Shown piece after piece: positions 1 through 64,000 of a stretch of DNA of 64,000 bases. Location of the stretch: contig RDOG01000002.1 in the NCBI GenBank assembly GCA_011365055.1, forward strand, positions 186,001 to 250,000. Reading direction: 5' to 3'. How positions within the stretch are numbered: position 1 is the first letter of the stretch; the number at the start of each line of letters is the position of its first letter. Below the pieces are notes generated by a model that had not been told where the DNA came from, did not search any database, and was given only the letters and a program-made list of their open reading frames with translations. This DNA comes from Promethearchaeota archaeon (GTDB taxonomy: Archaea > Asgardarchaeota > Lokiarchaeia > Helarchaeales > RDOG01). A program made the position numbers and the translations under genes.

Positions 1-254
1 TAATATTCTGCATTCAAAAAAAGAATTTGACTTTAAAGGATTTTAAATCAGAAGCAGAAATTATTATCGCTCGAAATGAAGAAGGATTGTTTCGAGTTAA
101 AGAAATTAACGTTGAATTACAACCTAAAACCAATGATCCCGAAATAATTAGAAGAATTGATCAATGTAAAAAAATTTTTGAGCGGTATTGTACAATTACT
201 GAATCCGTAAGAGCAGGAATTCCGGTCAATTTAAATATTGATATAAAAAAATAA
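1..254 (+). CDS. OsmC-like protein, C-terminal fragment
   Basis: The frame is open to the left edge, so the start lies outside the window. The visible ~83 residues resemble the C-terminal half of OsmC/Ohr-like thiol peroxidase family proteins. They show an alpha helix followed by strands and the typical second-cysteine segment (RYCTITESVRAG, near residue 61 of the visible part), where OsmC proteins carry the resolving or catalytic Cys. The family reduces organic hydroperoxides or acts on other electrophiles. The catalytic N-terminal Cys cannot be seen here. It converges with the DsrE-like gene, only a few bases apart. Family assignment is by eye. Confidence 0.55.
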   Translation, partial: IFCIQKKNLTLKDFKSEAEIIIARNEEGLFRVKEINVELQPKTNDPEIIRRIDQCKKIFERYCTITESVRAGIPVNLNIDIKK

Positions 255-257
255 AAT

Positions 258-605
258 TTAAAAGGTAATTATACTAAATCCTTTGTCAATATATTTACTC
301 ATGCTTGGATGACCCATCAATTCATCACATGTTGGAAATTTTAATTCCTTCACTTTTTCTAATGTTCCCATTTTATTGCTGCACGCCTTACAATAACAGT
401 CAATTAATCCCATATTTTTTAATTTCATATATAAATCAAAGAAAGGATTTTTATCATTTTCGAATTCTCCCGCTAATTTTGTTGCAGAACCTTCAACAAT
501 GACTTTCACATCGTGCCCCTTTTCATTAAGATCTATCGCATTTATGATCACGTGTATAAAACACATTGGATCTCCATTAAAAGCAAATAAAGCAAATTTT
601 CCCAT
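258..605 (-). CDS. DsrE-family small protein
   Basis: A 115-residue soluble protein. It starts with a Rossmann-like strand (KFALFAFNGDPMCFIHVIINAIDL) and then VKVIVEGSATKL, the pattern of DsrE/DsrF-like proteins. The segment CYCKACSNKMGT holds three cysteines where DsrE-like proteins often carry sulfur-relay Cys. The family moves sulfane sulfur or serves as a small redox chaperone; the exact role here is unknown. It is preceded by AGGAGAATG-type sequence and sits just downstream of the acyl-CoA dehydrogenase, pointing the same way. Confidence 0.6.
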   Translation of the reverse strand: MGKFALFAFNGDPMCFIHVIINAIDLNEKGHDVKVIVEGSATKLAGEFENDKNPFFDLYMKLKNMGLIDCYCKACSNKMGTLEKVKELKFPTCDELMGHPSMSKYIDKGFSIITF

Positions 606-646
606 CTTTTCATTCTCCTAATAAAGAATTTTTTTAAAATAAAAAA

Positions 647-1792
647 TCAATGGTTATATATACCTGCTAGAGCATTTTGAGAAATAACAACACGTTGAAT
701 TTGGCTAGTTCCTTCATAGATTTCTAAAACTTTTGCATCTCGTACAAGTTTTTCAACAGGATTTGTTCTTAAATATCCACGACCACCCCATATTTGAAGA
801 CAATCGAGGGCAGAACGCATCGCTACTTCACTAGAATACACTTTTGCACAACTTGATAATGTAGTATTAGGAGTTCCTTGATCAATTAACCAAGCGGACT
901 TGTAAGTTAGTCCTCTGGATGCTTCAATCCCAACGACCATGTTGGCAATCAATTCTTGAACCATTTGAAATTTATCTAAGGTAACAGTAAATGCTTCTCT
1001 TTTCTTGGCATATTCAGTTGCAAGATCTAATGCTCTTCTCGTTAAACCAATTGCAAAAGCTCCAATGGCAGGACGGGATGCATTAAAAGTCCCCATTGCT
1101 ATGTCAAATCCCTTTCCTTCTTCACTTAATAAATTTTCTTTTGGGATTCTGGCATTTTTAAAGAAAACTGCACATGTAGGTGATTCTCTAAGCCCTAATT
1201 TTTTAACAGGTGGACCCGCTTTTACGCCAGAGGTCTCTTTAGGAACGATAAAAGCACTTAATTCCTTTCTTTTTTCTCCCGTTTTAGCAAATACTACAAA
1301 TAGATCTGCCACGCTTGCATTTGTGATCCAGAATTTATTTCCATCAATTACATATTCATCTCCTTCTTTCCAAGCTTTACATTGAATCCCCGCAACATCG
1401 GAACCCACAACTGTTTCAGAACATGCAAATGAAACAAATGACAGTTTTTGAGTTAATGGACTCAGAAATTTTTGTTTTTGTTCTTCTGTACCCGCCAATA
1501 AAATGGGTTCAAACCCTAAAGAATTAACATTCATGGAGGTGGCTACTCCAGCACCACCATAAGCTATTTCTTCTGTAATTATTACTTCATCTAATAGGTT
1601 TAGTCCTCGACCACCATATTTTTTTGGGATTCTAACATTCATAAAACCTTTTTGAAATGCTTTCTTCATAATATCCCAAGGAAATTCATCTTTTTCATCA
1701 AATTCGCCTACTTTTGGAACTATTTCTTTTAAAGTGAATTCCCTCACTTCTTTTCTTAATTTTTCCTGTTCTTTACTAAAATTAAAATCCAT
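647..1792 (-). CDS. acyl-CoA dehydrogenase
   Basis: A full-length (~381 residues) FAD-dependent acyl-CoA dehydrogenase, which introduces the alpha-beta double bond in beta-oxidation. The N-terminal helical domain is followed by the FAD-binding strands with CSETVVGSDVAG and WITNAS. The C-terminal helical domain has the flavin-contacting QIWGGRGY and ends with KVLEIYEGTSQIQR, where the Glu of YEGTS is the usual catalytic base position. I prefer the ATG at 1792 over the upstream GTG at 1801 because MDF + EQ..LR is the family's normal N-terminus. It is directly downstream of a pyridine-nucleotide oxidoreductase gene. In this genome it plausibly acts on acyl-CoAs derived from alkanes. Confidence 0.93.
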   Translation of the reverse strand: MDFNFSKEQEKLRKEVREFTLKEIVPKVGEFDEKDEFPWDIMKKAFQKGFMNVRIPKKYGGRGLNLLDEVIITEEIAYGGAGVATSMNVNSLGFEPILLAGTEEQKQKFLSPLTQKLSFVSFACSETVVGSDVAGIQCKAWKEGDEYVIDGNKFWITNASVADLFVVFAKTGEKRKELSAFIVPKETSGVKAGPPVKKLGLRESPTCAVFFKNARIPKENLLSEEGKGFDIAMGTFNASRPAIGAFAIGLTRRALDLATEYAKKREAFTVTLDKFQMVQELIANMVVGIEASRGLTYKSAWLIDQGTPNTTLSSCAKVYSSEVAMRSALDCLQIWGGRGYLRTNPVEKLVRDAKVLEIYEGTSQIQRVVISQNALAGIYNH

Positions 1793-1802
1793 ATCATTCA
1801 CA

Positions 1803-3035
1803 TCACGTAAAATCTTTTAAATTGAAATCAGGTTTCAATAATTTATCTTTAAATTTCTCTACATTAATTCTTTTTTTCACGATTTTTTGTATATCAAAAA
1901 GATTCGTTTTAACCCCTAACCAAATTGCCCCTATAACTTGATTATCTTGAATCACGACCTTTTTGTAGATTCCTTTTTCTATATCAATAAATCTTTTTTC
2001 TTCAACATTATCAGGTAATTTTTCAAAATAAACAGTGCCAATTGAAGTTAAATCAATTCCGGCAACTTTTAATGTATTTGAAGGTATTATCTTTCCACAA
2101 GGAATTTTTTCATCAAGATTTATCATGTTTTTTGCAGCTACATTAGCTTGAGCAAATGCTGCAGGTATAATTCCCCAACATTGGTTATCCATTTCAGTAA
2201 CATCTCCAGCAGCCCAAATATCAACTTTATTTGTTTCCATATATTCGTTCACTATAATACCTCTATTGAATTCGATATCAGATTGTTTTGCAATGTCTAT
2301 ATTAGGACGGACCCCGGCTGAGATGACTATTAAGTCGGCAATTGTAGCCCTTCCATCTTTAATCTTTATTGTAAGTAAATTTTTTTCTTTTTCTTCAATC
2401 GACTCCGTTGTAGCACCTAGTATAATCCTCATTCCGCGGTCTTCTATAATTTTTTTTAGAACCTCTGCACCCTCTAAATCCAATTGAAGAGGTAATAATC
2501 TAGGAAAATATTCAATAATTGTAACATTAACACCCTTGGTTCTTATTGCATTGGCAATTTCCAAACCTAAAAGACCGCCACCTATTACTACAACTTGCTT
2601 AGAATCCTTAATGACAGTCATTAATATTTTTGCATCATCTAGACTACGTAAAGTCTTAACACGAGGGTGGTCTGTTCCTTTAATGGGTAAAAGGAACGAA
2701 TGGCTTCCTGTAGCAATTAATAAGCGATCATAATTTGTTGATTCGCCATCGGAAAAGTAAATTTTTTTATTATTATCGTCAATTTTTGTAACTTTTTTTC
2801 CTAAACTTATTAATATATTTTGCTCATCAAACCATGTTTTGGTTTTCAGAAAAAGTTCTTCCTGATTAAATTCTTCTGCGATGTATTGAGGTAATTTTGG
2901 TCTACTATATGTTAAATACTCTTCTTCAGTATAAATTTCTATAACACTATCAGTTGAAGCTTCTCTCCTAATCGTCTCGGCAGCATGTAATCCAGCAACC
3001 CCATTTCCAATTATAACGTATTTAAATAATTTCAC
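1803..3035 (-). CDS. FAD/NAD(P)-dependent oxidoreductase (NADH oxidase / rubredoxin reductase type)
   Basis: 410 residues with two Rossmann dinucleotide folds. The FAD motif GNGVAGLHAAE is at the N-terminus, and the NAD motif VVIGGGLLGLEIA is near residue 150. A third motif, WAAGDVTE, carries the Asp contacting FAD ribityl. The layout matches the NirB-N/NADH oxidase/rubredoxin:NAD reductase family. There is no conserved redox Cys after the FAD motif (the YSRPKLPQYIAEE region lacks it), so a CoA-disulfide reductase role is unlikely. GTG start. It lies between the flavodiiron protein and acyl-CoA dehydrogenase genes, all minus strand, which suggests it feeds electrons to rubredoxin and the flavodiiron protein. 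The electron acceptor is inferred. Confidence 0.82.
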   Translation of the reverse strand: MKLFKYVIIGNGVAGLHAAETIRREASTDSVIEIYTEEEYLTYSRPKLPQYIAEEFNQEELFLKTKTWFDEQNILISLGKKVTKIDDNNKKIYFSDGESTNYDRLLIATGSHSFLLPIKGTDHPRVKTLRSLDDAKILMTVIKDSKQVVVIGGGLLGLEIANAIRTKGVNVTIIEYFPRLLPLQLDLEGAEVLKKIIEDRGMRIILGATTESIEEKEKNLLTIKIKDGRATIADLIVISAGVRPNIDIAKQSDIEFNRGIIVNEYMETNKVDIWAAGDVTEMDNQCWGIIPAAFAQANVAAKNMINLDEKIPCGKIIPSNTLKVAGIDLTSIGTVYFEKLPDNVEEKRFIDIEKGIYKKVVIQDNQVIGAIWLGVKTNLFDIQKIVKKRINVEKFKDKLLKPDFNLKDFT

Positions 3036-3049
3036 CCTCTTTTAAAAAA

Positions 3050-4237
3050 TTAAGATTTTATTTTTTTTGCAAATTCTTTCCCGAATTCCCTGAATTTTTC
3101 CAATTCTTCAGGATCTGGAACGAAGTTTGTCGTTATTGGATCCAAAATTTCCGGAATTCGTGCCTCTTTCAAATTTGCAGTCATTTGATCCATCGTGTTT
3201 TTTGCATTCCAACCATAACTTCCGAAAACTCCAACTATTTTTGTTGGTGGTCTTAATCCTTTAAAATATGTTAAAAAACCACCTACTGTTGGAAACATTC
3301 CATTATTTATGGTCGGAGAACCGATAAGAATTCCTCTTGCATCTAGCGTTTCAGTTATGATATCACTTAAGTCTGAATTAGTAATTCTAAACATTTTTAC
3401 TAGAACGGATTCATCTTGAATACCTTTTAACATTGCACTCGCCATTAATTCTGTAGAATGCCACATCGTATCATATATGATTAATACTTTCTCTATTGTT
3501 TCACCATTGGACCAACTCACGTAATGTTTCAAAATTTCACTAATATGATCTTTCCAAACTACACCATGTGAGGGACAAATCATATCTATCTGCAATTTTA
3601 ACTCTTCAGTGACTGTTTTGAGTACTTTCTTAATGATTCCAGATAAATGCATTACAATATTTGCGTAATACTTTTTAGCTTCTTCTAAAATTTCGGTTAA
3701 ATCATTTTCATAATCAAATCTTTTTGACGTGGCAATATGTTGACCAAATGCATCATTAGAAAAAAGAATATTATTAGGAGAACAATAAGTTACCATTGAA
3801 TCAGGCCAATGAACCATAGGAATTTCAACAAAGGTTAGCGTTTTTTTTCCTAACGAAATAGTATCACTTGTAGAAACAGCCTTTATATCCCAATTTTTCT
3901 TATAATATCTTAAAAACATATCCTTGCCACGTTTAGACGTTACAATTTGAGCATTGGGATAAATATCTTTTAATACTGGAAGCGTTCCTGAATGATCTCC
4001 TTCCAAATGATTTGAGATTAAATAATCTATTTTTCGATCACCAATAGCTTCTTTTATGTTTGCAAGAAATTCTTCAACAAATGGAGCTTTTACATTATCA
4101 ATTAAAGCAACTTTTTCATCAACTACTATATACGAGTTATATGTTGATCCACGATGTGTTGAATAACCATGAAAATTTCGTAAATCCCAATCAATTATAC
4201 CGACATAATATATATTTTTCATCAATTCAAGTTTCAA
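3050..4237 (-). CDS. flavodiiron protein (FprA-like oxygen reductase)
   Basis: About 395 residues. The N-terminal metallo-beta-lactamase-like domain has the di-iron ligands in HLEGDHSG and HWPDSM, a bridging Asp in NDAFGQH and a His in CPSHG. The C-terminal flavodoxin domain begins at VLIIYDTMWHSTE, an FMN phosphate loop. These enzymes reduce O2 to water using F420H2 or rubredoxin. Upstream lies GGAGGG. The TTG at 4237 has a 9-10 base SD spacing, the upstream TTG (4246) is too close and the downstream ATG (4222) is too far, so I chose 4237. It stands just downstream of rubrerythrin and a rubredoxin-like gene, forming an oxygen-defence unit. Confidence 0.9.
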   Translation of the reverse strand: MKLELMKNIYYVGIIDWDLRNFHGYSTHRGSTYNSYIVVDEKVALIDNVKAPFVEEFLANIKEAIGDRKIDYLISNHLEGDHSGTLPVLKDIYPNAQIVTSKRGKDMFLRYYKKNWDIKAVSTSDTISLGKKTLTFVEIPMVHWPDSMVTYCSPNNILFSNDAFGQHIATSKRFDYENDLTEILEEAKKYYANIVMHLSGIIKKVLKTVTEELKLQIDMICPSHGVVWKDHISEILKHYVSWSNGETIEKVLIIYDTMWHSTELMASAMLKGIQDESVLVKMFRITNSDLSDIITETLDARGILIGSPTINNGMFPTVGGFLTYFKGLRPPTKIVGVFGSYGWNAKNTMDQMTANLKEARIPEILDPITTNFVPDPEELEKFREFGKEFAKKIKS

Positions 4238-4283
4238 ATTTATCAACCCTCCAAATTATTAAAAAAATAGATAGAATAAATTA

Positions 4284-4457
4284 TTATAGAAGACGAGGAT
4301 CTAAGTGCTCTTTTCCATCGCCATGATCGCATTCAGGAATGTAACAAGTTACATCACTGAATGTACATTTTTGTTTACAACTTGGACATGTAGAATCTGC
4401 AGGTGGTGCTTTATCTTGTAAAGTATATCCACATTTATTACATTTAAACCAAGGCAT
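4284..4457 (-). CDS. small rubredoxin-like metal protein
   Basis: 57 residues starting MPWFKCNKCGY. It has a CxxC pair near residues 6-9, a second CxxC at CPSCKQKC, then two further Cys (TCYIPEC) and two His. The first two pairs fit a rubredoxin or zinc-ribbon knuckle. An in-frame extension to 4562 overlaps the rubrerythrin C-terminus and is not believable. The protein most likely carries one Fe (or Zn) and acts with the neighbouring rubrerythrin and flavodiiron protein. Whether it is an electron carrier or structural is not shown by the sequence. Confidence 0.7.
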   Translation of the reverse strand: MPWFKCNKCGYTLQDKAPPADSTCPSCKQKCTFSDVTCYIPECDHGDGKEHLDPRLL

Positions 4458-4467
4458 ATTATCATCT

Positions 4468-4968
4468 CTAAAATTTAATGAATAATTCCTTTTTTGCTTT
4501 ACAAACGGGGCAATTATCAGGAGGCTCAGGTTCCATGGTGAATCCACAGACAGGACATACATAAAAGTCTTTATTATTTATATCTTTTTTGGTTTTTACT
4601 GCGTTAATAGCTTTCTCATATAATACTTCATGTCCTTTTTCTGCTTCTAAAGCAAAGGAAGTGGTTCTTTCTCCTTGTTTATGTCCTTCTTTTTTCGCTT
4701 GATCAATCATTGGTGGATACATTTGCAATATTTCATAATGTTCCCCGTTTTTAGCATCTTCTAAATTTTCTAACGTGCTGTGAATTTTACCCATAGCACG
4801 AAGATGAGCATGAGCATGAATAGTTTCAGCTTCAGCAATTGCTCTAAACATTTTCCCTACATTAGGAAATCCATCTTTTTCAGCTTGTTTAGCGTATGCA
4901 AGATATTTTCTATTCGCTTGAGACTCCCCTGCAAATGCAGTTTCTAAATTTTCTTGTGTATCTGGCAT
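4468..4968 (-). CDS. rubrerythrin
   Basis: 166 residues. The four-helix ferritin-like domain carries the paired Glu/His motifs of rubrerythrins (AFAGESQANRKY, AEAETIHAHAH, ALEAEKGHEVLY). A C-terminal rubredoxin-like domain has CPVC at about residue 140 and CPVC again near the end. The family reduces hydrogen peroxide with electrons from rubredoxin. The ATG at 4968 is favoured over the TTG at 4974 because GGTGA sits 7 bases upstream. It is the first gene of a rubrerythrin, rubredoxin-like, flavodiiron run. Confidence 0.93.
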   Translation of the reverse strand: MPDTQENLETAFAGESQANRKYLAYAKQAEKDGFPNVGKMFRAIAEAETIHAHAHLRAMGKIHSTLENLEDAKNGEHYEILQMYPPMIDQAKKEGHKQGERTTSFALEAEKGHEVLYEKAINAVKTKKDINNKDFYVCPVCGFTMEPEPPDNCPVCKAKKELFIKF

Positions 4969-5071
4969 TTTCAATTCACCTTAAAGGTAGTTATTAAGAT
5001 CTGAATAAGACTAAAATTTAAAGCTATGTCATTTTAAAAAAAGAAAAAAAAGGAGAAAGGAGAAAAAAAAA

Positions 5072-5374
5072 TTATTTTATTTCCAGTTTTACAGCATCTT
5101 CAAAGAGATCTTTATAAGGTACCGTGATTGTTAATAGTCCATCTTCATAAATTGCTTCTGCTTTATCAGGTTTTACAGGACAACATAAAGAATATGTTGA
5201 AATAAATTCAACACCATCTTTTCCTTTGGCTGAAATTAAAAAACCGTTTTCCACCATTCTAATGTTTATTGATTCTCTTTTAACCCCCGGAAGTTCTATT
5301 TCAATTTTCATATGTTCATTATTCTCATCGGGATAGGCACAAACATTTGGAGAAACTTTAAGATCTATTGCCAT
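5072..5374 (-). CDS. Hsp20/alpha-crystallin small heat shock protein
   Basis: About 100 residues, mostly one alpha-crystallin domain: KIEIELPGVKRESINIRM, then GFLISAKG, and the C-terminal DGLLTITVPY. A consensus GGAGG lies 6 bases before the ATG at 5374, so the longer reading to 5410 is rejected. Members form oligomers that hold unfolded proteins. It is short and lacks the usual C-terminal IxI tail, although LEIK is close. Next to redox-stress genes, so a stress role is natural. Confidence 0.85.
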   Translation of the reverse strand: MAIDLKVSPNVCAYPDENNEHMKIEIELPGVKRESINIRMVENGFLISAKGKDGVEFISTYSLCCPVKPDKAEAIYEDGLLTITVPYKDLFEDAVKLEIK

Positions 5375-5519
5375 ATTTAACCTCCTAATCAAATCAAAAA
5401 ATAATTTCATGGTCTTCGACCATTTCTTAATAAAGAAAGTATAATAATGGTGTTTTAACTTAATTTGATGTATTTTAAAAAATAGTTAATATAGATTCAA
5501 AAAGTGGGATGTTTGGATT

Positions 5520-6935
5520 TTGTCTCAAGATAGTTCAGATTTAGATATGTTTTTCAAGCCAAAAAGTGTAGCTATTATTGGAGTTTCGCGGGAAACGAGG
5601 AAATTTGGGCACGTAATTTTCCAAAATTTTTTGGAATCTAATATAAATGCTAAAATTTTTCCAATAAATCCTCAAGTCGATAAAATTATGGGTTATAAAT
5701 GTTATAAATCTATTATTGATGTTCCTGATGAGGTAGATTTAGTAGTTAATGCTTTATCCAGGAAATTTGCCATTCAAATAATGAAAGAATGTGCTCAAAA
5801 AGGTGTTAGGGGCGTGATCATAATTGCAGGAGGATTTTCAGAAACAGGACAAGAAGGTAAAAACATTGAAAGCGAAGTTTTAAAAATTGCAAAAGAAAAT
5901 AATATTAGGATAATAGGACCAAATGTTATTGGAATATATGATCCTTATTCGGGTGTTGATACCTTGTTTTTGCCACGTTATAGAGTTTTGAGACCAAGAA
6001 GAGGGAAGATAGGTTTTATAAGTCAATCAGGTGCTTTCGGTTCCGCTCTTTTAGATTTTGCAGCATCGAATGGAGTTGGAATTTCAAAATTTTGTAGTAT
6101 AGGAAATGCAATCGATGTGGATGCAATTGATCTTTTGGAATATTTAGAACGAGATCCAAATACAAATTGTATAATGTTGTACATGGAAGGGATAAAAACA
6201 AAAGATGCGAAAGAATTTCAGCAAGTCATTCAAAGAATATCCGTTAAAAAACCTCTTGTTCTTTTAAAAGGAGGAATAACAGAACAAGGTCAAAAGGCAG
6301 CAGCTTCCCATACTGGAAGTATAGCATCTCAAATTGAGGTTTTGCAAGCGCTTTTTAGACAAGCGGGAGTAATTGTTGCTGAAGATGCATTGCAATTATT
6401 TGATATGGGGCGAATTTTATCTACAAGTTACCTGCCAGATGGTGGAGGGATAGCCATCATCACAAATGCAGGAGGATTTGGAGTTTTAACTACCGATTAT
6501 TTGATAAAAAAAGGATACCATTTAGCTTCTTTGAAAAATGAGACAATTAAAGATCTTCAAGAGAAAATGCCTCCTGAAGTCATAATTTCAAATCCAACTG
6601 ATTTAGTAGGTAATGCAGACACAGAGAGATATAAAATAGCATTACATAAAATTTTAGAAGATCCAAATGTTCATATCGTGATTTTAATAATATTGCTCTC
6701 AGTATCTTATGTAGAAAGTGATATTATCGATGTAATTAATGATGCTCGACTGACTTATAGGAAGCCGATTTTAGTCACGACTATTGGGGGCGATTTTACG
6801 CAAATGATGGTCCGCATGATGGAAGAAAATAACGTTCCTACCTTCCCTGATCCGAAAAGAACAGTTGATGCAGTGAAAGCTTTGCTTGATTATTCCAAAC
6901 ATTGTACTTATCACGAATGTGAGCTAGATTTTTGA
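5520..6935 (+). CDS. acyl-CoA synthetase (ADP-forming), alpha domain
   Basis: 471 residues. An N-terminal CoA-binding Rossmann domain (SVAIIGVSRE, then GVRGVIIIAGGFSETG) is followed by two ligase-CoA domains. The phosphohistidine motif AAASHTGSIA (His near residue 264) and SQSGAFGSALLDF are clear. This is the alpha part of NDP-forming acetyl/acyl-CoA synthetases, which convert acyl-CoA + ADP + Pi to acid + CoA + ATP. The ATP-grasp beta domain is neither fused nor adjacent, so it must be encoded elsewhere. TTG start; an in-frame ATG at residue 10 is the alternative. It is followed 15 bases later by a CCG-domain Fe-S protein, probably an operon. Confidence 0.9.
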   Translation: MSQDSSDLDMFFKPKSVAIIGVSRETRKFGHVIFQNFLESNINAKIFPINPQVDKIMGYKCYKSIIDVPDEVDLVVNALSRKFAIQIMKECAQKGVRGVIIIAGGFSETGQEGKNIESEVLKIAKENNIRIIGPNVIGIYDPYSGVDTLFLPRYRVLRPRRGKIGFISQSGAFGSALLDFAASNGVGISKFCSIGNAIDVDAIDLLEYLERDPNTNCIMLYMEGIKTKDAKEFQQVIQRISVKKPLVLLKGGITEQGQKAAASHTGSIASQIEVLQALFRQAGVIVAEDALQLFDMGRILSTSYLPDGGGIAIITNAGGFGVLTTDYLIKKGYHLASLKNETIKDLQEKMPPEVIISNPTDLVGNADTERYKIALHKILEDPNVHIVILIILLSVSYVESDIIDVINDARLTYRKPILVTTIGGDFTQMMVRMMEENNVPTFPDPKRTVDAVKALLDYSKHCTYHECELDF

Positions 6936-6950
6936 ATTTAGAGAGGAAGA

Positions 6951-7982
6951 ATGATGGATCCCCAATCAAAAGATGTAAAAGACGTTAATTATAAAAATTA
7001 TAAAAAAATAAAAGATCGAGAGATTTGTCCGACAAAAGAAGTTGATGAAAAGCACTTCATTGAACCAGATCTTGCTTGGTTACTACATTTATTTCCACAT
7101 TTATTTAAAAGAGATGAAAAAACCTTTAAGGAAGTCTTTAATTGCGTTCATTGTAATGCTTGCCATACGTCAAATAGTAGGTATTATCTCAAACGGAAAC
7201 TCCAAGATTCAGGACTTATGGCCAAGGATACAGAATTAATGATTGAATCGTTTAAAAAATTCGGGACTCCCTTTTTTACAAACGAATATAAATTTAAAAT
7301 TCCTGAAACCGTTCCAAAAAAAAGTGATAAATTAGTTTTTATGGGGTGTTTAAGTTATATCAAAATACCAAGATATACACTCAACGCAATTAATTACCTG
7401 TTAAATAAAAAAATTCACTTTACAATACTAGATCAAGAAATCTGCTGTGGAATTCCACTTTTAGACTCAGGAGAATTCGGAATTCTTAAGGATTTAATTG
7501 AAAAGAATATCAAGATTTTTAATTCTGGAGGTTTTAAGGAAATCATATGTGTTTGTCCTGCTTGTTATGACGTTTTTAATAACAAAGATATATACAAGAA
7601 TCGAATTAAACCAAAAGTAGTGTTTATCTCGGATTATCTTCAGCCATTAAAAGATAAAAGAGATGAATCTATAAGCATTCAACATCTTTGTCAATTGAAT
7701 TATAGAGGAAGAGAGGACGTTTGTAAGTTTGTTGATAATGTATTAATAGAAAGCGGTTTTAAAATGATGACTAATGAAAAGCATTGGTGTTGTGGAGGAG
7801 GTATGGGTGTTATGCATATCTGGGATAACATTGAAAAAATTGCCAGAATTCGTGCAAATGATTTTCATGGCGATATACTTACAACCTATTGTCCAAGTTG
7901 TTATCATGTCTTGAAACTATTTTGTAGGAGAGAAAAAATTAAGCCAAAACTTATTGACACCTTTGAATTGCTAACTGAATGA
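6951..7982 (+). CDS. CCG-domain Fe-S oxidoreductase (HdrB/HdrD/GlpC-like)
   Basis: 343 residues. The N-terminus holds a CxxCxxC cluster (CVHCNAC, near residue 65). Two cysteine-rich CCG domains follow: the first with MGCLSY, ICCGIP and CPACY, the second with HWCCGGGMG and CPSCYHV. Twin CCG domains bind the noncubane [4Fe-4S] clusters that reduce disulfides in heterodisulfide reductase, or act as electron-transfer modules in lactate, glycerol-3-phosphate and FAD oxidases. Only part of a standard ferredoxin motif is visible before the first CCG. GAGGAAG precedes the start. The immediate upstream partner is an acyl-CoA synthetase domain, so it may couple acyl-CoA metabolism to electron transfer. 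The partner is inferred. Confidence 0.85.
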   Translation: MMDPQSKDVKDVNYKNYKKIKDREICPTKEVDEKHFIEPDLAWLLHLFPHLFKRDEKTFKEVFNCVHCNACHTSNSRYYLKRKLQDSGLMAKDTELMIESFKKFGTPFFTNEYKFKIPETVPKKSDKLVFMGCLSYIKIPRYTLNAINYLLNKKIHFTILDQEICCGIPLLDSGEFGILKDLIEKNIKIFNSGGFKEIICVCPACYDVFNNKDIYKNRIKPKVVFISDYLQPLKDKRDESISIQHLCQLNYRGREDVCKFVDNVLIESGFKMMTNEKHWCCGGGMGVMHIWDNIEKIARIRANDFHGDILTTYCPSCYHVLKLFCRREKIKPKLIDTFELLTE

Positions 7983-8129
7983 ATGATCCACATTCAAGAG
8001 AAATACTTTCTAATCAACTATAACCTTAAAAATCAGTCTTTTTTTATAAAGTATAAAAATAAAATTAAAAAAAACATTCTTTTCTAATTTTCAGATAAGA
8101 ATAAAAATAAATAAAAAGGATGGGATAAT

Positions 8130-8609
8130 TTGACACATACTGCATTACATATGCCTCAAGAATATTTAGATTTGTTGAATAAAGCAGTTTCGAGAGAAAT
8201 CTCGGTATCAATCCAATACATGTTACAACATAGTAAGCTTGATGGTACATTAAAGAAAAGACTTTCAGAAGCTAATATTTTAAATGACGAAACTACGTTT
8301 GATGTCCTTGGGAAATTGTTTGAAGAAATTGCTATCACTGAAATGGAACATGCGGAAGAAATCGCAGAACGAGTTTTTATTCTAGGTGGTGAAGCTACAA
8401 CAAAACCAGATCCAAAACCCGTAGTGGGTAATTCGATAAAGGAATTTTTGCAACTTGGTGTTAAAGCTGAAGAAGAAGCTTTGACGCTGTATAGACAATT
8501 AATAAACGAAACAATGAAAGTTGGAGATTATACTACAAGGCAATTGTTTATGAAGATATATAAAGAAGAAGAAGAACATTTAATAAAATTTAAGGAGTTT
8601 TTAGGTTAG
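8130..8609 (+). CDS. ferritin-like / bacterioferritin-family protein
   Basis: 159 residues of predicted four-helix bundle. Metal-ligand positions of the ferritin family are visible: Glu in AVSREISVSIQY, EMEHAEE, the third-helix EEEALTLY and EEEEH near the end. Such proteins store iron or detoxify peroxide. TTG start with GGATGGGAT upstream. The next gene is a clear paralogue 12 bases downstream, so the two are probably co-transcribed and may form hetero-oligomers. Confidence 0.85.
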   Translation: MTHTALHMPQEYLDLLNKAVSREISVSIQYMLQHSKLDGTLKKRLSEANILNDETTFDVLGKLFEEIAITEMEHAEEIAERVFILGGEATTKPDPKPVVGNSIKEFLQLGVKAEEEALTLYRQLINETMKVGDYTTRQLFMKIYKEEEEHLIKFKEFLG

Positions 8610-8621
8610 GAGGACTAGAGG

Positions 8622-9095
8622 ATGGCCATAAAAATTGATGATGATTACATAACATTGTTAAATAAAGCAGTTACCATGGAAATTACAGCAATTATTCAAT
8701 ATATGACTCAACATAGTAAAGCATCTAAGATAGAACTTCAAAAGAAACTTTCCGATTTAGAAGTAATAACTGCAAAAAATATTTATTCTGTTATTGGTGG
8801 AAAACTTAAGGTGACTGCACTTCAAGAAATGAAACATGCTGAAGTGATTGCCGAAAGAATTTACGTTATTGGAGGAGAAGCAACAGCAACAGCACTTCCT
8901 CCCGTAATTGGAGATTCGATTGAAGATTTTTTAATAAATGATCTCAAAGCTGAATCGGATACCATGGAACTTTATAGAAAGATAATTAAAGTCGCAACGG
9001 AACGGGGAGATATTACCACAAAAAAATTGTTTGAAGACATTTACATGGCAGAAGAGGAACATTATTGGATGTTTGATGAATATAAAAAAGATTAA
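8622..9095 (+). CDS. ferritin-like / bacterioferritin-family protein, tandem paralogue
   Basis: 157 residues, strongly similar to the preceding gene over the whole length (shared NKAV..EI...IQYM.QHSK start, GGEAT loop and closing MAEEEHY). Diiron-type ligands appear in QEMKHAE and AEEEH. The helix-1 ligand position is TMEITAIIQY, so the Glu is kept. A GGAGGACTAGAGG stretch lies before the ATG. An 11-T run about ten bases after the stop probably ends transcription of the pair. Confidence 0.85.
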   Translation: MAIKIDDDYITLLNKAVTMEITAIIQYMTQHSKASKIELQKKLSDLEVITAKNIYSVIGGKLKVTALQEMKHAEVIAERIYVIGGEATATALPPVIGDSIEDFLINDLKAESDTMELYRKIIKVATERGDITTKKLFEDIYMAEEEHYWMFDEYKKD

Positions 9096-9104
9096 ATTTC
9101 AATC

Positions 9105-9115
9105 TTTTTTTTTTT
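9105..9115 (+). terminator. oligo-T terminator after the ferritin pair
   Basis: An unbroken run of eleven T begins ten bases after the ferritin stop codon. Archaeal termination typically occurs at such T-rich tracts without a needed hairpin. No stem-loop is seen here. Confidence 0.45.
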
Positions 9116-9369
9116 GATACAAAGATGAAAATATATATTAATAAAATACCTTAAATTTACTCAATTTTTAATTTCATCTTTAATCTTTTCAATTTTTTTA
9201 TCACTTTCTTTAAAAATTTACTTTACTTTTGAATAAGACAAATTAAATATTTGATTAATTAATACGATAAAAAAATTTAAAAAAAACATTTATTAAAGCA
9301 TTATTAAACCAAGTTTTACTAATTTTTATCACTTTTTTGGTAATTAAAATAATTTGAAGATGCATAGAA

Positions 9370-10485
9370 ATGGAAGAAAAGAATCTAGATATATATAAAG
9401 AACTTGCACTTCATTTGGATAAAATGCCAATTGGATATCCTCCTACTGATTCTGGTGTGGAAATTCGGATATTAAAAAGGTTATTTACCCCTGAGGATGC
9501 AGAAATCGCATTGAAATTAGATTTTATACCAAAACCGTTAAAGAAAATATATCGAGGATTTAAGAAAAAAGGTTGGAATATAGAGGAGCTTGAATCTAAA
9601 TTAGATAAAATGTATGAGAAAGGAATAATCAACTATAGTAAAAAAAAGGAAGGAGATCAATACGTAAAATATTATTCAAATGCCATGCTCATTATTGGAA
9701 TGTTTGAATATCAATTAAATCGGCTAAGTAAAGAATTTATAGAAGATATAAATCAATATATTGAAGAATCTTTTATGGAAGAGTGCAATCAGTCTGGTAT
9801 ACCACAATTGCGAACAATACCAATTGAACAGAGTATTGAAAATGAAGTTAATGTAGCAAAATATGATTTAATAAGAGATATTATCGAGAATAATGGCGAT
9901 TCAATAGCTGTAGCTGAGTGTATTTGCAGAAAGTCAATGGATATCCTTGGAGAGCCTTGTAAAAAAACCGATATGCGAAAAGTTTGCTTTTCATTCAGAG
10001 CTGCTGCTGAAGCTTATGTAGACAAAGGCTTGGCGGAATTTATAACCAAAGATGAAGCTCTTGACATTTTTAGAAAAGTCGAAGAAGCTGGATTAGTTAT
10101 TCAACCGGGGAATTCGATGCGACCAATGTGTATTTGTTGTTGCTGTGATTGTTGTTGTCACGTGTTATACAATCAAAATAAACTTGAAAAACCTGCTCAG
10201 TTTTTTGCAACAAATTTTTGTGCTAAAGTTAATTCGGAATTGTGTGCAGGTTGTGGTATTTGTAAGGATCGATGCAATATGTACGCAATTTCTATTATTG
10301 AGAATATTTCTGTTGTAAATCTCAATCGATGTATCGGATGCGGAGTGTGTATTCCAACGTGTCCAAATAACGCAATAAAACTACAAAAAAAGGAGGATGA
10401 AATTGTACCCCCAAAAAATACAGCTGCTACTTACTTAGCAATTATGGATAAAAAAGCAGAAAAAGCTAGAGCTCAAAAATCTTAA
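9370..10485 (+). CDS. ferredoxin-like protein with extra cysteine cluster
   Basis: 371 residues. The first ~170 are mixed helical, with a winged-helix-like KMYEKGIINY segment. In the middle is AVAECICRKSMDILGEPCKK, then a very dense cluster CICCCCDCCCH near residues 254-264. The C-terminus carries two normal [4Fe-4S] ferredoxin motifs (CAGCGICKDRC and CIGCGVCIPTC). The architecture resembles uncharacterised 4Fe-4S proteins found in anaerobes, whose function I do not know. It is convergent with iorB, with stops touching. The Cys-rich block could hold an additional Fe-S or metal centre. Confidence 0.75.
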   Translation: MEEKNLDIYKELALHLDKMPIGYPPTDSGVEIRILKRLFTPEDAEIALKLDFIPKPLKKIYRGFKKKGWNIEELESKLDKMYEKGIINYSKKKEGDQYVKYYSNAMLIIGMFEYQLNRLSKEFIEDINQYIEESFMEECNQSGIPQLRTIPIEQSIENEVNVAKYDLIRDIIENNGDSIAVAECICRKSMDILGEPCKKTDMRKVCFSFRAAAEAYVDKGLAEFITKDEALDIFRKVEEAGLVIQPGNSMRPMCICCCCDCCCHVLYNQNKLEKPAQFFATNFCAKVNSELCAGCGICKDRCNMYAISIIENISVVNLNRCIGCGVCIPTCPNNAIKLQKKEDEIVPPKNTAATYLAIMDKKAEKARAQKS

Positions 10486-11088
10486 TTATTTTATTTGGTC
10501 AAATCCTATTTTTAATGCTTTTAAATTTGCATCTATTGCTTTATTTGGTACAACTTGCGGAATGACGTTTTTTATTTGATCTAACGAAATGGGAAACCCA
10601 TCAATTTTGGCTAATGCACCCAGAAGCACAACGTTTGAAGTTAATGGATTTCCAGCTTTTTTTGCCAAATCCAATGCTTCAATCAGGTAAATGTTATTTG
10701 AAACTTTTTTTAATTGAGAAATAATATCGTTAACGTTTATGTAAGGTAGATCAGGTTGTTTCACACGCTCATAAGTTTCTTGAACTGGATGCCATATATA
10801 ATTATTAAGGATTACGATTCCACCTTTTTTTAAATATTCAATATTTCGAAGTGCTTCTATTGCTTCCATTGCCACCAATACATCTGCTTCGCCGTATGGA
10901 ATTAATGGTGAGTAGACCTTTTCACCTACTCTGATATGTGTGTAAATTGATCCAGACCGTTGGGCTAATCCATGAGTTTCCGCCGTTTTAATCATAAGAT
11001 CACTATTAGCACATGCCAAACCAATGACATTGGAGAGTAACATTAATCCTTGCCCTCCAACGCCACAAGTCATAATGTTATAGGTCAT
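10486..11088 (-). CDS. iorB: indolepyruvate ferredoxin oxidoreductase, beta subunit
   Basis: 200 residues with the POR/KOR gamma-type N-terminus (CGVGGQGLMLLSNVIG) and ETHGLAQRSGSI, which fit IorB. The heterodimer oxidises aryl-2-oxo acids (indolepyruvate, phenylpyruvate) to aryl-acyl-CoA, reducing ferredoxin. The start ATG has GGGAGG at six bases and lies 11 bases inside the end of iorA, so the two are translationally coupled. Confidence 0.92.
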   Translation of the reverse strand: MTYNIMTCGVGGQGLMLLSNVIGLACANSDLMIKTAETHGLAQRSGSIYTHIRVGEKVYSPLIPYGEADVLVAMEAIEALRNIEYLKKGGIVILNNYIWHPVQETYERVKQPDLPYINVNDIISQLKKVSNNIYLIEALDLAKKAGNPLTSNVVLLGALAKIDGFPISLDQIKNVIPQVVPNKAIDANLKALKIGFDQIK

Positions 11089-13066
11089 GTGGAACCTCCC
11101 TTGATTCTTGATATGGTCGTATCACATCCTTATCTGAACGTGCTTCGTGATTGGTATATGGACATATTATAGAACAGACACCACACCCATCACACAGTTC
11201 AGAAGAAATATATGAAGAAAATCCTTTCCATGTCTTACCTTTTTCATCAGTATATTCTTTCAATTCCGTATCCATGGAGATAGCGGGGCAATAAAATTCT
11301 TTCATACATGTATGACACTTTCTGCATACATCCTGATGCACCTGAAATGGAAGGATCTTTTCACCTCGTTTTCTTTTGTTTCGATCATTCCATAACGCAC
11401 AGGGACCATTAGAAATGATAATAACAGGACCTGATTGCTGAAGAGCTTCTTTCATTGTGGCAAGAGATTTTTTCGTTTCAAAGGTATTAACGTTAAAAAT
11501 TTTTTCAAATCCCATTCCACGAAGAACACTTTCGATATCAATTCGATTTTTTTGCTTCCCACTAGGACCATATCCAGTTCCAGGGTTGGGTTGTTGCCCA
11601 GTCATTGCCGTAACTGAGTTATTTAAAACTAAGACTGTTAAATTTTCATTATTATTAATAATGTTTATCATTCCGGGCAGCCCAGCATGGAAAAACGTGC
11701 TGTCTCCAATAACTGAAATAACCTTCTCATCAGAGGACAGTTGAACGCCACATCCAACCCCTAAACATGAACCCATGTCTAAAAGTAAATCATCAGCATG
11801 AATTTTGGGATAAATCATAGCATTTAATAATAGCATTGAATAGCATCCAATATCATTCATGAGGGCAAGTTTGCTTTCTTTTCCTGCAAGTGCTTTTTGT
11901 AACGCCCAGAATGTAGCTCTATGAGGGCATCCAGGACAAAAAACAGGAATTCTAACCGGTAAAATTTTTTTCAGGTTCTCAGCAGTTGATAAAATTGAAT
12001 TGTAATCAATATCAGTCTTAGATTTAAAGATATTTTTACATACTTCGTAAATTATGGGAATATTATATTCAAAAGCTTCACTAAAATGTCCAGACTCCTT
12101 TCCAATAATTTCAACCTCTGAATTTACCTCTTTAGCTAGTGCCTTTACATTCAATTCGAGATATGGAGATAATTCCTCAACAATTATTAATTGTTGTTTA
12201 CTTTGAATGAATTCTTTTATTTTCTTTTTAGGAAGTGGAAATGTCGTTCCAATCTTGAGGATAGATGGTATAACATTTAATTTTTCACAAACTTCAAGAA
12301 CATAATTATATGAAATTCCAGATACGATTATTCCAATATTGGAGTCTCCTTGAATTATTTGATTATATGATGATTTTTCAAATTCATCTTGAATTTTTTT
12401 AGTCCGTTCTAATATTTTTAATTTTAATTCTCTTGCTTTCGATCCCACAGTAGAATATTTTTGATCAAAATTACGAAAACCGGATGTTTTAAATGGAGTT
12501 CTATTAAGCGGTTCCAAGGGAACGATGGTTGATTGATGATTGATTCGGGTCGTTGTTCTTATTAAAACGATTGTCTTATATTTTTCGGATATCTTGAAGG
12601 CATCTTTTACCATATTTTTTGCTTCTACAGGATTAGTAGGTTCCAACATTGGCACGTATGCACTTGGTCCAAAAAATCTTCCATCTTCCTCACTTTGGGA
12701 GGAATGACAATATGGATCATCAGCAAAAATTAAAACACATCCTTTATTAATTCCTGTATATCCCAAACTAAAGAAAGCATCTGATGCTACATTAAGACCC
12801 ACGCTTTTCATTGCTGTAAGAGAACGTTGTCCAGCCATGGATGCTCCAGCCACTAATTCGAGAGCAACTTTTTCATTTGGTGTGACCTCCATTTTAATCT
12901 CCATTTCCTCGGAAATTTCAAAAAAAGTATCTAGAATTTCTGAAACTGGAGATCCCGGATAAAAAGCTACAATTTTAACGTCCGATTCTAACGCACCCCG
13001 AACAATGGCTTCATTACAAAACAGAAAAGCTTTGGTTTTATCTATACTTATTACATCTTTAATCAA
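11078..13066 (-). CDS. iorA: indolepyruvate ferredoxin oxidoreductase, alpha subunit
   Basis: 662 residues in IorA order. The N-terminal pyrimidine-binding domain has FYPGSPVSEI and the TPP-activating Glu in TPNEKVALELVAGAS. A transketolase C-like domain follows, then the TPP/Mg domain (GDSTFFHAGLPG, NNSVTAMTG). The C-terminal ferredoxin domain has two motifs (CRKCHTC and CDGCGVCSIICP). The first C-terminal motif departs from the canonical CxxCxxCxxxC (CRKCHTCMKEFYC), which is common in IorA. The ACD alpha protein upstream could convert its aryl-acyl-CoA products to acids with ATP formation. TTG start after GGAG. Confidence 0.93.
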   Translation of the reverse strand: MIKDVISIDKTKAFLFCNEAIVRGALESDVKIVAFYPGSPVSEILDTFFEISEEMEIKMEVTPNEKVALELVAGASMAGQRSLTAMKSVGLNVASDAFFSLGYTGINKGCVLIFADDPYCHSSQSEEDGRFFGPSAYVPMLEPTNPVEAKNMVKDAFKISEKYKTIVLIRTTTRINHQSTIVPLEPLNRTPFKTSGFRNFDQKYSTVGSKARELKLKILERTKKIQDEFEKSSYNQIIQGDSNIGIIVSGISYNYVLEVCEKLNVIPSILKIGTTFPLPKKKIKEFIQSKQQLIIVEELSPYLELNVKALAKEVNSEVEIIGKESGHFSEAFEYNIPIIYEVCKNIFKSKTDIDYNSILSTAENLKKILPVRIPVFCPGCPHRATFWALQKALAGKESKLALMNDIGCYSMLLLNAMIYPKIHADDLLLDMGSCLGVGCGVQLSSDEKVISVIGDSTFFHAGLPGMINIINNNENLTVLVLNNSVTAMTGQQPNPGTGYGPSGKQKNRIDIESVLRGMGFEKIFNVNTFETKKSLATMKEALQQSGPVIIISNGPCALWNDRNKRKRGEKILPFQVHQDVCRKCHTCMKEFYCPAISMDTELKEYTDEKGKTWKGFSSYISSELCDGCGVCSIICPYTNHEARSDKDVIRPYQESREVPHDL

Positions 13067-13194
13067 ACTTCTCCACCCTAAATTATCATAAAATTAATTA
13101 GATGTTAATGGTATGAAAATAATTCTTCTTATATCTATGGAAAATACATTAGAATTCGATATTTTTTAAAAATAAAAGATATAATACGCAGAAA

Positions 13195-13476
13195 TCATGA
13201 TAAAAAAATCTTTTTAGAACGTTTTTCATTAAGTCCCTTAATATCAAAAAATTCTTTATGCATCCATTTTCCATCAACGTTAACAACTGGAGTTAACACG
13301 ATGCATTTCTCATCATCACAAAAATTCTTTAACACATACTCAGAAGCCAATAATTCTTTGATAGTTTCTGGTTCATTGATGTCTTTTTCAATGAAAAAAA
13401 TATTATTTCTTTTTAAAAATGATTTTAATTCTTCACATCGGTCACAATGTTCTTTAGTATAAACAATAACATCCAA
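13195..13476 (-). CDS. glutaredoxin-like thiol-redox protein
   Basis: 93 residues. A first beta strand (DVIVYTKEHCDRCEELKSFL, trimmed here) ends in a CxxC active site, with a central TPVVNVDGKW that supplies the cis-Pro of the thioredoxin fold. The insert FCDDEKC holds two further Cys. The TTG start at 13476 has GAGG eight bases upstream. The in-frame extension to 13626 crosses the rubredoxin gene in another frame and is not real. It follows the rubredoxin gene by 40 bases. Confidence 0.75.
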   Translation of the reverse strand: MDVIVYTKEHCDRCEELKSFLKRNNIFFIEKDINEPETIKELLASEYVLKNFCDDEKCIVLTPVVNVDGKWMHKEFFDIKGLNEKRSKKIFLS

Positions 13477-13516
13477 ATTTATTGCCTCATAAAATAAAAA
13501 AGAAAAAGATATTTGA

Positions 13517-13651
13517 TTACACTTTCTCGAATTCTGATTTCGGCGCTCCGCACATGGGACATTCCCAGTCGTCTGGAAGGTCAGCGAATTTTGTTCCTTC
13601 TTTTTCCTCATCATAAATATAACCACATACGAGACATTTATACTTAGCCAT
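13517..13651 (-). CDS. rubredoxin (44 residues)
   Basis: A gene read directly from the sequence. It starts [16 protein letters not shown], then passes through [18 protein letters not shown]. The two CxxC(G) pairs are at residues 6-9 and 31-34. It is shorter than the usual ~53 residues because the loop between the iron knuckles is reduced. Rubredoxins carry one Fe for single-electron transfer, and here could serve rubrerythrin or the flavodiiron protein. A GAGGTGA element precedes the ATG. Confidence 0.88.
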
Positions 13652-13714
13652 GATACTTCACCTCATCTTATTTTAATAAATTAAACCTAGGATTAGCTTT
13701 TAAATTTATAACTT

Positions 13715-13757
13715 CTTGCCAAGTCTGCAACGGTAGCAGAACGTGAGACTTGCTTGA
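13715..13757. ncRNA. GC-rich inverted-repeat segment, possible structured RNA
   Basis: Within the AT-rich gap upstream of rubredoxin is a locally GC-richer block. AAGTCT (13721-13726) pairs with AGACTT (13746-13751), and an alternative inner pair CTGC/GCAG encloses AACGGTA. It could be a small RNA or a regulatory leader element. Only the base pairing is seen. Confidence 0.25.
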
Positions 13758-13867
13758 AGCTTTTGGTCACCTTTTAAAGTCATAGTAGTATGAAAACTTC
13801 TTCTTAAAAAATATTGAGATTTTTAAAAATTGTATTATTGAAAACTAAGGATTAAAAAATAGAGAGT

Positions 13868-14416
13868 TTATTGAATGTTATTTTGGTTTTGATCGAAAAA
13901 AGCTTTAAATTTCTTGCCATTACTAACATACATGGTTGATCCCATTGTAATTTGACGAGCAATTTTCTTTTCATTTTCATAGATTTTTAGTTCTTCAGCA
14001 GGTATTCCACCATACAATACTAGAGATTTACAAATTGTCCTTTCCGTAACAACTGAACCTGCAGCAATCACACAATTGCTATTAATTTTGGTATGTGTCA
14101 AAATAGTTGCATTTATTCCAATTAACACGTTATTTCCGATTTCCGTGGGTCCATGTACCATACAATTATGCCCTAAAATGCAGTTTTCACCAATTTTCGC
14201 AACACTATTTGGTTCAGCATGAATAGTACAATTATCTTGAACAGAGGTATTCTTTCCTATTTTAATTGAGCCCCAGTCAGCACGCAAGACGGCAGAAAAC
14301 CAAATATTTGCACCTTCTTGAATTTCAATATCACCAATAATTACGGCATTCGGAGCAACAAATGCAGTTGGATCAATTTTTGGTTCTTTATCATTAAAGG
14401 GGGATTTTAATATCAT
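13868..14416 (-). CDS. gamma-carbonic-anhydrase-like left-handed beta-helix protein
   Basis: 182 residues with hexapeptide repeats across residues 10-150 (FVAPNAVIIGDIEIQEGANI, then NCTIHAEP, CILGHNCMVHGP, ILTHTKI), the signature of a left-handed beta-helix. His in TIHAEP, LGHNCMVHG and THTK match the three zinc ligands of gamma-class carbonic anhydrases. Many relatives are of unknown substrate, so activity is not proven. It stands alone between redox genes and the ArsA-like gene. Confidence 0.85.
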   Translation of the reverse strand: MILKSPFNDKEPKIDPTAFVAPNAVIIGDIEIQEGANIWFSAVLRADWGSIKIGKNTSVQDNCTIHAEPNSVAKIGENCILGHNCMVHGPTEIGNNVLIGINATILTHTKINSNCVIAAGSVVTERTICKSLVLYGGIPAEELKIYENEKKIARQITMGSTMYVSNGKKFKAFFDQNQNNIQ

Positions 14417-14570
14417 TCTACTTCAATTCCTTGATTATTCCATTAAATTAAAGATCTAGAAGAAGAGAATTTAGTTGAAGTAAATTTTATTTGAATTTCA
14501 TATTAGAATTTAAAAGATATATTGGAAGCTTTGTTGAAATTTACCAAATAAATTTCCTTTAATAAGCTTA

Positions 14571-15815
14571 TCAATCAATTGGAACACTATATCCATTCTC
14601 TTCTTCAGGATTGCTCATAATAATGGTTAATTTTTTGGCTTCAAATGCCGCTTTTTTTATTTTCATATTCATTGCATAATTAGGTAGTAAAATAATTCTT
14701 TTATTTTCTCCAATGGTTATGATTAATTCTTCGCCTTGTTTTTTGAGAGTTGTTTTACCTTCTCGAGCAAAAGGAATTTCAAGTTCTAATGTTAAATTAC
14801 CGTATTCATCCACCACGAACTCTAAAGCTTGTTTTTTAGTATAAATTTCTGTTGGATCACCTTTTTTTCCATACATGTCATCTGCAATCCGCTTTAATAA
14901 CTCAAATCCAATGACTTCTTCTTCCATTAACCGACTTTTCATTACTTTCAAGGGATGGAAACTATTTTCGATTCGTTTCATATATTCTTTTTGTGAATCC
15001 ATCCATTTATCAAAATATTTTCCCATGTCAGATTCGTAGGAAGGATCTAATACTCCAGGAAGAACTTTATTCACGACTATTCCATCTACTAAAAGTCCAT
15101 ATAAACTCATAAACGTGAGTGCTCGTTCGGATTCTTGGATGGGCATTTTTTCCAAGTTTGTAACAATCCTACACGTGGTTTTAGCTTCATTTAAAATATC
15201 ATACATAGATTTGATTTTTCGATCAATTTCTCGTAATTGCTCAAAAAATTCAGCTGTTGGAAGCGGAGTACTTGTTGCTTGTTCCATTGCGCCGCCAATA
15301 CCTGTTTGTTGAAAGAGTTTAGCTATACCGCTACCGATTTTAGTAAAAGTTTTTCCGTATACGCTGAAAATTTGTGGCATTGCTAGCAATCGGAATGTAT
15401 GACCTGTGGGAGCAGTATCAAGAACAATCACATCATAATCCTCAATGTAATCTTGAAGTTTTAATATAGAAAATAGCTCGTCAGTACCAGGAATAGCAGC
15501 CATTTCAGAAGCTGCTTGAACGTCAATGCCTCTACTTTCAAATAATTTGATCATGTAATCTCGAATATTGCCATATTGATTATTTACTTCTGTTTGGATG
15601 TCAATTTCAAGCCCATATAAATTCTTTTTTAATTCCTTTGGTTCTTTAATGCCTAATTTTGTATTCATCGATTCAGATAGTGCTTGAGCAGGATCACTTG
15701 ACATAACGAGTGTTTTTTTACCCAATTCTGAAGTTCTATAGGCTGTTGCGGCTGCGCAGGTAGTCTTACCCACGCCACCTTTGCCAGTAAAAATGATTAA
15801 TCTAGTTGATACCAT
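14571..15815 (-). CDS. ArsA/Get3-like ATPase with C-terminal alpha-crystallin-like domain
   Basis: 414 residues. The deviant Walker A GKGGVGKTTCAAATA lies near residue 11, with SSDPAQALSE (switch I) and DTAPTGHTFRLL (switch II) as in ArsA and Get3/TRC40. The last ~90 residues (LELEIPFAREGKTT, ELIITIGENKR) form the Hsp20-like domain seen in many archaeal ArsA proteins. Such ATPases deliver tail-anchored proteins or help pump arsenite. The CxxC of Get3 is not obvious. It follows the enoyl-CoA hydratase gene by a few bases with its SD (GGGAAA) in the preceding stop region. Confidence 0.88.
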   Translation of the reverse strand: MVSTRLIIFTGKGGVGKTTCAAATAYRTSELGKKTLVMSSDPAQALSESMNTKLGIKEPKELKKNLYGLEIDIQTEVNNQYGNIRDYMIKLFESRGIDVQAASEMAAIPGTDELFSILKLQDYIEDYDVIVLDTAPTGHTFRLLAMPQIFSVYGKTFTKIGSGIAKLFQQTGIGGAMEQATSTPLPTAEFFEQLREIDRKIKSMYDILNEAKTTCRIVTNLEKMPIQESERALTFMSLYGLLVDGIVVNKVLPGVLDPSYESDMGKYFDKWMDSQKEYMKRIENSFHPLKVMKSRLMEEEVIGFELLKRIADDMYGKKGDPTEIYTKKQALEFVVDEYGNLTLELEIPFAREGKTTLKKQGEELIITIGENKRIILLPNYAMNMKIKKAAFEAKKLTIIMSNPEEENGYSVPID

Positions 15816-15818
15816 GTT

Positions 15819-16661
15819 TTATTTCCCTTTAAAGACTGGTTCTCGTTTTTCTTTTCTAGCATTCATGGCTTCGCTGAAATCATATGTAGTTGTAGCTTTT
15901 CCTAATCCTTTATTTTCAGCATCTAATGCATTGCTTAATGCTTCAACCAAAGGTTTATGCATGGCTCTTTTTTGAAGACGTACGCCTAATCCTGCTGCTT
16001 TCGGGGGAATTAATAGCGAAGCTTTCTCCTTGCAATATGAAAGCAATTTATCATGCGGAACGACTTCATTAGCAAGACCTAAATCAACAGTTTCTTGTGC
16101 GGTTAATGTTGCACCAAAATAAAATAATTCCTTAGCTTTATGGAATCCCACTAATCTTGGAATGATATAAGTGGTTGCAAATTCTGGTAATATTCCTAAG
16201 TGCACGAATCCGAACCTAACCCATGCATATTCTGACATGTATATTAAATCAGAACAAGCAATAGCAAAAGTATATCCAGCACCAATCGCAAGTCCATTAA
16301 CTGCTGCGATAACAGGTTTATCTAGATCCCAAAATTTTAAACATGCTTTTTTTTGTGCAATATCAGCTATTTCAATTTCTTTCATTAATTCCGGATCAAT
16401 GGTTTTTAGAAAAGCCATGTTGAAGTAACCACCAGAACTAAATGCTTCCTTTTTAGGATCCGAACTATTTGGATCTTTAGCTCCTGTAATGATCATCGCT
16501 CGAGCAGTTTTATCTTTTTTCAATGCCTCAGCAGCATAATATAACTCTAAGAAAGTTACATTAGAAAGTGCATTTTTTCTTTTAGGGATGTTTAAGGTAA
16601 CGGTAACTATACCATTTTCATCCTTATCCCAAATTATATCTTTAAATTCATCTACATTCAT
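15819..16661 (-). CDS. enoyl-CoA hydratase/isomerase family protein
   Basis: 280 residues in the crotonase fold. The CoA-binding start is VTVTLNIPKRKNALS. The oxyanion region SSGGYFNMAF holds the first Gly-Gly, and the catalytic stretch is AAVNGLAIGAGYTFAIACSDLIY. The first catalytic Glu is replaced by non-acidic residues near FGFVHLGILPE, although a Glu follows in LPEFATT, so hydratase activity should be tested. The C-terminal FSEAMNARKEKREP matches hydratases. In this gene set it would hydrate enoyl-CoA from the acyl-CoA dehydrogenase. Confidence 0.85.
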   Translation of the reverse strand: MNVDEFKDIIWDKDENGIVTVTLNIPKRKNALSNVTFLELYYAAEALKKDKTARAMIITGAKDPNSSDPKKEAFSSGGYFNMAFLKTIDPELMKEIEIADIAQKKACLKFWDLDKPVIAAVNGLAIGAGYTFAIACSDLIYMSEYAWVRFGFVHLGILPEFATTYIIPRLVGFHKAKELFYFGATLTAQETVDLGLANEVVPHDKLLSYCKEKASLLIPPKAAGLGVRLQKRAMHKPLVEALSNALDAENKGLGKATTTYDFSEAMNARKEKREPVFKGK

Positions 16662-16786
16662 TAATATCCCACCATGTTTTTAGTTACATTTTTAATAATT
16701 GATAGTAAAATGTTTCGCAAATAGTCATAAAAGTGAGCATTTCATTTTGAAATAATTATTTATACAATAAATCCCATAATACTCTC

Positions 16787-17152
16787 ATGAATTTTAAAAG
16801 AATAATTTTTGGAACTATTTTCGGAGCTATTTCAGGTATAATATGTATAATTGGCACGGTCGTACTCAATACAATCCCTGTACACCTATCTTTCCCATAT
16901 AATTTCTTGTTTCTCATAGGGGGTTTACATAATCGCATCATAATGGGAATTTTAATTGGATTCGCTGGGGATTTAAAAATAGTTAAGGAACATGATGATC
17001 CACTCAATTCCGTTATTCGAGGAGTTTTAATAGGAGCCATTCTTTCAGTTGGAGGATTCTTTTATGGCGCGGGAATTTCATTTTTCTTGATGGGATTGGT
17101 ATATGGAGCATTAATCGACTTTTTAACAACGTGGTTATCCAAAGAAAAATAA
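16787..17152 (+). CDS. hypothetical four-helix membrane protein
   Basis: 121 residues with four hydrophobic stretches (about residues 5-27, 38-60, 78-98 and 98-116) separated by short Gly-rich turns, and charged tail KEK. Glycine zipper-like sequences (GTIFGAISG, GAILSVGGFFYGAG) suggest tight helix packing. No family recognised. It is divergent from the preceding enoyl-CoA hydratase and convergent with the fused GTPase gene. Confidence 0.6.
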   Translation: MNFKRIIFGTIFGAISGIICIIGTVVLNTIPVHLSFPYNFLFLIGGLHNRIIMGILIGFAGDLKIVKEHDDPLNSVIRGVLIGAILSVGGFFYGAGISFFLMGLVYGALIDFLTTWLSKEK

Positions 17153-17161
17153 ATTCTTTTT

Positions 17162-18214
17162 TTACTCTTTAATAATGCTTCTTGCCAGGATTTCAAAGAC
17201 TTCGTTGACATTTTGACCAGTAAGGGCACTAGTTTCGCAATAATTAAGATCAAATTTCTTTGCTAATGCAAGACCCTCTGTATTTTTAACTTTTCTTTGA
17301 TCTTTTAAATCTACTTTATTCCCTATAATGACACCAGGTATTTCTAATACAGGTTTTTGAATAATCTTTTCAAAATCAGCAATCCATTCATTTAAGGATT
17401 TCAATGTCTCAGGTCTAGTTGTATCATAAACAAAAACAATTCCCTCCGCACCTTCATAATAGCTTTTCCGGATATCAGAAAATTTATCATGACCAGCAAT
17501 GTCCCATAAATTTAATTGAACGCCAATTTTATTTAAAGACAATTCCTTTTCTAAAAAAAGAGTCTTCGTGGAAACCTGAACGCCAATAGTTGGCACGTAT
17601 AGCTCTCTGAATGCCAGATCGACATATCGGAGCATTAGCGTGGTCTTACCCACTTCAGGGTCACCAACGACTGCTATTTTAAGTTTCCAGGTGATAGGAA
17701 CTTCGTGTTCTTTCATGAATAGATCATAGCGTTTATATTCTATTTCTTTATATTCTGAGTAATATTTCACTATTTTATTGTAAAAATCATCTACTTCAGC
17801 TTGACTTTCTTCATCCTTCTTATGAAATCGTGTTAATTTGACGGATAATTCTTCCATCTTCTTGGTTAATTCCTCAATAGTCTTATAAATTACTGGAGAG
17901 TAGGAATCTTGAAAGAGAATGCTGATTGAAGCATCAACTCGAGATGCTCGAGCATCAGGATCTGGAATTTCAAATAAAAACACAACACAGGAAATTTTTA
18001 AGTGAGGAAAAGGAATTATAGATGCTAATTTAGGTCGTTGATACCCACCAGTAACTTCTCCAGCAAGAAGAGAAAGAGATTTTAATCCAACAAGATGTCG
18101 TGTACGTAAATCGATATCAGGATGATGATACTTAGGAGCAGGACCCTCTTCACCAAAATAACTGAATATAACGCCTTTTATAAATGCTGCCTTTTTTGAG
18201 TCTTCTTCTAACAT
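17162..18214 (-). CDS. Ras/Rab-like GTPase with fused N-terminal domain
   Basis: 350 residues. Residues 1-110 form a mixed alpha/beta domain (KGVIFSYFGEEGPAP, LKISCVVFLFEIPDP) that looks longin- or Roadblock-like. A charged helical linker spans ~115-170. A small GTPase runs from 178: G1 GDPEVGKT (184-191), T in VPTIGVQV, G3 WDIAGHDK, G4 GNKVDL, G5 ETSAL. In G3 the catalytic Gln of Ras is His, so intrinsic hydrolysis may be low. There is no C-terminal prenylation Cys. Asgard genomes are rich in such GTPases, thought to act in membrane or cytoskeletal organisation; the target is unknown. Confidence 0.85.
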   Translation of the reverse strand: MLEEDSKKAAFIKGVIFSYFGEEGPAPKYHHPDIDLRTRHLVGLKSLSLLAGEVTGGYQRPKLASIIPFPHLKISCVVFLFEIPDPDARASRVDASISILFQDSYSPVIYKTIEELTKKMEELSVKLTRFHKKDEESQAEVDDFYNKIVKYYSEYKEIEYKRYDLFMKEHEVPITWKLKIAVVGDPEVGKTTLMLRYVDLAFRELYVPTIGVQVSTKTLFLEKELSLNKIGVQLNLWDIAGHDKFSDIRKSYYEGAEGIVFVYDTTRPETLKSLNEWIADFEKIIQKPVLEIPGVIIGNKVDLKDQRKVKNTEGLALAKKFDLNYCETSALTGQNVNEVFEILARSIIKE

Positions 18215-18459
18215 TATTTATACACGCATAGTTTGTCTGATTTTCTCCCAACACGCTGATCCATAAATTCAGAAGGTTTTAACAATTAATAAAACATGAA
18301 TTAAATGGATAATCAATAATCTGTATTGTTTGTTTTTATGTTTTTAGAATTGTTTAACTCAAAATTTAAACTTTATTTTTATATTTTTTAAAAAAAAATT
18401 TTTAATGAACGAATTCAATTTGGGGAAACTTGAAAGGGGATATAAAAACAGTTGGATTT

Positions 18460-19371
18460 TTAAAAATTCTCTCGAATAGGTTTCATTTTTTTATCGATTG
18501 ATGGTAACATGGTCAAAATACTAGAAATATCGGCTAAATCTTTCGAATTTTTCACCATTAATACTAATATTAGCTCCTTATAAGCTCTAATTAAGGAAAA
18601 GCCATCTATTGTTTTATTAAGAATTAAATTTAAGGAAGATCCTAAGATATTAGATTCGGTCACTCTTTCTAGAGTATTACCTATATTAACTTCTGCTGAA
18701 GCGACACTTGAAATTCTATAATATTCCAGATTTTCGTCAATTTCAGGATAAATTAGCAAACCCTCATTAGAAGAAAGAACTATTGAAATATTAGGGTATT
18801 TGTTTCGTAAATATTCTTGAAGCTCGTCCATTTCTTTTAAAATTTCGCCAGTTAATTCCTTCTTTTGAAGTAAAATATTCTTTAATTCTTCAAATTTTCT
18901 TGATAAACCCCAAGTTTTATTTTCTTTCTTAGCTAAATAATCCAAGCTTGTCAATTCATTTAAGATTCTATAAGCAGAAGCGCGGGATAATTTATGCTCC
19001 ATCAGATCTGAAATGGAGAAGCTACCTTTTGAGGAGAACAAGGGTAAAAAAACCATCTCTGGACGCTTGTATTTTCTAATTAGGTCCAAATGGTCTTTTT
19101 TTCCCAATTCTCTAATTATACTAATGATATTTTTTCCCTCAAAGGTCAATTCATAAGTCCCTCGAGAAGATCGCTGTAAAAAAGCCTCATCGACTAGAGA
19201 TTTTAAATTGATTAATAACGTGGATTCCTTAATGTTAGTCAATGATCTTATTTCTTCTAAAGAAAATACCTCAGGTTCCTTTTTTTCCTCTATCATTTTT
19301 TGAAGGATGGTACAAGCTGTCTCATTGTGGATCAATTTGAGTCTAAATTCAATTTTGGTAATTTCATCCAT
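18460..19371 (-). CDS. winged-helix regulator fused to a Roadblock-like domain
   Basis: 303 residues. Residues ~10-75 form a first wHTH (FSLEEIRSLTNIKESTLLINLKSL) and 105-160 a second (FSISDLMEHKLSRASAYRILNEL) resembling TrmB-like proteins. Residues ~195-295 read as a Roadblock/LC7 fold (ISIVLSSNEGLLIYP, RVTESNILG, ELILVLMVKN). Roadblock domains normally dimerise and bind small GTPases, so this could link DNA binding to GTPase state. No ligand motif is visible. It is transcribed away from the MoaD-like gene. Confidence 0.72.
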   Translation of the reverse strand: MDEITKIEFRLKLIHNETACTILQKMIEEKKEPEVFSLEEIRSLTNIKESTLLINLKSLVDEAFLQRSSRGTYELTFEGKNIISIIRELGKKDHLDLIRKYKRPEMVFLPLFSSKGSFSISDLMEHKLSRASAYRILNELTSLDYLAKKENKTWGLSRKFEELKNILLQKKELTGEILKEMDELQEYLRNKYPNISIVLSSNEGLLIYPEIDENLEYYRISSVASAEVNIGNTLERVTESNILGSSLNLILNKTIDGFSLIRAYKELILVLMVKNSKDLADISSILTMLPSIDKKMKPIRENF

Positions 19372-19649
19372 GTTAATCCATTCTTAATTAGATCGTTCTT
19401 ACATATCAATGATACAAAACTTGTATTTAAGTTTTTGAGATATCAATACCATCTAAATAAGACGGCATTAATAAATATGAAAAATATTAAAAAAGTAAAT
19501 AGGTATCAATAAGACAGACTAATAAAAAGTTCGAGGATTAATCTTTACATTAAATCAATAAGACAAGATATTTCCTTCTTATCGTTATAAATAAAAAAGA
19601 TAAGGTATTTATTAAAGGGTTGAATATATAAAATTGGGTTGAAATTCTC

Positions 19650-19838
19650 ATGGAAAAAAAATTAATTTCTAAGCTTGAATTAAAGGAAAAGAAAACCTTG
19701 AAACAGCTTATTGGGGAGTTGGGATTAAACGAGAAATATTTTGCTATCTTAGTTGATGGCAAAAAAGTTTCAGATTTGAATCAATTGCTTGATAAAGATT
19801 CAAAAATTGTCATACTCCCTAAAATCCAAGGAGGTTAA
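19650..19838 (+). CDS. MoaD/ThiS-like ubiquitin-fold protein
   Basis: 62 residues ending PKIQGG, the C-terminal Gly-Gly used for thiocarboxylate or isopeptide formation. The core (KTLKQLIGELGLNEKYFAILVDGKKV, trimmed; then DSKIVILPKI) matches the beta-grasp pattern of ThiS and MoaD. In archaea such proteins act as sulfur carriers or as SAMP-type protein modifiers. No E1-like activating enzyme is visible in the window. A GGAGG lies after its last codons and precedes the pseudo-GTPase reading frame. Confidence 0.75.
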   Translation: MEKKLISKLELKEKKTLKQLIGELGLNEKYFAILVDGKKVSDLNQLLDKDSKIVILPKIQGG

Positions 19839-19885
19839 AAAGTTTCTCTGGTTTTGGGATAAATTCAGAGAACTAACTTGGAGGG

Positions 19886-20791
19886 CTGAAGACGGGCACA
19901 TATAAGTTCAAAATTTTATTCTTTGAAGCATCGGGAGATGAAGTAGGTGATGAGTTAAAAAAACGGACTTATCGCTACTTTGATAAAGATTACAAGTTAA
20001 CTATAGGTGTTGATATTCTTTCTCAAGAAGTTAGTTTATATTCTGGAGCAGAGACGATATATCTCTCCATCTGGGATATCAACCGGTCTGAGCGATTTAA
20101 ATTCTTCCGACATAGCTTTTATCGAGGTTCTATTGGTGCACTTGTAATTTTTGACGTGACAAAACGAGCAACCTTCCAACGAGCTCTTGAACTAATTCAG
20201 GAAATTCATAACTCAACAGGTACCATTCCGATCATTCTTTATGGTAATTATCGAAATAATGGGCAAAGAGCAGTAACTATTGAAGAAATTGAAGAGCTTA
20301 ATAGAAAATTTCCTTGCATTTATTTTGAAAATCCGGATATGAATAAAATTTGGATGAATCTAGCAAATGAAATGTTCGAATTTGTAACGGGATTGAATAT
20401 TGAGAATCCTCAATATCGAACATATATAGAAAGTTATAAGAAATCTAAAAAATTATTAAATTCAATGCTTGAAAGTTTAGGATTTAACGTTGATAAGGAT
20501 GAAGTGGATATTATTAACAAACATGGACTATTTTCCATAAATTTATTCAATGGTAAAACTTATTTTGAACCCATTTCTTGCTCGGATTGTAACCATCAAA
20601 AAACTTGCAATAAAAAGAAGAAAAAATTCATTTGTATTGTCCAAAAATCTGATTTTCCTGGTTGGACCAATGCTGATTTATTATTTGAAGACATGTTAAT
20701 TCTTAGTAAAATTGTGGCTATTTCTGAAAATAATTTGCCAAGTGACGTGAAAGACCAAATTACTTATCAGATAAAAAATTGTCCGAAATAA
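19886..20791 (+). CDS. Ras-fold pseudo-GTPase, apparently with a non-AUG start
   Basis: The open frame runs from a TAA at 19874 to 20791. ATG, TTG and GTG are absent before residue 91, where the GTG at 20156 would cut the fold in half. The likely start is CTG at 19886 (or ACG at 19892) just after GGAGGG. The first 130 residues follow a Ras layout with failed motifs. G1 is GDEVGDEL (17-24) without the Lys and Ser/Thr. Switch I TIGVDI is kept. G3 is WDIN (63-66). G4 is GNYRNNG (120-126). The C-terminal extension holds a four-Cys knuckle (CSDC, KTC, FIC). It probably does not bind GTP normally and may be a partner or scaffold. Confidence 0.7.
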   Translation: MKTGTYKFKILFFEASGDEVGDELKKRTYRYFDKDYKLTIGVDILSQEVSLYSGAETIYLSIWDINRSERFKFFRHSFYRGSIGALVIFDVTKRATFQRALELIQEIHNSTGTIPIILYGNYRNNGQRAVTIEEIEELNRKFPCIYFENPDMNKIWMNLANEMFEFVTGLNIENPQYRTYIESYKKSKKLLNSMLESLGFNVDKDEVDIINKHGLFSINLFNGKTYFEPISCSDCNHQKTCNKKKKKFICIVQKSDFPGWTNADLLFEDMLILSKIVAISENNLPSDVKDQITYQIKNCPK

Positions 20792-20812
20792 GAAAACGCG
20801 TTGGACGAGTAT

Positions 20813-21949
20813 TTATGACCCAAATTTAGTTTCGTCCATTAATTTATTAATCTCATCATTTAATTCCTTTGGTAAACCAAATATTCCAACGTCCATGAAT
20901 CCTCTTATTATAGCAGATGTAGCCTCTTCTTCAGATAAGCCTCGGGTCATCAAGTAATAAATTTCAGCTTGTGCAATTTTTCCCACCGCTGCTTCATGTG
21001 ATAGTTCCGCACCTTCTTTGTGAACCAAGAGTTCAGGTATTGCTGACATTTTAGTATCGCCTCCCAATAATAATCCCATGCATTCTAAATGACCCTTGCA
21101 TTCTGCATTATTTGCTTCTAACATGCCTCTCGCAATTAAATAGGATTTCCCTTTAGAAATACCCCGAGAAATGATATTCGCGCTTGAATTCTTTCCATTT
21201 AACACGACCTTCGAGCCAACATCCACGTGGGATTGCTTATCTGCATAAATGATTGAATTAAAACTCGCTTTAGAATTATTACCATTACAAAATGCTGCAG
21301 GATACATCTGCATGTCCTTAACAGGATTAAGGCTTAAATAGTTAGAAACAAACTTGGCGTTCGTTCCAATCTCTATCGCGGACCTCGGGCGAACCTTAGC
21401 TTCTTGACTCCAATGATGAATCATAGAAAAGTGCAATGTTGCATTATCTTTTATGTATATTTCTGAAATTCCCAGATGATTTGCCTTATCCACATTTGGA
21501 TGCGTAACACAACCTGTAATGATGTGAGCATCAGATCCCTCATCTGCGATTATGATATTATGAACCTTTTGTTCGAGTTTTTTTTCAGTAATTAACAAGC
21601 AAGATTGTAATGGAAAAGTAACTTTTGCACCTTTTTGAATCCAAAAAAAATATCCCCCACTCCAATCCTCACTTACACGTTTGGTGTATTCATCCTTGTC
21701 TTTATCAACCAGATTCCATCTATATTTTTCAAGCCAATCAAATTTTTTTAAAGCATCTTTAGTATCCATCATTATAATTTGGTCTTGAAAGGTTTCATTT
21801 ATCTTGTTATATACGGTTTTTTGGTCAAAATGCAAAAAAGAACCTGATCTATCTCTTTCATTTTCAATAACACCAGTAGTTGCTATCGAATCTAGAATTT
21901 CGTGGGGTAAATCCTTTAATGTTGACATTTTTTTTGTAGAATCACCCAA
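20813..21949 (-). CDS. sufB: SufB/SufD-like Fe-S cluster assembly scaffold
   Basis: 378 residues. The right-handed beta-helix core shows SufBD features: IIADEGSDAHIITGC, LHFSMIHHWS, LVHKEGAELSHEAAVGKI and the C-terminal GLSEEEATSAIIRGFMD. It assembles Fe-S clusters with SufC. A lone SufB-like protein of this size in archaea probably works as a homodimer. TTG at 21949 overlaps the sufC stop by 8 bases; an in-frame ATG at 21928 is an alternative start. It is the second gene of a sufCB operon. Confidence 0.9.
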   Translation of the reverse strand: MGDSTKKMSTLKDLPHEILDSIATTGVIENERDRSGSFLHFDQKTVYNKINETFQDQIIMMDTKDALKKFDWLEKYRWNLVDKDKDEYTKRVSEDWSGGYFFWIQKGAKVTFPLQSCLLITEKKLEQKVHNIIIADEGSDAHIITGCVTHPNVDKANHLGISEIYIKDNATLHFSMIHHWSQEAKVRPRSAIEIGTNAKFVSNYLSLNPVKDMQMYPAAFCNGNNSKASFNSIIYADKQSHVDVGSKVVLNGKNSSANIISRGISKGKSYLIARGMLEANNAECKGHLECMGLLLGGDTKMSAIPELLVHKEGAELSHEAAVGKIAQAEIYYLMTRGLSEEEATSAIIRGFMDVGIFGLPKELNDEINKLMDETKFGS

Positions 21950-22703
21950 CTTGTTTCAAACTCCTTTGTTTACAATCAATACATTTCTCGAATCCCATTT
22001 CTTTTATTGACTCGTATATTTCTCTTGGATTGGCATAGCAATAAATCGTGCTGTTTAACAATACACAAGCGCGCTTGGTTGTTATATGATTTAAAATTTC
22101 ACCTTGATGAGTAACTATCAATGCGGATGCGTTGTGTTCTTGAATGTAATTTTCTATTTCTTTTGATATTAAACGCAAACTTTCAATATCTACCCCAGAA
22201 TCGGGTTCATCTAGTAATATCAATTTAGGTTTGAGTAATAACATTTGCACGACCTCAGACCGTTTTCTTTCGCCTCCAGAAAAACCTACATTAATATTGC
22301 GATCAAGAAATGATGTTAACTTGAATCTTTCTATCATTTCATAATGTTCAGGCTCCAAATCCTCGTCTATTTTTTTATTTAAACAAAATTTAAAGATATC
22401 CTTTAATTTTATTCCTTTGATTTCGGGAGGATGTTGATAAGTCATTGAAAGGCCTGCTTTAATTCGCTGATCAATAGGTATTTTTGTAATATCCTTGCCA
22501 TTAAAAAGAATTTTACCATTAGTTACCTTGTAAGGGGGAATTCCCATGATGGAATTTATTAAAGAACTTTTTCCGGAACCGTTAGGACCGAACAATACGT
22601 AACTCTCTGATTTTGGGATTGCCAAATTTAAATTTTTTAAAAGTACTTTTCCTTCCACTTCTACTTGAAGGTCAATTATTTCCAATATGAAACCATTTTG
22701 CAT
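21942..22703 (-). CDS. sufC: SufC ATPase
   Basis: 253 residues of ABC ATPase. Walker A GPNGSGKSS lies near residue 38, the signature NVGFSGGERKRSE precedes Walker B LILLDEPDSGVD, and a switch His is in ALIVTHQGE. DEPDSGVD (rather than DEPTAGLD) is the SufC form. A C-terminal segment with CIDCKQR carries two Cys not typical of the family. GAGGG precedes the start. Together with SufB it makes the Fe-S assembly machine needed by the many Fe-S proteins of this region. Confidence 0.92.
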   Translation of the reverse strand: MQNGFILEIIDLQVEVEGKVLLKNLNLAIPKSESYVLFGPNGSGKSSLINSIMGIPPYKVTNGKILFNGKDITKIPIDQRIKAGLSMTYQHPPEIKGIKLKDIFKFCLNKKIDEDLEPEHYEMIERFKLTSFLDRNINVGFSGGERKRSEVVQMLLLKPKLILLDEPDSGVDIESLRLISKEIENYIQEHNASALIVTHQGEILNHITTKRACVLLNSTIYCYANPREIYESIKEMGFEKCIDCKQRSLKQVG

Positions 22704-23114
22704 TTTTCAACCCTCGATTCAGTAAAAAAAATGAAAAAATATAAAGATTTCTAAAAAGTATTTTTAATAACATTTTTATATTTATCAATAATCTATAATA
22801 ATTTTTTCGGAAAAATTTGTATAAATAGTAAAAAAAATTTATTTTTTAAGCTTCTAAAATGCTAATTTGTTATTTAAAGATAATATTATTCTTATATAGA
22901 TCTTTAACATCTGTGAAAATAACTTATGAAGTAATTTACAAAATAAGATTATTTATCAGATTAAAAGGTATCCAAAATAAGGTTTAATTATTAGTTAAGT
23001 GTTCTAGATTTTAATAAAAAATTATAATATTAGATTATAGTCATATCCACAAAAATTCAAATATTTAATAATTAATAACCAGCTAATTTTGATGAATTTA
23101 ATGATAGAATTTCA
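22704..23114. other. non-coding gap between sufC and the CoA-transferase genes
   Basis: About 410 bases of very AT-rich sequence containing the divergent promoters. TATA-like stretches are common but none stands out. No credible ORF or RNA gene seen. Confidence 0.4.
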
Positions 23115-23123
23115 GTGATTAAA

Positions 23124-24005
23124 ATGCCTAAAGAAAAAAATATGTCTCTTTCAGAAGCAGTTAATTTGATAAAAGATGGAGATCATGTTGCTTTTGGAGG
23201 GGTTCTGGTTCAATCTAAACCCATGGCATTGATGTGGGAAATGTTAAAACCAGAAAACCGTCGAAAGGATTTAACTATTTCAGTTTTAACGGGGAATTTT
23301 GGTATCGATGCAATGTTAGCTTTGATGAACATTAAAGAATTGAATACTATTTATTGTGGGCTAGAAACTGCGGGATTTGCTCCCAATTTTCAACGACTTG
23401 TTGAAGAAGGAAACCTTAAAGTTAATGAATTTACCGAGATGCAGTTTTTTTGGGCCATGAGAGCTTCTGAGCTTGGTTTACCTTATTTGCCATGCAAATC
23501 AGGTATTGATAGCGAGCTTATAGATGTTAATCCTTACTTGAAAAAACATGAGTTTGAAGGACAAAATCTTGTCGCCGTTAAGGCTCTCGATCCTGATGTG
23601 ACCATTGTTCATTGCATGATCGGTGATCGTTATGGTAACATTCAGAATGAACAGATGAAAACGTACATGGATGATACGATAGCTCGATCCGTAAAAAAAG
23701 GTGGAAAATGCATCGTGTGTGTTGAAAAGCTGGTGGGTTCAGAATATATCTATGAGAATCGAATGAATACAATTTTAAATAGCTTTGAAGTTGACGCTGT
23801 TGTTGAGGTCCCTTATGGAGCACACCCAGGTTCTGTAAGACCACTATATTTCTTCGACATGGCAATGCAAATGACACTCGGTAGCGCATTAAAGAAACCT
23901 TCGAAGATTGAACGCTATTTAACTAAAAATGTTTTTCCATTAACAAGAGAGCAATATTTACAGAAATTTAAATTAAAATTAGGAGAATGGTGGAGTAAAA
24001 AATGA
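23124..24005 (+). CDS. CoA-transferase family I, subunit A (glutaconate CoA-transferase-like)
   Basis: About 293 residues from the ATG at 23124 (a GTG at 23115 is possible). The fold shows the NagB/RpiA/CoA-transferase start (SLSEAVNLIKDGDHVAFGG), then VHCMIGDRYGNIQNE and VVEVPYGAHPGSV, all typical of GctA/CaiB-unrelated type-I alpha subunits. It pairs with the next gene, whose start overlaps its stop. Type-I enzymes move CoA between acids; some relatives (IpdAB) act as ring hydrolases. The substrate cannot be read from sequence. Confidence 0.85.
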   Translation: MPKEKNMSLSEAVNLIKDGDHVAFGGVLVQSKPMALMWEMLKPENRRKDLTISVLTGNFGIDAMLALMNIKELNTIYCGLETAGFAPNFQRLVEEGNLKVNEFTEMQFFWAMRASELGLPYLPCKSGIDSELIDVNPYLKKHEFEGQNLVAVKALDPDVTIVHCMIGDRYGNIQNEQMKTYMDDTIARSVKKGGKCIVCVEKLVGSEYIYENRMNTILNSFEVDAVVEVPYGAHPGSVRPLYFFDMAMQMTLGSALKKPSKIERYLTKNVFPLTREQYLQKFKLKLGEWWSKK

Positions 24006-24847
24006 GCGAAGAATTTGATATACCAGAATTAATGGCAGTAGTTTTATCTCGTTATATTAAAGATGGAGACATCATGTTTCAAGGTGCAGCTACGCCACTT
24101 CCCATGGTTGCAATTGAATTGGCCAAGGCAAGGGGTGTTGATATCACATACTTTTCAGCATTTGGAATAAATCCGAATCAACCAATAAATTTTTCCTTTT
24201 TATTAACACAAGGCTTTAAATACGCAAATAGCATAAAATGCACGTCTGAATTGCACGCCTTACCAATGTGGGAGCAATGGAGTAAAGGAAGATTGAGTCT
24301 AGAATTCCTACGGCCGGCTCAGATAGATAAATACTTTAATTGCAATAACACGGTGGTGTATGGTGAAGAAAAGAATTATCACAAACCAGCTGTTAGATTA
24401 CCGGGAGGAATGGCAGTATCGGATGCCATTAACTTGATGGAGAGGACCATATTATACACCACGCGACACATAAAGAGAAATGTTGTAGATACAGTAGACT
24501 TTCTAATGTGTAAAGGGTATCCATTATCAGAATGGAGAAAGAAGAACAAGATGGGAACAGGTTGTGCAGCCTTTGTTACCAATTTATGTGTATTTGAACC
24601 AGATCCAAAAACGAGCATGATGAAACTCAAATCCATACATCCGGGCATCACGATAGATGACGTCATAGAAAACACGGGGTTCAAAATTGAAAAAATGGAT
24701 TATCCGGTCACGCCAGCACCGACATCAAAGGAATTAAAACTTCTTCGAGAAGATATAGATCCATTAGGTTACCGGGAAATGGATTTTCCCTCCTTACGAA
24801 ACAACGTGATGGTTAGAGTAGCGAATAAAGGTGTAAATTTCACCTAA
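24002..24847 (+). CDS. CoA-transferase family I, subunit B-like, catalytic Glu apparently absent
   Basis: 281 residues, starting at the ATGA overlap with subunit A. The beta fold is clear (AVVLSRYIKDGDIMFQGAAT, then RLPGGMAVSDAI). In active transferases a Glu forms the gamma-glutamyl-CoA thioester in a motif like ExG. Here the equivalent stretch reads YFSAFGINPN, with Ala or Phe where Glu is expected. That resembles IpdB-type hydrolases, so the pair may hydrolyse a cyclic or ketoacyl-CoA rather than transfer CoA. The alignment is by eye. Confidence 0.8.
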   Translation: MSEEFDIPELMAVVLSRYIKDGDIMFQGAATPLPMVAIELAKARGVDITYFSAFGINPNQPINFSFLLTQGFKYANSIKCTSELHALPMWEQWSKGRLSLEFLRPAQIDKYFNCNNTVVYGEEKNYHKPAVRLPGGMAVSDAINLMERTILYTTRHIKRNVVDTVDFLMCKGYPLSEWRKKNKMGTGCAAFVTNLCVFEPDPKTSMMKLKSIHPGITIDDVIENTGFKIEKMDYPVTPAPTSKELKLLREDIDPLGYREMDFPSLRNNVMVRVANKGVNFT

Positions 24848-25172
24848 TTTTTTTAATAAACATAAAATATATTTCTTAATTTTTTCTTTAAGAGCGTAAT
24901 ACTCTCTTCTTTATCTTTCAAATTTTTTTTTTATTTTAAATTTCTGTTTTACTTCCTATTTCCTTTAAAAAGTTTAAAGCGTTATTCATAAAACACCAGA
25001 AAGTAATATTTTGGAAATTCACGATGAGTGATGAAGTGCTTAATACTACAATGAATATTTTTCTTTAATTAACTCTAAGGTTAAATTTAACAAAAAAATC
25101 ATCACAATTGCACCAAAAAGTATTTTTTAAAATTAATTTTTGAATACTTGAAAATAATTGGTGCAATAAAAC
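24848..25172. other. non-coding gap with inverted repeat before the GT-C gene
   Basis: About 325 AT-rich bases. A weak hairpin (AGAG/CTCT) lies some 50 bases after the CoA-transferase stop and may help ending transcription. The interrupted 61-base inverted repeat is listed separately. Confidence 0.4.
25107..25167 (+). promoter_or_regulatory. interrupted inverted repeat directly before a start codon
   Basis: ATTGCACCAA (25107-25116) is exactly complementary to TTGGTGCAAT (25158-25167). Inside, AAGTATT (25118-25124) pairs with AATACTT (25143-25149). The right arm ends five bases before the TTG start of the membrane protein at 25173, so the structure would sit in the leader or act as an operator. 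Confidence 0.5.
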
Positions 25173-26930
25173 TTGGAATCAGAATTATCCTTAGAAAAAT
25201 CTAATAAAAAATATTTAATCTTGCTGGTTTGTTTAGTAATAACTTCATTTATTTACCAACTTATAGTATTTTTAATGTATCCATATTTATATGGCGTGGA
25301 CGGGGCATATTATGAGTTACAAGTCTTGAGTATCTTGCAGACTGGGCAGATGTGGACGGGAGATAATCCTTTTGTGTTTTATTACTTTACGTTGTTATCC
25401 CTTCTAACGCGCAACGTGACGCTAGCAATCAAAATTGGAATCGTTTTATTTTGTGCGTTGGTTCCAATTCCAACTTATTTCATAATCAAAAAATTAACAA
25501 GAGATGATAGAGCTGCGATTTTTTCAGCTTTTATTTCAGTATTTAATCCTCTTTTATTCAGAATGATGGGAGAATTCGTAAAAAATGCCATTGGATCTTT
25601 TTTTCTATTATGTTTTATCTATTTCTTCTTACTTTGTTGTGAAAACAAAGGCGATCTCAAAAAAACGATTGTATTATATCTAATAACTTATGGATTCTTA
25701 TTATTGATGATCTATACTCACATATATCCGACGGGTTATGCAGCCTGTTTTGTCATAATCTACTTGATTTATTCAATCATTCACTCGCGCATTACAAAAC
25801 GAGAATTTCCTTTAAATGATATAAAGATTGGGACATTTCTTTGCGTGACAGGACTTACTACTTTATTTTTCATGTTTTTTTTCTTTAATGATTTTTTCAT
25901 TCATTTTCTGAAGATAGAAGGATTCATCGAAGATTTGTTTGGAATTTCGCTTCAAGATTTAAGTCAAAATCTACAAATTTTACAATTTCCAAGACCAGGA
26001 AATGATCCAGGATTTGGTCCAATATTTAATCCAATGTTTTTTCAGATGAATTCTGATCTTATAATGTTATTAATCTTAATTCCAATCAGTTGTATCGGTA
26101 TCGCTATCATTATTTATGATTTGATCAAAAAGAAGAAAAATCATCCGTTATTACAATTTATTGGATTTTGCCTCATTTTTTTTCTTCCTGTTTATTATCT
26201 TGTTCCAAATAACACTCAAATGCTTGCCGGGTTTTCCTCACCATTAACTTCTTTCGCAGATGTACTAAATTTTCTGACATATTTTCCCGTATTGGGTGGT
26301 GTATCCCTTTTAGTACTTGAGATTTATAAAAACGATCCAGATAAGTTTGAAATTAATAGAATGAAAGGAATCTTATTAGTAATTTTTATAACGAGTAGCT
26401 TTCTCGTTCTACCCTTTATTGATGAAGAATGGGCAAGTCGTTTTGTATACATGAATTTCATACCAATTGCTTTGTTAATGGGTTATGGAATTAAAGCGTT
26501 AAAAGATAAGGATAAAAGGAAAAAAATACTGGCAATTTCAATCGTCTTATTTTTTTCCATATCCTTTTTCGCTCAGACCGCGTATTTTTGTAGTTATCAG
26601 ATGAGCCCAACCATTTCAGAAGCCGGCTTGCAAGACTTAGAAGTATTAAAAACAAAGGTGGAAACAAATAGCTCGTTAGAGGGCTCCATCGTGCTCTTGC
26701 AAGATTTGGATTACTATTATTATACAATTTTAAAGACGGGCTTGACATCCTACGTGATTTATAGTCAATCAATTGATGCTTCGTATTACGCTGACTATTA
26801 TAATGAGACTATCTTTGTTATTTATAAAATAACATCGCATCCTGAAGTAGAATTAGGACAAGAAATTATCAGAAATGATCCGAACGGGCAGTTCTTCATC
26901 CTTCTAGCCAATTATACTTTTCATGATTGA
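25173..26930 (+). CDS. polytopic membrane protein, GT-C glycosyltransferase-like
   Basis: 585 residues with about 12 hydrophobic helices. The first extracytoplasmic loop has YGVDGAYYELQ, an acidic motif placed as in GT-C (dolichol-sugar-using) glycosyltransferases, followed by KLTRDDRAAIFSAFIS. The last ~100 residues are soluble and outside, with N-glycosylation sequons such as YNET. It probably adds sugars to proteins or lipids at the cell surface; substrate unknown. TTG start with no clear SD, preceded by an inverted repeat. Confidence 0.65.
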   Translation: MESELSLEKSNKKYLILLVCLVITSFIYQLIVFLMYPYLYGVDGAYYELQVLSILQTGQMWTGDNPFVFYYFTLLSLLTRNVTLAIKIGIVLFCALVPIPTYFIIKKLTRDDRAAIFSAFISVFNPLLFRMMGEFVKNAIGSFFLLCFIYFFLLCCENKGDLKKTIVLYLITYGFLLLMIYTHIYPTGYAACFVIIYLIYSIIHSRITKREFPLNDIKIGTFLCVTGLTTLFFMFFFFNDFFIHFLKIEGFIEDLFGISLQDLSQNLQILQFPRPGNDPGFGPIFNPMFFQMNSDLIMLLILIPISCIGIAIIIYDLIKKKKNHPLLQFIGFCLIFFLPVYYLVPNNTQMLAGFSSPLTSFADVLNFLTYFPVLGGVSLLVLEIYKNDPDKFEINRMKGILLVIFITSSFLVLPFIDEEWASRFVYMNFIPIALLMGYGIKALKDKDKRKKILAISIVLFFSISFFAQTAYFCSYQMSPTISEAGLQDLEVLKTKVETNSSLEGSIVLLQDLDYYYYTILKTGLTSYVIYSQSIDASYYADYYNETIFVIYKITSHPEVELGQEIIRNDPNGQFFILLANYTFHD

Positions 26931-27419
26931 TATTTTTCCTTTTTTTCCTATCTTGAGATTTTAATGGATTTTTTTGGCTATTTTTTTTATTAAAAAGTAT
27001 TTTAACCTTATTTATATAAAGATCTTAATCAAAAAAAAAAAAAAGGATTTTATAAATGCTTTATTTTTATCTCTATTAATGAGGAATGATATTTCTCATT
27101 TATCATATGCAATAAATAATAAATGAATTTGAATTCAATGAGGACCGACAAAAATACCCATATATTATTTGATATAGATCCAAACAATATATTTATGAAT
27201 AAAATAAAAGCGAATCTCTTTTTATTGACTAATTAAAAACTCAAATAGGAAATTTTTATTTTTTTTATTAACTAGATTTAGATATCATCTAAATATTTTA
27301 TAATTTTAAAATTATAATAAGGAACTTATTAATTGTTTTAAAACATGTTGTTAATTACACAAAAGTGTACAGAAATCTTAGGTTAGACATATAACCTTTT
27401 TAAGTTACGCTATAGATAT
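26931..27419. other. non-coding gap
   Basis: About 490 AT-rich bases with a T-rich tract right after the GT-C gene, a 14-A run near 27031, and GGTTA/TAACC (27381-27396) about 25 bases before the next start. No ORF or RNA gene supported. Confidence 0.35.
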
Positions 27420-27659
27420 ATGTGTGGTGATTGTTTGCTTGCGTACGAAAAATCAAATCCATTTAAAAAACTTCTTAAAAAAGTCTCTTTATACGATTTA
27501 AAGTGCCATTTAAAGCAAAACAAACAATTCCTAAAAGAACTAAATGAAGTCTCCTATACTACAGAAGGCGAGAGGCTCTTTCTTTCTATCCTAATGTTCG
27601 AGGTAGAATCGACCCTCCAACTCGTGGAACAAGAAATAGAAGAGCGATTAAAGGCATAA
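27420..27659 (+). CDS. hypothetical small protein
   Basis: 79 residues. CGDC is at residues 2-5, the rest is helical with charged heptads (VESTLQLVEQEIEERLKA). No family recognised. ATG start lies downstream of GGTTA/TAACC dyad symmetry and a TATA-like region. It could be a small regulator. Coding potential is suggested by helix-compatible composition and lack of overlap. Confidence 0.4.
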   Translation: MCGDCLLAYEKSNPFKKLLKKVSLYDLKCHLKQNKQFLKELNEVSYTTEGERLFLSILMFEVESTLQLVEQEIEERLKA

Positions 27660-27711
27660 AACTTCTTCTTTATTATATTTTTTCTTAGGTCTAATATATA
27701 TGATATAAGAA

Positions 27712-28224
27712 TCATTTTTTTATAGTATTTTCTACCATCATTTCTGAGATCTCAATAAATATTTTCTCTACCGTATCACCTGTTTTTGCTGAGGTTTCAA
27801 ATTTTTTAATAGTTGATTTGTTATTTAAATCGTCGGAAGAAATCTTTCGTTGATTATTTAAGTCGGTTTTATTACCAACTAGAATTCGAGGTATGTTTGG
27901 AGCATATTTTTCAAGAGCACCAAACCAAAATTTAAGATCATCTAGAGTCTGTTTCCTTGTTAAATCCACAACAATAACGGCACCATCTGATCCCTTTAAA
28001 TAAAGATTTAATTTCTTCTTCCAAGTTTCCTGCCCCCCAATATCCCAAATAATCAGTTTTACAAGACCTACCTCATCAAATTTTAATTCTTTGGTCAGAA
28101 AGTCAACACCAAGCGTGCTGATGTATTTATTAGAAAAAGTATTTTTAACGTATCTTACAATTAAAGATGATTTACCTACACCCTCATCGCCTAAAAAAAC
28201 TAACTTAAATCCATAATCAGTCAT
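27712..28224 (-). CDS. Rab/Ras-like small GTPase
   Basis: 170 residues, a minimal G domain. G1 is GDEGVGKS, switch I YISTLGVDF, G3 WDIGGQET (Gln retained), G4 GNKTDL and G5 ETSAK. No C-terminal Cys for lipidation. It is ten bases downstream of a longin/Roadblock-like gene, so the two likely form a GTPase plus regulator unit, as in MglA/MglB-type systems. Cellular target unknown. Confidence 0.9.
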   Translation of the reverse strand: MTDYGFKLVFLGDEGVGKSSLIVRYVKNTFSNKYISTLGVDFLTKELKFDEVGLVKLIIWDIGGQETWKKKLNLYLKGSDGAVIVVDLTRKQTLDDLKFWFGALEKYAPNIPRILVGNKTDLNNQRKISSDDLNNKSTIKKFETSAKTGDTVEKIFIEISEMMVENTIKK

Positions 28225-28233
28225 TAAAATGCC

Positions 28234-28671
28234 CTAATTCGTTTTTTTTCCCCTTATTTTTCGATCATATTCAAAATTCCAATCATTATAGAGTATTAAA
28301 TCGAAATCTTTTTCAAATTCTTCAAAAATATCAGTATTAATTGCATCTATTGACATGTTTTTAATTTCATGGTCGTATTTATTAGTAAATTTCTCCTTAA
28401 CTTCTTTCATTTTCCGCTTTATTTCAACCTCATTATCTTCAACATCAAAATTGATGGCCAAAACGATGTCAGACACGTCATATAGAACTTTCTGGTCTTT
28501 CATCTGGAAGGATTCTATTTCTCGTTCAGTTACGCTCTTTGAAAATAATTGAATTGCACTAATTAGACCCGAAAATAATGCAGGATCGATTTCTTTATGT
28601 GTATAATTTCTTTGTGCAAGACATATTCCATCTTGATTTAAAATCCAAATCGCGTTAATTAATTCTAACAA
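28234..28671 (-). CDS. longin/Roadblock-like partner of the adjacent GTPase
   Basis: 145 residues. It begins LINAIWILNQDGICLAQRNY and continues into IVLAINFD and a long charged helix, the strand-helix layout of longin domains (SRX/TRAPP/MglB-type profilin-like folds). TTG start preceded by GGGG. It forms an operon with the small GTPase downstream. It may act as an exchange factor, activator or membrane adaptor; assignment is based on fold pattern. Confidence 0.6.
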   Translation of the reverse strand: MLELINAIWILNQDGICLAQRNYTHKEIDPALFSGLISAIQLFSKSVTEREIESFQMKDQKVLYDVSDIVLAINFDVEDNEVEIKRKMKEVKEKFTNKYDHEIKNMSIDAINTDIFEEFEKDFDLILYNDWNFEYDRKIRGKKTN

Positions 28672-29710
28672 CCCCTTAATAACATGAGTTTAGGTTAATC
28701 TTTAATGTATAGTTTATCCATGATTTTGCTTAAATTCTTTTTCAAATTTTAACTTTTTAGTTCTAGGAAACCTAATTTTCTATCTTTAATAGTTCAATCT
28801 ATGATGATTTTAATACATGTTATAAGATATTGGGCAAGATATTATATAAATTTGGGATATGATACTAATTGTTATTGAAAATATGAGAAGGAAATTTTCA
28901 GAGAATTGGAATCATTAATCATTTGATAAAATATTGGGTCAGTTTTTATTCTCAAAATTGTAGAGGAGAAAATATTTCTTTTATTCCTTATTTCTTTGTG
29001 TAATAAATAAAAATTGAAATAATAGGAGAAGTTTTGATGGTCTTGCTATCAAGAGGGAATATTTAGGGGGAAGGGGGTAACTTCGAAAAATAAAATAGCA
29101 AGACTTTCATCAACTTCCCCATTTAAATTCCAAATCTGTACTCTTGAAATCATGTATTAATTATACAATTTCAATAATGATCGAGAGAATTTATTAATTA
29201 AAGCTTTCTTGACCAATGGTCTGACATATCTTGAAAAATCGGATATCATTTGAGTTAACAAAAATGGTTTTTCTTATAAATGAATAAGGAGGAATTGTTT
29301 TTTAATTTTAAAATTAAATATTAAAACAAATTTTTAAGCCATTAAACAAGTTCAATATAATGTATTTGATTAATGAAATTTGTATAAAGTCAAAAATCCT
29401 CTAAATATAACTAGTTGAAAATTCTATTATTTTATATTCTTCCAATGAATCAAATATTTTTTTGGTTGTAAACCATTAATGCTTAAAATACGCATATATC
29501 TCATATATCAATCTTCATTTTTCTTTTTTAATTATTAATAAATTCAAGTTGCTTTCTTAATTTAAATTATTAGATTAAAAAGAATTCTAATCGATTTTTA
29601 GAATTATAAAAATTTATTAATTTTCAAATAATAAAAAAATTTATTTATAAAGAAATCCAAATATTTGAACGGGAAATCATAAATTTTTAAAAAAAAAAGA
29701 AGGAAACAAA
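28672..29710. other. long non-coding region with a large inverted repeat
   Basis: About 1,040 bases without a convincing ORF. It separates the divergent GTPase operon and the 1012-residue membrane protein. The main structure is the inverted repeat at 29026-29118, including a purine-rich loop. The 150 bases before 29711 are extremely AT-rich and probably hold the promoter. Confidence 0.45.
29026..29118. repeat. imperfect inverted repeat, 24-base arms
   Basis: The left arm (29026-29049) ends GTCTTGCTAT and the right arm (29095-29118) begins ATAGCAAGAC. Most of the rest of the arms also pairs (GAAGTT with AACTTC, GATG with CATC). The 45-base loop contains a purine run (AGGGGGAAGGGGG). It could be a structured RNA or a small mobile-element remnant; no transposase is near. 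Confidence 0.5.
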
Positions 29711-32700
29711 ATGGGAAGAAAAATAATCAAAGGATTTAACATACTAAATTTATTATTTTTAGTTTTAATACTCATATTATCTTTAAATTCATTTAATTTA
29801 TTTCATTTAAATACAGAAAAAAACATTTTGATTAATAAAAATGAAAATAACTTGGATTTTCGTATTACTGAATCAGATGCTTTAAAGTATGCAACAGGAG
29901 CAGGTTGTTGGCTGGAATCGGAAAAAGTCTCAGAACATGGAGGATATAAATGGGAAGATTATGAAGGATCTGGATCTTATCATTTGAGTAAGATGAATAT
30001 AATTGGTCCTTTCCTAATAAACCTTTATGAAACGACTCAAAACATTACTTATTTGGAACTTAGTAAACGTTTAGCAGATTGGTATATTGGAGAAGCTACA
30101 TCTGAAAATAATGGTTATAAATGGGAAAGTATTCAAGGAAATGGTAAATATGAGCCTTTGAAATATGATGGTGCTTCAGGAGCAGGTAATTTTTTTCTCG
30201 CATTATATAATATCACATTAAATAATACTTATCTTAATTATGCCAAAGGAGCATTTCAATGGATAATAAGTAAAGCGGTTTCTGAAAATGGTGGCTATAA
30301 ATGGTTACGAGCTGATAATGATCAATATTTTACAGGAATGTATACAGGAGCTGCAGGAGTCGGATGGGACTTATTTAATGCATATCAAATAACTAACAAT
30401 GTAACTTATCTTAATTATGCAAAAGGGGCAGCCCAATGGCTCAAAAGTGTCGCGATTTCTGAGAGCGGAGGTTATAAATGGGATTATTTTATAGGTGATA
30501 ATAATTTTCAAATTGGATATCCTTCTGGAACTTCGGGTATTGGGGACTTTTTTTTAAAAGGATATCAAATTACTGGAGATTCGACTTATTTTACATTTGT
30601 TGAAGGCGCATTAAATTGGATTATTAATAAGGCCCAAATAGCAGGAAATGGGTATTATTGGCCTGCAAGCCCATCAAATACAAATCATTATACAGGATTA
30701 GTTGGAGCTTCAGGTGTGGGGACTTTTTTTCTAAATGTATATAACTATAATCAAGACACCACTTGTTTAAATTATATAAAGGGAGCTGCTAATTGGTTAA
30801 TTTCAGAAGCCGTTAGTGAATTTGGTGGTTATAAATGGAAAGAAATAATTGAGGGAGATGTATATAATCCTGCATATGAAGTTGGTAATTTTTTATTGAA
30901 TCTATATAGATCAACTGGAAATGTTACTTACAACAATTATAATGAAGGTCATTGTACTTGGTTAATGCAATCTGCTATTTCTGATTCTGGTGGTTATAAA
31001 TGGGTTCATGATACTTCATATTACCGAACTGGAATAATTTCTGAAATTGGACAATATTTCCTTAATCAAATATTTTTTAATTATTCTGATGATTTTTCTA
31101 GTACTATATTGAGTTCGAAATGGAGATGGCATAATGATTCATCTAATCTTGGATCATGGAGTTTATCTGATAATCCAGGTAATTTAAGAATTAGTTCCCC
31201 TGTGGTTGCTATAAGTTGGCAATCAGCGGTTTTAGATATTCCTTATATGTATCAATCATTACCAAGTGGCGATTGGATTTTGGAGATTCATCTTAATGAA
31301 CCTGCTTATAATGAACATGCAAATGGGATAATTTTATATAAAGATACAACACACTGGATGATTTTTGCTAACCATTATGATAGTGTAGGTGAAATGAATC
31401 TTCTCCGAATAAATGATGGTAATGAAATTGATAATATTGCAGGTGGAGGCAGGGGGAATAATAAACCTTATCTTCGTTTAAATAAAACTGGATCAATATA
31501 TCATTGTTTTGGTTCTGATGATGGAAATTCTTGGGATTACTTTGGGAATTTTACTTCTACTACAAATTATTTGGAAGTAGGTATTTGGAGTCAAAGTCAC
31601 TCATCAAGTATTTTTAATTCTGACTTTGATTATTTTCTTTTTGAATATATACCTACATCATCAACGGATAATCCACAAAATAATCCAGATAATTTGGATT
31701 TGATTATTATTTTAATAATTCTTGCTTTTTGTATAATTGGTGCATTTATTTGCATCTCTTTAATAGTTAGAAATAAGAGAGTAAAATCTAGAAAACCAAT
31801 TAAACAAAAATTATCTAAACAAAAGAAAATTCAAATGGTTCAAACTAAAAAATCAGAAGATAGAGAAGCATTAAAAGAGATTACAGTTAAAAGGGAATAT
31901 GAACATTTTGGAGGGCAGATAAGGTTTAAAATAGGTGTAGAAAATAATGCAAATCAAGTAATTACTTCAATTAACATTCAATTGAATATTCCAGAGGCAT
32001 TAAAATTAGTAAGACATGAGCCCTCCGAATTTGAATTAATTGGTGAAGTTATAAAAATACCAAAAATTGGAATTTACGAGAAAAAATCAATAACATTATA
32101 TCTCGAACCAATATCTTGTTTTAGATCAAAATTAGATGCCATAATCTCTTTTTCTGATGCTAAAGATGAAAAACACGCAATAGCTATGAAACCAAAAGGT
32201 ATAGAAATAGTTTGCCCTTTATTTTTAACTGAGGAGGATGTTAATGTTGCTTCATTAAAACAATTACACAGAAGAAATTTAAATCGAGAATGTAAAATCC
32301 TTCCAATTGATGAAAGATTAATTTTACAAGACATTTTTAATATAGCAATTTCAGCGATTTTAAAACATAATGTAAAACTAGTATATCAAGATTTTAAGGA
32401 GGGAATAGGTGAGGCATACTTTTATGGAAAAACAAAAGTGAAAAAGAAGCAAATAGCCATTATTTTAACTACTATAAAAGATGCAAGAATTCTGGAGATT
32501 GAAGTTTCAGGAGAGTATGAAGAACAGTTAACGGGTTTTTTAGCTGAAATAGAAAATAATATTGCAATACAAATGATAAGTAGGGGTTTATTAAAATCTA
32601 GAGCAGATCTAATCGATATTAGAGCATGTATATTCACAGGTTCTTGTCCATATTGTAAAGCTCCAATTAAAGCTGACTTAATTGATCAATTTAAATCGGG

Positions 32701-32749
32701 AAAATCGATTAATTGTCCTTATTGTGAAAAAGGAATTGCTTCATATTAG
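29711..32749 (+). CDS. large membrane protein: extracellular repeats, one TM helix, cytoplasmic zinc-ribbon domain
   Basis: 1012 residues. N-terminal signal or anchor helix ~11-30. Seven repeats of ~58 residues centred on GGYKW (77, 134, 194, 253, 313, 372, 427) suggest an alpha/alpha toroid as in LanC-like or six-hairpin glycosidase folds. Residues ~458-650 look like a concanavalin-type beta-sandwich (DDFSSTILSSKWRW). A TM helix lies at 663-686. The cytoplasmic part begins with an Ig-like, adaptor-appendage-like domain (~715-810), then a mixed domain, ending with CPYC...CPYC. It could sense a polymer outside and signal inside. Similar cytoplasmic regions occur in Lokiarchaeota proteins to my knowledge. 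Confidence 0.75.
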   Translation: MGRKIIKGFNILNLLFLVLILILSLNSFNLFHLNTEKNILINKNENNLDFRITESDALKYATGAGCWLESEKVSEHGGYKWEDYEGSGSYHLSKMNIIGPFLINLYETTQNITYLELSKRLADWYIGEATSENNGYKWESIQGNGKYEPLKYDGASGAGNFFLALYNITLNNTYLNYAKGAFQWIISKAVSENGGYKWLRADNDQYFTGMYTGAAGVGWDLFNAYQITNNVTYLNYAKGAAQWLKSVAISESGGYKWDYFIGDNNFQIGYPSGTSGIGDFFLKGYQITGDSTYFTFVEGALNWIINKAQIAGNGYYWPASPSNTNHYTGLVGASGVGTFFLNVYNYNQDTTCLNYIKGAANWLISEAVSEFGGYKWKEIIEGDVYNPAYEVGNFLLNLYRSTGNVTYNNYNEGHCTWLMQSAISDSGGYKWVHDTSYYRTGIISEIGQYFLNQIFFNYSDDFSSTILSSKWRWHNDSSNLGSWSLSDNPGNLRISSPVVAISWQSAVLDIPYMYQSLPSGDWILEIHLNEPAYNEHANGIILYKDTTHWMIFANHYDSVGEMNLLRINDGNEIDNIAGGGRGNNKPYLRLNKTGSIYHCFGSDDGNSWDYFGNFTSTTNYLEVGIWSQSHSSSIFNSDFDYFLFEYIPTSSTDNPQNNPDNLDLIIILIILAFCIIGAFICISLIVRNKRVKSRKPIKQKLSKQKKIQMVQTKKSEDREALKEITVKREYEHFGGQIRFKIGVENNANQVITSINIQLNIPEALKLVRHEPSEFELIGEVIKIPKIGIYEKKSITLYLEPISCFRSKLDAIISFSDAKDEKHAIAMKPKGIEIVCPLFLTEEDVNVASLKQLHRRNLNRECKILPIDERLILQDIFNIAISAILKHNVKLVYQDFKEGIGEAYFYGKTKVKKKQIAIILTTIKDARILEIEVSGEYEEQLTGFLAEIENNIAIQMISRGLLKSRADLIDIRACIFTGSCPYCKAPIKADLIDQFKSGKSINCPYCEKGIASY

Positions 32750-33069
32750 TTTTAATAATGTCCAAATCCCCTCTTTAGATCTATATTAGACTAAAAAGAA
32801 TTTAAAGAAAGTAAAATTTTTTTTTGATAAATATTCTTAATCTTCAATAAAAATTTAACAAGATAAATTCCTAGTTATAATAATAAAAATAAATTAAAAT
32901 AAATGTCATAATTATAATTTTTTTCTAAATTAAACATAAGATAAAATAAATGAAATTTATGCGAATCAGAATATCGACCATATAGAGTCCTAAAATATGA
33001 CCTTAACAACTTGCTTGCGCATTACATCGAGATCTTGAAAGTTGAACTCACCAAGAACTCATAGATATG
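32750..33069. other. non-coding gap between convergent genes
   Basis: About 320 AT-rich bases. T-rich tracts just after 32820 fit termination for the plus-strand gene. The last 60 bases before the GTPase are less AT-rich but hold no ORF. Confidence 0.35.
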
Positions 33070-33690
33070 CTAATCTTCCCGGATTTCGTCCGAAATGTCC
33101 AATATATCCATTATCTTGCTTAAATTTTTCTTTAGATACTGTCGCTTACGCTCGAGATCCGCTTTTTGCTTTAAGATCTCCAATGTGATCACGCGAAACA
33201 TCTTTTCCACGTTCTCGCCCGATTTTGCAGATGTAGAAAGATAATGCACGGTATTTTTTGATAAATAATCGTCTATAGCGTTTTTAGTTACTTCACGAAG
33301 CTCAAATTCTTCTAAATCATTTTTATTTCCTACTAATATATAAGGTACTTTTTCATCTGCATGGCTATATTTATTTAAATCGTCTAACCATTCCGAAATT
33401 TCCTCAAAGGTCCTCTTTCTTGTCAAATCAAATACAATTATTGCACCATCTGTCCCTACCAAATATGTGGGTCTGATATCTGCCCATCTTTTTTGAGCCC
33501 CAAGATCCCAAATTAGCAGTTTCACCTTGATGTTGAGCTCTTCGAAAATGACTTCTTTTATTAGAAAATCTGCCCCAAGTGTGGTTATGTATTCGTCTTT
33601 AAACCGATCTTGAATAAATCTAATGACTAAAGATGTCTTCCCTACTGCAGGTGAGCCAAGTAGCACTACTTTAAAGACAAACCTCATCAT
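33070..33690 (-). CDS. Rab/Ras-like small GTPase
   Basis: 206 residues. G1 GSPAVGKTS, switch I YITTLGADF, G4 GNKNDL and G5 STSAKSG are intact. G3 reads WDLGAQKRW, with the Ala and Gly swapped relative to WDxAGQ, while the Gln is kept. A C-terminal helical tail of ~40 residues has dense Arg/Lys (KADLERKRQYLKKNL), possibly a membrane- or partner-binding helix. It lies just downstream of a zinc-ribbon protein gene on the same strand. Confidence 0.88.
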   Translation of the reverse strand: MMRFVFKVVLLGSPAVGKTSLVIRFIQDRFKDEYITTLGADFLIKEVIFEELNIKVKLLIWDLGAQKRWADIRPTYLVGTDGAIIVFDLTRKRTFEEISEWLDDLNKYSHADEKVPYILVGNKNDLEEFELREVTKNAIDDYLSKNTVHYLSTSAKSGENVEKMFRVITLEILKQKADLERKRQYLKKNLSKIMDILDISDEIRED

Positions 33691-33728
33691 TATTGGTAGC
33701 CATCCATAAAGTAATAGAGCCTCGAAAA

Positions 33729-34223
33729 TCAGTCTATGTTAAATTTCTCGTTTTCGGGAATTACTTTTTTTGGGATATTCTTATCTTTTTCAATATATTT
33801 TTCTTTAACATCATCCAAATTAATGAAATTCACGTCTTGTTTGACAGAATCAGCCCATTCATTTCTAGATTTCGTAATAGGATCTTGTTCAATGAGAATC
33901 GTTTTAGGACGTTTATCACCCAAATGAGTGGAATTCGATAGATTTTCAACCACATTAGGTAATTCAATTTCATTTTTAATAGCGTTCATTCTATTCTCGG
34001 ATAATTTTTTTGAAATATCCAAACTCATTGGAGTCAAAGGTGAAGAAATCTTTTTTTCTAAAGGTAATTCTTTCGTTAAAAGTGCATTTTGTTGGTGAAC
34101 TGTTGAAAATAATTCTTTATTCAGCAATCTCGAACGTGTTGAACTTAAATCCATGCCAAAACAATTTGTACATTTCAGCCCTATTATTATCGAGCCACAT
34201 GTATTGCAAAATCTCAAATACAT
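33729..34223 (-). CDS. zinc-ribbon protein with disordered tail
   Basis: 164 residues. CNTCGS and CTNC near the N-terminus (residues 6-23) form a four-Cys zinc knuckle. The remainder is rich in Lys, Glu, Asn and Ser without clear secondary structure. An AAAGGATTAGTGA stretch precedes the ATG. It is 38 bases upstream of the GTPase, suggesting it is a partner. No family recognised. Confidence 0.6.
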   Translation of the reverse strand: MYLRFCNTCGSIIIGLKCTNCFGMDLSSTRSRLLNKELFSTVHQQNALLTKELPLEKKISSPLTPMSLDISKKLSENRMNAIKNEIELPNVVENLSNSTHLGDKRPKTILIEQDPITKSRNEWADSVKQDVNFINLDDVKEKYIEKDKNIPKKVIPENEKFNID

Positions 34224-34458
34224 TCACTAATCCTTTAATTCTTTAATGATCATTTATCTTTTTAATGATCATTTTCCTTGACATTATAGAAAATATCACG
34301 ATATAAATAAGGTTTTTGGAAAGAAATCAAATTCTCAATTTGTCTTACTATTACCATTTACAACTCTATTCCAGTTAGTACTATTTCATTAAATCATAAA
34401 CTTAAAATGAATAAAAAAAAATCTCAATTAAAAAAAATTAATATTTGGATCGTAAAAA

Positions 34459-36267
34459 ATGAACGGGTACATGAATGCTGGGCTTTTAATTGATTTAAGC
34501 GATAAAAAAAGTAAAGAACTTACTGTCAGTAGACAATTTGCCCAATTATATATAGGGGGAAGGGGATTTGGAGCGAAGATCATTCATGATAATGTTAAAA
34601 ATATTGAAGCATTCGATCCGAATAGTTTGATTGTAATGGCAACTGGACCTTTAACGGGTGTTTTAGCACCAGGTTCGCCAAAAACTTCATTTAGTTTTAT
34701 ATCTCCAGCCACTAACATTTACGGAGATTCCAATATCGGTTCAAAATTAGGATTAGAGCTTAAAAAAGCAGGATATGATTTACTTATCATACGAGGGAAA
34801 GCGAGTTCTCCAACAATTATTAAAATACTTGATAATGAAATAAGTTTTGTTGATGCAAGTGCGTATTGGGGGCTAAAGACTTTTAATGCTTCTGATGAAA
34901 TTCAAAAAGACATGGGAGGAAAGTATCATGCTGTGGCAACGATAGGTCCTGCGGGAGAAAACTTATGTACATTTGCATCTGTTCAATCAGAAAATAGGTT
35001 TGCAGGTAGAACGGGATTAGGGGCTATATTTGGAAGCAAAAACTTGAAAGGATTGGTAATATCTGGATCAAATCCCATTCAAATAGCAGATTATTCAAAA
35101 CTGGTTCAAACCTATAAAGACGTTAACGAATTTTTTAAAAATCATCCCAATACTGAATTTTTTCAAAAATTTGGGACTTTTGGGTTGTTAGAAGGCGTTA
35201 ATGAGCATGGGATAATGCCAGCAAATAATTTTCAACTTGGTCATGTTGAAGCATTAGGAGAGATTACGGTTGAAGGATACACTGCAAAAGTAAAACGCCA
35301 AGTAACTCAAACTTGCTTGTATTGTCCTGCAACTTGCGAAGGTGTCTTCAAGAAGAACGGAGAAAAGCGGATTAGACCTCAATATGAAAGTTTAGTCATG
35401 TTAGGTCCTAATTTAGGAATATATGATTTAGATTTTGTTATTGAATTAAATCATATTGCAAATGAAATAGGTGTTGATACCATTTCCTTGGGAAATCTCT
35501 TAGGATTAATGATGGAAGCTTATGAAAAGAAATTGATTCCGCGGGAGAATTTTGATGGATTAGCATTTAATTTTGGAAATCAAGAGCATGTAATTGAATT
35601 TATTAATAAAGTGGCACGAAGGGAAGGAATTGGAGACATTATAGCTGGAGGAATCCGATCAATTTTAGAAAAGTTTCCTGAATTAGAAGAATTTTCGCTT
35701 CATTCAAAATATTTAGAACAATCAGGATATGATACGAGATCATTATATGGTCAATGTCTTGGATATGCTACAAGTGATGTCGGAGCACACCATAATCGTG
35801 CGTGGACTGCTTATCATGAATTAAAATTTGAAAATTCTAATGAGGATTTAGCAGATTTAGTTATATATCATCAACACGTTAGACCATTAATGGATTGTTT
35901 AGGTGTATGTCGATTTCCTTGGATAGAATTTGATATAGACTTGAAATTTTATGAGAAATTTTACGAATATGCAACAGGGTTTAAAGTCTCAATTAACCAA
36001 TTATTGAAAAGATCCGAAGGAATTTATAATTTAACAAGATTGATAAATTTAAGACGGGGGATTAAGCGAAAGGATGATTATCCACCGAAACGAGTTACGA
36101 CGGAGCCGATTCCAAATGGTCCAAATAAAGGAAAATTAATAGATTTAAAAAGATATGATGAACTCTTGAGCTTGTATTATAAAAAAAGAAACTGGTCTAA
36201 AGAAGGAATTCCTAAAAAAGAACATGTAAAAAATTTGGGTATATTAGACCTTGATTTTATTTTATGA
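34459..36267 (+). CDS. aldehyde:ferredoxin oxidoreductase family protein
   Basis: 602 residues of tungsten/molybdopterin AOR. The N-terminal pterin domain has YIGGRGFGAKII and GPLTGVLAPGS. The Fe4S4 ligands are in CLYCPATCEG (CxxCxxxC) with the distal Cys in DCLGVCRF. These enzymes oxidise aldehydes to acids with ferredoxin as acceptor. The nearby IorAB and acyl-CoA synthetase make an aldehyde or acid route for aryl or acyl groups plausible. Substrate cannot be inferred further. It ends six bases into a convergent PAP2 gene. Confidence 0.93.
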   Translation: MNGYMNAGLLIDLSDKKSKELTVSRQFAQLYIGGRGFGAKIIHDNVKNIEAFDPNSLIVMATGPLTGVLAPGSPKTSFSFISPATNIYGDSNIGSKLGLELKKAGYDLLIIRGKASSPTIIKILDNEISFVDASAYWGLKTFNASDEIQKDMGGKYHAVATIGPAGENLCTFASVQSENRFAGRTGLGAIFGSKNLKGLVISGSNPIQIADYSKLVQTYKDVNEFFKNHPNTEFFQKFGTFGLLEGVNEHGIMPANNFQLGHVEALGEITVEGYTAKVKRQVTQTCLYCPATCEGVFKKNGEKRIRPQYESLVMLGPNLGIYDLDFVIELNHIANEIGVDTISLGNLLGLMMEAYEKKLIPRENFDGLAFNFGNQEHVIEFINKVARREGIGDIIAGGIRSILEKFPELEEFSLHSKYLEQSGYDTRSLYGQCLGYATSDVGAHHNRAWTAYHELKFENSNEDLADLVIYHQHVRPLMDCLGVCRFPWIEFDIDLKFYEKFYEYATGFKVSINQLLKRSEGIYNLTRLINLRRGIKRKDDYPPKRVTTEPIPNGPNKGKLIDLKRYDELLSLYYKKRNWSKEGIPKKEHVKNLGILDLDFIL

Positions 36268-36948
36268 TGAAATATTTTCAAGATTTTTTGAATTTTTATG
36301 CGTTTCTAACTTTTCTTCTTTTCTTAAATGTAATTTCCAAGATACGATCAATGCTCCAATAAAGAAACAGATAAAGAAGAGTAGTATGTTCCATTTATAT
36401 GGATATGGAGATACTAACAAAATTGCATCAATTACAAACAAAGTAAGTGGTTCAATTAAGAATAGAATTAAAATGGATGAAATTAATCCAACGATAGCAC
36501 CAAAGATTGTATCTGTTGGAAAGTGTGCACCTAAATAAATTCGACTTAATGCAACTGAAATTGCGATGAGATAAAAAAAGGCATACCATGGAGAAGCGAT
36601 TAATACCAATATCGTTGTTGCAAAGAAAACACGTTCTGTATGAGCGCTTGGAGAGCAATTTGAAGATTCATATGTCCTTAAAACTATCTCATCATCTTTT
36701 AATTGTTCATGAGGTCTTTTTCTACTCACAAAATGTTGGAGAATCGGAGTTATTGGTGAACCAAATAATAAACACGCGAAGAATAAGATGGCAATATTAT
36801 ATAAGTTCAGTGCAGAATAGACTAAAATGATAACGAGCCATATTATTACATGACCAAAATTAGTGATGAACCTAAAATAAATGTCTAAAACCTTATTATC
36901 AATTGAATTGAACTTTTTAAAGTACTTTCTATCAAAATTATTGACCAT
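36262..36948 (-). CDS. PAP2-family membrane phosphatase
   Basis: 228 residues with about six TM helices. The PAP2 catalytic motifs are SRKRPHEQL (KxxxxxxRP-type), SPSAHTERVFF (PSxH-type) and SRIYLGAHFPTD (SRxxxxxHxxxD). The family removes phosphate from lipid phosphates or polyprenyl pyrophosphates. In archaea it may recycle the lipid carrier used in glycosylation. It overlaps the end of the AOR gene by six bases on the opposite strand. Confidence 0.85.
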   Translation of the reverse strand: MVNNFDRKYFKKFNSIDNKVLDIYFRFITNFGHVIIWLVIILVYSALNLYNIAILFFACLLFGSPITPILQHFVSRKRPHEQLKDDEIVLRTYESSNCSPSAHTERVFFATTILVLIASPWYAFFYLIAISVALSRIYLGAHFPTDTIFGAIVGLISSILILFLIEPLTLFVIDAILLVSPYPYKWNILLFFICFFIGALIVSWKLHLRKEEKLETHKNSKNLENISS

Positions 36949-36997
36949 GAATTCACATCATCAAATAAGATTGAAAGGTAAAGGAAAAACTCCTTTA

Positions 36998-37726
36998 TTA
37001 ATCCTTAATGACTTTTTGTTTTATTTTGGACTTTTCTTCTTTTCGTTTTTTTATTCTTTCTTCTTTCTTTTCAATTTTTTCTTGTTTCTTCCTTTCTTTC
37101 TCTTCTTTTTTTCTTCGTTTTTCTTCTTCCTTTAATTCTTTTTCATCTGGTTCAAGTTCATCAATTTGAATTTTTGCTAATGTATCACCTTTTAAGTAGA
37201 TAAATTCTTGATTCCTTTTAGAGAGCATAAAATGATCAACTTCAGCAAATTTCGTGCCAAAAATCATTAGAAAGGTAAATCTTGCAATATTTAGACCCTG
37301 AGCGCCAATTAATAAGGCACCATACAAATAAGGAAGCCAAATATTTACAGATATTACTAAAGAAAGTTGAATGTCAGCAATAGGAAAGCCGGAAACATCT
37401 AAACTAATGTTCATTAATAACGTGTATAAATTAAGTGTTTGCCAAATGATGAAGCTTAATTTCGCTATGTTAAAAATCGCTGAAATAGAGGGATAAATGG
37501 GTTCGATGTAAGTCGCAATGAATCCAGTTATGATGATCCCAACACCTGCAATGATTATAAATTGAATGGGAAGAATATCAAAATTTATCCAAGGTAAAAA
37601 CGTTTCTATAGCAGAAGTTGAAAAATAAGGTAATAAGATGTACATTACAAGGTAGGCAATTGCCATCATGATTGCTTTTGCTGCTGCATATTCTTTCTTT
37701 TTCGGTATCTTTTCTTTTTTTGTCAT
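36998..37726 (-). CDS. membrane protein with highly charged C-terminal tail
   Basis: 242 residues. A basic start is followed by four to five TM helices. The last ~55 residues are an almost pure Lys/Glu helix, presumably a long cytoplasmic charged helix or coiled coil. SD GGAGGAC before the ATG. No family recognised. It is the second of two genes with the LEA-like protein; together they may form a membrane-associated pair. Confidence 0.6.
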   Translation of the reverse strand: MTKKEKIPKKKEYAAAKAIMMAIAYLVMYILLPYFSTSAIETFLPWINFDILPIQFIIIAGVGIIITGFIATYIEPIYPSISAIFNIAKLSFIIWQTLNLYTLLMNISLDVSGFPIADIQLSLVISVNIWLPYLYGALLIGAQGLNIARFTFLMIFGTKFAEVDHFMLSKRNQEFIYLKGDTLAKIQIDELEPDEKELKEEEKRRKKEEKERKKQEKIEKKEERIKKRKEEKSKIKQKVIKD

Positions 37727-37737
37727 CTCTAGTCCTC

Positions 37738-38196
37738 CTATGCTGTCAAAGCAGATACATTATATTCAGTAATAATTTCAACTCCTAACCAATCAAAATT
37801 GAAAAGAGTTACAATTCCTTTAATAACGAAACGTGCAACAATATCCTCTATAGTGTCATCAGATAGTGTGACGTTTAGATCCATTGTATCACTCCCTCCG
37901 GGCATTAAATTCAATACACTCGATCCACTAGCGACAATATGTCCAGTAGAATTTGTACAAGTGAGCCCTATATCAATTCTAATATTATAAAGAAGGCCAT
38001 CATATCTAATTGGTCCATAAGTCACTCGAAAATGTTTTTCCGGAGTTGTTCCAAAAGTAAATGTAGGAGATCCGGCCGTCCAAAGGCCAATTCGAGAAGC
38101 ACAATAACCCAAAAGAAAACCCAAACCACTCATTATTGCACCAAATAAGACGGTAATTATCAATATGATCGTATAAATAACTTTAGCTGGTTTCAC
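37738..38196 (-). CDS. anchored beta-sandwich (LEA14-like) protein
   Basis: 152 residues. One N-terminal TM helix (~5-30) is followed by a beta-rich domain whose pattern (NIRIDIGLTCTNSTGHIV, then LMPGGSDTMDLNVTLS) resembles LEA14/WHy-type Ig-like domains, common in archaeal membrane-anchored proteins. GTG start with GGTGG upstream. It is followed directly by the charged-tail membrane protein. Function unknown. Confidence 0.6.
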   Translation of the reverse strand: MKPAKVIYTIILIITVLFGAIMSGLGFLLGYCASRIGLWTAGSPTFTFGTTPEKHFRVTYGPIRYDGLLYNIRIDIGLTCTNSTGHIVASGSSVLNLMPGGSDTMDLNVTLSDDTIEDIVARFVIKGIVTLFNFDWLGVEIITEYNVSALTA

Positions 38197-38291
38197 AAAT
38201 TACCACCATGGGATTTTTCAATTCAATTTGAATAGAGTAAAATAATTCACTTTTAGTTAAAAACGTTTTTTCAAATAATTGCATATTTATA

Positions 38292-39212
38292 TTATAAGAC
38301 TTTTACACCAAGTTTTGATATTTTTGTCACGTATTGTTTAGGGATTGCTCCACTTTTACTCAAAAGTGAAGTAAATTCATCCACTTGTTCATTTTTTATG
38401 AATGAATAAAATGAATTTCCTAACATTATCATGCCAGAATTATTAAAAGAATTATGATTTAATAAGTTTAAAGTCGATTTTATTTCTTTTGATTCTAAAT
38501 TAGTTTGATTTGAAAAATTTTGAGCTTTCTTACATATATTATCTAAATTTTGGGTTTCGCTTTTAAATAGATTATTTAATATTTTTTCTCCGTGGTTAAT
38601 TATCATTTTTCTTTCATATTCATTAGATAAAACTTTTTTAGTTTCCAAGATTCCCCAGGTTCCAAGTATAATTGTATTTTTTCTTCCTAAATCTAAAGAT
38701 TTTATCATTCCAAAACCAGGAGCTCCCTCTTTAATTCTCATTTCAAACCCACCATGATACTGAGCAATGACATCCCCAAGACCTGTTTTATTCATTACTT
38801 CAGCTTTATGCGCAATCTGCCCACAAAAGAGAGAATCATATACATTTCCCAATAATTCATTTAGTGCAAATGCTGTCGAAAGAGCACCTGCACCTGATGC
38901 ACCAAATCCAGCACTAATCGGGAAATCAATAGCATGATTTATCGTTATGGAATTATTTTCCTTAAAAAAATTTGAAAATTGATCAAATACTGCTCGAGTT
39001 ACTGGTGCATCAGAAATAGTTCCATTAAATTTAATCGCTATTTTTTTAGATTTTGATGGTCCAAGCGTAATGGTTGTCTTAACACCCTTTTCTATCGAGA
39101 ACCCTACACCTATAGATCCTTTTTTTAACAGATCAGGAGATTGATCACGAATTGAAAAAATCATCGTGATATGTCCAGGAGCAAAAGCAGTTGCTTGAAA
39201 TTTAAACACCAA
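38292..39212 (-). CDS. pantoate kinase (archaeal CoA biosynthesis)
   Basis: 306 residues of GHMP kinase. The N-terminal start ATAFAPGHITMIF is typical of archaeal pantoate kinase (PoK), and the ATP loop lies in FPISAGFGASGAGALSTAFAL. PoK with phosphopantothenate synthetase replaces the bacterial PanC/CoaA route. The C-terminal region contains no obvious deviation. CoA supply suits a genome with many CoA enzymes. TTG or GTG start. Confidence 0.85.
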   Translation of the reverse strand: MVFKFQATAFAPGHITMIFSIRDQSPDLLKKGSIGVGFSIEKGVKTTITLGPSKSKKIAIKFNGTISDAPVTRAVFDQFSNFFKENNSITINHAIDFPISAGFGASGAGALSTAFALNELLGNVYDSLFCGQIAHKAEVMNKTGLGDVIAQYHGGFEMRIKEGAPGFGMIKSLDLGRKNTIILGTWGILETKKVLSNEYERKMIINHGEKILNNLFKSETQNLDNICKKAQNFSNQTNLESKEIKSTLNLLNHNSFNNSGMIMLGNSFYSFIKNEQVDEFTSLLSKSGAIPKQYVTKISKLGVKVL

Positions 39213-39229
39213 AAAAAAAGAGGGGTGAA

Positions 39230-40570
39230 TTATTCGTTCATAATTTTTTTAGCGATTTCTAGAACTTCTTTAAGAGGCAATACCATGGCTTTCATGTAGT
39301 CTTGATATGTTTTAACGAAATCCTCTTTACTTTGTTTCATTTTTCCGCGCATTTTTTCTTCATGAGCTTCTTTTACTGCCATGGTTATTTTATAGAGTTG
39401 TTCTTTATTAGGTTTAATTCCTTGTGGTTCTAAAACACCTTGTAGGACGCTAGCTGTTCCAGAGAATTTACCTATATCAAATATTGATTTCTTCCCAAGC
39501 ATTTCACTTGGAATGATCTCATAGGTAAATTTATTTTTAAGCACGCCATGAGCATGTATTCCGCTTTCATGTCGAAAGGCATTTAATCCAACAATTGGCT
39601 TGTTCACGGGTATAGGAATACCAGAATATTTAGATACTAATTCACAAAGCTCAACTAATTTTTCGAAGTCGATTCCTCTCATTTTGTACCCATAAATCAC
39701 CTTTAAGGCAACTAGAACTTCTTCAATTGGCGTATTCCCACAACGTTCTCCAATTCCCAAAACGGTACCTTGAGCTGCAGCTGCTCCCACTTCCATGACA
39801 GCTAAGGTATTCGCTGATGCTAATCCAAAATCGTTGTGAAAATGCATGCCTAACGAAATATCTGGCTCACCAGCTGCAGCAAACCTTTTCTTTGCTTCCA
39901 AATAAAACCATGCTGCTGAACGTGGTGTGAATGCCGAAGTTGTATCGCTAATTCCAGTACCGAGCCATCTTGATCCGGCAGCTTCTTTCACGGTCTTGAC
40001 AATTCTGACATAATAGTCCAAATCCGATCTACTAATATCTTCCATTCCAAAAATGATACCCATGCCATGATCTAATGCATAATCAAGTAATTCTAAATAT
40101 TTTGTAATGTTAGTCTCAGGATCAAGACCCATTTTTTCACGAACATGAAATTCGGAACAACTCGTAAATAAATCTAGAGCTTTTGCCTCTGCTTCAATAG
40201 CAGCGTCAATATCTCGTTTATTTGCACGAGACATCACGAAACAAATAGCTTTAGGCACATTTTCTGCGATCATCTTGCACGCTTTTACCTCATCTTTGGA
40301 AACACCGGGATAGCCGATTTCCACAAGTGTAATTCCAACATCTCCAAGCATGTGAACGATTTCTAGTTTTTGTTCAGGTGTAAAAACAACACCTGGCATT
40401 TGCTCTCCGTCGCGGCAAGTAGTATCAGCAAAAGTAATGCTTCCAAAATTATATTGAGAAACCAATTCTTCTGGTTCTAAAGCGTAATTGTGAATCCACC
40501 CTTTTTCGAATATTTCCCTTCGTTCTGGTGGTAAACCTTTTAAGAAATTTTTCATGTTTACTTTAACCAT
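39230..40570 (-). CDS. homocitrate/isopropylmalate/citramalate synthase family enzyme
   Basis: 446 residues. The catalytic barrel shows TFADTTCRDGEQMPG (metal-binding Asp and Arg), MHFHNDFGLA (HxH metal ligands) and NAFRHESGIHAHG from the C-terminal part of the barrel. This family adds acetyl-CoA to 2-oxo acids. The overall pattern is of NifV/AksA/homocitrate synthases rather than LeuA because the regulatory domain is short. AksA starts coenzyme B biosynthesis, so in a genome with Mcr it is an attractive candidate; lysine or leucine routes are not excluded. Confidence 0.85.
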   Translation of the reverse strand: MVKVNMKNFLKGLPPERREIFEKGWIHNYALEPEELVSQYNFGSITFADTTCRDGEQMPGVVFTPEQKLEIVHMLGDVGITLVEIGYPGVSKDEVKACKMIAENVPKAICFVMSRANKRDIDAAIEAEAKALDLFTSCSEFHVREKMGLDPETNITKYLELLDYALDHGMGIIFGMEDISRSDLDYYVRIVKTVKEAAGSRWLGTGISDTTSAFTPRSAAWFYLEAKKRFAAAGEPDISLGMHFHNDFGLASANTLAVMEVGAAAAQGTVLGIGERCGNTPIEEVLVALKVIYGYKMRGIDFEKLVELCELVSKYSGIPIPVNKPIVGLNAFRHESGIHAHGVLKNKFTYEIIPSEMLGKKSIFDIGKFSGTASVLQGVLEPQGIKPNKEQLYKITMAVKEAHEEKMRGKMKQSKEDFVKTYQDYMKAMVLPLKEVLEIAKKIMNE

Positions 40571-40980
40571 ACTTTTCTCATCCGACTAAAATTTGATTTT
40601 ATAGAAAAATAAGTTAGTGTACATTATTTAAATTTTCTACCTTATAAAAGAGAAATATAAAATGTTTGATATATTAATTCGTAACCTTCATAAATTAAAA
40701 TAAAAAATCCTTCAATTAATTAATGAATTAGCTAAATGATCAAATGTAATTCGCATGTCTTGTTGAATTAGAGCAGAAATTTCTTTATATGAGAATATAT
40801 AAGTATATAGATTGGGAAGTATGTTTCTATATATCAAGTAGAGAAGGTTTTTTTTACACTATAATAGTTTATAATGATTTTAAAAACTTGTTTTATCAAA
40901 AACTAGACCAAAAATTAGTTATTAATTGCTATAAAATGAACATATAAAATAAAAAAAAGTAATAGGATTGTTCATTGAAT
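40571..40980. other. non-coding gap with a short AT-rich dyad
   Basis: About 410 AT-rich bases. TATATAG (40804-40810) and CTATATA (40827-40833) form an inverted repeat 16 bases apart. Its position near the promoter side of the synthase gene could make it an operator. No ORF or RNA gene seen. Confidence 0.4.
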
Positions 40981-41178
40981 TCAAAGACAATCACTATTTC
41001 TCAATTTAGATGCCGTACAGTCACATTGATGCTTTTCTGGTGGCTTATGTCCACAAGAATAATATTTTAGTGTGCAATCATCGCAATAATATGCATAGAC
41101 ATCTTTTTTACATTCTGAGCACCAAGTTTTCTCTCCTTGGGTATAATCTTCACACGTGCAATCTGGACATGATACCAA
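40981..41178 (-). CDS. small cysteine-rich metal-binding protein
   Basis: 65 residues with twelve cysteines: CPDCTC, CSEC, CDDC, CGH, CDC and a terminal C. The spacing suits two or more zinc sites. The TTG start at 41178 has GAGG nine bases upstream, better placed than the one at 41193. No family recognised. Convergent with the HxlR gene's upstream region. Confidence 0.6.
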   Translation of the reverse strand: MVSCPDCTCEDYTQGEKTWCSECKKDVYAYYCDDCTLKYYSCGHKPPEKHQCDCTASKLRNSDCL

Positions 41179-41363
41179 TTTATTTGACCTCAATGATTTC
41201 CTATAATAGATAAAAGAAATGGTGAGATATAAATGACTTCCTTTTTTTCTTAAAGTAAATTTTTTAAAATTATATTAAGTACTAAATTATAGTAACAATA
41301 TTTTTGTAAGGTTCACCCAGTTACATAATCCTTTTTTAATCAAAAAAAAAGAGAAGAATTATT

Positions 41364-41714
41364 ATGGTAAAAAATTTTGAAGCAGAAAGTTGTGTCTCTG
41401 CAGATTGCCTGATTCAATTTCTCGGTCAAAAGTGGATGATTCCAATCATTTATCTCTTCTATGAACATAATATACTACGATATAACCAAATAATAAAGAC
41501 GTTAGAGATGTCCCCCAAAACCTTAAGCGAGAGATTGAAGGCATTGACAGATATGGGAATAGTTGATAAAAAAATATTTAACGAAATACCTCCTCACGTA
41601 GAATACACGTTAACTGAAAAAGGAAAGAAATTGTCAGACATTTTTGGAACCATTGAATCTTGGGCAGAAACCTATAACCATAATATCATAAAACCAAAAA
41701 TTCTTGAGGAATAA
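41364..41714 (+). CDS. HxlR-family winged-helix regulator
   Basis: 116 residues. The HxlR layout is visible: a Cys near residue 10 and 14 (SCVSADC), then helix WMIPIIYLF, recognition helix MSPKTLSERLKAL, and wing EIPPHVEYTLTEKGKKL. Members respond to thiol or aldehyde stress and act as dimers. SD GAGAAG. It is convergent with the ferredoxin gene and may control this small redox neighbourhood. Confidence 0.85.
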   Translation: MVKNFEAESCVSADCLIQFLGQKWMIPIIYLFYEHNILRYNQIIKTLEMSPKTLSERLKALTDMGIVDKKIFNEIPPHVEYTLTEKGKKLSDIFGTIESWAETYNHNIIKPKILEE

Positions 41715-41721
41715 CCTCGTT

Positions 41722-41940
41722 CTATTTTTGATATTCTTCTAAAACCAATATTTGTCTTCTACAATGTTCAACACATATAGAACAAAATTCCATTTTTCGT
41801 GCTAAACATTTTTCAACGTCTAATATAAATTCATTATTTTCTATTTTTATCGCTGCTTGTGGACAAACTTCCGCACAGAGTCCACATAAACTACAACTAT
41901 CCTGTTTTTTGACAGGTATATAAGATTCAATCATTTTCAT
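41722..41940 (-). CDS. ferredoxin-like protein
   Basis: 72 residues. One complete [4Fe-4S] motif, CSLCGLCAEVCP, and a second more unusual set (CLARKMEFCSICVEHC) that may bind another cluster. Downstream of the HesB-like selenoprotein gene on the same strand, about 90 bases after its stop. The two may form a small operon with the SECIS-like element in between. Confidence 0.8.
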   Translation of the reverse strand: MKMIESYIPVKKQDSCSLCGLCAEVCPQAAIKIENNEFILDVEKCLARKMEFCSICVEHCRRQILVLEEYQK

Positions 41941-41960
41941 TCATTTAAAATAAAATAATT

Positions 41961-42031
41961 ACTGGATTACGGGGGCACCCGTTTTCACCATGATCATCGA
42001 CCTTTTCAATCATGGGTCATTATCATCCAGT
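41961..42031 (-). promoter_or_regulatory. SECIS-like RNA element in the 3' region of the HesB-like gene
   Basis: On the minus strand, ACTGGAT (42031-42025) pairs with ATCCAGT (41967-41961). Inside, CCATGAT (42015-42009) pairs with ATCATGG (41994-41988), flanked on the 5' side by ATGAC and on the 3' side by TGAA. This is the AUGA/GA arrangement that forms sheared G.A pairs in eukaryotic SECIS elements. The apical loop contains AAAA. A further small hairpin ACGGG/CCCGT (41982-41969) follows. The element overlaps the last base of the stop codon and lies 3' of the gene, the usual archaeal location. Confidence 0.6.
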
Positions 42032-42387
42032 TAGAGAGTACACGAATCTCCACGACCAAAATATTTTTTCGCGGAGTGAACTAAGCCCAAATGTTTCATG
42101 AATGACCATCCATACGCTTGAATTGCGATTTTATCTCTGCCATCTAATAATTTTTTTGCGTATTCGTCGATATAAATGGGAAGAGCGTCTATTTGACCAA
42201 TTTGATTAAAACGTTCCTTGTAAGTCTCGGTAAATATTTTTTGTTCATCCAATGAAACAGCGACATCTAAATAACCGCCGCCTCATCCCATTTGTTGAAC
42301 TGCATACAATCCGATAGCTAAATTTTGCTTGTCTTTGACTTCTTTGGAAATGAATTCTTGGGCAGTTTCAGTCAATGTTATTTCCAA
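42031..42387 (-). CDS. HesB/IscA-like selenoprotein with in-frame UGA
   Basis: 118 residues reading through TGA at 42285-42283 as selenocysteine. It starts at TTG 42387, preceded by GGTG. The protein begins MEITLTETAQEF like IscA/HesB, and the UGA is codon 35 in QQMG-U-GGGY, the place of the conserved first Cys of IscA (SGCSG). After the UGA the similarity continues (LPIYIDEYAKKLLDG against IscA's strand-helix). The C-terminal CGCG of IscA is FGRGDSC here, with one Cys at 116. HesB-like proteins are a known archaeal selenoprotein family. A SECIS-like hairpin follows the stop. Confidence 0.85.
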
Positions 42388-42639
42388 TGCATACACCAAT
42401 TGTTTCTTATGGTATCAAAACGAAACTTTCTATTTAAATGAGTTAGTATTTTCTCTTCGAGTACTATTCTTTTTTGAAGTAATTTAAACTCATAACCTTT
42501 TAATTAATTAATCAATTACGTGTTAGCGATGGAGCATTCCAAAGGATGTTTTCGTTGAAATCATATCAAATTCTAAATTTTTTTTGATTAAAAATCAAAT
42601 TTTCGTTTTCTTCATTAGTTTTAAGATTGCCATAATATT

Positions 42640-44235
42640 TTAAACAGAGCATACAAACAATTTCACTCTTTTTTCAATGACAAAAATAGAACCTATCAAG
42701 GCTAATAATCCAAATCCCACTATTGATAGAATGATATTTGTCCCAAAAATTACTTGATCGATTGGAAATGGTGTATTAGGAGCAGGTGTTGGATCGGTGG
42801 ATGATGGCCCCCTATTTATAATACTGTTATTACTAAGGAAATTGTTTGAATTGCTTATTTTTATCCCATCATTATTATAATGCAAGATATTAAACGAGAT
42901 GTTGTTATAATAACAATCATAATCTTGTAGGTAAATACCGTATATTGTATTATTATTAATTGTATTGCCATAATATGTGTTATTATGAGAATAACATTGC
43001 CAAACTCCGTATTTATTATTGCTGAAATTGTTATAAAACATTTTATTTAGATGAGCATAATACAAATGCAGACCTTCTGAATAACTTAAACAAACGTTAT
43101 TTCGTTCTAAGTAATTAAATTCGGAGCGATATAGATCCAATCCGTAACCTTGAGCGGTATTAAAAACTGTATTGTTTATTAATTCACTATTATTTGATCT
43201 TTGAAGATTAATACCACGATAAACAGAATGATTCAAGCTATTATTATAGATCTTATTTAGATTTGATCGAATTAGCGTAATCCCATAATAATTTTTATAA
43301 AGAATATTTCTACTTATCACGTTGTTTGGAGAATCTGTTAATTTAATTGGGTAATAAGATGTTAGATTTATTTTGTTTTCAGTAATATTGTTAAAAGATG
43401 AATTTAACAATTGAATCCCGATTCCAAGGGAATAAACGGCATTATTTGGGAAGCTTATGTTAGAAATGGTGTTTTGATCTGATTTATATAATGTAATGCA
43501 ATATTTATGAAGCAATATTTCGGAATTTAAAAATTTATTACCATGCGAATTATTTAAATAGATACCATATCCAGAAATCCAACAATCCTCCAAAAAAAAG
43601 TTATCAAATGTATTGTTATTTGAATGACTAAGTATTAAACCGTAGTGATTATCCTTAAAGGAGTTATTAAAAAACCAATTTTCATCTGAATTCAAAAGAA
43701 CCAACGATTTGGCATTATTATAAATTAATTTATTATCTCTTAATGAATTATTGCGTGAATTATTCATGAAAATAGTATCATTACAATATTTGATATCATT
43801 TTCAATTATTGAATTATTTTGGGAAGAATTAATTAAAATTCCAATATCATGGCTATAAATTTGATTTCCAAGAATTTTACCATTAGTCACGTTTTGAAAT
43901 TCGATACCTCTAGTACCCTTGGTTAAATAACAGTCGATTATTATAAAATATGCATCCGTATTTTTAATTAAGATGCTAGGCACTCCAATATCATTTATTG
44001 TTAATCCTTCAATTGTGTATGGATTAATCTTCGTTCCATTGCCAGAACTTGCTGTATTATTTAATTCATCATTTCCATCAATATTTATGGGGGAATCTGC
44101 ATTAATAACTAATAAAATTGAATTATTTTTTGATTTCATACTTTTTAGATTAGATAAAGGAAAGGAGATAAGTATTAGAGAAAGAAATATAAAAGAAATG
44201 ATAACTATTAATAAAATTTTAATTGATTTTGTCAT
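42640..44235 (-). CDS. surface beta-helix protein (NosD/PbH1 repeats)
   Basis: 531 residues. Signal-type helix at ~3-25, then many ~22-residue parallel beta-helix repeats rich in Asn (NNSxxxNx), and a TM helix near the C-terminus (IILSIVGFGLLALIGSIFVI). The repeats match the carbohydrate-binding/hydrolase-like NosD fold. It is likely anchored to the membrane facing outside, with dozens of N-glycosylation sequons. The ATG at 44235 has AAGGAGA; the longer reading is rejected. Function unclear. Confidence 0.85.
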   Translation of the reverse strand: MTKSIKILLIVIISFIFLSLILISFPLSNLKSMKSKNNSILLVINADSPINIDGNDELNNTASSGNGTKINPYTIEGLTINDIGVPSILIKNTDAYFIIIDCYLTKGTRGIEFQNVTNGKILGNQIYSHDIGILINSSQNNSIIENDIKYCNDTIFMNNSRNNSLRDNKLIYNNAKSLVLLNSDENWFFNNSFKDNHYGLILSHSNNNTFDNFFLEDCWISGYGIYLNNSHGNKFLNSEILLHKYCITLYKSDQNTISNISFPNNAVYSLGIGIQLLNSSFNNITENKINLTSYYPIKLTDSPNNVISRNILYKNYYGITLIRSNLNKIYNNSLNHSVYRGINLQRSNNSELINNTVFNTAQGYGLDLYRSEFNYLERNNVCLSYSEGLHLYYAHLNKMFYNNFSNNKYGVWQCYSHNNTYYGNTINNNTIYGIYLQDYDCYYNNISFNILHYNNDGIKISNSNNFLSNNSIINRGPSSTDPTPAPNTPFPIDQVIFGTNIILSIVGFGLLALIGSIFVIEKRVKLFVCSV

Positions 44236-44348
44236 ATAATCTCCTTTTCTATCATTCTCAGTTTTCAATCTAGTTATTACATTATTAAAAGTTTAATCTT
44301 CAGATTTATAATTAATAAATTATTTGTTGATCTTATATGTGCATGATT

Positions 44349-46070
44349 CTACTTATTATTAATAAATATTAAATAAGAAATCCATTCGAAAATCTCATTT
44401 GGTTGTTGAGTTTCAATCTTATAACTTGATGCTATATCTTCTCCTTTATTTTTAATTCTACGCATCCAAATTTCAATATCACCTACCGCATTATTATTTT
44501 GAAAATGTTTGTTCGTATATACAACCTTTTTTATTCTTGAAAGTTCAACTGATAATTTTTGCCAAATGCCAAATGATTTATTTACTTTGATAATTCTTTT
44601 TTGGGTAAAAAATAATAAGGTACTTTTGTACTTAATGAATTTCACACGTTTATAGACAACATAAATGAAAAAACAACCAACTATAATATGAAGAATGATA
44701 AATAAAGCGATTAAACCAATACATGCAAACAAACTTGGATAATAATCTGGATGTTTATGATATAAGGACTCGTGATAGAGAGATAAATTATATATGGTCA
44801 TTATGATCCAAGGAGAAAAAATCATTATAAGAGGATAAAGTAAAGCATTAATAAATTGAAATTTAGTCCATGATGGAAGGAATTTTTTAAATGGTTCTTG
44901 CATGAATTCTATCTCTTCATCAGGCTCGAGATTTAATTTTTTCCTCCATGTTTGGTTAGACTTTTGAAAAAATCCGTTTTTATTTGATTTCAAGTCATCT
45001 TGGTTTATAAAAATTTTTGAAATTTCATTATCTGAATTTAGCTTGATGAAACTATTCATGATAAAATCAACATTAAGGTGATCTAATGGAGCTATATTCA
45101 CCAAGAAATATTCAATCATTAATGCTAAATCTGACCTTAAAATCGGAAAATATTTCATGTACAAATCATTTTCTTTAAAATCATATATTTTCAATGCAGT
45201 AGTTGCCATTCGTTCGAAATTTCTAGGATATTCTATTTCAATTTGAGAAATTTCATTTAAATAAACGAAATAGTAGCCTTTTAGGTTTCCTGGATTTCTT
45301 ATTAATATCTCATTTTTATTTATGACATACTCTTTTTCCTTATTTGCTTTCATAAAATTGTATTCTTCAGAACCAAAATATGATAGAAAAAATAAAGCAA
45401 ACGCAATAAGAATAAAGGGAATAAGAAGAGTAATACTAAGAAAAATTGAATCCCAAAACGCCATATCCTCAACAATATAATCCACGCCCAAAATAATTAA
45501 ATTTAGAAAAGGAACAAAAATCGTTCCAAAGACTGCAGATGCTTTAAATAAATAAAGAAAAAATGTCTTTAGAATTTTTGGTCGTTTTCGCCATTCTAGA
45601 CTGTTTGCTTTCGCTGAATTAATGAATTTATTATCTTGACTAATAGTTTGTAATTTTAATATCCAAAGTAACGAAAAAACCTGCTTTCCCTCAGCCCTTA
45701 CAATAAATTTTATGTGTGGTTCAAAATCAATTTTTGAAAAACAAGAAATTTCAAGCGATTTTTCTGGAATTTCTTTTAAATCATCATCTTTGTAAATTAA
45801 ACACTTCTGATAATCTTCTTTTGCATCAATAAATGCTAATTGATCGAAAGGAATGATTTGAAGATGTTTCTTCATTGTATTTTTTTTTTGAATGATGGCT
45901 TTTTTGGTAATGATTGTCATTGAAGTATCTGCTTTTTCCATACCATTCCATAAAACAACTCCTAAGAAAATTGGTATTGGTAACAAGATTAAAGAGCTAA
46001 ACAAGAAATCTAAAAGAATTTGAATAATAAATAAAAAAAATATAACAAATATCTTTTTTCTTTCTATCAT
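44349..46070 (-). CDS. membrane protein with PH-like domains
   Basis: 573 residues. Hydrophobic hairpin near 8-38, a second TM pair near 180-240, and a third near 400-480. Between and after them are beta-rich stretches such as KGYYFVYLNEISQIEIEYP and TQKRIIKVNKSFGIWQKLSV, the pattern of bacterial PH (YdbS/YdbT-like) domains. It may have arisen from repeated TM-pair plus PH units. Role unknown. Next gene upstream is another multi-TM protein. Confidence 0.6.
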   Translation of the reverse strand: MIERKKIFVIFFLFIIQILLDFLFSSLILLPIPIFLGVVLWNGMEKADTSMTIITKKAIIQKKNTMKKHLQIIPFDQLAFIDAKEDYQKCLIYKDDDLKEIPEKSLEISCFSKIDFEPHIKFIVRAEGKQVFSLLWILKLQTISQDNKFINSAKANSLEWRKRPKILKTFFLYLFKASAVFGTIFVPFLNLIILGVDYIVEDMAFWDSIFLSITLLIPFILIAFALFFLSYFGSEEYNFMKANKEKEYVINKNEILIRNPGNLKGYYFVYLNEISQIEIEYPRNFERMATTALKIYDFKENDLYMKYFPILRSDLALMIEYFLVNIAPLDHLNVDFIMNSFIKLNSDNEISKIFINQDDLKSNKNGFFQKSNQTWRKKLNLEPDEEIEFMQEPFKKFLPSWTKFQFINALLYPLIMIFSPWIIMTIYNLSLYHESLYHKHPDYYPSLFACIGLIALFIILHIIVGCFFIYVVYKRVKFIKYKSTLLFFTQKRIIKVNKSFGIWQKLSVELSRIKKVVYTNKHFQNNNAVGDIEIWMRRIKNKGEDIASSYKIETQQPNEIFEWISYLIFINNK

Positions 46071-46090
46071 GCGTGATAACCAATTAGAGC

Positions 46091-46768
46091 TTAATTATTC
46101 TTTGTCAAAGCCGAAATAATGTATAAAAGACGGATTATTATATTGATGAGAGTCAAAAAATAAGATAAAACAAAATACATCCAATTATTTCTTTCTATCT
46201 CTTCGTCCAGAGCCATGCCATAATAAATACCTGCGGCATACATCCATATTAAAACTATAAAACTTGTCCAAAAAAGTATTAAATCTCCACCGTAGATGAT
46301 TGCTATCGTGGGTTCTATAATAAGTAATAAAAGACCTCCAATCAGGAGAGCTTTACCCCAGTGTAGTTCGACATCTTCCGTAACTCTCTTTTTGACCCAC
46401 GCTCCAAAGAAGAAAGCCCCCGTGAGAGATGCAATGCTCACCATTGATACAGCAGTAAACAATCTAGCAGCACCAACAGTCCCAAATTGAGCCAAAATTA
46501 TGTTAAAAATTGGAGTTGTTATGAGACCTGTAATAAACGATGAAAGATAAAAAAGACACATGGCTGGAACGTTATGATTAGAAAAAGTTAATGCAATAAC
46601 ACCAAACCAAACCGCAAAATAAACAACTATTAAAAATATAAACAAACTTGGCGGGGAATTCATAATTAGGCTTTCGAAAAAGAAACTCGTAAATCCCCAT
46701 ATAGCAAAACCTATAATTAAAACAGGAACACTTTTTTGCCAGTAATCTTTATGTTGAAGAGTTTCCAT
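46091..46768 (-). CDS. hypothetical multi-pass membrane protein
   Basis: 225 residues with six to seven predicted TM helices and few polar loops. GAGGG precedes the ATG. No recognised family. It is 20 bases upstream of the PH-like membrane protein gene, so both are probably one transcript. Confidence 0.6.
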   Translation of the reverse strand: METLQHKDYWQKSVPVLIIGFAIWGFTSFFFESLIMNSPPSLFIFLIVVYFAVWFGVIALTFSNHNVPAMCLFYLSSFITGLITTPIFNIILAQFGTVGAARLFTAVSMVSIASLTGAFFFGAWVKKRVTEDVELHWGKALLIGGLLLLIIEPTIAIIYGGDLILFWTSFIVLIWMYAAGIYYGMALDEEIERNNWMYFVLSYFLTLINIIIRLLYIISALTKNN

Positions 46769-47352
46769 AAGATACCCTCGAATCTAGTTTCTATTATATT
46801 TATACTAATATATAATACTTTTCTTTACGGTCATCGGAGATAAAGATTTCAAAAAATATGAATTGAATAGCTTTAAAATATAATGCATAGAAAAAAAATG
46901 AAGAAGTTTTGATAAAATTTACACAAATTAATCTCCGATTTGAGTTTTATGAATGGTTAATTCTATTATTTAAAAAAATTAAATCAAATAAAAGTAATTA
47001 ATTAAAAATTCACTTGATTTTTATTTCTATATTTGAATAATTTTTACTTAATCTGTTTTCTAATTAATTGATTCTTACAATTAATTTTAGTTTCAATAAT
47101 TTAAGTCAATTTGTTTTCTTTAATATATCTTTAAATATTATAATTACTTTTATTTTTACTCATTTCATTTAATTATTGAGGATTTTTTTTTTGTAAATTA
47201 GATCATCCCTCATGAATTTCTCTTTTTTAACATCCCACGACTTGAATTTTCACGTTATATAAAAAAACGTAAAAAATAAACTTTTAATAGATTCCAAAAC
47301 AATTGATTTTTATCAATTTATTGCATTTTTAATTTTATAATTCGTTGCGGAA
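46769..47352. other. non-coding gap between divergent genes
   Basis: About 580 AT-rich bases with divergent promoters. A TATA-like TTATATAAA lies near 47255, roughly 95 bases upstream of the Roadblock-GTPase start. No ORF or RNA gene supported. Confidence 0.4.
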
Positions 47353-48306
47353 GTGGCGGAAATGTCAACAACTGAGAAATTAGGAACATTATTAGGAAAC
47401 TACGTTACTTCAATAAAAGGCATATTGGCGGCGGCAGTTGTAGATCAAGACGGATTAATAATTTCTAGTAAGATGAACGAAAATATTACTCAAGAAGATG
47501 CCGTTGGAGCGATAACTGCAGCATTAGGAATGGCTGCCGAGAGGCTTAAAAATGAGTTCAAGATTATCGGGCATTTTGGAGCTCAAATTCAGACAGAACA
47601 AGGCGTATTTATTTTTACAAATGCAGGAAAAAATCAGACATTAACTACTTTAACAACTGAAGATGGAGAACCTGATGAAATCATTCCTTATGCTTACATG
47701 GCTGCAGAAAAACTAGCACAATTACTTGATTTGCGAAAAGAAGTCGTTTTAACATTACCAAGTTTAGATGATTTTGAAGAGCAAAAGTTCACCTATAAAA
47801 TTATGGTCCTAGGAGATGGGGGTGTTGGAAAAACAAGCTTGATCAACCAATTCATAGAAAAAACCTTTATGGTAGATTATAAAAGTACCATTGGCGTCAA
47901 TATAATGACTAAAAATTACACGGTGATGGAAAATTTGACCATAAAATTCTCAATTTTCGATATTGCAGGGCAGAAATATTTCCGCAAAGTGCGGAAACAA
48001 TATTACCGTGGTTCTCAAGCCATCATATATGTGTATGACGTGACCAATAGAGAAACGTTAGAAGGTGTAAAAAAATGGAAAGAGGACGTAGAAGAAACGT
48101 TGAAAGGACAGGAATTAAAAAGTTTATTGATAGGTAACAAGATAGACTTGGTAAATCAACGTCAAGTAGATATGATGGAGGGAAAAGAATTTGCGGAACA
48201 AATGGGTTTACCGTATATAGAGACTTCTGCAAAAGATGGAACAAACGTGGATAAAGCTTTCGGAAGGATAGCCACCAAACTCGCAGTAGATAGCATGATA
48301 AAATAA
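47353..48306 (+). CDS. Roadblock/LC7 domain fused to a Rab-like GTPase
   Basis: 317 residues. Residues 1-130 form a Roadblock domain (SIKGILAAAVVDQDGLIISS, GHFGAQIQ, GVFIFTNAGKN). A GTPase follows with G1 GDGGVGKT (154-161), switch I YKSTIGVN, G3 FDIAGQKYF, G4 GNKIDL and G5 ETSAKDG. GTG at 47353 or ATG at 47362 both lack a strong SD. This merges the MglB-like and MglA-like parts that bacteria carry as separate proteins. It is a close paralogue of the gene at 54937. Confidence 0.92.
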   Translation: MAEMSTTEKLGTLLGNYVTSIKGILAAAVVDQDGLIISSKMNENITQEDAVGAITAALGMAAERLKNEFKIIGHFGAQIQTEQGVFIFTNAGKNQTLTTLTTEDGEPDEIIPYAYMAAEKLAQLLDLRKEVVLTLPSLDDFEEQKFTYKIMVLGDGGVGKTSLINQFIEKTFMVDYKSTIGVNIMTKNYTVMENLTIKFSIFDIAGQKYFRKVRKQYYRGSQAIIYVYDVTNRETLEGVKKWKEDVEETLKGQELKSLLIGNKIDLVNQRQVDMMEGKEFAEQMGLPYIETSAKDGTNVDKAFGRIATKLAVDSMIK

Positions 48307-48386
48307 ATTTGTAGTAAATAAAATATATAAAAGAGTTTGGATATTTTGTACATGATTTAATAATTTTAATATTTTAAGTGAATATT

Positions 48387-49055
48387 ATGGAGCGCCAAAC
48401 CATCAAAAATTTAATTGGTACGGGATTCGTTGTATTATTTGGCGCATTAATTATTTTATCACCTTGGATGGTTTGGACTAGCTATAAAGTAATGAATCCT
48501 GCTGGATTATTAAAATCTTTTTCTTTGATTCCTTCGGATTTTGCAGATGATCCTTGGTTATTTTACGATCTTTTACCGATTATATCTTGGTTACCAATTT
48601 TTGCTGGGATTTTAATATTAGTCGGAATTGGAGTCTTTTGGTTAGAACTTGGCTTTTATAAAACCTTGTTCAAATTTGGCTACATCTTAGCATTTATCAT
48701 GTTTGGATTATTTGTAGGATTTATCATGTTATTTATTTTTGCAGAAAACTTTCCGATTGATTTATCATTTATTGGGCTTCCAGTCACGATTCTGGCAGAT
48801 TTTACGCAACCACCAACGTTAAATGGCATAGGAAGTTGGATGTTATTTTGTTCTGTTGTTGGTGCTTTTATAGCAGCTAGATTTCTTAAAGTGCCTGAAT
48901 ACGAGGAATTTTTAGAAGAGTTTCGTGGTCTAAAAGAAGAAGAAATCAAGGTTCATAAAAAGAAAGCGGCAGCTGGAACTCGTATTTGTCCAAAATGTAA
49001 AAGTTCAGTTCCAGTAGAACAATTATTTTGCTCTCAATGCGGAAATTATTTTTAA
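48387..49055 (+). CDS. four-TM protein with C-terminal zinc ribbon
   Basis: About 222 residues. Four hydrophobic helices (approx 10-30, 65-85, 90-115, 150-170) and a cytoplasmic end with CPKCKSS and CSQCGNYF, a classic zinc ribbon. No family recognised. It follows the Roadblock-GTPase on the same strand by about 80 bases, so it may be a membrane partner. GTG at 48378 is an alternative start. Confidence 0.65.
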   Translation: MERQTIKNLIGTGFVVLFGALIILSPWMVWTSYKVMNPAGLLKSFSLIPSDFADDPWLFYDLLPIISWLPIFAGILILVGIGVFWLELGFYKTLFKFGYILAFIMFGLFVGFIMLFIFAENFPIDLSFIGLPVTILADFTQPPTLNGIGSWMLFCSVVGAFIAARFLKVPEYEEFLEEFRGLKEEEIKVHKKKAAAGTRICPKCKSSVPVEQLFCSQCGNYF

Positions 49056-49181
49056 TCAAATCTTTTTTTAATATTCATTTTTACACAAATTCGCTATACA
49101 ATTGAATACAATTTTATACAATCGTTACTTGTTATTTACACGGGATTTTTTTAACCCGATAAAAAAAATAGGAAAAATAAA

Positions 49182-49760
49182 ATGACGCAAGAACGAAAAA
49201 CGGTTGCAGTTGATAAAGAATTAGCTGAAAAATTATCAGATATAGCGAAACGAGAAGGAAAAACCATTTTTTCATATATAAATGATTTGATAAAATCTGC
49301 TATTGAATCAGCAGAAATTAAAGAATCGTTTGTAGAAATATTGGAAAAACAAAAGAATTTCAACCTGACAACCGATGTTGGGTTTACATTAACACCGCTA
49401 AAGCTAGAAAATTTTTCCTTATCAATAGTATTTAATGATGAGATTAATAAAAACAAGTTACTTAATCAATGGCATAACTGGGGGTCATGGTTGGGAAATT
49501 ATATAAAAGCTCGATTTCCTAAAGAAGAATTTGAATATATTAAAAGGATTTCAAATGCAATATTTGTTTCTGGAGAAGTTTTTGAAATTGATGATAATAA
49601 TATTAATGAATTAACAATAAGAATATATGGGAATGTTATGGGAGAAGAGAGGACGTATTGTCTTGCTGCTGCTTATGAAGGTATTTTTGAAGAATTCGGT
49701 TATAAAACTACATTAAAAGATGTTTCCCGAGGAATTTGCAGATTAATTTTAAAAAAATGA
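49182..49760 (+). CDS. ribbon-helix-helix-type protein with C-terminal sensor-like domain
   Basis: 192 residues. Residues 5-45 look like an RHH DNA-binding unit (KTVAVDKELAEKLSDIAKREG, trimmed, then YINDLIKSAI). The rest is a mixed alpha/beta domain with WHNWGSWLGNYIKARFP. No family recognised for the C-terminal domain. It is placed after the membrane zinc-ribbon protein. Regulatory role inferred from the N-terminus. Confidence 0.6.
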   Translation: MTQERKTVAVDKELAEKLSDIAKREGKTIFSYINDLIKSAIESAEIKESFVEILEKQKNFNLTTDVGFTLTPLKLENFSLSIVFNDEINKNKLLNQWHNWGSWLGNYIKARFPKEEFEYIKRISNAIFVSGEVFEIDDNNINELTIRIYGNVMGEERTYCLAAAYEGIFEEFGYKTTLKDVSRGICRLILKK

Positions 49761-49978
49761 ATTAAAAATAATCCTTTAATCACAAATTACTAAAATTTGT
49801 TATGTTTAAGTCAAAACATTAATTTTAAGAGTGCATCATCTGAACGATGTTTAAGTATTACGAAATTTTTAATAAAATGAAAGATTATTTATTTAAAGAC
49901 TGAAAGTTTTTGGTTTTCAGCATTTTAAATTCACAAAATATTATCATTTAAATTGCCAAAATTTAAGGATTCGATATT

Positions 49979-50239
49979 TTGAATATTATGAACGTTCAAT
50001 GCGATTCGCGTGGGAAATTATCATTAAAAATCCACGAGGTGATGAAACTGGGAAAGTTCAAAAGAATTCGAACAGGCAAAAATCGCACCAAAATAAAATG
50101 CAATAAGTGTAATTCAATCTTTTATGAACGTTATCATAAAGATGAAAATGGTACTTATTATTGTCCCTCATGTAAAGCTTCTGGAAAGTTGCCAGAAGAT
50201 TTCACATTAGTAGAATTACCCTCATCTAAAAATTCTTAG
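49979..50239 (+). CDS. small zinc-ribbon protein
   Basis: About 86 residues with CNKC and CPSC spaced 21 residues apart, plus a basic N-terminus (KFKRIRTGKNRTK). It could be a nucleic-acid-binding zinc ribbon. TTG (49979) or ATG (49988) start. No closer identification. Confidence 0.55.
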   Translation: MNIMNVQCDSRGKLSLKIHEVMKLGKFKRIRTGKNRTKIKCNKCNSIFYERYHKDENGTYYCPSCKASGKLPEDFTLVELPSSKNS

Positions 50240-50271
50240 GCTTAATCGCCTTTACTTTTTTTCTTTTTTCT

Positions 50272-51585
50272 TTAATATTTTCCATATACTTTAATAGCTT
50301 GTAAATACCACTTTATATTTTCTATTTCTACCCCGGAATGCCATCCATTATCTGCAGCTATAATATAACGCCCATCTCGCTTTAAAGTCAAAATTGCTTT
50401 TCCAGCCATTTTATACGCTTCTCTAGCAGTCTTTGCTAGTTGAAGAACATTTACACAACTTATTCCACCTACTAACGTAATATTTTTATCCATTACATGC
50501 CTTTTCAATTCGGACAGATCGTTAACGTCTTGCTGACAACCATGAATCATATCAATGCCAGTAGAAAGAATAGTATCAAAGAAATTATATGGTTTTTCAG
50601 TCCCATCAATTCTAAAGGTTCCATCAGTATGAAATAATACCTTAATTCCTACTTTATGTGCAGCATCACAAATTCGTTTTATTTCTGGAACGAAATAATT
50701 CTTATAAATATCTTCCTTGATAAAAGGAGAATTATCATCACAGATATCTTCGACCAAGGTCACGATCTTTACTTCTGTTTCTTCACCAAGTCGTTTCACG
50801 TATCTCGCAAGTAATTTCGATTTCTCCGTAATCAAATTTTTGTAAATGCCGTAAGGGGAACCTTTATTATACTCTCTCATTAGTTGTCTGAAAAATAAAT
50901 GCATGTTAGACTGTCCAAATGCAACATGCCAAGTTTCAAATATTCCATTAAATGTTGGAGAAACTGCAATCTTACCTTTTTGAGTTGCATGAGTTTTTCC
51001 AAGATATTTAATTCTATCATCAAGATCATAGGTTCTGATCCAATATGTCAGTTTTTCGATTTGTTCTTTAAAGTCAGGAAAAAATGTTCCATGTACTCTA
51101 AAATCACCTACTTCATCTACATCTGTTAAGTTATAATCCTCTGAGACGATAAATCTTTTGCCATTTTGAGTAGTCATTCCCCTTACTATGATTGAAGGAA
51201 AGCCCCAAGTCGTGACCAAGTCAATACCCAACCTTCTAGGCATGAAATACGTGAGATTTTGAAGGTTATCATAAAAGTCCAACGTGGTGGGAGTACTAAT
51301 TACGGATGATGCAATTTTATCAATAAAAAAAGCTTTTCTAATCCAACTCTTAGGAATTGGTTTACTGAGTTTGAAATGTTCTTTTGCAGCCTGGACTGCA
51401 GTCTCGAATCCTTTGAGATTTAATAACCATTCTCGAAGTTTTTTGGGCATTAGATCGAAAAAAAGAGAGAATTTAAAGGTAGGAAATGGATTAAATCCAA
51501 GTTCCATATGCGGACAACGGTCTAATATTTCACCATCAATACAACGTAGGATTCTTTCTTCAGGATCAATTTTCATTTCGTTCAT
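50272..51585 (-). CDS. uroporphyrinogen decarboxylase-like (URO-D/MtaA superfamily) protein
   Basis: 437 residues, longer than UroD or MtaA (~340). TIM-barrel features include VLFHTDGTFRIDG and a C-terminal ITLVGGISCVNVLQLAK. MtaA-type coenzyme M methyltransferases carry a HxC zinc-thiol motif; here the corresponding stretch is HTDG, so the zinc site appears absent. Related long URO-D-like proteins occur in corrinoid methyl transfer and other anaerobic C1 routes. In a genome with Mcr, corrinoid or CoM chemistry is tempting, but substrate is unknown. Confidence 0.75.
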   Translation of the reverse strand: MNEMKIDPEERILRCIDGEILDRCPHMELGFNPFPTFKFSLFFDLMPKKLREWLLNLKGFETAVQAAKEHFKLSKPIPKSWIRKAFFIDKIASSVISTPTTLDFYDNLQNLTYFMPRRLGIDLVTTWGFPSIIVRGMTTQNGKRFIVSEDYNLTDVDEVGDFRVHGTFFPDFKEQIEKLTYWIRTYDLDDRIKYLGKTHATQKGKIAVSPTFNGIFETWHVAFGQSNMHLFFRQLMREYNKGSPYGIYKNLITEKSKLLARYVKRLGEETEVKIVTLVEDICDDNSPFIKEDIYKNYFVPEIKRICDAAHKVGIKVLFHTDGTFRIDGTEKPYNFFDTILSTGIDMIHGCQQDVNDLSELKRHVMDKNITLVGGISCVNVLQLAKTAREAYKMAGKAILTLKRDGRYIIAADNGWHSGVEIENIKWYLQAIKVYGKY

Positions 51586-51732
51586 CTGGGCAATTCATGA
51601 CAAGTAATGAAATGAATATAAGAATTAAATCTCCTCATCTAATATATTTTTTAATTAATTTGTTCAGAAAAATAACCAAATTAATATGAAAAAATGGAAT
51701 TGTTATTTAAAACGTAATTTTTTGTGTGAAAA

Positions 51733-52212
51733 ATGCCTGAAAAAGAAGAATTCACTAGACCGGATTGGGATGACGTATTTGTTGACATAGCTATTGATAT
51801 TTCAAGGAGATCAGCTTGTTTTAGGAATAAAGTAGGAGCTGTAATTGTCAGAGATGGTAAATATGTAGTTAGCATGGGATATAACGGGGCCCCAATTCAT
51901 CAACCAAACTGTCAGGAAATTGGATTTTGTTATAGAGAGAAAAATAAAATAATTAGTGGAACGCAACTTGAGAAATGTAGGGCAGTAGGATCACATGCTG
52001 AATCAAACGCAATCGCTATCGCAGCTCGCTTGGGACAACGAACTGAAGGAACGACGATTTATGTTGTTGGACATGACGTGATTTGTGATCAATGTCGTGC
52101 TTTAATTGCAAATTCGGGAATTATAAGAGTCCTTCATCAAAAATCAAATGGAATTAGAGAAATATTTGAACCCGCCAAAGATTGGACAAGACATAGAATT
52201 GATGAAGAATGA
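51733..52212 (+). CDS. dCMP deaminase-like cytidine deaminase superfamily protein
   Basis: 159 residues. Zinc ligands are visible as HAESNAI (HAE) and CDQC; the Pro that usually precedes CxxC is replaced (VICDQC). Early motif RSACFRNKVGAVIV is typical of dCMP/ComEB deaminases. These supply dUMP from dCMP. It ends convergently with the wHTH gene. Confidence 0.88.
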   Translation: MPEKEEFTRPDWDDVFVDIAIDISRRSACFRNKVGAVIVRDGKYVVSMGYNGAPIHQPNCQEIGFCYREKNKIISGTQLEKCRAVGSHAESNAIAIAARLGQRTEGTTIYVVGHDVICDQCRALIANSGIIRVLHQKSNGIREIFEPAKDWTRHRIDEE

Positions 52213-52226
52213 GGAGAATTTTTCAA

Positions 52227-52952
52227 TTATCTCATTTCAATCTTCATATAGCAACAAGAATTTTCTTCTTGATATTCCATTATATCAAAAAATACTATAT
52301 CACCACATATTTTTCGGATTTTAGTTTCAAAAAATCCAATAGTTATAAGATAAAAATATTCAGAATCTTCCATTTTATCAGAAATATTTTCAATTCTAAT
52401 AATTTTATATGAAATATTTTCTTTAGTCGGTGGAATTATTTCAATTTTTATAGTTTTATAGAAACTATTGAAAAATTCGTATAATTGTATTAAAATATCG
52501 GTAACTTGAGAAAGTGTAGGTTTTTCAATCTTCTTTAAATCCGTGTCTTCTAATGGAGGCCAATTAAGGTGTTCTCCCATTTCATTTCCAATTTCTTTGA
52601 GTGCTTTTTGTGGATTTTGTAATTCCTTAGAAATTCTTTTAAAACCTTTTAAAATACTATTGTAAAAATCCATTAGATAAGATAGATAACCTTTAACAAC
52701 ATTATCATGATAGTTAGGTTTGAAATATGCAATTTTGGATCTCCCAATTTCCTTAATTTCTACAAGATCTTCTTCTTCTAATAAATCAATATATCGTTTA
52801 ATTGTATTCCTACTAAAATTTAATAATTCGGATAGCTGAGAGATGTTCCTCCCGTATTTAGATCTTCTTAAGAGATTTAAGATATCGTTTCGAATATTTT
52901 CTTTCCCAATAAACTCGCGTTCTGAAAAATCAAGTTCATTTTCGTTTTCCAT
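52227..52952 (-). CDS. winged-helix regulator with C-terminal sensor-like domain
   Basis: About 241 residues. The wHTH around 25-75 includes NISQLSELLNFSRNTIKRYIDLLEE, trimmed. The C-terminal ~80 residues end with CGDIVFFDIMEYQEENSCCY, a strand pattern with two adjacent Cys like V4R- or 2-amino-thiazoline-hydrolase-type sensor domains. A small ligand or thiol could be the signal. It is 200 bases from a flavodoxin gene. Confidence 0.65.
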   Translation of the reverse strand: MENENELDFSEREFIGKENIRNDILNLLRRSKYGRNISQLSELLNFSRNTIKRYIDLLEEEDLVEIKEIGRSKIAYFKPNYHDNVVKGYLSYLMDFYNSILKGFKRISKELQNPQKALKEIGNEMGEHLNWPPLEDTDLKKIEKPTLSQVTDILIQLYEFFNSFYKTIKIEIIPPTKENISYKIIRIENISDKMEDSEYFYLITIGFFETKIRKICGDIVFFDIMEYQEENSCCYMKIEMR

Positions 52953-53152
52953 ACAACCCAACCCAATTCAATGATAACTTATTTAAGCTTGGAGATTACC
53001 TTTATGAACTTTAATACTGAGCAAAAATATTCAAAAGTCATATTTTTATAATGGGGTAATGATTAGTTGAAAATTTGATCTTTATAATTATTGATTCTTT
53101 TAAGGCATTAGTTATCAAAATGAATATAGATAAACGCACAAAAATTTTACAA

Positions 53153-53680
53153 TTAATTTTTTAATTTTTTCATTAAATTAAACACAAATTTTTTAGCATT
53201 TTCTACATCTTCGATATTAGGATGACCTTTTAATTTTTCTATATGTTCTAAAGCTTCTTTTTGTTTCTCTTTTGGAAGTGATTGTAGGAATAATTCTCTC
53301 CGCTCAGGCGTGATTTCTCTATTTTCCCCCAAACAATCATATTCTGCAACTATTTCACAATTACTTTCTTCCAGACTTTTACGTATCATGCTAAATGCCT
53401 TAATGTGAGTCTCATGACTAATGCTTGAATGAGTAGAGAATAATACGAATTTTCCAGGAAGATTGACGACTCGATGCATTAAGTTACGAAGAGATTTACC
53501 AATTATTCCTCCATACACACCAGATCCTAAAAAAACAATATCATAGGTATCGAAAGTTTCTGGTTTCGATTCAGTTGCAGGTAATAGCGTGACATCCTCA
53601 TTTTTAAGTGCTTCTTTCATTCCCTTGGCAATTTTTTCGGTGTTACCAGTTTGAGAATGATACGTAATTAGAATTTTCAA
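53153..53680 (-). CDS. flavodoxin-like protein
   Basis: About 175 residues. The FMN phosphate loop SQTGNTEK follows the first strand (KILITYH), and the second flavin loop is GSGVYGGI. The C-terminal extension is longer than in classical flavodoxins, with a helix bearing PEGER-type charges. TTG at 53680 with GGGGGA is likelier than ATG at 53692. Flavodoxins move electrons between ferredoxin-linked enzymes. Confidence 0.85.
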   Translation of the reverse strand: MKILITYHSQTGNTEKIAKGMKEALKNEDVTLLPATESKPETFDTYDIVFLGSGVYGGIIGKSLRNLMHRVVNLPGKFVLFSTHSSISHETHIKAFSMIRKSLEESNCEIVAEYDCLGENREITPERRELFLQSLPKEKQKEALEHIEKLKGHPNIEDVENAKKFVFNLMKKLKN

Positions 53681-53710
53681 TGAATCCCCCATAAAAAGAG
53701 TTAAATTCTC

Positions 53711-54418
53711 TTATTTAAGGTTAGAGAGATAATTCAACATCGAATCAAAGAAGAGCAATCCATCATCTGTTTTAAATGGACTAAGAATTTTTTCCGATGC
53801 ACGCTCAGGATGTGGCATCAAACCTACAATATTTCGTTCGAGATTACAAATTCCAGCAATATTTTCAACAGAACCATTGGGATTTGCATCTTCTGTTAGT
53901 TCTCCTTGCTCATTGCAATACCTAAATATCACCTGATCATTTTCATTTAAGTCTTTTAATCCTTTTTCATCATTCACGTAGCATCCTTCACCATGAGCGA
54001 TTGGAATTTTAATGACTTGCCCTTTTTTCATTTTATTTGAAAATGCAGAATTGGTAGTTTCAACTCTTAATTTTACCCAATCACAAATAAAATTTAAAGA
54101 TTTGTTCCTTATTAAGGCACCAGGTAATAATTGAGCTTCTGTTAAAATTTGAAATCCATTACAAATTCCCATTATAGGTAATTTCTCTTTATTCATTCTT
54201 TTGACTTCATCCATTGCAGGGCTAAAGGAAGCAACTAAACCTGTTCGCCAATAATCTCCAAAAGTGAAGCCTCCAGGAATTATGGCACCATCAAATTTTT
54301 TTCCTTCAAATTCTTTATGCCATACGAGCTCAGCGTCTAATTTCAATACATCAATCAAGATATGTAATGCATCTAAATCGCAATTCGAACCTGGAAATTG
54401 AATGACTGCAAACTTCAT
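53711..54418 (-). CDS. purQ: phosphoribosylformylglycinamidine synthase, glutaminase subunit
   Basis: 235 residues of class I glutamine amidotransferase. The nucleophile elbow GICNGFQIL, GSNCDLDAL at the N-terminus and HGEGCY are characteristic; the closing LMPHPERASE has the catalytic His-Glu. The ATG at 54418 has GGAG nine bases before it inside purS's last codons. It works with PurS and PurL to make FGAM in purine synthesis; PurL is not in this window. Confidence 0.93.
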   Translation of the reverse strand: MKFAVIQFPGSNCDLDALHILIDVLKLDAELVWHKEFEGKKFDGAIIPGGFTFGDYWRTGLVASFSPAMDEVKRMNKEKLPIMGICNGFQILTEAQLLPGALIRNKSLNFICDWVKLRVETTNSAFSNKMKKGQVIKIPIAHGEGCYVNDEKGLKDLNENDQVIFRYCNEQGELTEDANPNGSVENIAGICNLERNIVGLMPHPERASEKILSPFKTDDGLLFFDSMLNYLSNLK

Positions 54419-54419
54419 T

Positions 54420-54686
54420 TTATGATTCTCCGACAGCAATAATCTCCATTTTATGGATTACAGGATTAAAAATGCGGAGTTGGTTAGCCATTTTAGTAAC
54501 AATTGATTTTGCATCTTCTTCATTTTTAGCTTCTAAATTAATACGTAAAAATTGACCCGATCTGGCTCCCGTGACCATTTCGTACCCTTGTTTATTCATA
54601 AGATCTTTTCTCAAGGTATCAGCAACCGGATCTTTCGTTCCCTTCTTGCCTTGTATGATGATATCCACGAAAAATGATTTTGTCAT
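54420..54686 (-). CDS. purS: phosphoribosylformylglycinamidine synthase, PurS subunit
   Basis: 88 residues with the PurS fold: FFVDIIIQGKKGTKDPVADTL (trimmed), then RSGQFLRI and an ending IHKMEIIAVGES. PurS bridges PurQ and PurL. Its stop codon is immediately before the purQ start, so translation is coupled. Confidence 0.92.
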   Translation of the reverse strand: MTKSFFVDIIIQGKKGTKDPVADTLRKDLMNKQGYEMVTGARSGQFLRINLEAKNEEDAKSIVTKMANQLRIFNPVIHKMEIIAVGES

Positions 54687-54936
54687 AATTTACTCTTATT
54701 TAATTTGAATACTTAAATATTATTGGAAAAATTTAGAATATAAATCAAAGAATAGGAGCAAAATCAGTATTTTTTATCGGGTTTTTCTTTGAATTGCCGA
54801 ACATTTTTAAGTTCTTTATTAAAGAATATTTTCAAATTCACTATAAGAAAAAAAGTAATAAGAACATAAAAATAATTAAATTATTATTTGCATTAGATAG
54901 AAACATCCTTTAGAAATTATTATTTGATGTGATTTG

Positions 54937-55866
54937 ATGAGCTCCCAGCAAAAGCTTAATACACTATTAAAAAATTATCTTGCGGCAGATTCTAATATGA
55001 AGGCTGCAACTGTGATCGATCCGGAGGGTCTTGTGATCGCTTCATCTATAACTGATGAATCTGACGAGGCTATTGTAGCAGCAGTAACATCTGTTTTAGA
55101 ATCTGTTGCAGATAGAATTAAAAGCGAATTTAAAGCCCATGGACATTTTGGTATGGTAATAGATCACGAATTAGGAAAATTCATTTTTACCCAAGCTGGA
55201 AAAAACGCAGTTTTAGCAACCTTGACAAGTGTTGATGCTGAAACGGATAAAATACTTCCTTGGTCCTATATGATAGCTGAAAAACTTATGCAAATGCTGG
55301 ATATCGGAAACATGGAAATTGATCTAGATTTACCTAAAATGGATAAGACACAGAGATTTAATTATAAAATGGTGATTTTAGGTGATGGAGCTGTTGGTAA
55401 AACAAGCCTTATCAGGAGATTCATTGATAAAACTTTTAAGACGGATTATAAGAGCACCATTGGGGTGTCACATCTAGTAAAAAAATACACATTATCCGAT
55501 AACATTACCGTCACGTTAAATTTATGGGATTTGGCAGGTCAAGAGATGTTTAAATCTGTCAGGAAAATGTATTTTCAAGGAGCTGAAGCTGCAGCAATAG
55601 TCTACGATGTAACAAGACCAGAAACATTCGAACATATTGAAAATTGGATGAAAGAAATTGATGATTTACGTCAAAATCCAAATTTCGTTAGTGTTTTAAT
55701 TGGTAATAAGATAGATTTAGATAGAAAAATTAGCACAGAAGACGGGGAAGTAAAGGCAAATCAATATAACATTACTTTCATTGAAACAAGTGCAAAAGAA
55801 GGAGATAACGTAGATAAAGCGTTCGGGGCTTTATGTTATTTGCTCATAAAAAATAGGGTAAAATAA
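54937..55866 (+). CDS. Roadblock/LC7 domain fused to a Rab-like GTPase
   Basis: 309 residues. Roadblock domain at 1-125 (MKAATVIDPEGLVIASS, GHFGMVID, GKFIFTQAGKN), then G domain with G1 GDGAVGKTS (149-157), switch I YKSTIGVS, G3 WDLAGQEMF, G4 GNKIDL and G5 ETSAKEG. All GTPase motifs and the catalytic Gln are intact. It is a paralogue of the gene at 47353. It is convergent with atwA, four bases apart. TTG at 54934 is an alternative start. Confidence 0.92.
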   Translation: MSSQQKLNTLLKNYLAADSNMKAATVIDPEGLVIASSITDESDEAIVAAVTSVLESVADRIKSEFKAHGHFGMVIDHELGKFIFTQAGKNAVLATLTSVDAETDKILPWSYMIAEKLMQMLDIGNMEIDLDLPKMDKTQRFNYKMVILGDGAVGKTSLIRRFIDKTFKTDYKSTIGVSHLVKKYTLSDNITVTLNLWDLAGQEMFKSVRKMYFQGAEAAAIVYDVTRPETFEHIENWMKEIDDLRQNPNFVSVLIGNKIDLDRKISTEDGEVKANQYNITFIETSAKEGDNVDKAFGALCYLLIKNRVK

Positions 55867-55870
55867 AAAT

Positions 55871-57511
55871 TTAAGCGGCTCTTTGTTTAGCCAGCTCTTG
55901 TTCTTCTATCTTCTTGAAGTGATTTATAACTTCATCAGGATCTCCTGGACCAGCAACTAATTGTCCATCTTTCATTAACGCAGCTCGATCACATACGGCC
56001 AATATAAAATCAATATCATGGCTTATTATGAAATATGTCTGTTGAAGATCTTCACGTGCTTTTTTTATGGATCTAACAATTTCCATCCTTGTTAGAGGAT
56101 CTGCAGTTCCCGTGGGTTCATCTAATACTATCATTTTCGGCTCTTTAATGAGAACCCGTGCGATAGCAACTCGATGTCTTTCACCTTCAGATACACCTTC
56201 AGGATATTTATAAATCAAAGCATCAATTTCCTTATTTGTAAAATTAACTGCTCGTAATGAATCATACGCTTTTTTAGTTTTATATTCATCTGCCATGGGT
56301 TGCTCTATTGCACCTGTTAGATTCTCTAAAATGGTTAAATGTGGATATAATGCATATTCTTGATGTAAAATTTCCATATATTTTGTTGCCCGACCTCGTT
56401 CTTCAGGTCCATCGACACTCATATCGATCCAATCGTCTCCAATTTTGACTTCTATAAGACCATCGGTAATTTTTTTCTCTCCGATGAGCATTGAAACTAA
56501 AGATGTTTTCCCACTGCCACTAACACCGACGAGTCCGAAGATTTCACCCTCGTTCACATCAAAATTTACTTTTCGAACTGCTCTAACAATACCTCGATCA
56601 TATGTATAATAAGTCTTCTCGACATCTTTTACCTTAACTAATGGATTTGTGAATGTTTTTCTGTCTATTATAACTTCACCCATTCGATCCATAAATTCTT
56701 TTGCACAATTTTTAGGATCGCCTTGAACCACAACTTCACCATCTTCGAGTAAAATAGCTTCTTCAGATAATTCGACTACTGCTTCTGGCCAGTGTGAAGT
56801 GATCAATAAGGTTAAACCTTCATCTGCTACCGCTTTTTTCATAACATCATGCACTGCGACAGCAGTTAATGGGTCTAATGTACCACTAGGCTCATCAGCA
56901 ATAAATAGAAGGGGATCTCTAGCTAAGCACATGGCAAAAACTGATCTTTGCTTTTCTCCTCCTGAGAGATCTCTAGCTAAATGCCCAGCACGGTGGTTTA
57001 GTCTCACCATATCAATTAATTCTGCTGCTTTTCGATCAGTTAATTTCTCAGGATAATTAATTTTCTTTAAAATTCTTGTTAGGTTTTCTGTAACAGTTAT
57101 TTCTCCAAATATACCAAATGTTCGTTGAAACATAATTGCTATTCGATTATATAATGCATAAGATAATGGAGTAGAATTTTGTTTTTCTTCCCAAAAATCA
57201 ACTTCTTTATATCCTAATTTATCTCCACAAACTGGACACTCAGTCCCTACTTTACTTGGATAACTAATATACATGCAACTTTCATTTGGACAGAGGGAGA
57301 TGTGATAAATTATCTTTCCTCTTGTTGGTTCATAATCTTTTGTTCCTCTTACTGCATTCATCAAGACAGACTTTCCGGAACCTGATTTACCTAAAATACC
57401 GAATGAATGACCTTCTTTTATTACAAAACTAATATTTTTTATCGATGGTTCGCCTCTAACGAACTCCTTAGTTAAATCTTGAACTTCCAAAAATATTTTA
57501 TCTTCACCCAT
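55871..57511 (-). CDS. atwA: AtwA-like ATP-binding component A2 of Mcr activation
   Basis: 546 residues with two ABC ATPase domains, as in AtwA. Domain 1 has GKSGSGKS (41-48), a CxxxxC plus CPVC zinc knuckle (74-95), signature LSGGEKQRS (182-190) and IADEPSGTLD. Domain 2 has a second Walker A (SGSGKTSL), signature SEGERHR and VLDEPTGTAD. In methanogens A2 uses ATP in reducing F430 nickel from +2 to +1. The ATG at 57511 (GAGG eight bases upstream) is preferred to the GTG at 57520. It closes the mcr operon, 12 bases after the SCP2-like gene. Confidence 0.88.
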   Translation of the reverse strand: MGEDKIFLEVQDLTKEFVRGEPSIKNISFVIKEGHSFGILGKSGSGKSVLMNAVRGTKDYEPTRGKIIYHISLCPNESCMYISYPSKVGTECPVCGDKLGYKEVDFWEEKQNSTPLSYALYNRIAIMFQRTFGIFGEITVTENLTRILKKINYPEKLTDRKAAELIDMVRLNHRAGHLARDLSGGEKQRSVFAMCLARDPLLFIADEPSGTLDPLTAVAVHDVMKKAVADEGLTLLITSHWPEAVVELSEEAILLEDGEVVVQGDPKNCAKEFMDRMGEVIIDRKTFTNPLVKVKDVEKTYYTYDRGIVRAVRKVNFDVNEGEIFGLVGVSGSGKTSLVSMLIGEKKITDGLIEVKIGDDWIDMSVDGPEERGRATKYMEILHQEYALYPHLTILENLTGAIEQPMADEYKTKKAYDSLRAVNFTNKEIDALIYKYPEGVSEGERHRVAIARVLIKEPKMIVLDEPTGTADPLTRMEIVRSIKKAREDLQQTYFIISHDIDFILAVCDRAALMKDGQLVAGPGDPDEVINHFKKIEEQELAKQRAA

Positions 57512-57523
57512 ATCATACACCTC

Positions 57524-58036
57524 TTACGGAAATCCTATCGGCCAAAATTTAGGCCTTTGTCCTTTTGCATCATTAATTTTCTTCCCAGCAGCTACTTCCA
57601 AAATATCAGATTGATCAAGTAATGAAACAACATTCCCATAGACTTCAGCTCTTCCCAACCAAGCACCCAAGGAAAAATCATTGGTGTTACCCATTAAAAA
57701 ATTAGCCAAATCATAATAATTAAATCGAAATACAAGATCAGGTTCTGTATCAGGAATGGATGGATCAACTGAAGTGGGCGAAATCATAAAACTTATTCTT
57801 TCAACCATATTTTTTTTCGGATGGAATATTTCCAATAATATTAACCTATGTGGAATTAATGAAGCAATTTTTACTGCTTCAGGTGTAATTATAGCTTGGT
57901 CTAACATGTAATCCATGAAAAGCATAACTCCTGCAGGTTCAGATGTACCTTTATCTCGTACCCATGGAATTTTATGCCACCATAGATCTTCAAATTCATC
58001 TTCCCACCATTCTTTTTTCTTCTTAATTTCACTCAT
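57524..58036 (-). CDS. SCP2-like protein in the mcr operon
   Basis: 170 residues starting MSEIKKKKEWWEDEFEDLWW. The second half, PDLVFRFNYYDLANFLMGN followed by LGRAEVYGNVVSLL, matches the hydrophobic pocket strand-helix pattern of sterol-carrier-protein-2 domains, which bind lipids or hydrophobic ligands. GGTGA lies five bases before ATG 58036, one base after the mcrA stop. A lipid- or alkane-binding helper of the Mcr-like enzyme is an inference from position and fold. No Mcr gene cluster in methanogens carries such a gene to my knowledge. Confidence 0.6.
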   Translation of the reverse strand: MSEIKKKKEWWEDEFEDLWWHKIPWVRDKGTSEPAGVMLFMDYMLDQAIITPEAVKIASLIPHRLILLEIFHPKKNMVERISFMISPTSVDPSIPDTEPDLVFRFNYYDLANFLMGNTNDFSLGAWLGRAEVYGNVVSLLDQSDILEVAAGKKINDAKGQRPKFWPIGFP

Positions 58037-58037
58037 A

Positions 58038-59813
58038 TTATTCACCCTTTTCAATCTCCTCTATTCCTTTAATTAATGAATCATACGGATCTTTAAAATT
58101 GAATGAAAGAGACTTATCTGAGAAGGCTACTTTTACTAACGGAGATGCAACCCACGGATCGCCTCTTCCCAATGCAGCACAATATGCAATTCCGACTTTT
58201 GCAAGAGCATTTCCTGGAGTCATAGATAAATAGGGAGAATTCATTCCATGTAATTCAGAAATACCACCTTCTTCAAGACGTAATGCACATGATGCAGGAA
58301 ATCCAATATGAGCAGGCATATCGAATCCCGCAGTACCACTTCGCGTCCAACCTTCTTTTATTAAGTGTCCAGCTACATAATTATATGCCCAATTACCAAC
58401 AACTGAACTTCCCGTTAATAATGCTGCGATATTCGCACCTATATTAGTTAAAATATAAGTTCTTTGATCACCAGATAAGTATTCCATTAAAGTAAAATAT
58501 TTTTCCATGCGCTCCATCGCTAAAATTATTATATTTTCAATAACCCATCTAATAGCTCCCCATTTTTTATCAATTAATTTTTTATTCGTTTGTAATATTT
58601 TCGTGAAATACCTAGCAATAATGCTATTGACCATCCCTAAAAATTCTTCAGTAACGTTTGCGGTAACTGTGCTTATTAAAAGGGCATTTGAATGATTCAA
58701 TCCACCAAAAACTTCTAAATCATAATGGAAACATTCTGTCAAGATAGGTACTATTACGCCCATACATTTAACGGCACTTCCTAAGTACTGCATTGAAAGA
58801 TCTTCACTTTCATTTGCAATTTCAATAAATGGTTTTGCAGGTAAATCCGATTCAGCTTGACAGATATCTGCAAAAAATCCAAATGGAATGTTACCTAGAG
58901 CATTAGAGTTCAATCCTAACAAGATTTTTTGTTGTTTTTTAGTCGTCATGGCTAAATCTGCAATAGTACTATTACTTGTCATCCTATAGGTGTTCAGAAA
59001 TCCAATAGTAGCTTGCATACCAATCCAATTTTCCGCATGATTAGCTAGAACTGAAGGAGCTCTTCCAACTAGAAAGATAGTATCACCAATTACTTTATTT
59101 AATTTTTCAGCTCTACTCGGATGAAAATTTTTATCAATATCAATGAGAAAACGGGAATCTAATATTGATTTCACATCAGGATCGCCTGTGATCACCTTAC
59201 AATATCCATCTGCTGTAATTCTTGGATCAATTTCAGTTTTTTGACCTTGAATTACTGCACCACCCATTATTGCATGATTAACTGTTTTCAAATATTCATT
59301 AACAGTAATAGGAGTGACTTCCTTTCCTGCTCGGATTTGAACGATGTGATGAGGAATATCCAAATTAAGCATAACTGTTCTTCTTACATCATTTACAAGC
59401 GTTCTCATTGCTTTATTATTGATGAAATTTAAAACATCCATTTCAATCTCTTTTTCTGTTCCAGATATTATGGGTCTAATAATCTCATCTTGACCAATAG
59501 GCGTTGCCACTGCACGATTATATGCAGGAATCTTTCTATTTATAGAAATTTCTTTTCCAGCAGCTTGAAATTGTTGCTTCATCATGGATTGCTTAAATCC
59601 AGGTCGTTGATACATGCTAAAATCGAATTCTTCGGTTGGTTCTATAAATTGGAAAATTTGTTCGAGTGTCTGCCATAATTTAGTTTCCTTTTCTAAAGGT
59701 AAAAAATCCCTTAATTTTGCAACTGCAGAACGTAAATATTGACTCGCTTTGGCAGTTGATTCCATATCTAATACGTCTGCGGGTAGTTTTCCTTTTTTTA
59801 ACGGTCCAGCCAT
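58038..59813 (-). CDS. mcrA: McrA-like alpha subunit of alkyl/methyl-coenzyme M reductase
   Basis: 591 residues (family ~550). Similarity to the Methanothermobacter enzyme runs end to end: IPAYN, VSGT/ISGT, RRTV, GKEVTP, FLIDI, PFGFFADICQ (310-319) and SPLVKVAFSD. Q189 matches nickel-ligand Gln147, Q450 matches methyl-Gln400 and G496 matches thioglycine 445. The pocket loop GGVGFTQYA is GGLNHSNAL (370-378), so Phe330 is His and Tyr333 is Ala; Phe443 is Thr494. His257 is Lys293, and the loop with Arg270/271 is about eight residues shorter. SD AGGAGGATT. It is the catalytic alpha subunit in a B-G-A operon and probably makes alkyl-CoM from a non-methane alkane. Confidence 0.95.
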   Translation of the reverse strand: MAGPLKKGKLPADVLDMESTAKASQYLRSAVAKLRDFLPLEKETKLWQTLEQIFQFIEPTEEFDFSMYQRPGFKQSMMKQQFQAAGKEISINRKIPAYNRAVATPIGQDEIIRPIISGTEKEIEMDVLNFINNKAMRTLVNDVRRTVMLNLDIPHHIVQIRAGKEVTPITVNEYLKTVNHAIMGGAVIQGQKTEIDPRITADGYCKVITGDPDVKSILDSRFLIDIDKNFHPSRAEKLNKVIGDTIFLVGRAPSVLANHAENWIGMQATIGFLNTYRMTSNSTIADLAMTTKKQQKILLGLNSNALGNIPFGFFADICQAESDLPAKPFIEIANESEDLSMQYLGSAVKCMGVIVPILTECFHYDLEVFGGLNHSNALLISTVTANVTEEFLGMVNSIIARYFTKILQTNKKLIDKKWGAIRWVIENIIILAMERMEKYFTLMEYLSGDQRTYILTNIGANIAALLTGSSVVGNWAYNYVAGHLIKEGWTRSGTAGFDMPAHIGFPASCALRLEEGGISELHGMNSPYLSMTPGNALAKVGIAYCAALGRGDPWVASPLVKVAFSDKSLSFNFKDPYDSLIKGIEEIEKGE

Positions 59814-59825
59814 ATAATAATCCTC

Positions 59826-60635
59826 CTACATATCGTTCAATAAATCGGGTTTAAACCCTCCTAATATTCTTAATAAACATAAACGGTCATGAAACATAAA
59901 GATCTCAGTTCTTCCTTTATATGTATGGTAATCATTTCGATACATCACGTTTAATCCTTGAAGATCAATTTTATCGACAGGGAATCCCAAAGTTATAGGT
60001 TTATCCAATGTATTTGCATCCATATCTTTCAGAGCGACAATATGACCTGAGTCAAAATCCAGTGTAGTTCTCCTTCTCACGTCAAACATATTTTCTACTT
60101 CATCTAATCGGTGAGAATGTCCCTCAGGATCTATTGTACGTAAAGAAGTTCGAACAGAATCAAATGCTTCGGTTTCAATAAAGGGTTTCACAACTTCTTC
60201 AACATCTCTTTCTCTCATTTCTAGTAACTCTTTTTCAGCGTAAATAATAGTATCCACTCCTCGAAATCGATTAAAATAAGTTCGAGCTCGCAACCAAGGT
60301 CCAAGTGGAGCTTTCATTGAATCAACAAATTGAACATATTTCATTCTATCACCTTCTTTTGCTCCTGGTGAAGGTACAACCAATTCTTTAATAGGATCAA
60401 ATTTTTCCATAAGTTCATCCAATGGTGGATGAATTGAAGAATACAAACCTCCAGCTGCTCTATGACCTAGTAAAGTTACGACATAATCATCAGGAATATG
60501 TCTAATTTTAATTAATCTTTTTTCAGGATTCATCAATTTTCTTCTTCTGAATGAAGATCCATCAGATCCTGGATAAAATTGTCTTGTATATTCTTTTACT
60601 TGCTTTATTTTTCTTCTTTCAGCCATGGGCATCAT
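59826..60635 (-). CDS. mcrG: McrG-like gamma subunit of alkyl/methyl-coenzyme M reductase
   Basis: About 269 residues. Family landmarks are kept: FYPGSDGSS, IPDDYVVTLLGHRA, SIHPPLDE, PGAKEGDRMKY, RARTYFNRFRG, GHSHRLDE and the C-terminal RILGGF. Gamma closes over the F430 pocket with alpha and beta. The ATG at 60635 is spaced correctly from GGGAAG; the GTG at 60641 overlaps the mcrB stop. It lies between mcrB and mcrA without the mcrC and mcrD genes usual in methanogens. Confidence 0.95.
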   Translation of the reverse strand: MMPMAERRKIKQVKEYTRQFYPGSDGSSFRRRKLMNPEKRLIKIRHIPDDYVVTLLGHRAAGGLYSSIHPPLDELMEKFDPIKELVVPSPGAKEGDRMKYVQFVDSMKAPLGPWLRARTYFNRFRGVDTIIYAEKELLEMRERDVEEVVKPFIETEAFDSVRTSLRTIDPEGHSHRLDEVENMFDVRRRTTLDFDSGHIVALKDMDANTLDKPITLGFPVDKIDLQGLNVMYRNDYHTYKGRTEIFMFHDRLCLLRILGGFKPDLLNDM

Positions 60636-60637
60636 AA

Positions 60638-62008
60638 TCACTTCCCTTTTTGTGCAGCCTCACAAATTTGTTTTAACGGATTATCAAAAAATGGTTCCGA
60701 TTCTTTTAATCGAATAAATACTTCACTTGTCGTTTCAGGGCGTTTTAACTGCGTTCCAGAATCAAGGCAAATAGCAGCAGCTATACAAGGGGACATGAAT
60801 GATGAATGTCTCAAAAATTCAGAATCCATTGCATAAGATCCAATATCACCTTCATCACCTAGAATAGAATGCGTGTAGAGATTTAAACCTAAGCCTGCAC
60901 CCATAATTCGACCACAATCAGGATCAGGTAATCCTCCAGATTCAAACATTAATAAATCACTAAATCCTGCAAAAACCCCAGAAACGGATTGAGCAGCTCT
61001 ACTTGCACCACAATTTACTATCGAAGCTGCTAATAATCCGGCGCATGTATAAGCATTCCACTTTGCAAAATCGTCAGATTTAAAAAATTGAAAATCAGAA
61101 AATAGTTTTGATGGATAAGCTCTACCATGTCTTTTAATTAAACCATCTTCCATGCCAATTTTCATTAGAGAGGTAACTACATCTCCAACAGTCCCTGCTT
61201 GATTCTCATTTATCAAATCATAAACAACACGATCGGCATTTAAGCCTTGATATGCTAATCCAAGGAGATGGTATCTTTCAAACCAACCTATTGCATTTCC
61301 TATTTCAAATTGACTTGCTTGTTCAAGAATAGAAGAAAATATTACAGCATCAAATGTTCTTTTATGAGCTAACCCAACAATGTTGTTAAATAAGGTGTTT
61401 TTATATCCAAAGCCAGGTATTTCTGATTGTGGCTCTCTTAGTAAACCAAAAACTGGATTTCCAGGTTGAAAACCATTTTTTGTAAGAGGATATTTCCCAA
61501 AAACTGCAGTCTTTAATAACGCACAACCATCTGGATCAGTTAGAGGATTGATATCAAAAATGTCGCTAAGTGCTTGCATTAATGCGACACCTGTAGAAGA
61601 ATAGGTTACTAAACGACTTGCACTTTGCATCAATCTTTTAGAGGGAATTTTCACAATTAAAATGTCATTACCTCTCAATAATTTGATTTCTGAGTCATCA
61701 TCCTCTGAGTTTTTTATAATTTTTTCAACCTTTTCTTGTATTGCTTCAGCGTTTGCAAAAATTTCCCAATCTCGGGTAAAAGAAGTAAGTTGAACATCAC
61801 AATGTTTCAATGATGTCGAGTATCCAACTTGACCTGTATTTATCATCAATTCTAATTTTTTCAAATCAATAAAACAAGTTCGTTTGAAATAATCAAGGAA
61901 TTTAACCATATAAGCATTATTCAAAGGACTTAAAGATTCAATAGGTAAATCTTCTGCAAGACAATTACCTAAATCATCAAAAATATCAACCTTATCCGCA
62001 TATTTCAT
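60638..62008 (-). CDS. mcrB: McrB-like beta subunit of alkyl/methyl-coenzyme M reductase
   Basis: 456 residues, close to the family size. Conserved strings include DKVDIFDDLGN, ESLSPL, AVFGKYP, SSILEQASQFE, YHLLGLAYQGLNAD, WNAYTCAGLLAA and CIAAAICLDSGTQ. The pocket segment FFSHSIY is LYTHSIL (377-383), so Phe361 is Leu and Tyr367 is Leu, while the His and Ser-Ile are kept. ATG 62008 with AGGTGA is better placed than the ATG at 62014. First of three Mcr subunits in the transcript. Confidence 0.95.
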   Translation of the reverse strand: MKYADKVDIFDDLGNCLAEDLPIESLSPLNNAYMVKFLDYFKRTCFIDLKKLELMINTGQVGYSTSLKHCDVQLTSFTRDWEIFANAEAIQEKVEKIIKNSEDDDSEIKLLRGNDILIVKIPSKRLMQSASRLVTYSSTGVALMQALSDIFDINPLTDPDGCALLKTAVFGKYPLTKNGFQPGNPVFGLLREPQSEIPGFGYKNTLFNNIVGLAHKRTFDAVIFSSILEQASQFEIGNAIGWFERYHLLGLAYQGLNADRVVYDLINENQAGTVGDVVTSLMKIGMEDGLIKRHGRAYPSKLFSDFQFFKSDDFAKWNAYTCAGLLAASIVNCGASRAAQSVSGVFAGFSDLLMFESGGLPDPDCGRIMGAGLGLNLYTHSILGDEGDIGSYAMDSEFLRHSSFMSPCIAAAICLDSGTQLKRPETTSEVFIRLKESEPFFDNPLKQICEAAQKGK

Positions 62009-62010
62009 AA

Positions 62011-62241
62011 TCATTCACCTAATTTCTTTAAATATTCATTGTGGCATTTTGGACATTCGGATTCTTTAACTGTCTTATCTTCTGGACCCCGCCAGTAACA
62101 GTTTTGACATTCCCAAATACTACCTTTCTTTTTTAATCTCCACTGAGGAGAATGACCTACATCACAATTAGGACAAATTACCACTTGATTTAAATCAGAA
62201 CCTTCCCAATCACATCTTGTACATTTAAATGAATTAGACAT
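62011..62241 (-). CDS. double zinc-ribbon protein preceding mcrB
   Basis: 76 residues with two similar four-Cys knuckles: CTRC/CPNC (residues 7-29) and CQNC/CPKC (residues 45-66), each with a Trp-Xaa-Gly (WEGS, WRGP) after the first pair. The last codons supply the SD of mcrB, so the genes are translationally coupled. It might bind RNA or DNA or help metal handling for Mcr. No family recognised, and I know of no such gene in methanogen mcr operons. Confidence 0.7.
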   Translation of the reverse strand: MSNSFKCTRCDWEGSDLNQVVICPNCDVGHSPQWRLKKKGSIWECQNCYWRGPEDKTVKESECPKCHNEYLKKLGE

Positions 62242-62307
62242 GTAATCACTTCTCTATTTAAATTTTTTATAGATACATATTCAATTTGTATCTTAATAAA
62301 TGATGAG

Positions 62308-62322
62308 TTGATCGAAGATCAA
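62308..62322. promoter_or_regulatory. 15-base palindrome upstream of the mcr operon
   Basis: TTGATC (62308-62313), GAA, then GATCAA (62317-62322): a perfect dyad about 67 bases before the zinc-ribbon gene start. It could be an operator for the mcr transcript. A TTTAAATA TATA-like box lies nearer the start codon. Confidence 0.4.
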
Positions 62323-62363
62323 TTTTATCATTATTAAAAATTGTGTAATCCGATATGAACGTA

Positions 62364-62381
62364 TTATCAAAATTATGATAA
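62364..62381. promoter_or_regulatory. second dyad upstream of the mcr operon
   Basis: TTATCA (62364-62369), six bases, TGATAA (62376-62381): a perfect inverted repeat about 42 bases further from the start than the first dyad. Two distinct dyads in a 235-base gap suggest operator-like control; AT-rich composition makes chance possible. Confidence 0.35.
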
Positions 62382-62476
62382 ATATACCTCAATTTTTCTA
62401 TAATCAGATAATTCATTCCCTATAATCTCGTCTAATAATTATTTTAAAATAGATATAAATATAAAAAATAAATGAA

Positions 62477-62932
62477 TTAGAACTTTTTCAATTCAAATTC
62501 ACAACGATCGGCACCTTGGCGGTAGTGAGCACCAACGCCAAATACGATACTTGGATTAGCAAGTCTTACGATTGTTTCAACAAATTTATCTTTTAGTTTA
62601 TGGCATAATGGAGGAAGTCTCTTCTCTTTTAAAAGCGTCCAAATATGGCATTCTTTAATAACCAATATGCTTTTATCAGCATTACCGGTCACTTCCACAT
62701 TTTTAAAACCAAAGATGTCAGTATATATTTTTTTCAGAAATTCTGCAACATCAGGAATTTCTGCTGAATTTAATTGATATTTTTCTTTAAGTGCTGGAAA
62801 TATGTCTTCAGCAAATCTTTTCCACGTATTTTCAGCAACATTAACTCCTCTCGCAAGCCCTAATTCATCTTTTAAAGTAGCAATAGTTGAGACTAATAAA
62901 GAATTATATAAGTTTTGAATCATCTCACTCAT
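62477..62932 (-). CDS. hypothetical protein with V4R / thiazoline-hydrolase-like C-terminus
   Basis: 151 residues. The C-terminal part (CHIWTLLKEKRLPPLCHKL, then RQGADRCEFEL) has Cys, Cys and the GADRCEF ending pattern seen in L-2-amino-thiazoline-4-carboxylate hydrolase-like and V4R domains. N-terminal part is helical. AGGTGA lies before the ATG. It is the gene just upstream of the mcr operon, on the same strand but separated by 235 bases. Function unknown. Confidence 0.55.
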   Translation of the reverse strand: MSEMIQNLYNSLLVSTIATLKDELGLARGVNVAENTWKRFAEDIFPALKEKYQLNSAEIPDVAEFLKKIYTDIFGFKNVEVTGNADKSILVIKECHIWTLLKEKRLPPLCHKLKDKFVETIVRLANPSIVFGVGAHYRQGADRCEFELKKF

Positions 62933-63045
62933 AATAAATCACCTTTTTGGATTAATTTGTCCTTATTGTATCTTGTTATATATAAGTTTTTATAAAAATT
63001 CTTATTATTAAGAAAATTGTAATAAATAAGATAATTAAAAAAAAA

Positions 63046-63903
63046 TTAAATCATTGAAGTTTCCAATGCTTTATGACATTCACAATTTTCTTTGTATTGT
63101 AGTTTTGGTATCACTTTAAATACTAAATTATTGACATTACTAACATTTTTTGCTATTGCTTCCAAAATTTCAGCGATATCAACAGGCTCATCACCATATA
63201 CATCTTTATCTGTACTCATTGATATATTCGCGAAACAGATTTCTGCTTCCCTTGCTAATATACATTCAGGATAAACGGTCATACCAACCACAGAAAATTT
63301 TTGGCTCTGATAAAATTTAGATTCTGCAGCAGTTGAGAATCTGGGTCCATTTATACACACATAAGTTCCTTTTGGGTGATATTTCAATCCTATTTCTTTG
63401 CAAGTTTCAATAATAACATTTCTAGTATGTTCGCAAAAAGGTTTTGCGAAAGGTATATGACATACAATACCACTATCAAAAAAAGTATCAGCTCGTTTTC
63501 CAAAAGTTCTATCGAAAATTTGATCACAAATAACAAAATCACCTACATCTATAGTATCAGGTTGGAGTGAACCACACGCACCTGGGCTTATGATCGTATG
63601 AACACCCATAGATTTGAAACCCCATATATTTGCCTGAAAATTAATTTTATGGGGGGGAATCATGTGCCCTCTTCCATGTCTTGCAAGAAAAGCTACTTTT
63701 TTATCACCAACTTTTCCTATAAGATAATAATCTGAGGGTGCACCGTAAGGTGTGTGAATCTTTAATTCCATGACATCCTTTAAAAATTGTGGATCATAAT
63801 TGCCACTACCCCCTATTATACCTATATCTATGGGTAAAAATTTTTCAATCTTTTCTTTTTCATCAAAATTTTTTGGTACAAAGACGCATCCTTTATATCT
63901 CAT
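63046..63903 (-). CDS. mtnP: S-methyl-5'-thioadenosine phosphorylase (MTAP/PNP family)
   Basis: 285 residues. The N-terminal phosphate-binding loop IIGGSGNYD, ARHGRGHMIPPHKINF, SPGACGSL and CINGPRFSTAAES are the MTAP signature, and the base site ends in MTVYPECILARE. It recycles methylthioadenosine to adenine and 5-methylthioribose-1-phosphate. The ATG at 63903 has GGTGG nine bases upstream, better than the ATG at 63912. It follows the partial gene at the window end with its start next to that stop. Confidence 0.93.
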   Translation of the reverse strand: MRYKGCVFVPKNFDEKEKIEKFLPIDIGIIGGSGNYDPQFLKDVMELKIHTPYGAPSDYYLIGKVGDKKVAFLARHGRGHMIPPHKINFQANIWGFKSMGVHTIISPGACGSLQPDTIDVGDFVICDQIFDRTFGKRADTFFDSGIVCHIPFAKPFCEHTRNVIIETCKEIGLKYHPKGTYVCINGPRFSTAAESKFYQSQKFSVVGMTVYPECILAREAEICFANISMSTDKDVYGDEPVDIAEILEAIAKNVSNVNNLVFKVIPKLQYKENCECHKALETSMI

Positions 63904-63904
63904 T

Positions 63905-64000
63905 TTATTCATCCACCGGTATATCTAATATTGTCCAAACCTTATAACCTTCTTTCTCTAAGAATTCACGACCATGTAAACTCTTCGATAATTCGATCAC
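63905..64000 (-). CDS. C-terminal end of an unidentified gene
   Basis: The last ~31 residues of a gene extending past the window edge (ending LDIPVDE, with GREFLEKEGYKVWTI). Its stop touches the MTAP start region, so it is probably co-transcribed. The strand-helix-strand end is reminiscent of phosphoribosyltransferase C-termini, but too little is visible to identify it. Confidence 0.6.
   Translation of the reverse strand: MIELSKSLHGREFLEKEGYKVWTILDIPVDE

Follow-up and report, generated by a model that had tools for sequence, protein, structure and literature searches.

The 64,000-nucleotide stretch of DNA analyzed here (the window) encodes what we read, with roughly an even chance of being right, as an intact alkane-type relative of Mcr whose thiol-coenzyme site is altered, together with an SCP2-type carrier. 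Mcr and Acr are the entry enzymes of archaeal anaerobic methane and alkane metabolism and, to our knowledge, every characterized member uses F430, CoM, and CoB. The enzyme of this operon would likely rely on Ni-F430 and activate a hydrophobic alkane or alkyl compound by attaching it to a thiol; the SCP2-like neighbor is predicted to carry the oily substrate or the alkyl-thioether product. Such a carrier would matter for the breakdown of oil and for the alkane metabolism that has been proposed in relatives of the eukaryote ancestor. Both the SCP2-like partner of the Acr clade and the remodeled coenzyme anchors go beyond the published description of Helarchaeota Mcr, as far as the accessible text of that paper goes (PMC6478937).

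All six frames of the operon are intact, lie on the minus strand, and either overlap their neighbors or stand no more than 12 bp from them. The first gene encodes a 76-aa Zn-ribbon protein with weak matches to zinc-ribbon profiles (62011..62241), and is followed by mcrB-like (458 aa; 60638..62014; Pfam MCR_beta, 241 bits), mcrG-like (271 aa; 59826..60641; Pfam MCR_gamma, 235 bits), and mcrA-like genes (591 aa; 58038..59813; Pfam MCR_alpha_N, 217 bits, and matches to Mcr structures in the PDB), the SCP2-like gene (about 170 aa; 57524..58036, where an upstream TTG would move the start to 58054), and atwA, for Mcr activation component A2 (549 aa; 55871..57520). The Pfam profiles MCR_alpha_N, both beta domains, and gamma are matched over cut-off, so that alpha, beta, and gamma subunits are encoded together; the McrA C-domain, at 20.3 bits, misses its cut-off of 25. 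McrG and AtwA also exceed the cut-offs of TIGR03259 (216.5 bits against 172.1) and TIGR03269 (666.5 against 517.1), and McrA and McrB fall below those of TIGR03256 (296.1 against 767.75) and TIGR03257 (356.2 against 516.25). The original prediction of a complete, divergent Mcr-like operon with AtwA behind the mcr genes is thus confirmed, as is its remark that mcrC and mcrD are missing, neither being found among the operon proteins scanned with profiles. Upstream, a gene on the same strand encodes a hypothetical protein of 151 aa (62477..62932; weak Pfam ATC_hydrolase/MetOD1), the C-terminal part of which has a counterpart in the corresponding position of L001, a contig from a named Helarchaeota MAG (L001 1-210, E 9e-27).

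The same gene block is carried by L001, and a Roadblock-Ras fusion gene, an instance of the Roadblock-GTPase fusions noted in this window, ends 4 bp from atwA in convergent orientation; because of these two observations a chimeric join, the risk raised with the original prediction, is unlikely. Homologues of the Zn-ribbon gene occur in L001, immediately ahead of mcrB, in L002, some 1.1 kb away from mcrB and on the opposite strand, and once in L033. Between the window and L001, mcrA identity at codon positions 1, 2, and 3 is 0.67, 0.78, and 0.43, a pattern that indicates purifying selection on the window gene. Many canonical positions are altered, as a pseudogene or assembly chimera might have them, but we rejected this explanation as extremely improbable: the frames are intact, mcrA appears selected, the subunit A, B, and G trees are congruent, and the gene order is repeated in relatives from independent MAGs (in L001, and as consecutive locus tags elsewhere).

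By the McrA, McrB, and McrG trees, the window Mcr groups as a member of the alkane-type (Acr) clade, and the window archaeon is likely one of the Asgard group Helarchaeota. In the more careful McrA tree, which used 45 of the 84 rows of a larger one, the SCP2-bearing clade separates from methane and ethane McrA and from the other Syntrophoarchaeal McrA with 100/100 support; a long-branched Helarchaeota subclade of 13 rows, which holds the window, and the group of the window with four loop-deleted relatives each have the same support. The SCP2-bearing clade was recovered again in the 84-row McrA tree, with McrB (support 100), and with McrG (support 99). The 84-row tree took in a selection of 28 loci from beyond the SCP2 clade and 34 of 44 homologue proteins, leaving out duplicates (L082, L084, L165, L171, L176, L177, and L179), L052, and all McrA pieces shorter than 480 aa (among them L063, L067, L078, L170, and L182). 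A first scan of genome contigs with a single protein as query had found no relative. The trees uphold the original placement as a Helarchaeota-type Mcr outside methanogen Mcr, but the accompanying proposal of short-chain alkane oxidation is unsupported, as the clade relatives with reported substrates use long chains: in the accessible part of the source, hexadecyl-CoM is reported in a Hadarchaeon, and Methanoliparia on C13 and longer (PMC10811742). That prediction, sound on the divergent operon, its placement, and the SCP2-like gene, also missed the deleted CoB loop, the loss of coenzyme anchors, and the clade-wide nature of the SCP2 partner.

Whole-genome searches returned 19 strong SCP2-like matches in 12 genomes (7 from 227 Asgard genomes and 12 from 25 others), every one at most 3 kb from an mcrA. 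With the window included, all 20 of 20 lie within 3 kb of mcrA; 18 of them share its strand (with a gap of at most 146 bp in 16 cases), two are on the opposite strand, and atwA intervenes in 2/20 loci. The 17 loci that could be placed (15 by McrA, two by B and G) all fall in the SCP2-bearing Acr clade; L067, L170, and L182, with mcrA fragments, were left out of this placement. McrA is found in four of the 227 Asgard genomes in 1, 1, 3, and 2 copies, the SCP2-like gene in the same four in 1, 1, 3, and 2 copies, and AtwA over cut-off in the same four. Further, distances between McrA and between SCP2-like proteins are correlated across 14 loci (Spearman 0.724; 0 of 2000 permutations as high). As a partner conserved across this whole alkane-type Acr clade, the SCP2-like gene can serve as an easily scored genomic marker for it; the open-licence literature searched gave no mention of Mcr or Acr linked with SCP2 or sterol carrier protein. 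Weak Asgard SCP2 matches in genomes without McrA (G192, E 3e-5; G193, E 1.5e-4) were excluded, each covering less than half of the profile. The 75 mcrA loci counted as lacking SCP2 include duplicates, L006/L171, and L082. The SCP2 gene of L082 lies past the end of the sequence piece and is visible in L183, and the L006 contig, which has a clade mcrA, ends 256 bp beyond that gene.

That the gene after mcrA is SCP2-like, as had been called from its letters, is borne out by structure prediction: the protein is predicted to have the SCP2 fold, like SCP2 proteins and the alkylsulfatase SCP2 domain (matches to 4jgx, 1pz4, SdsA1, and Pisa1), with moderate TM-scores (0.40-0.54 for the 13 best matches, normalized by query length). 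No Pfam or NCBIfam family was matched at E 0.1, and the protein differs from known SCP2 proteins in its identity below 20%, its extra N-terminal segment, its conserved C-terminal tail, and its being of a type tied to Mcr loci. As SCP2 proteins do, it may bind long alkyl chains; the ligand in the structure 1pz4 is a C16 fatty acid, alkylsulfatases include an SCP2 domain, and alkyl-CoM belongs to the alkyl sulfonates. It could alternatively help to assemble the enzyme or load its cofactor, standing in for McrD rather than carrying a substrate, as its fixed position beside mcrA, the lack of mcrD among the scanned window operon proteins, and a WPxGxP tail beyond the SCP2 core, strictly conserved in 12/12 aligned members as expected of a docking tail, would all suggest. 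We consider that role somewhat unlikely, since there was no strong SCP2-like match in the methane- and ethane-type genomes examined, or beside seven other mcrA copies in SCP2-bearing genomes, though those enzymes equally need F430. As a carrier, the SCP2-like protein is a candidate route for very insoluble alkanes to a buried active site.

The thiol-coenzyme site is altered in all three subunits (numbering of M. marburgensis). The alpha loop bearing Arg270/Arg271 is deleted in the window McrA (8 to 9 alignment columns missing between residues 303 and 304; 58902..58907, minus strand), which amounts to one change on the tree; the alpha Arg225 position is Asn and the beta His379 position Ser, and of the basic cluster for the CoB phosphate (alpha 225, 256, 270, 271; beta 379) only Lys256 is left. 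In McrB, the Gly369 and Tyr367 positions are Asp and Leu. Gamma Arg120, given as a salt bridge to the CoM sulfonate in the part of PMC12842094 available, is replaced by Lys in the window and by Thr in L001, although sulfonate binding by a Lys could still be conceivable. This position is Arg in 76 of 79 McrG of the loci, the exceptions being the window, L001, and its duplicate L084, and in 89 of 99 McrG homologues; it is lost in the window and all eight of its closest relatives, as well as in P0103 (T) and P0108 (A). With the charged anchors gone, CoM and CoB would be bound differently, or other thiols used. An Asgard branch seemingly under purifying selection and without the charged anchors of both thiols makes it testable whether other coenzymes can be used on the Mcr fold.

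By the contact list of PMC12842094 Table 1, which in the part available derives from a modeling study, the window keeps 16/40 F430, 2/10 CoM, and 3/21 CoB contacts, and the conventional Asgard Acr L003 keeps 28/40, 6/10, and 13/21. L061, L058, L042, and L037 belong to the reference set, which by itself accounts for part of their near-perfect scores. In the separate comparison of single residues, the group of other McrA left out L001, L084, P0001, P0024, and five partial loci. An AlphaFold model of the window McrA (pLDDT 63.6) had low-confidence loops and yielded no pocket. The Syntrophoarchaeum McrA (L013) keeps 2/10 CoM and 19/40 F430 contacts, yet all charged anchors, and because Syntrophoarchaeum is reported to make alkyl-CoM, pocket divergence alone leaves CoM use possible. 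An ordinary alkyl-CoM reductase, still using F430, CoM, and CoB with other residues compensating for the lost contacts as in other divergent Acr, is a reading we take seriously while holding it doubtful: the axial Gln, Gly445, Lys256, AtwA, and a Lys at gamma 120 fit it, as does the widely divergent Syntrophoarchaeum-type pocket, but all 76 of 76 loci other than the window and L001 retain gamma Arg120 and 67 of 68 retain beta His379, and gamma 120 varies among K, T, M, and N in the closest relatives, which looks like released constraint, not one compensated change.

The axial ligand of F430, alpha Gln147, is kept as Gln189 in the window McrA, and the Gly445 equivalent is kept as well; because these and the activator AtwA are retained, F430 would still be seated in the pocket. 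Axial Gln is found also in P0002, and Leu in L001, P0003, and P0009, as in the greater part of the Helarchaeota branch. That Leu could mean that the branch enzyme runs without F430, with another cofactor or in a non-redox role, and in the same direction point two genomes, G001 (whose sole McrA is of the loop-deleted group) and G002 (which carries another member of the branch), in which there was no match to CfbB, CfbD, CfbE, McrC, or HemC. We judge this quite improbable, given the axial Gln of the window and P0002 and the AtwA present in G001 and G002. Further, G004, with a conventional Acr, likewise gave no match to CfbB, CfbD, CfbE, or HemC, though McrC was present; G233, likely the MAG of the reported hexadecane activator, lacked CfbB and CfbE matches; G229 and G235 had weak CfbB matches only; and G228 and G231 carry CfbB yet gave no HemC match, with McrC under cut-off in G228. 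Misses thus occur in MAGs expected to use F430, and a branch-specific loss of F430 synthesis was dropped on the evidence of G004, G233, G228, and G231. ComA, of CoM synthesis, was uninformative, with matches in 2 of 16 genomes searched. A bolder possibility, which we regard as unlikely, is that in one Helarchaeota lineage the Mcr-fold enzyme left CoM and CoB, and in most members perhaps F430 too, and activates long hydrocarbon chains, brought by a dedicated SCP2-type carrier, with a different thiol as acceptor or by means of a different metal cofactor; it would be the first Mcr with changed coenzyme chemistry. The G233 result takes weight from this and from the non-F430 reading, and adds it to that of an ordinary Acr.

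Several known systems resemble the window in part. The Helarchaeota Mcr of Seitz et al. (2019; PMC6478937) is likewise an mcrABG set from Asgard archaea that falls outside methane-type Mcr and has been proposed to oxidize alkanes, and the window's group differs in also having the loop deletion and the gamma Arg120 loss; in the accessible text of that paper, 'F430' and 'cfb' do not occur and the Results mention no SCP2-like neighbor. Hel_GB_B (L002) belongs to the same Helarchaeota subclade and has an SCP2-like gene adjoining mcrA. Conventional Asgard Acr (LW55_61, L003; Hel_GB_A, L004) share the clade and the clustering of mcrA, mcrB, mcrG, SCP2-like gene, and atwA, but keep alpha Arg225, Lys256, Arg271, and Gln147, beta His379, and gamma Arg120. 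An axial Leu in some Helarchaeota and Lokiarchaeota and 'drastic substitutions' of coenzyme residues were noted by Lemaire and Wagner (2022; PMC9118554), whose section 5, in the text available, mentions neither a loop deletion nor a loss of gamma Arg120 nor an SCP2-like partner.

L063 and L067 ('Hadesarchaea archaeon S4B3_HD70'), likely from the MAG of the hexadecane-degrading Hadarchaeon Ca. Cerberiarchaeum oleivorans (PMC10811742), have the SCP2-like gene directly after acrA, and the B and G trees place L063 within the SCP2-bearing clade; their acrA is fragmented in the contigs, so this comparison covers the neighboring genes and the B and G subunits. Hexadecyl-CoM is reported for that organism's culture, whereas the window enzyme is known from sequence, and the same source, as available, describes a single complete Acr operon, whereas G233 has two SCP2-like genes. 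Enzymes of the wider Helarchaeota branch would often be a second copy, because in each of four MAGs (by locus-tag prefix), none with the loop deletion, an SCP2-like protein of the Helarchaeota type occurs alongside one of the conventional type.

The operon lies on the minus strand of the window, from 62241 to 55871, and consists of a zinc-ribbon gene, mcrB, mcrG, mcrA, a gene for a protein of ~170 amino acids with a predicted SCP2 fold, and atwA. Its genes overlap or stand at most 12 bp apart, and a convergent gene for a Roadblock-Ras fusion ends 4 bp past atwA. The original prediction of a complete Mcr-like operon is borne out, and the genes are named by their profile matches. McrG and AtwA both score over the cut-offs of their NCBI equivalog profiles; McrA (296 bits vs. 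768) and McrB (356 vs. 516) fall below theirs and are therefore remote members. Mcr alpha chains in the PDB align with McrA residues 43–346 and 421–584 (best E 2e-77). By descent the enzyme is a member of the Mcr/Acr superfamily.

One McrA, from a Helarchaeota MAG, is 83% identical to that of the window, seven others are 54%–61% identical, and a 329-amino-acid fragment reaches 90%. The next group, mostly Helarchaeota, stands at 44%–48%, and the remaining homologs, including the Acr of Hodarchaeota and Bathyarchaeota, at 37%–42%. Gene order matches that of locus L001 (JALGVI010000018.1, Helarchaeota Meg19_1012_Bin_504), where the end of a 151-amino-acid protein is followed by the zinc-ribbon gene, mcrB, mcrG, mcrA, the SCP2-like gene and atwA. 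The 151-amino-acid protein of the window (62477–62932, minus strand) weakly resembles ATC_hydrolase/MetOD1, and its C-terminal part is conserved upstream of the L001 operon. The window likely belongs to Helarchaeota.

A careful McrA tree, built on 45 rows, resolves a 28-row clade that includes the window apart from methane, ethane and the other Syntrophoarchaeal McrA (support 100/100). Within this clade, a long branch (length 0.53, support 100/100) unites 13 Helarchaeota-type rows, and the window groups with P0002, P0003, P0009 and L001, again at 100/100. Quick trees of McrA (84 rows), McrB (45 rows) and McrG (48 rows) give the same picture, and a position within methanogen Mcr, the outcome that had been named as counting against the prediction, was not seen for any of the three subunits. 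The operon is under purifying selection: frames are intact in both the window and L001, and between the two the identity at codon positions 1/2/3 is 0.67/0.78/0.43 for mcrA and 0.76/0.89/0.42 for atwA, so that first and second positions are conserved while third positions approach saturation.

We compared coenzyme contacts using Table 1 of PMC12842094, a modeling study on M. ruminantium Mcr, and scored a position as kept when two or more of 20 methane-type loci share its residue. By this measure, 16/40 contacts to F430, 2/10 to CoM and 3/21 to CoB are kept in the window, 14/40, 3/10 and 4/21 in L001, and 13/40, 2/10 and 3/21 in L002 of the same Helarchaeota subclade. The corresponding counts are 28/40, 6/10 and 13/21 for the conventional Asgard Acr L003; 24/40, 6/10 and 14/21 for the Archaeoglobal Acr L079; 24/40, 7/10 and 17/21 for the ethane-type L060; and 19/40, 2/10 and 10/21 for the Syntrophoarchaeum locus L013. 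The charged anchors are the most telling of these positions (M. marburgensis numbering). The CoB phosphate is normally surrounded by five basic residues, of which the window has only alpha Lys256: Asn stands at alpha Arg225, Ser at beta His379 (His in 67/68 other McrB), and alpha Arg270 and Arg271 are absent with the loop that carries them. In the alignment this loop is deleted in the window, P0002, P0003, P0004/L001 and P0009, one change on the tree; the fragment P0024 is not comparable here. Gamma Arg120, described in PMC12842094 as forming a salt bridge with the CoM sulfonate, is present in 89/99 McrG homologs. The window has Lys at this position and L001 has Thr, while the eight closest McrG carry K, K, T, T, K, M, N and T; the two exceptions beyond these are P0103 and P0108. 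The pocket of L013 is also divergent, yet it retains every charged anchor.

The axial Gln of F430 and Gly445 are retained in the window; the axial site is Leu in 20/25 Helarchaeota-branch rows of the 84-row tree, a substitution that PMC9118554 had described for Helarchaeota. Two Asgard genomes, G001 and G002, have gaps that would fit a loss of F430 in the divergent lineages: in them CfbB, CfbE, McrC and HemC gave no match and CfbD did not pass its cut-off; among Asgard genomes only G003 has CfbD over cut-off, together with CfbB, CfbE and McrC. However, G004, with a conventional Acr and McrC over cut-off, likewise lacks matches to CfbB, CfbE and HemC, and searches for CfbB and CfbE also found no match in the Hadarchaeal MAG S4B3_HD70, which is probably the hexadecane activator. 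Further, the CfbB matches of G229 and G235 are weak, HemC was not detected in two CfbB-bearing genomes, and the MAGs are incomplete (82% completeness for G004 and 87% for G002 are given in PMC6478937).

Because the window enzyme lacks two tested features of an alkyl-coenzyme M reductase, gamma Arg120 and the CoB basic cluster, and misses two equivalog cut-offs, we do not assign it to the functional class of that name; it may nonetheless act as such a reductase. With confidence evenly balanced, we describe it as a putative alkane-type Ni-F430 enzyme whose thiol site is altered and which has a predicted SCP2-type carrier. Loss of the anchors would imply other thiols or another binding mode, and the SCP2-like protein would be the putative carrier. 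Clade relatives with substrates reported in PMC10811742 are long-chain users: hexadecyl-CoM in a Hadarchaeon culture, and C13 and longer in Methanoliparia. The SCP2-like gene is directly 3′ of acrA in L063/L067, which likely belong to the MAG of the hexadecane-activating Hadarchaeon. Alkyl-CoM is an alkyl sulfonate, and alkylsulfatases, whose SCP2 domains were retrieved by fold search, act on alkyl sulfates, a likeness that is only suggestive for the role of the SCP2-like protein.

Elsewhere in the window, a URO-D family protein (50272–51585, minus strand) is weakly like methylcobamide:CoM methyltransferases (NF004889, E 1.6e-6, far under cut-off) and could act on alkyl thioethers. An aldehyde ferredoxin oxidoreductase-like gene (34459–36267, plus strand) scores 174 bits, with the cut-off at 868; according to a proposal in PMC10811742, AOR converts alkyl-CoM to acyl-CoA.

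G001 has a single McrA. Four MAGs (locus-tag prefixes ACTSO9, HWN67, ACTSRG and ACTSRS) each encode a Helarchaeota-type SCP2-like protein (63%–68% identity to that of the window) and a conventional-type one (30%–39%), so the wider-branch enzymes are probably second copies there. The S4B3_HD70 MAG shows two acrA/SCP2 sets (C38 and C13), parts of which lie at the ends of contigs (L063, 1–5903), whereas a single complete Acr operon is stated for the hexadecane culture in PMC10811742. A divergent SCP2-like gene adjoins three of the five McrA matches (L168–L172) in the small Euryarchaeota MAG G229. Of the four mcrA copies in a Syntrophoarchaeum genome, only the one that falls in the window's Acr clade is SCP2-linked (L164, G230:C12, 2531–5018). 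The Archaeoglobi G228 and G234 have two mcr operons per genome (L005, L033, L079 and L178), one of another type without the SCP2-like gene and one of alkane type with it.
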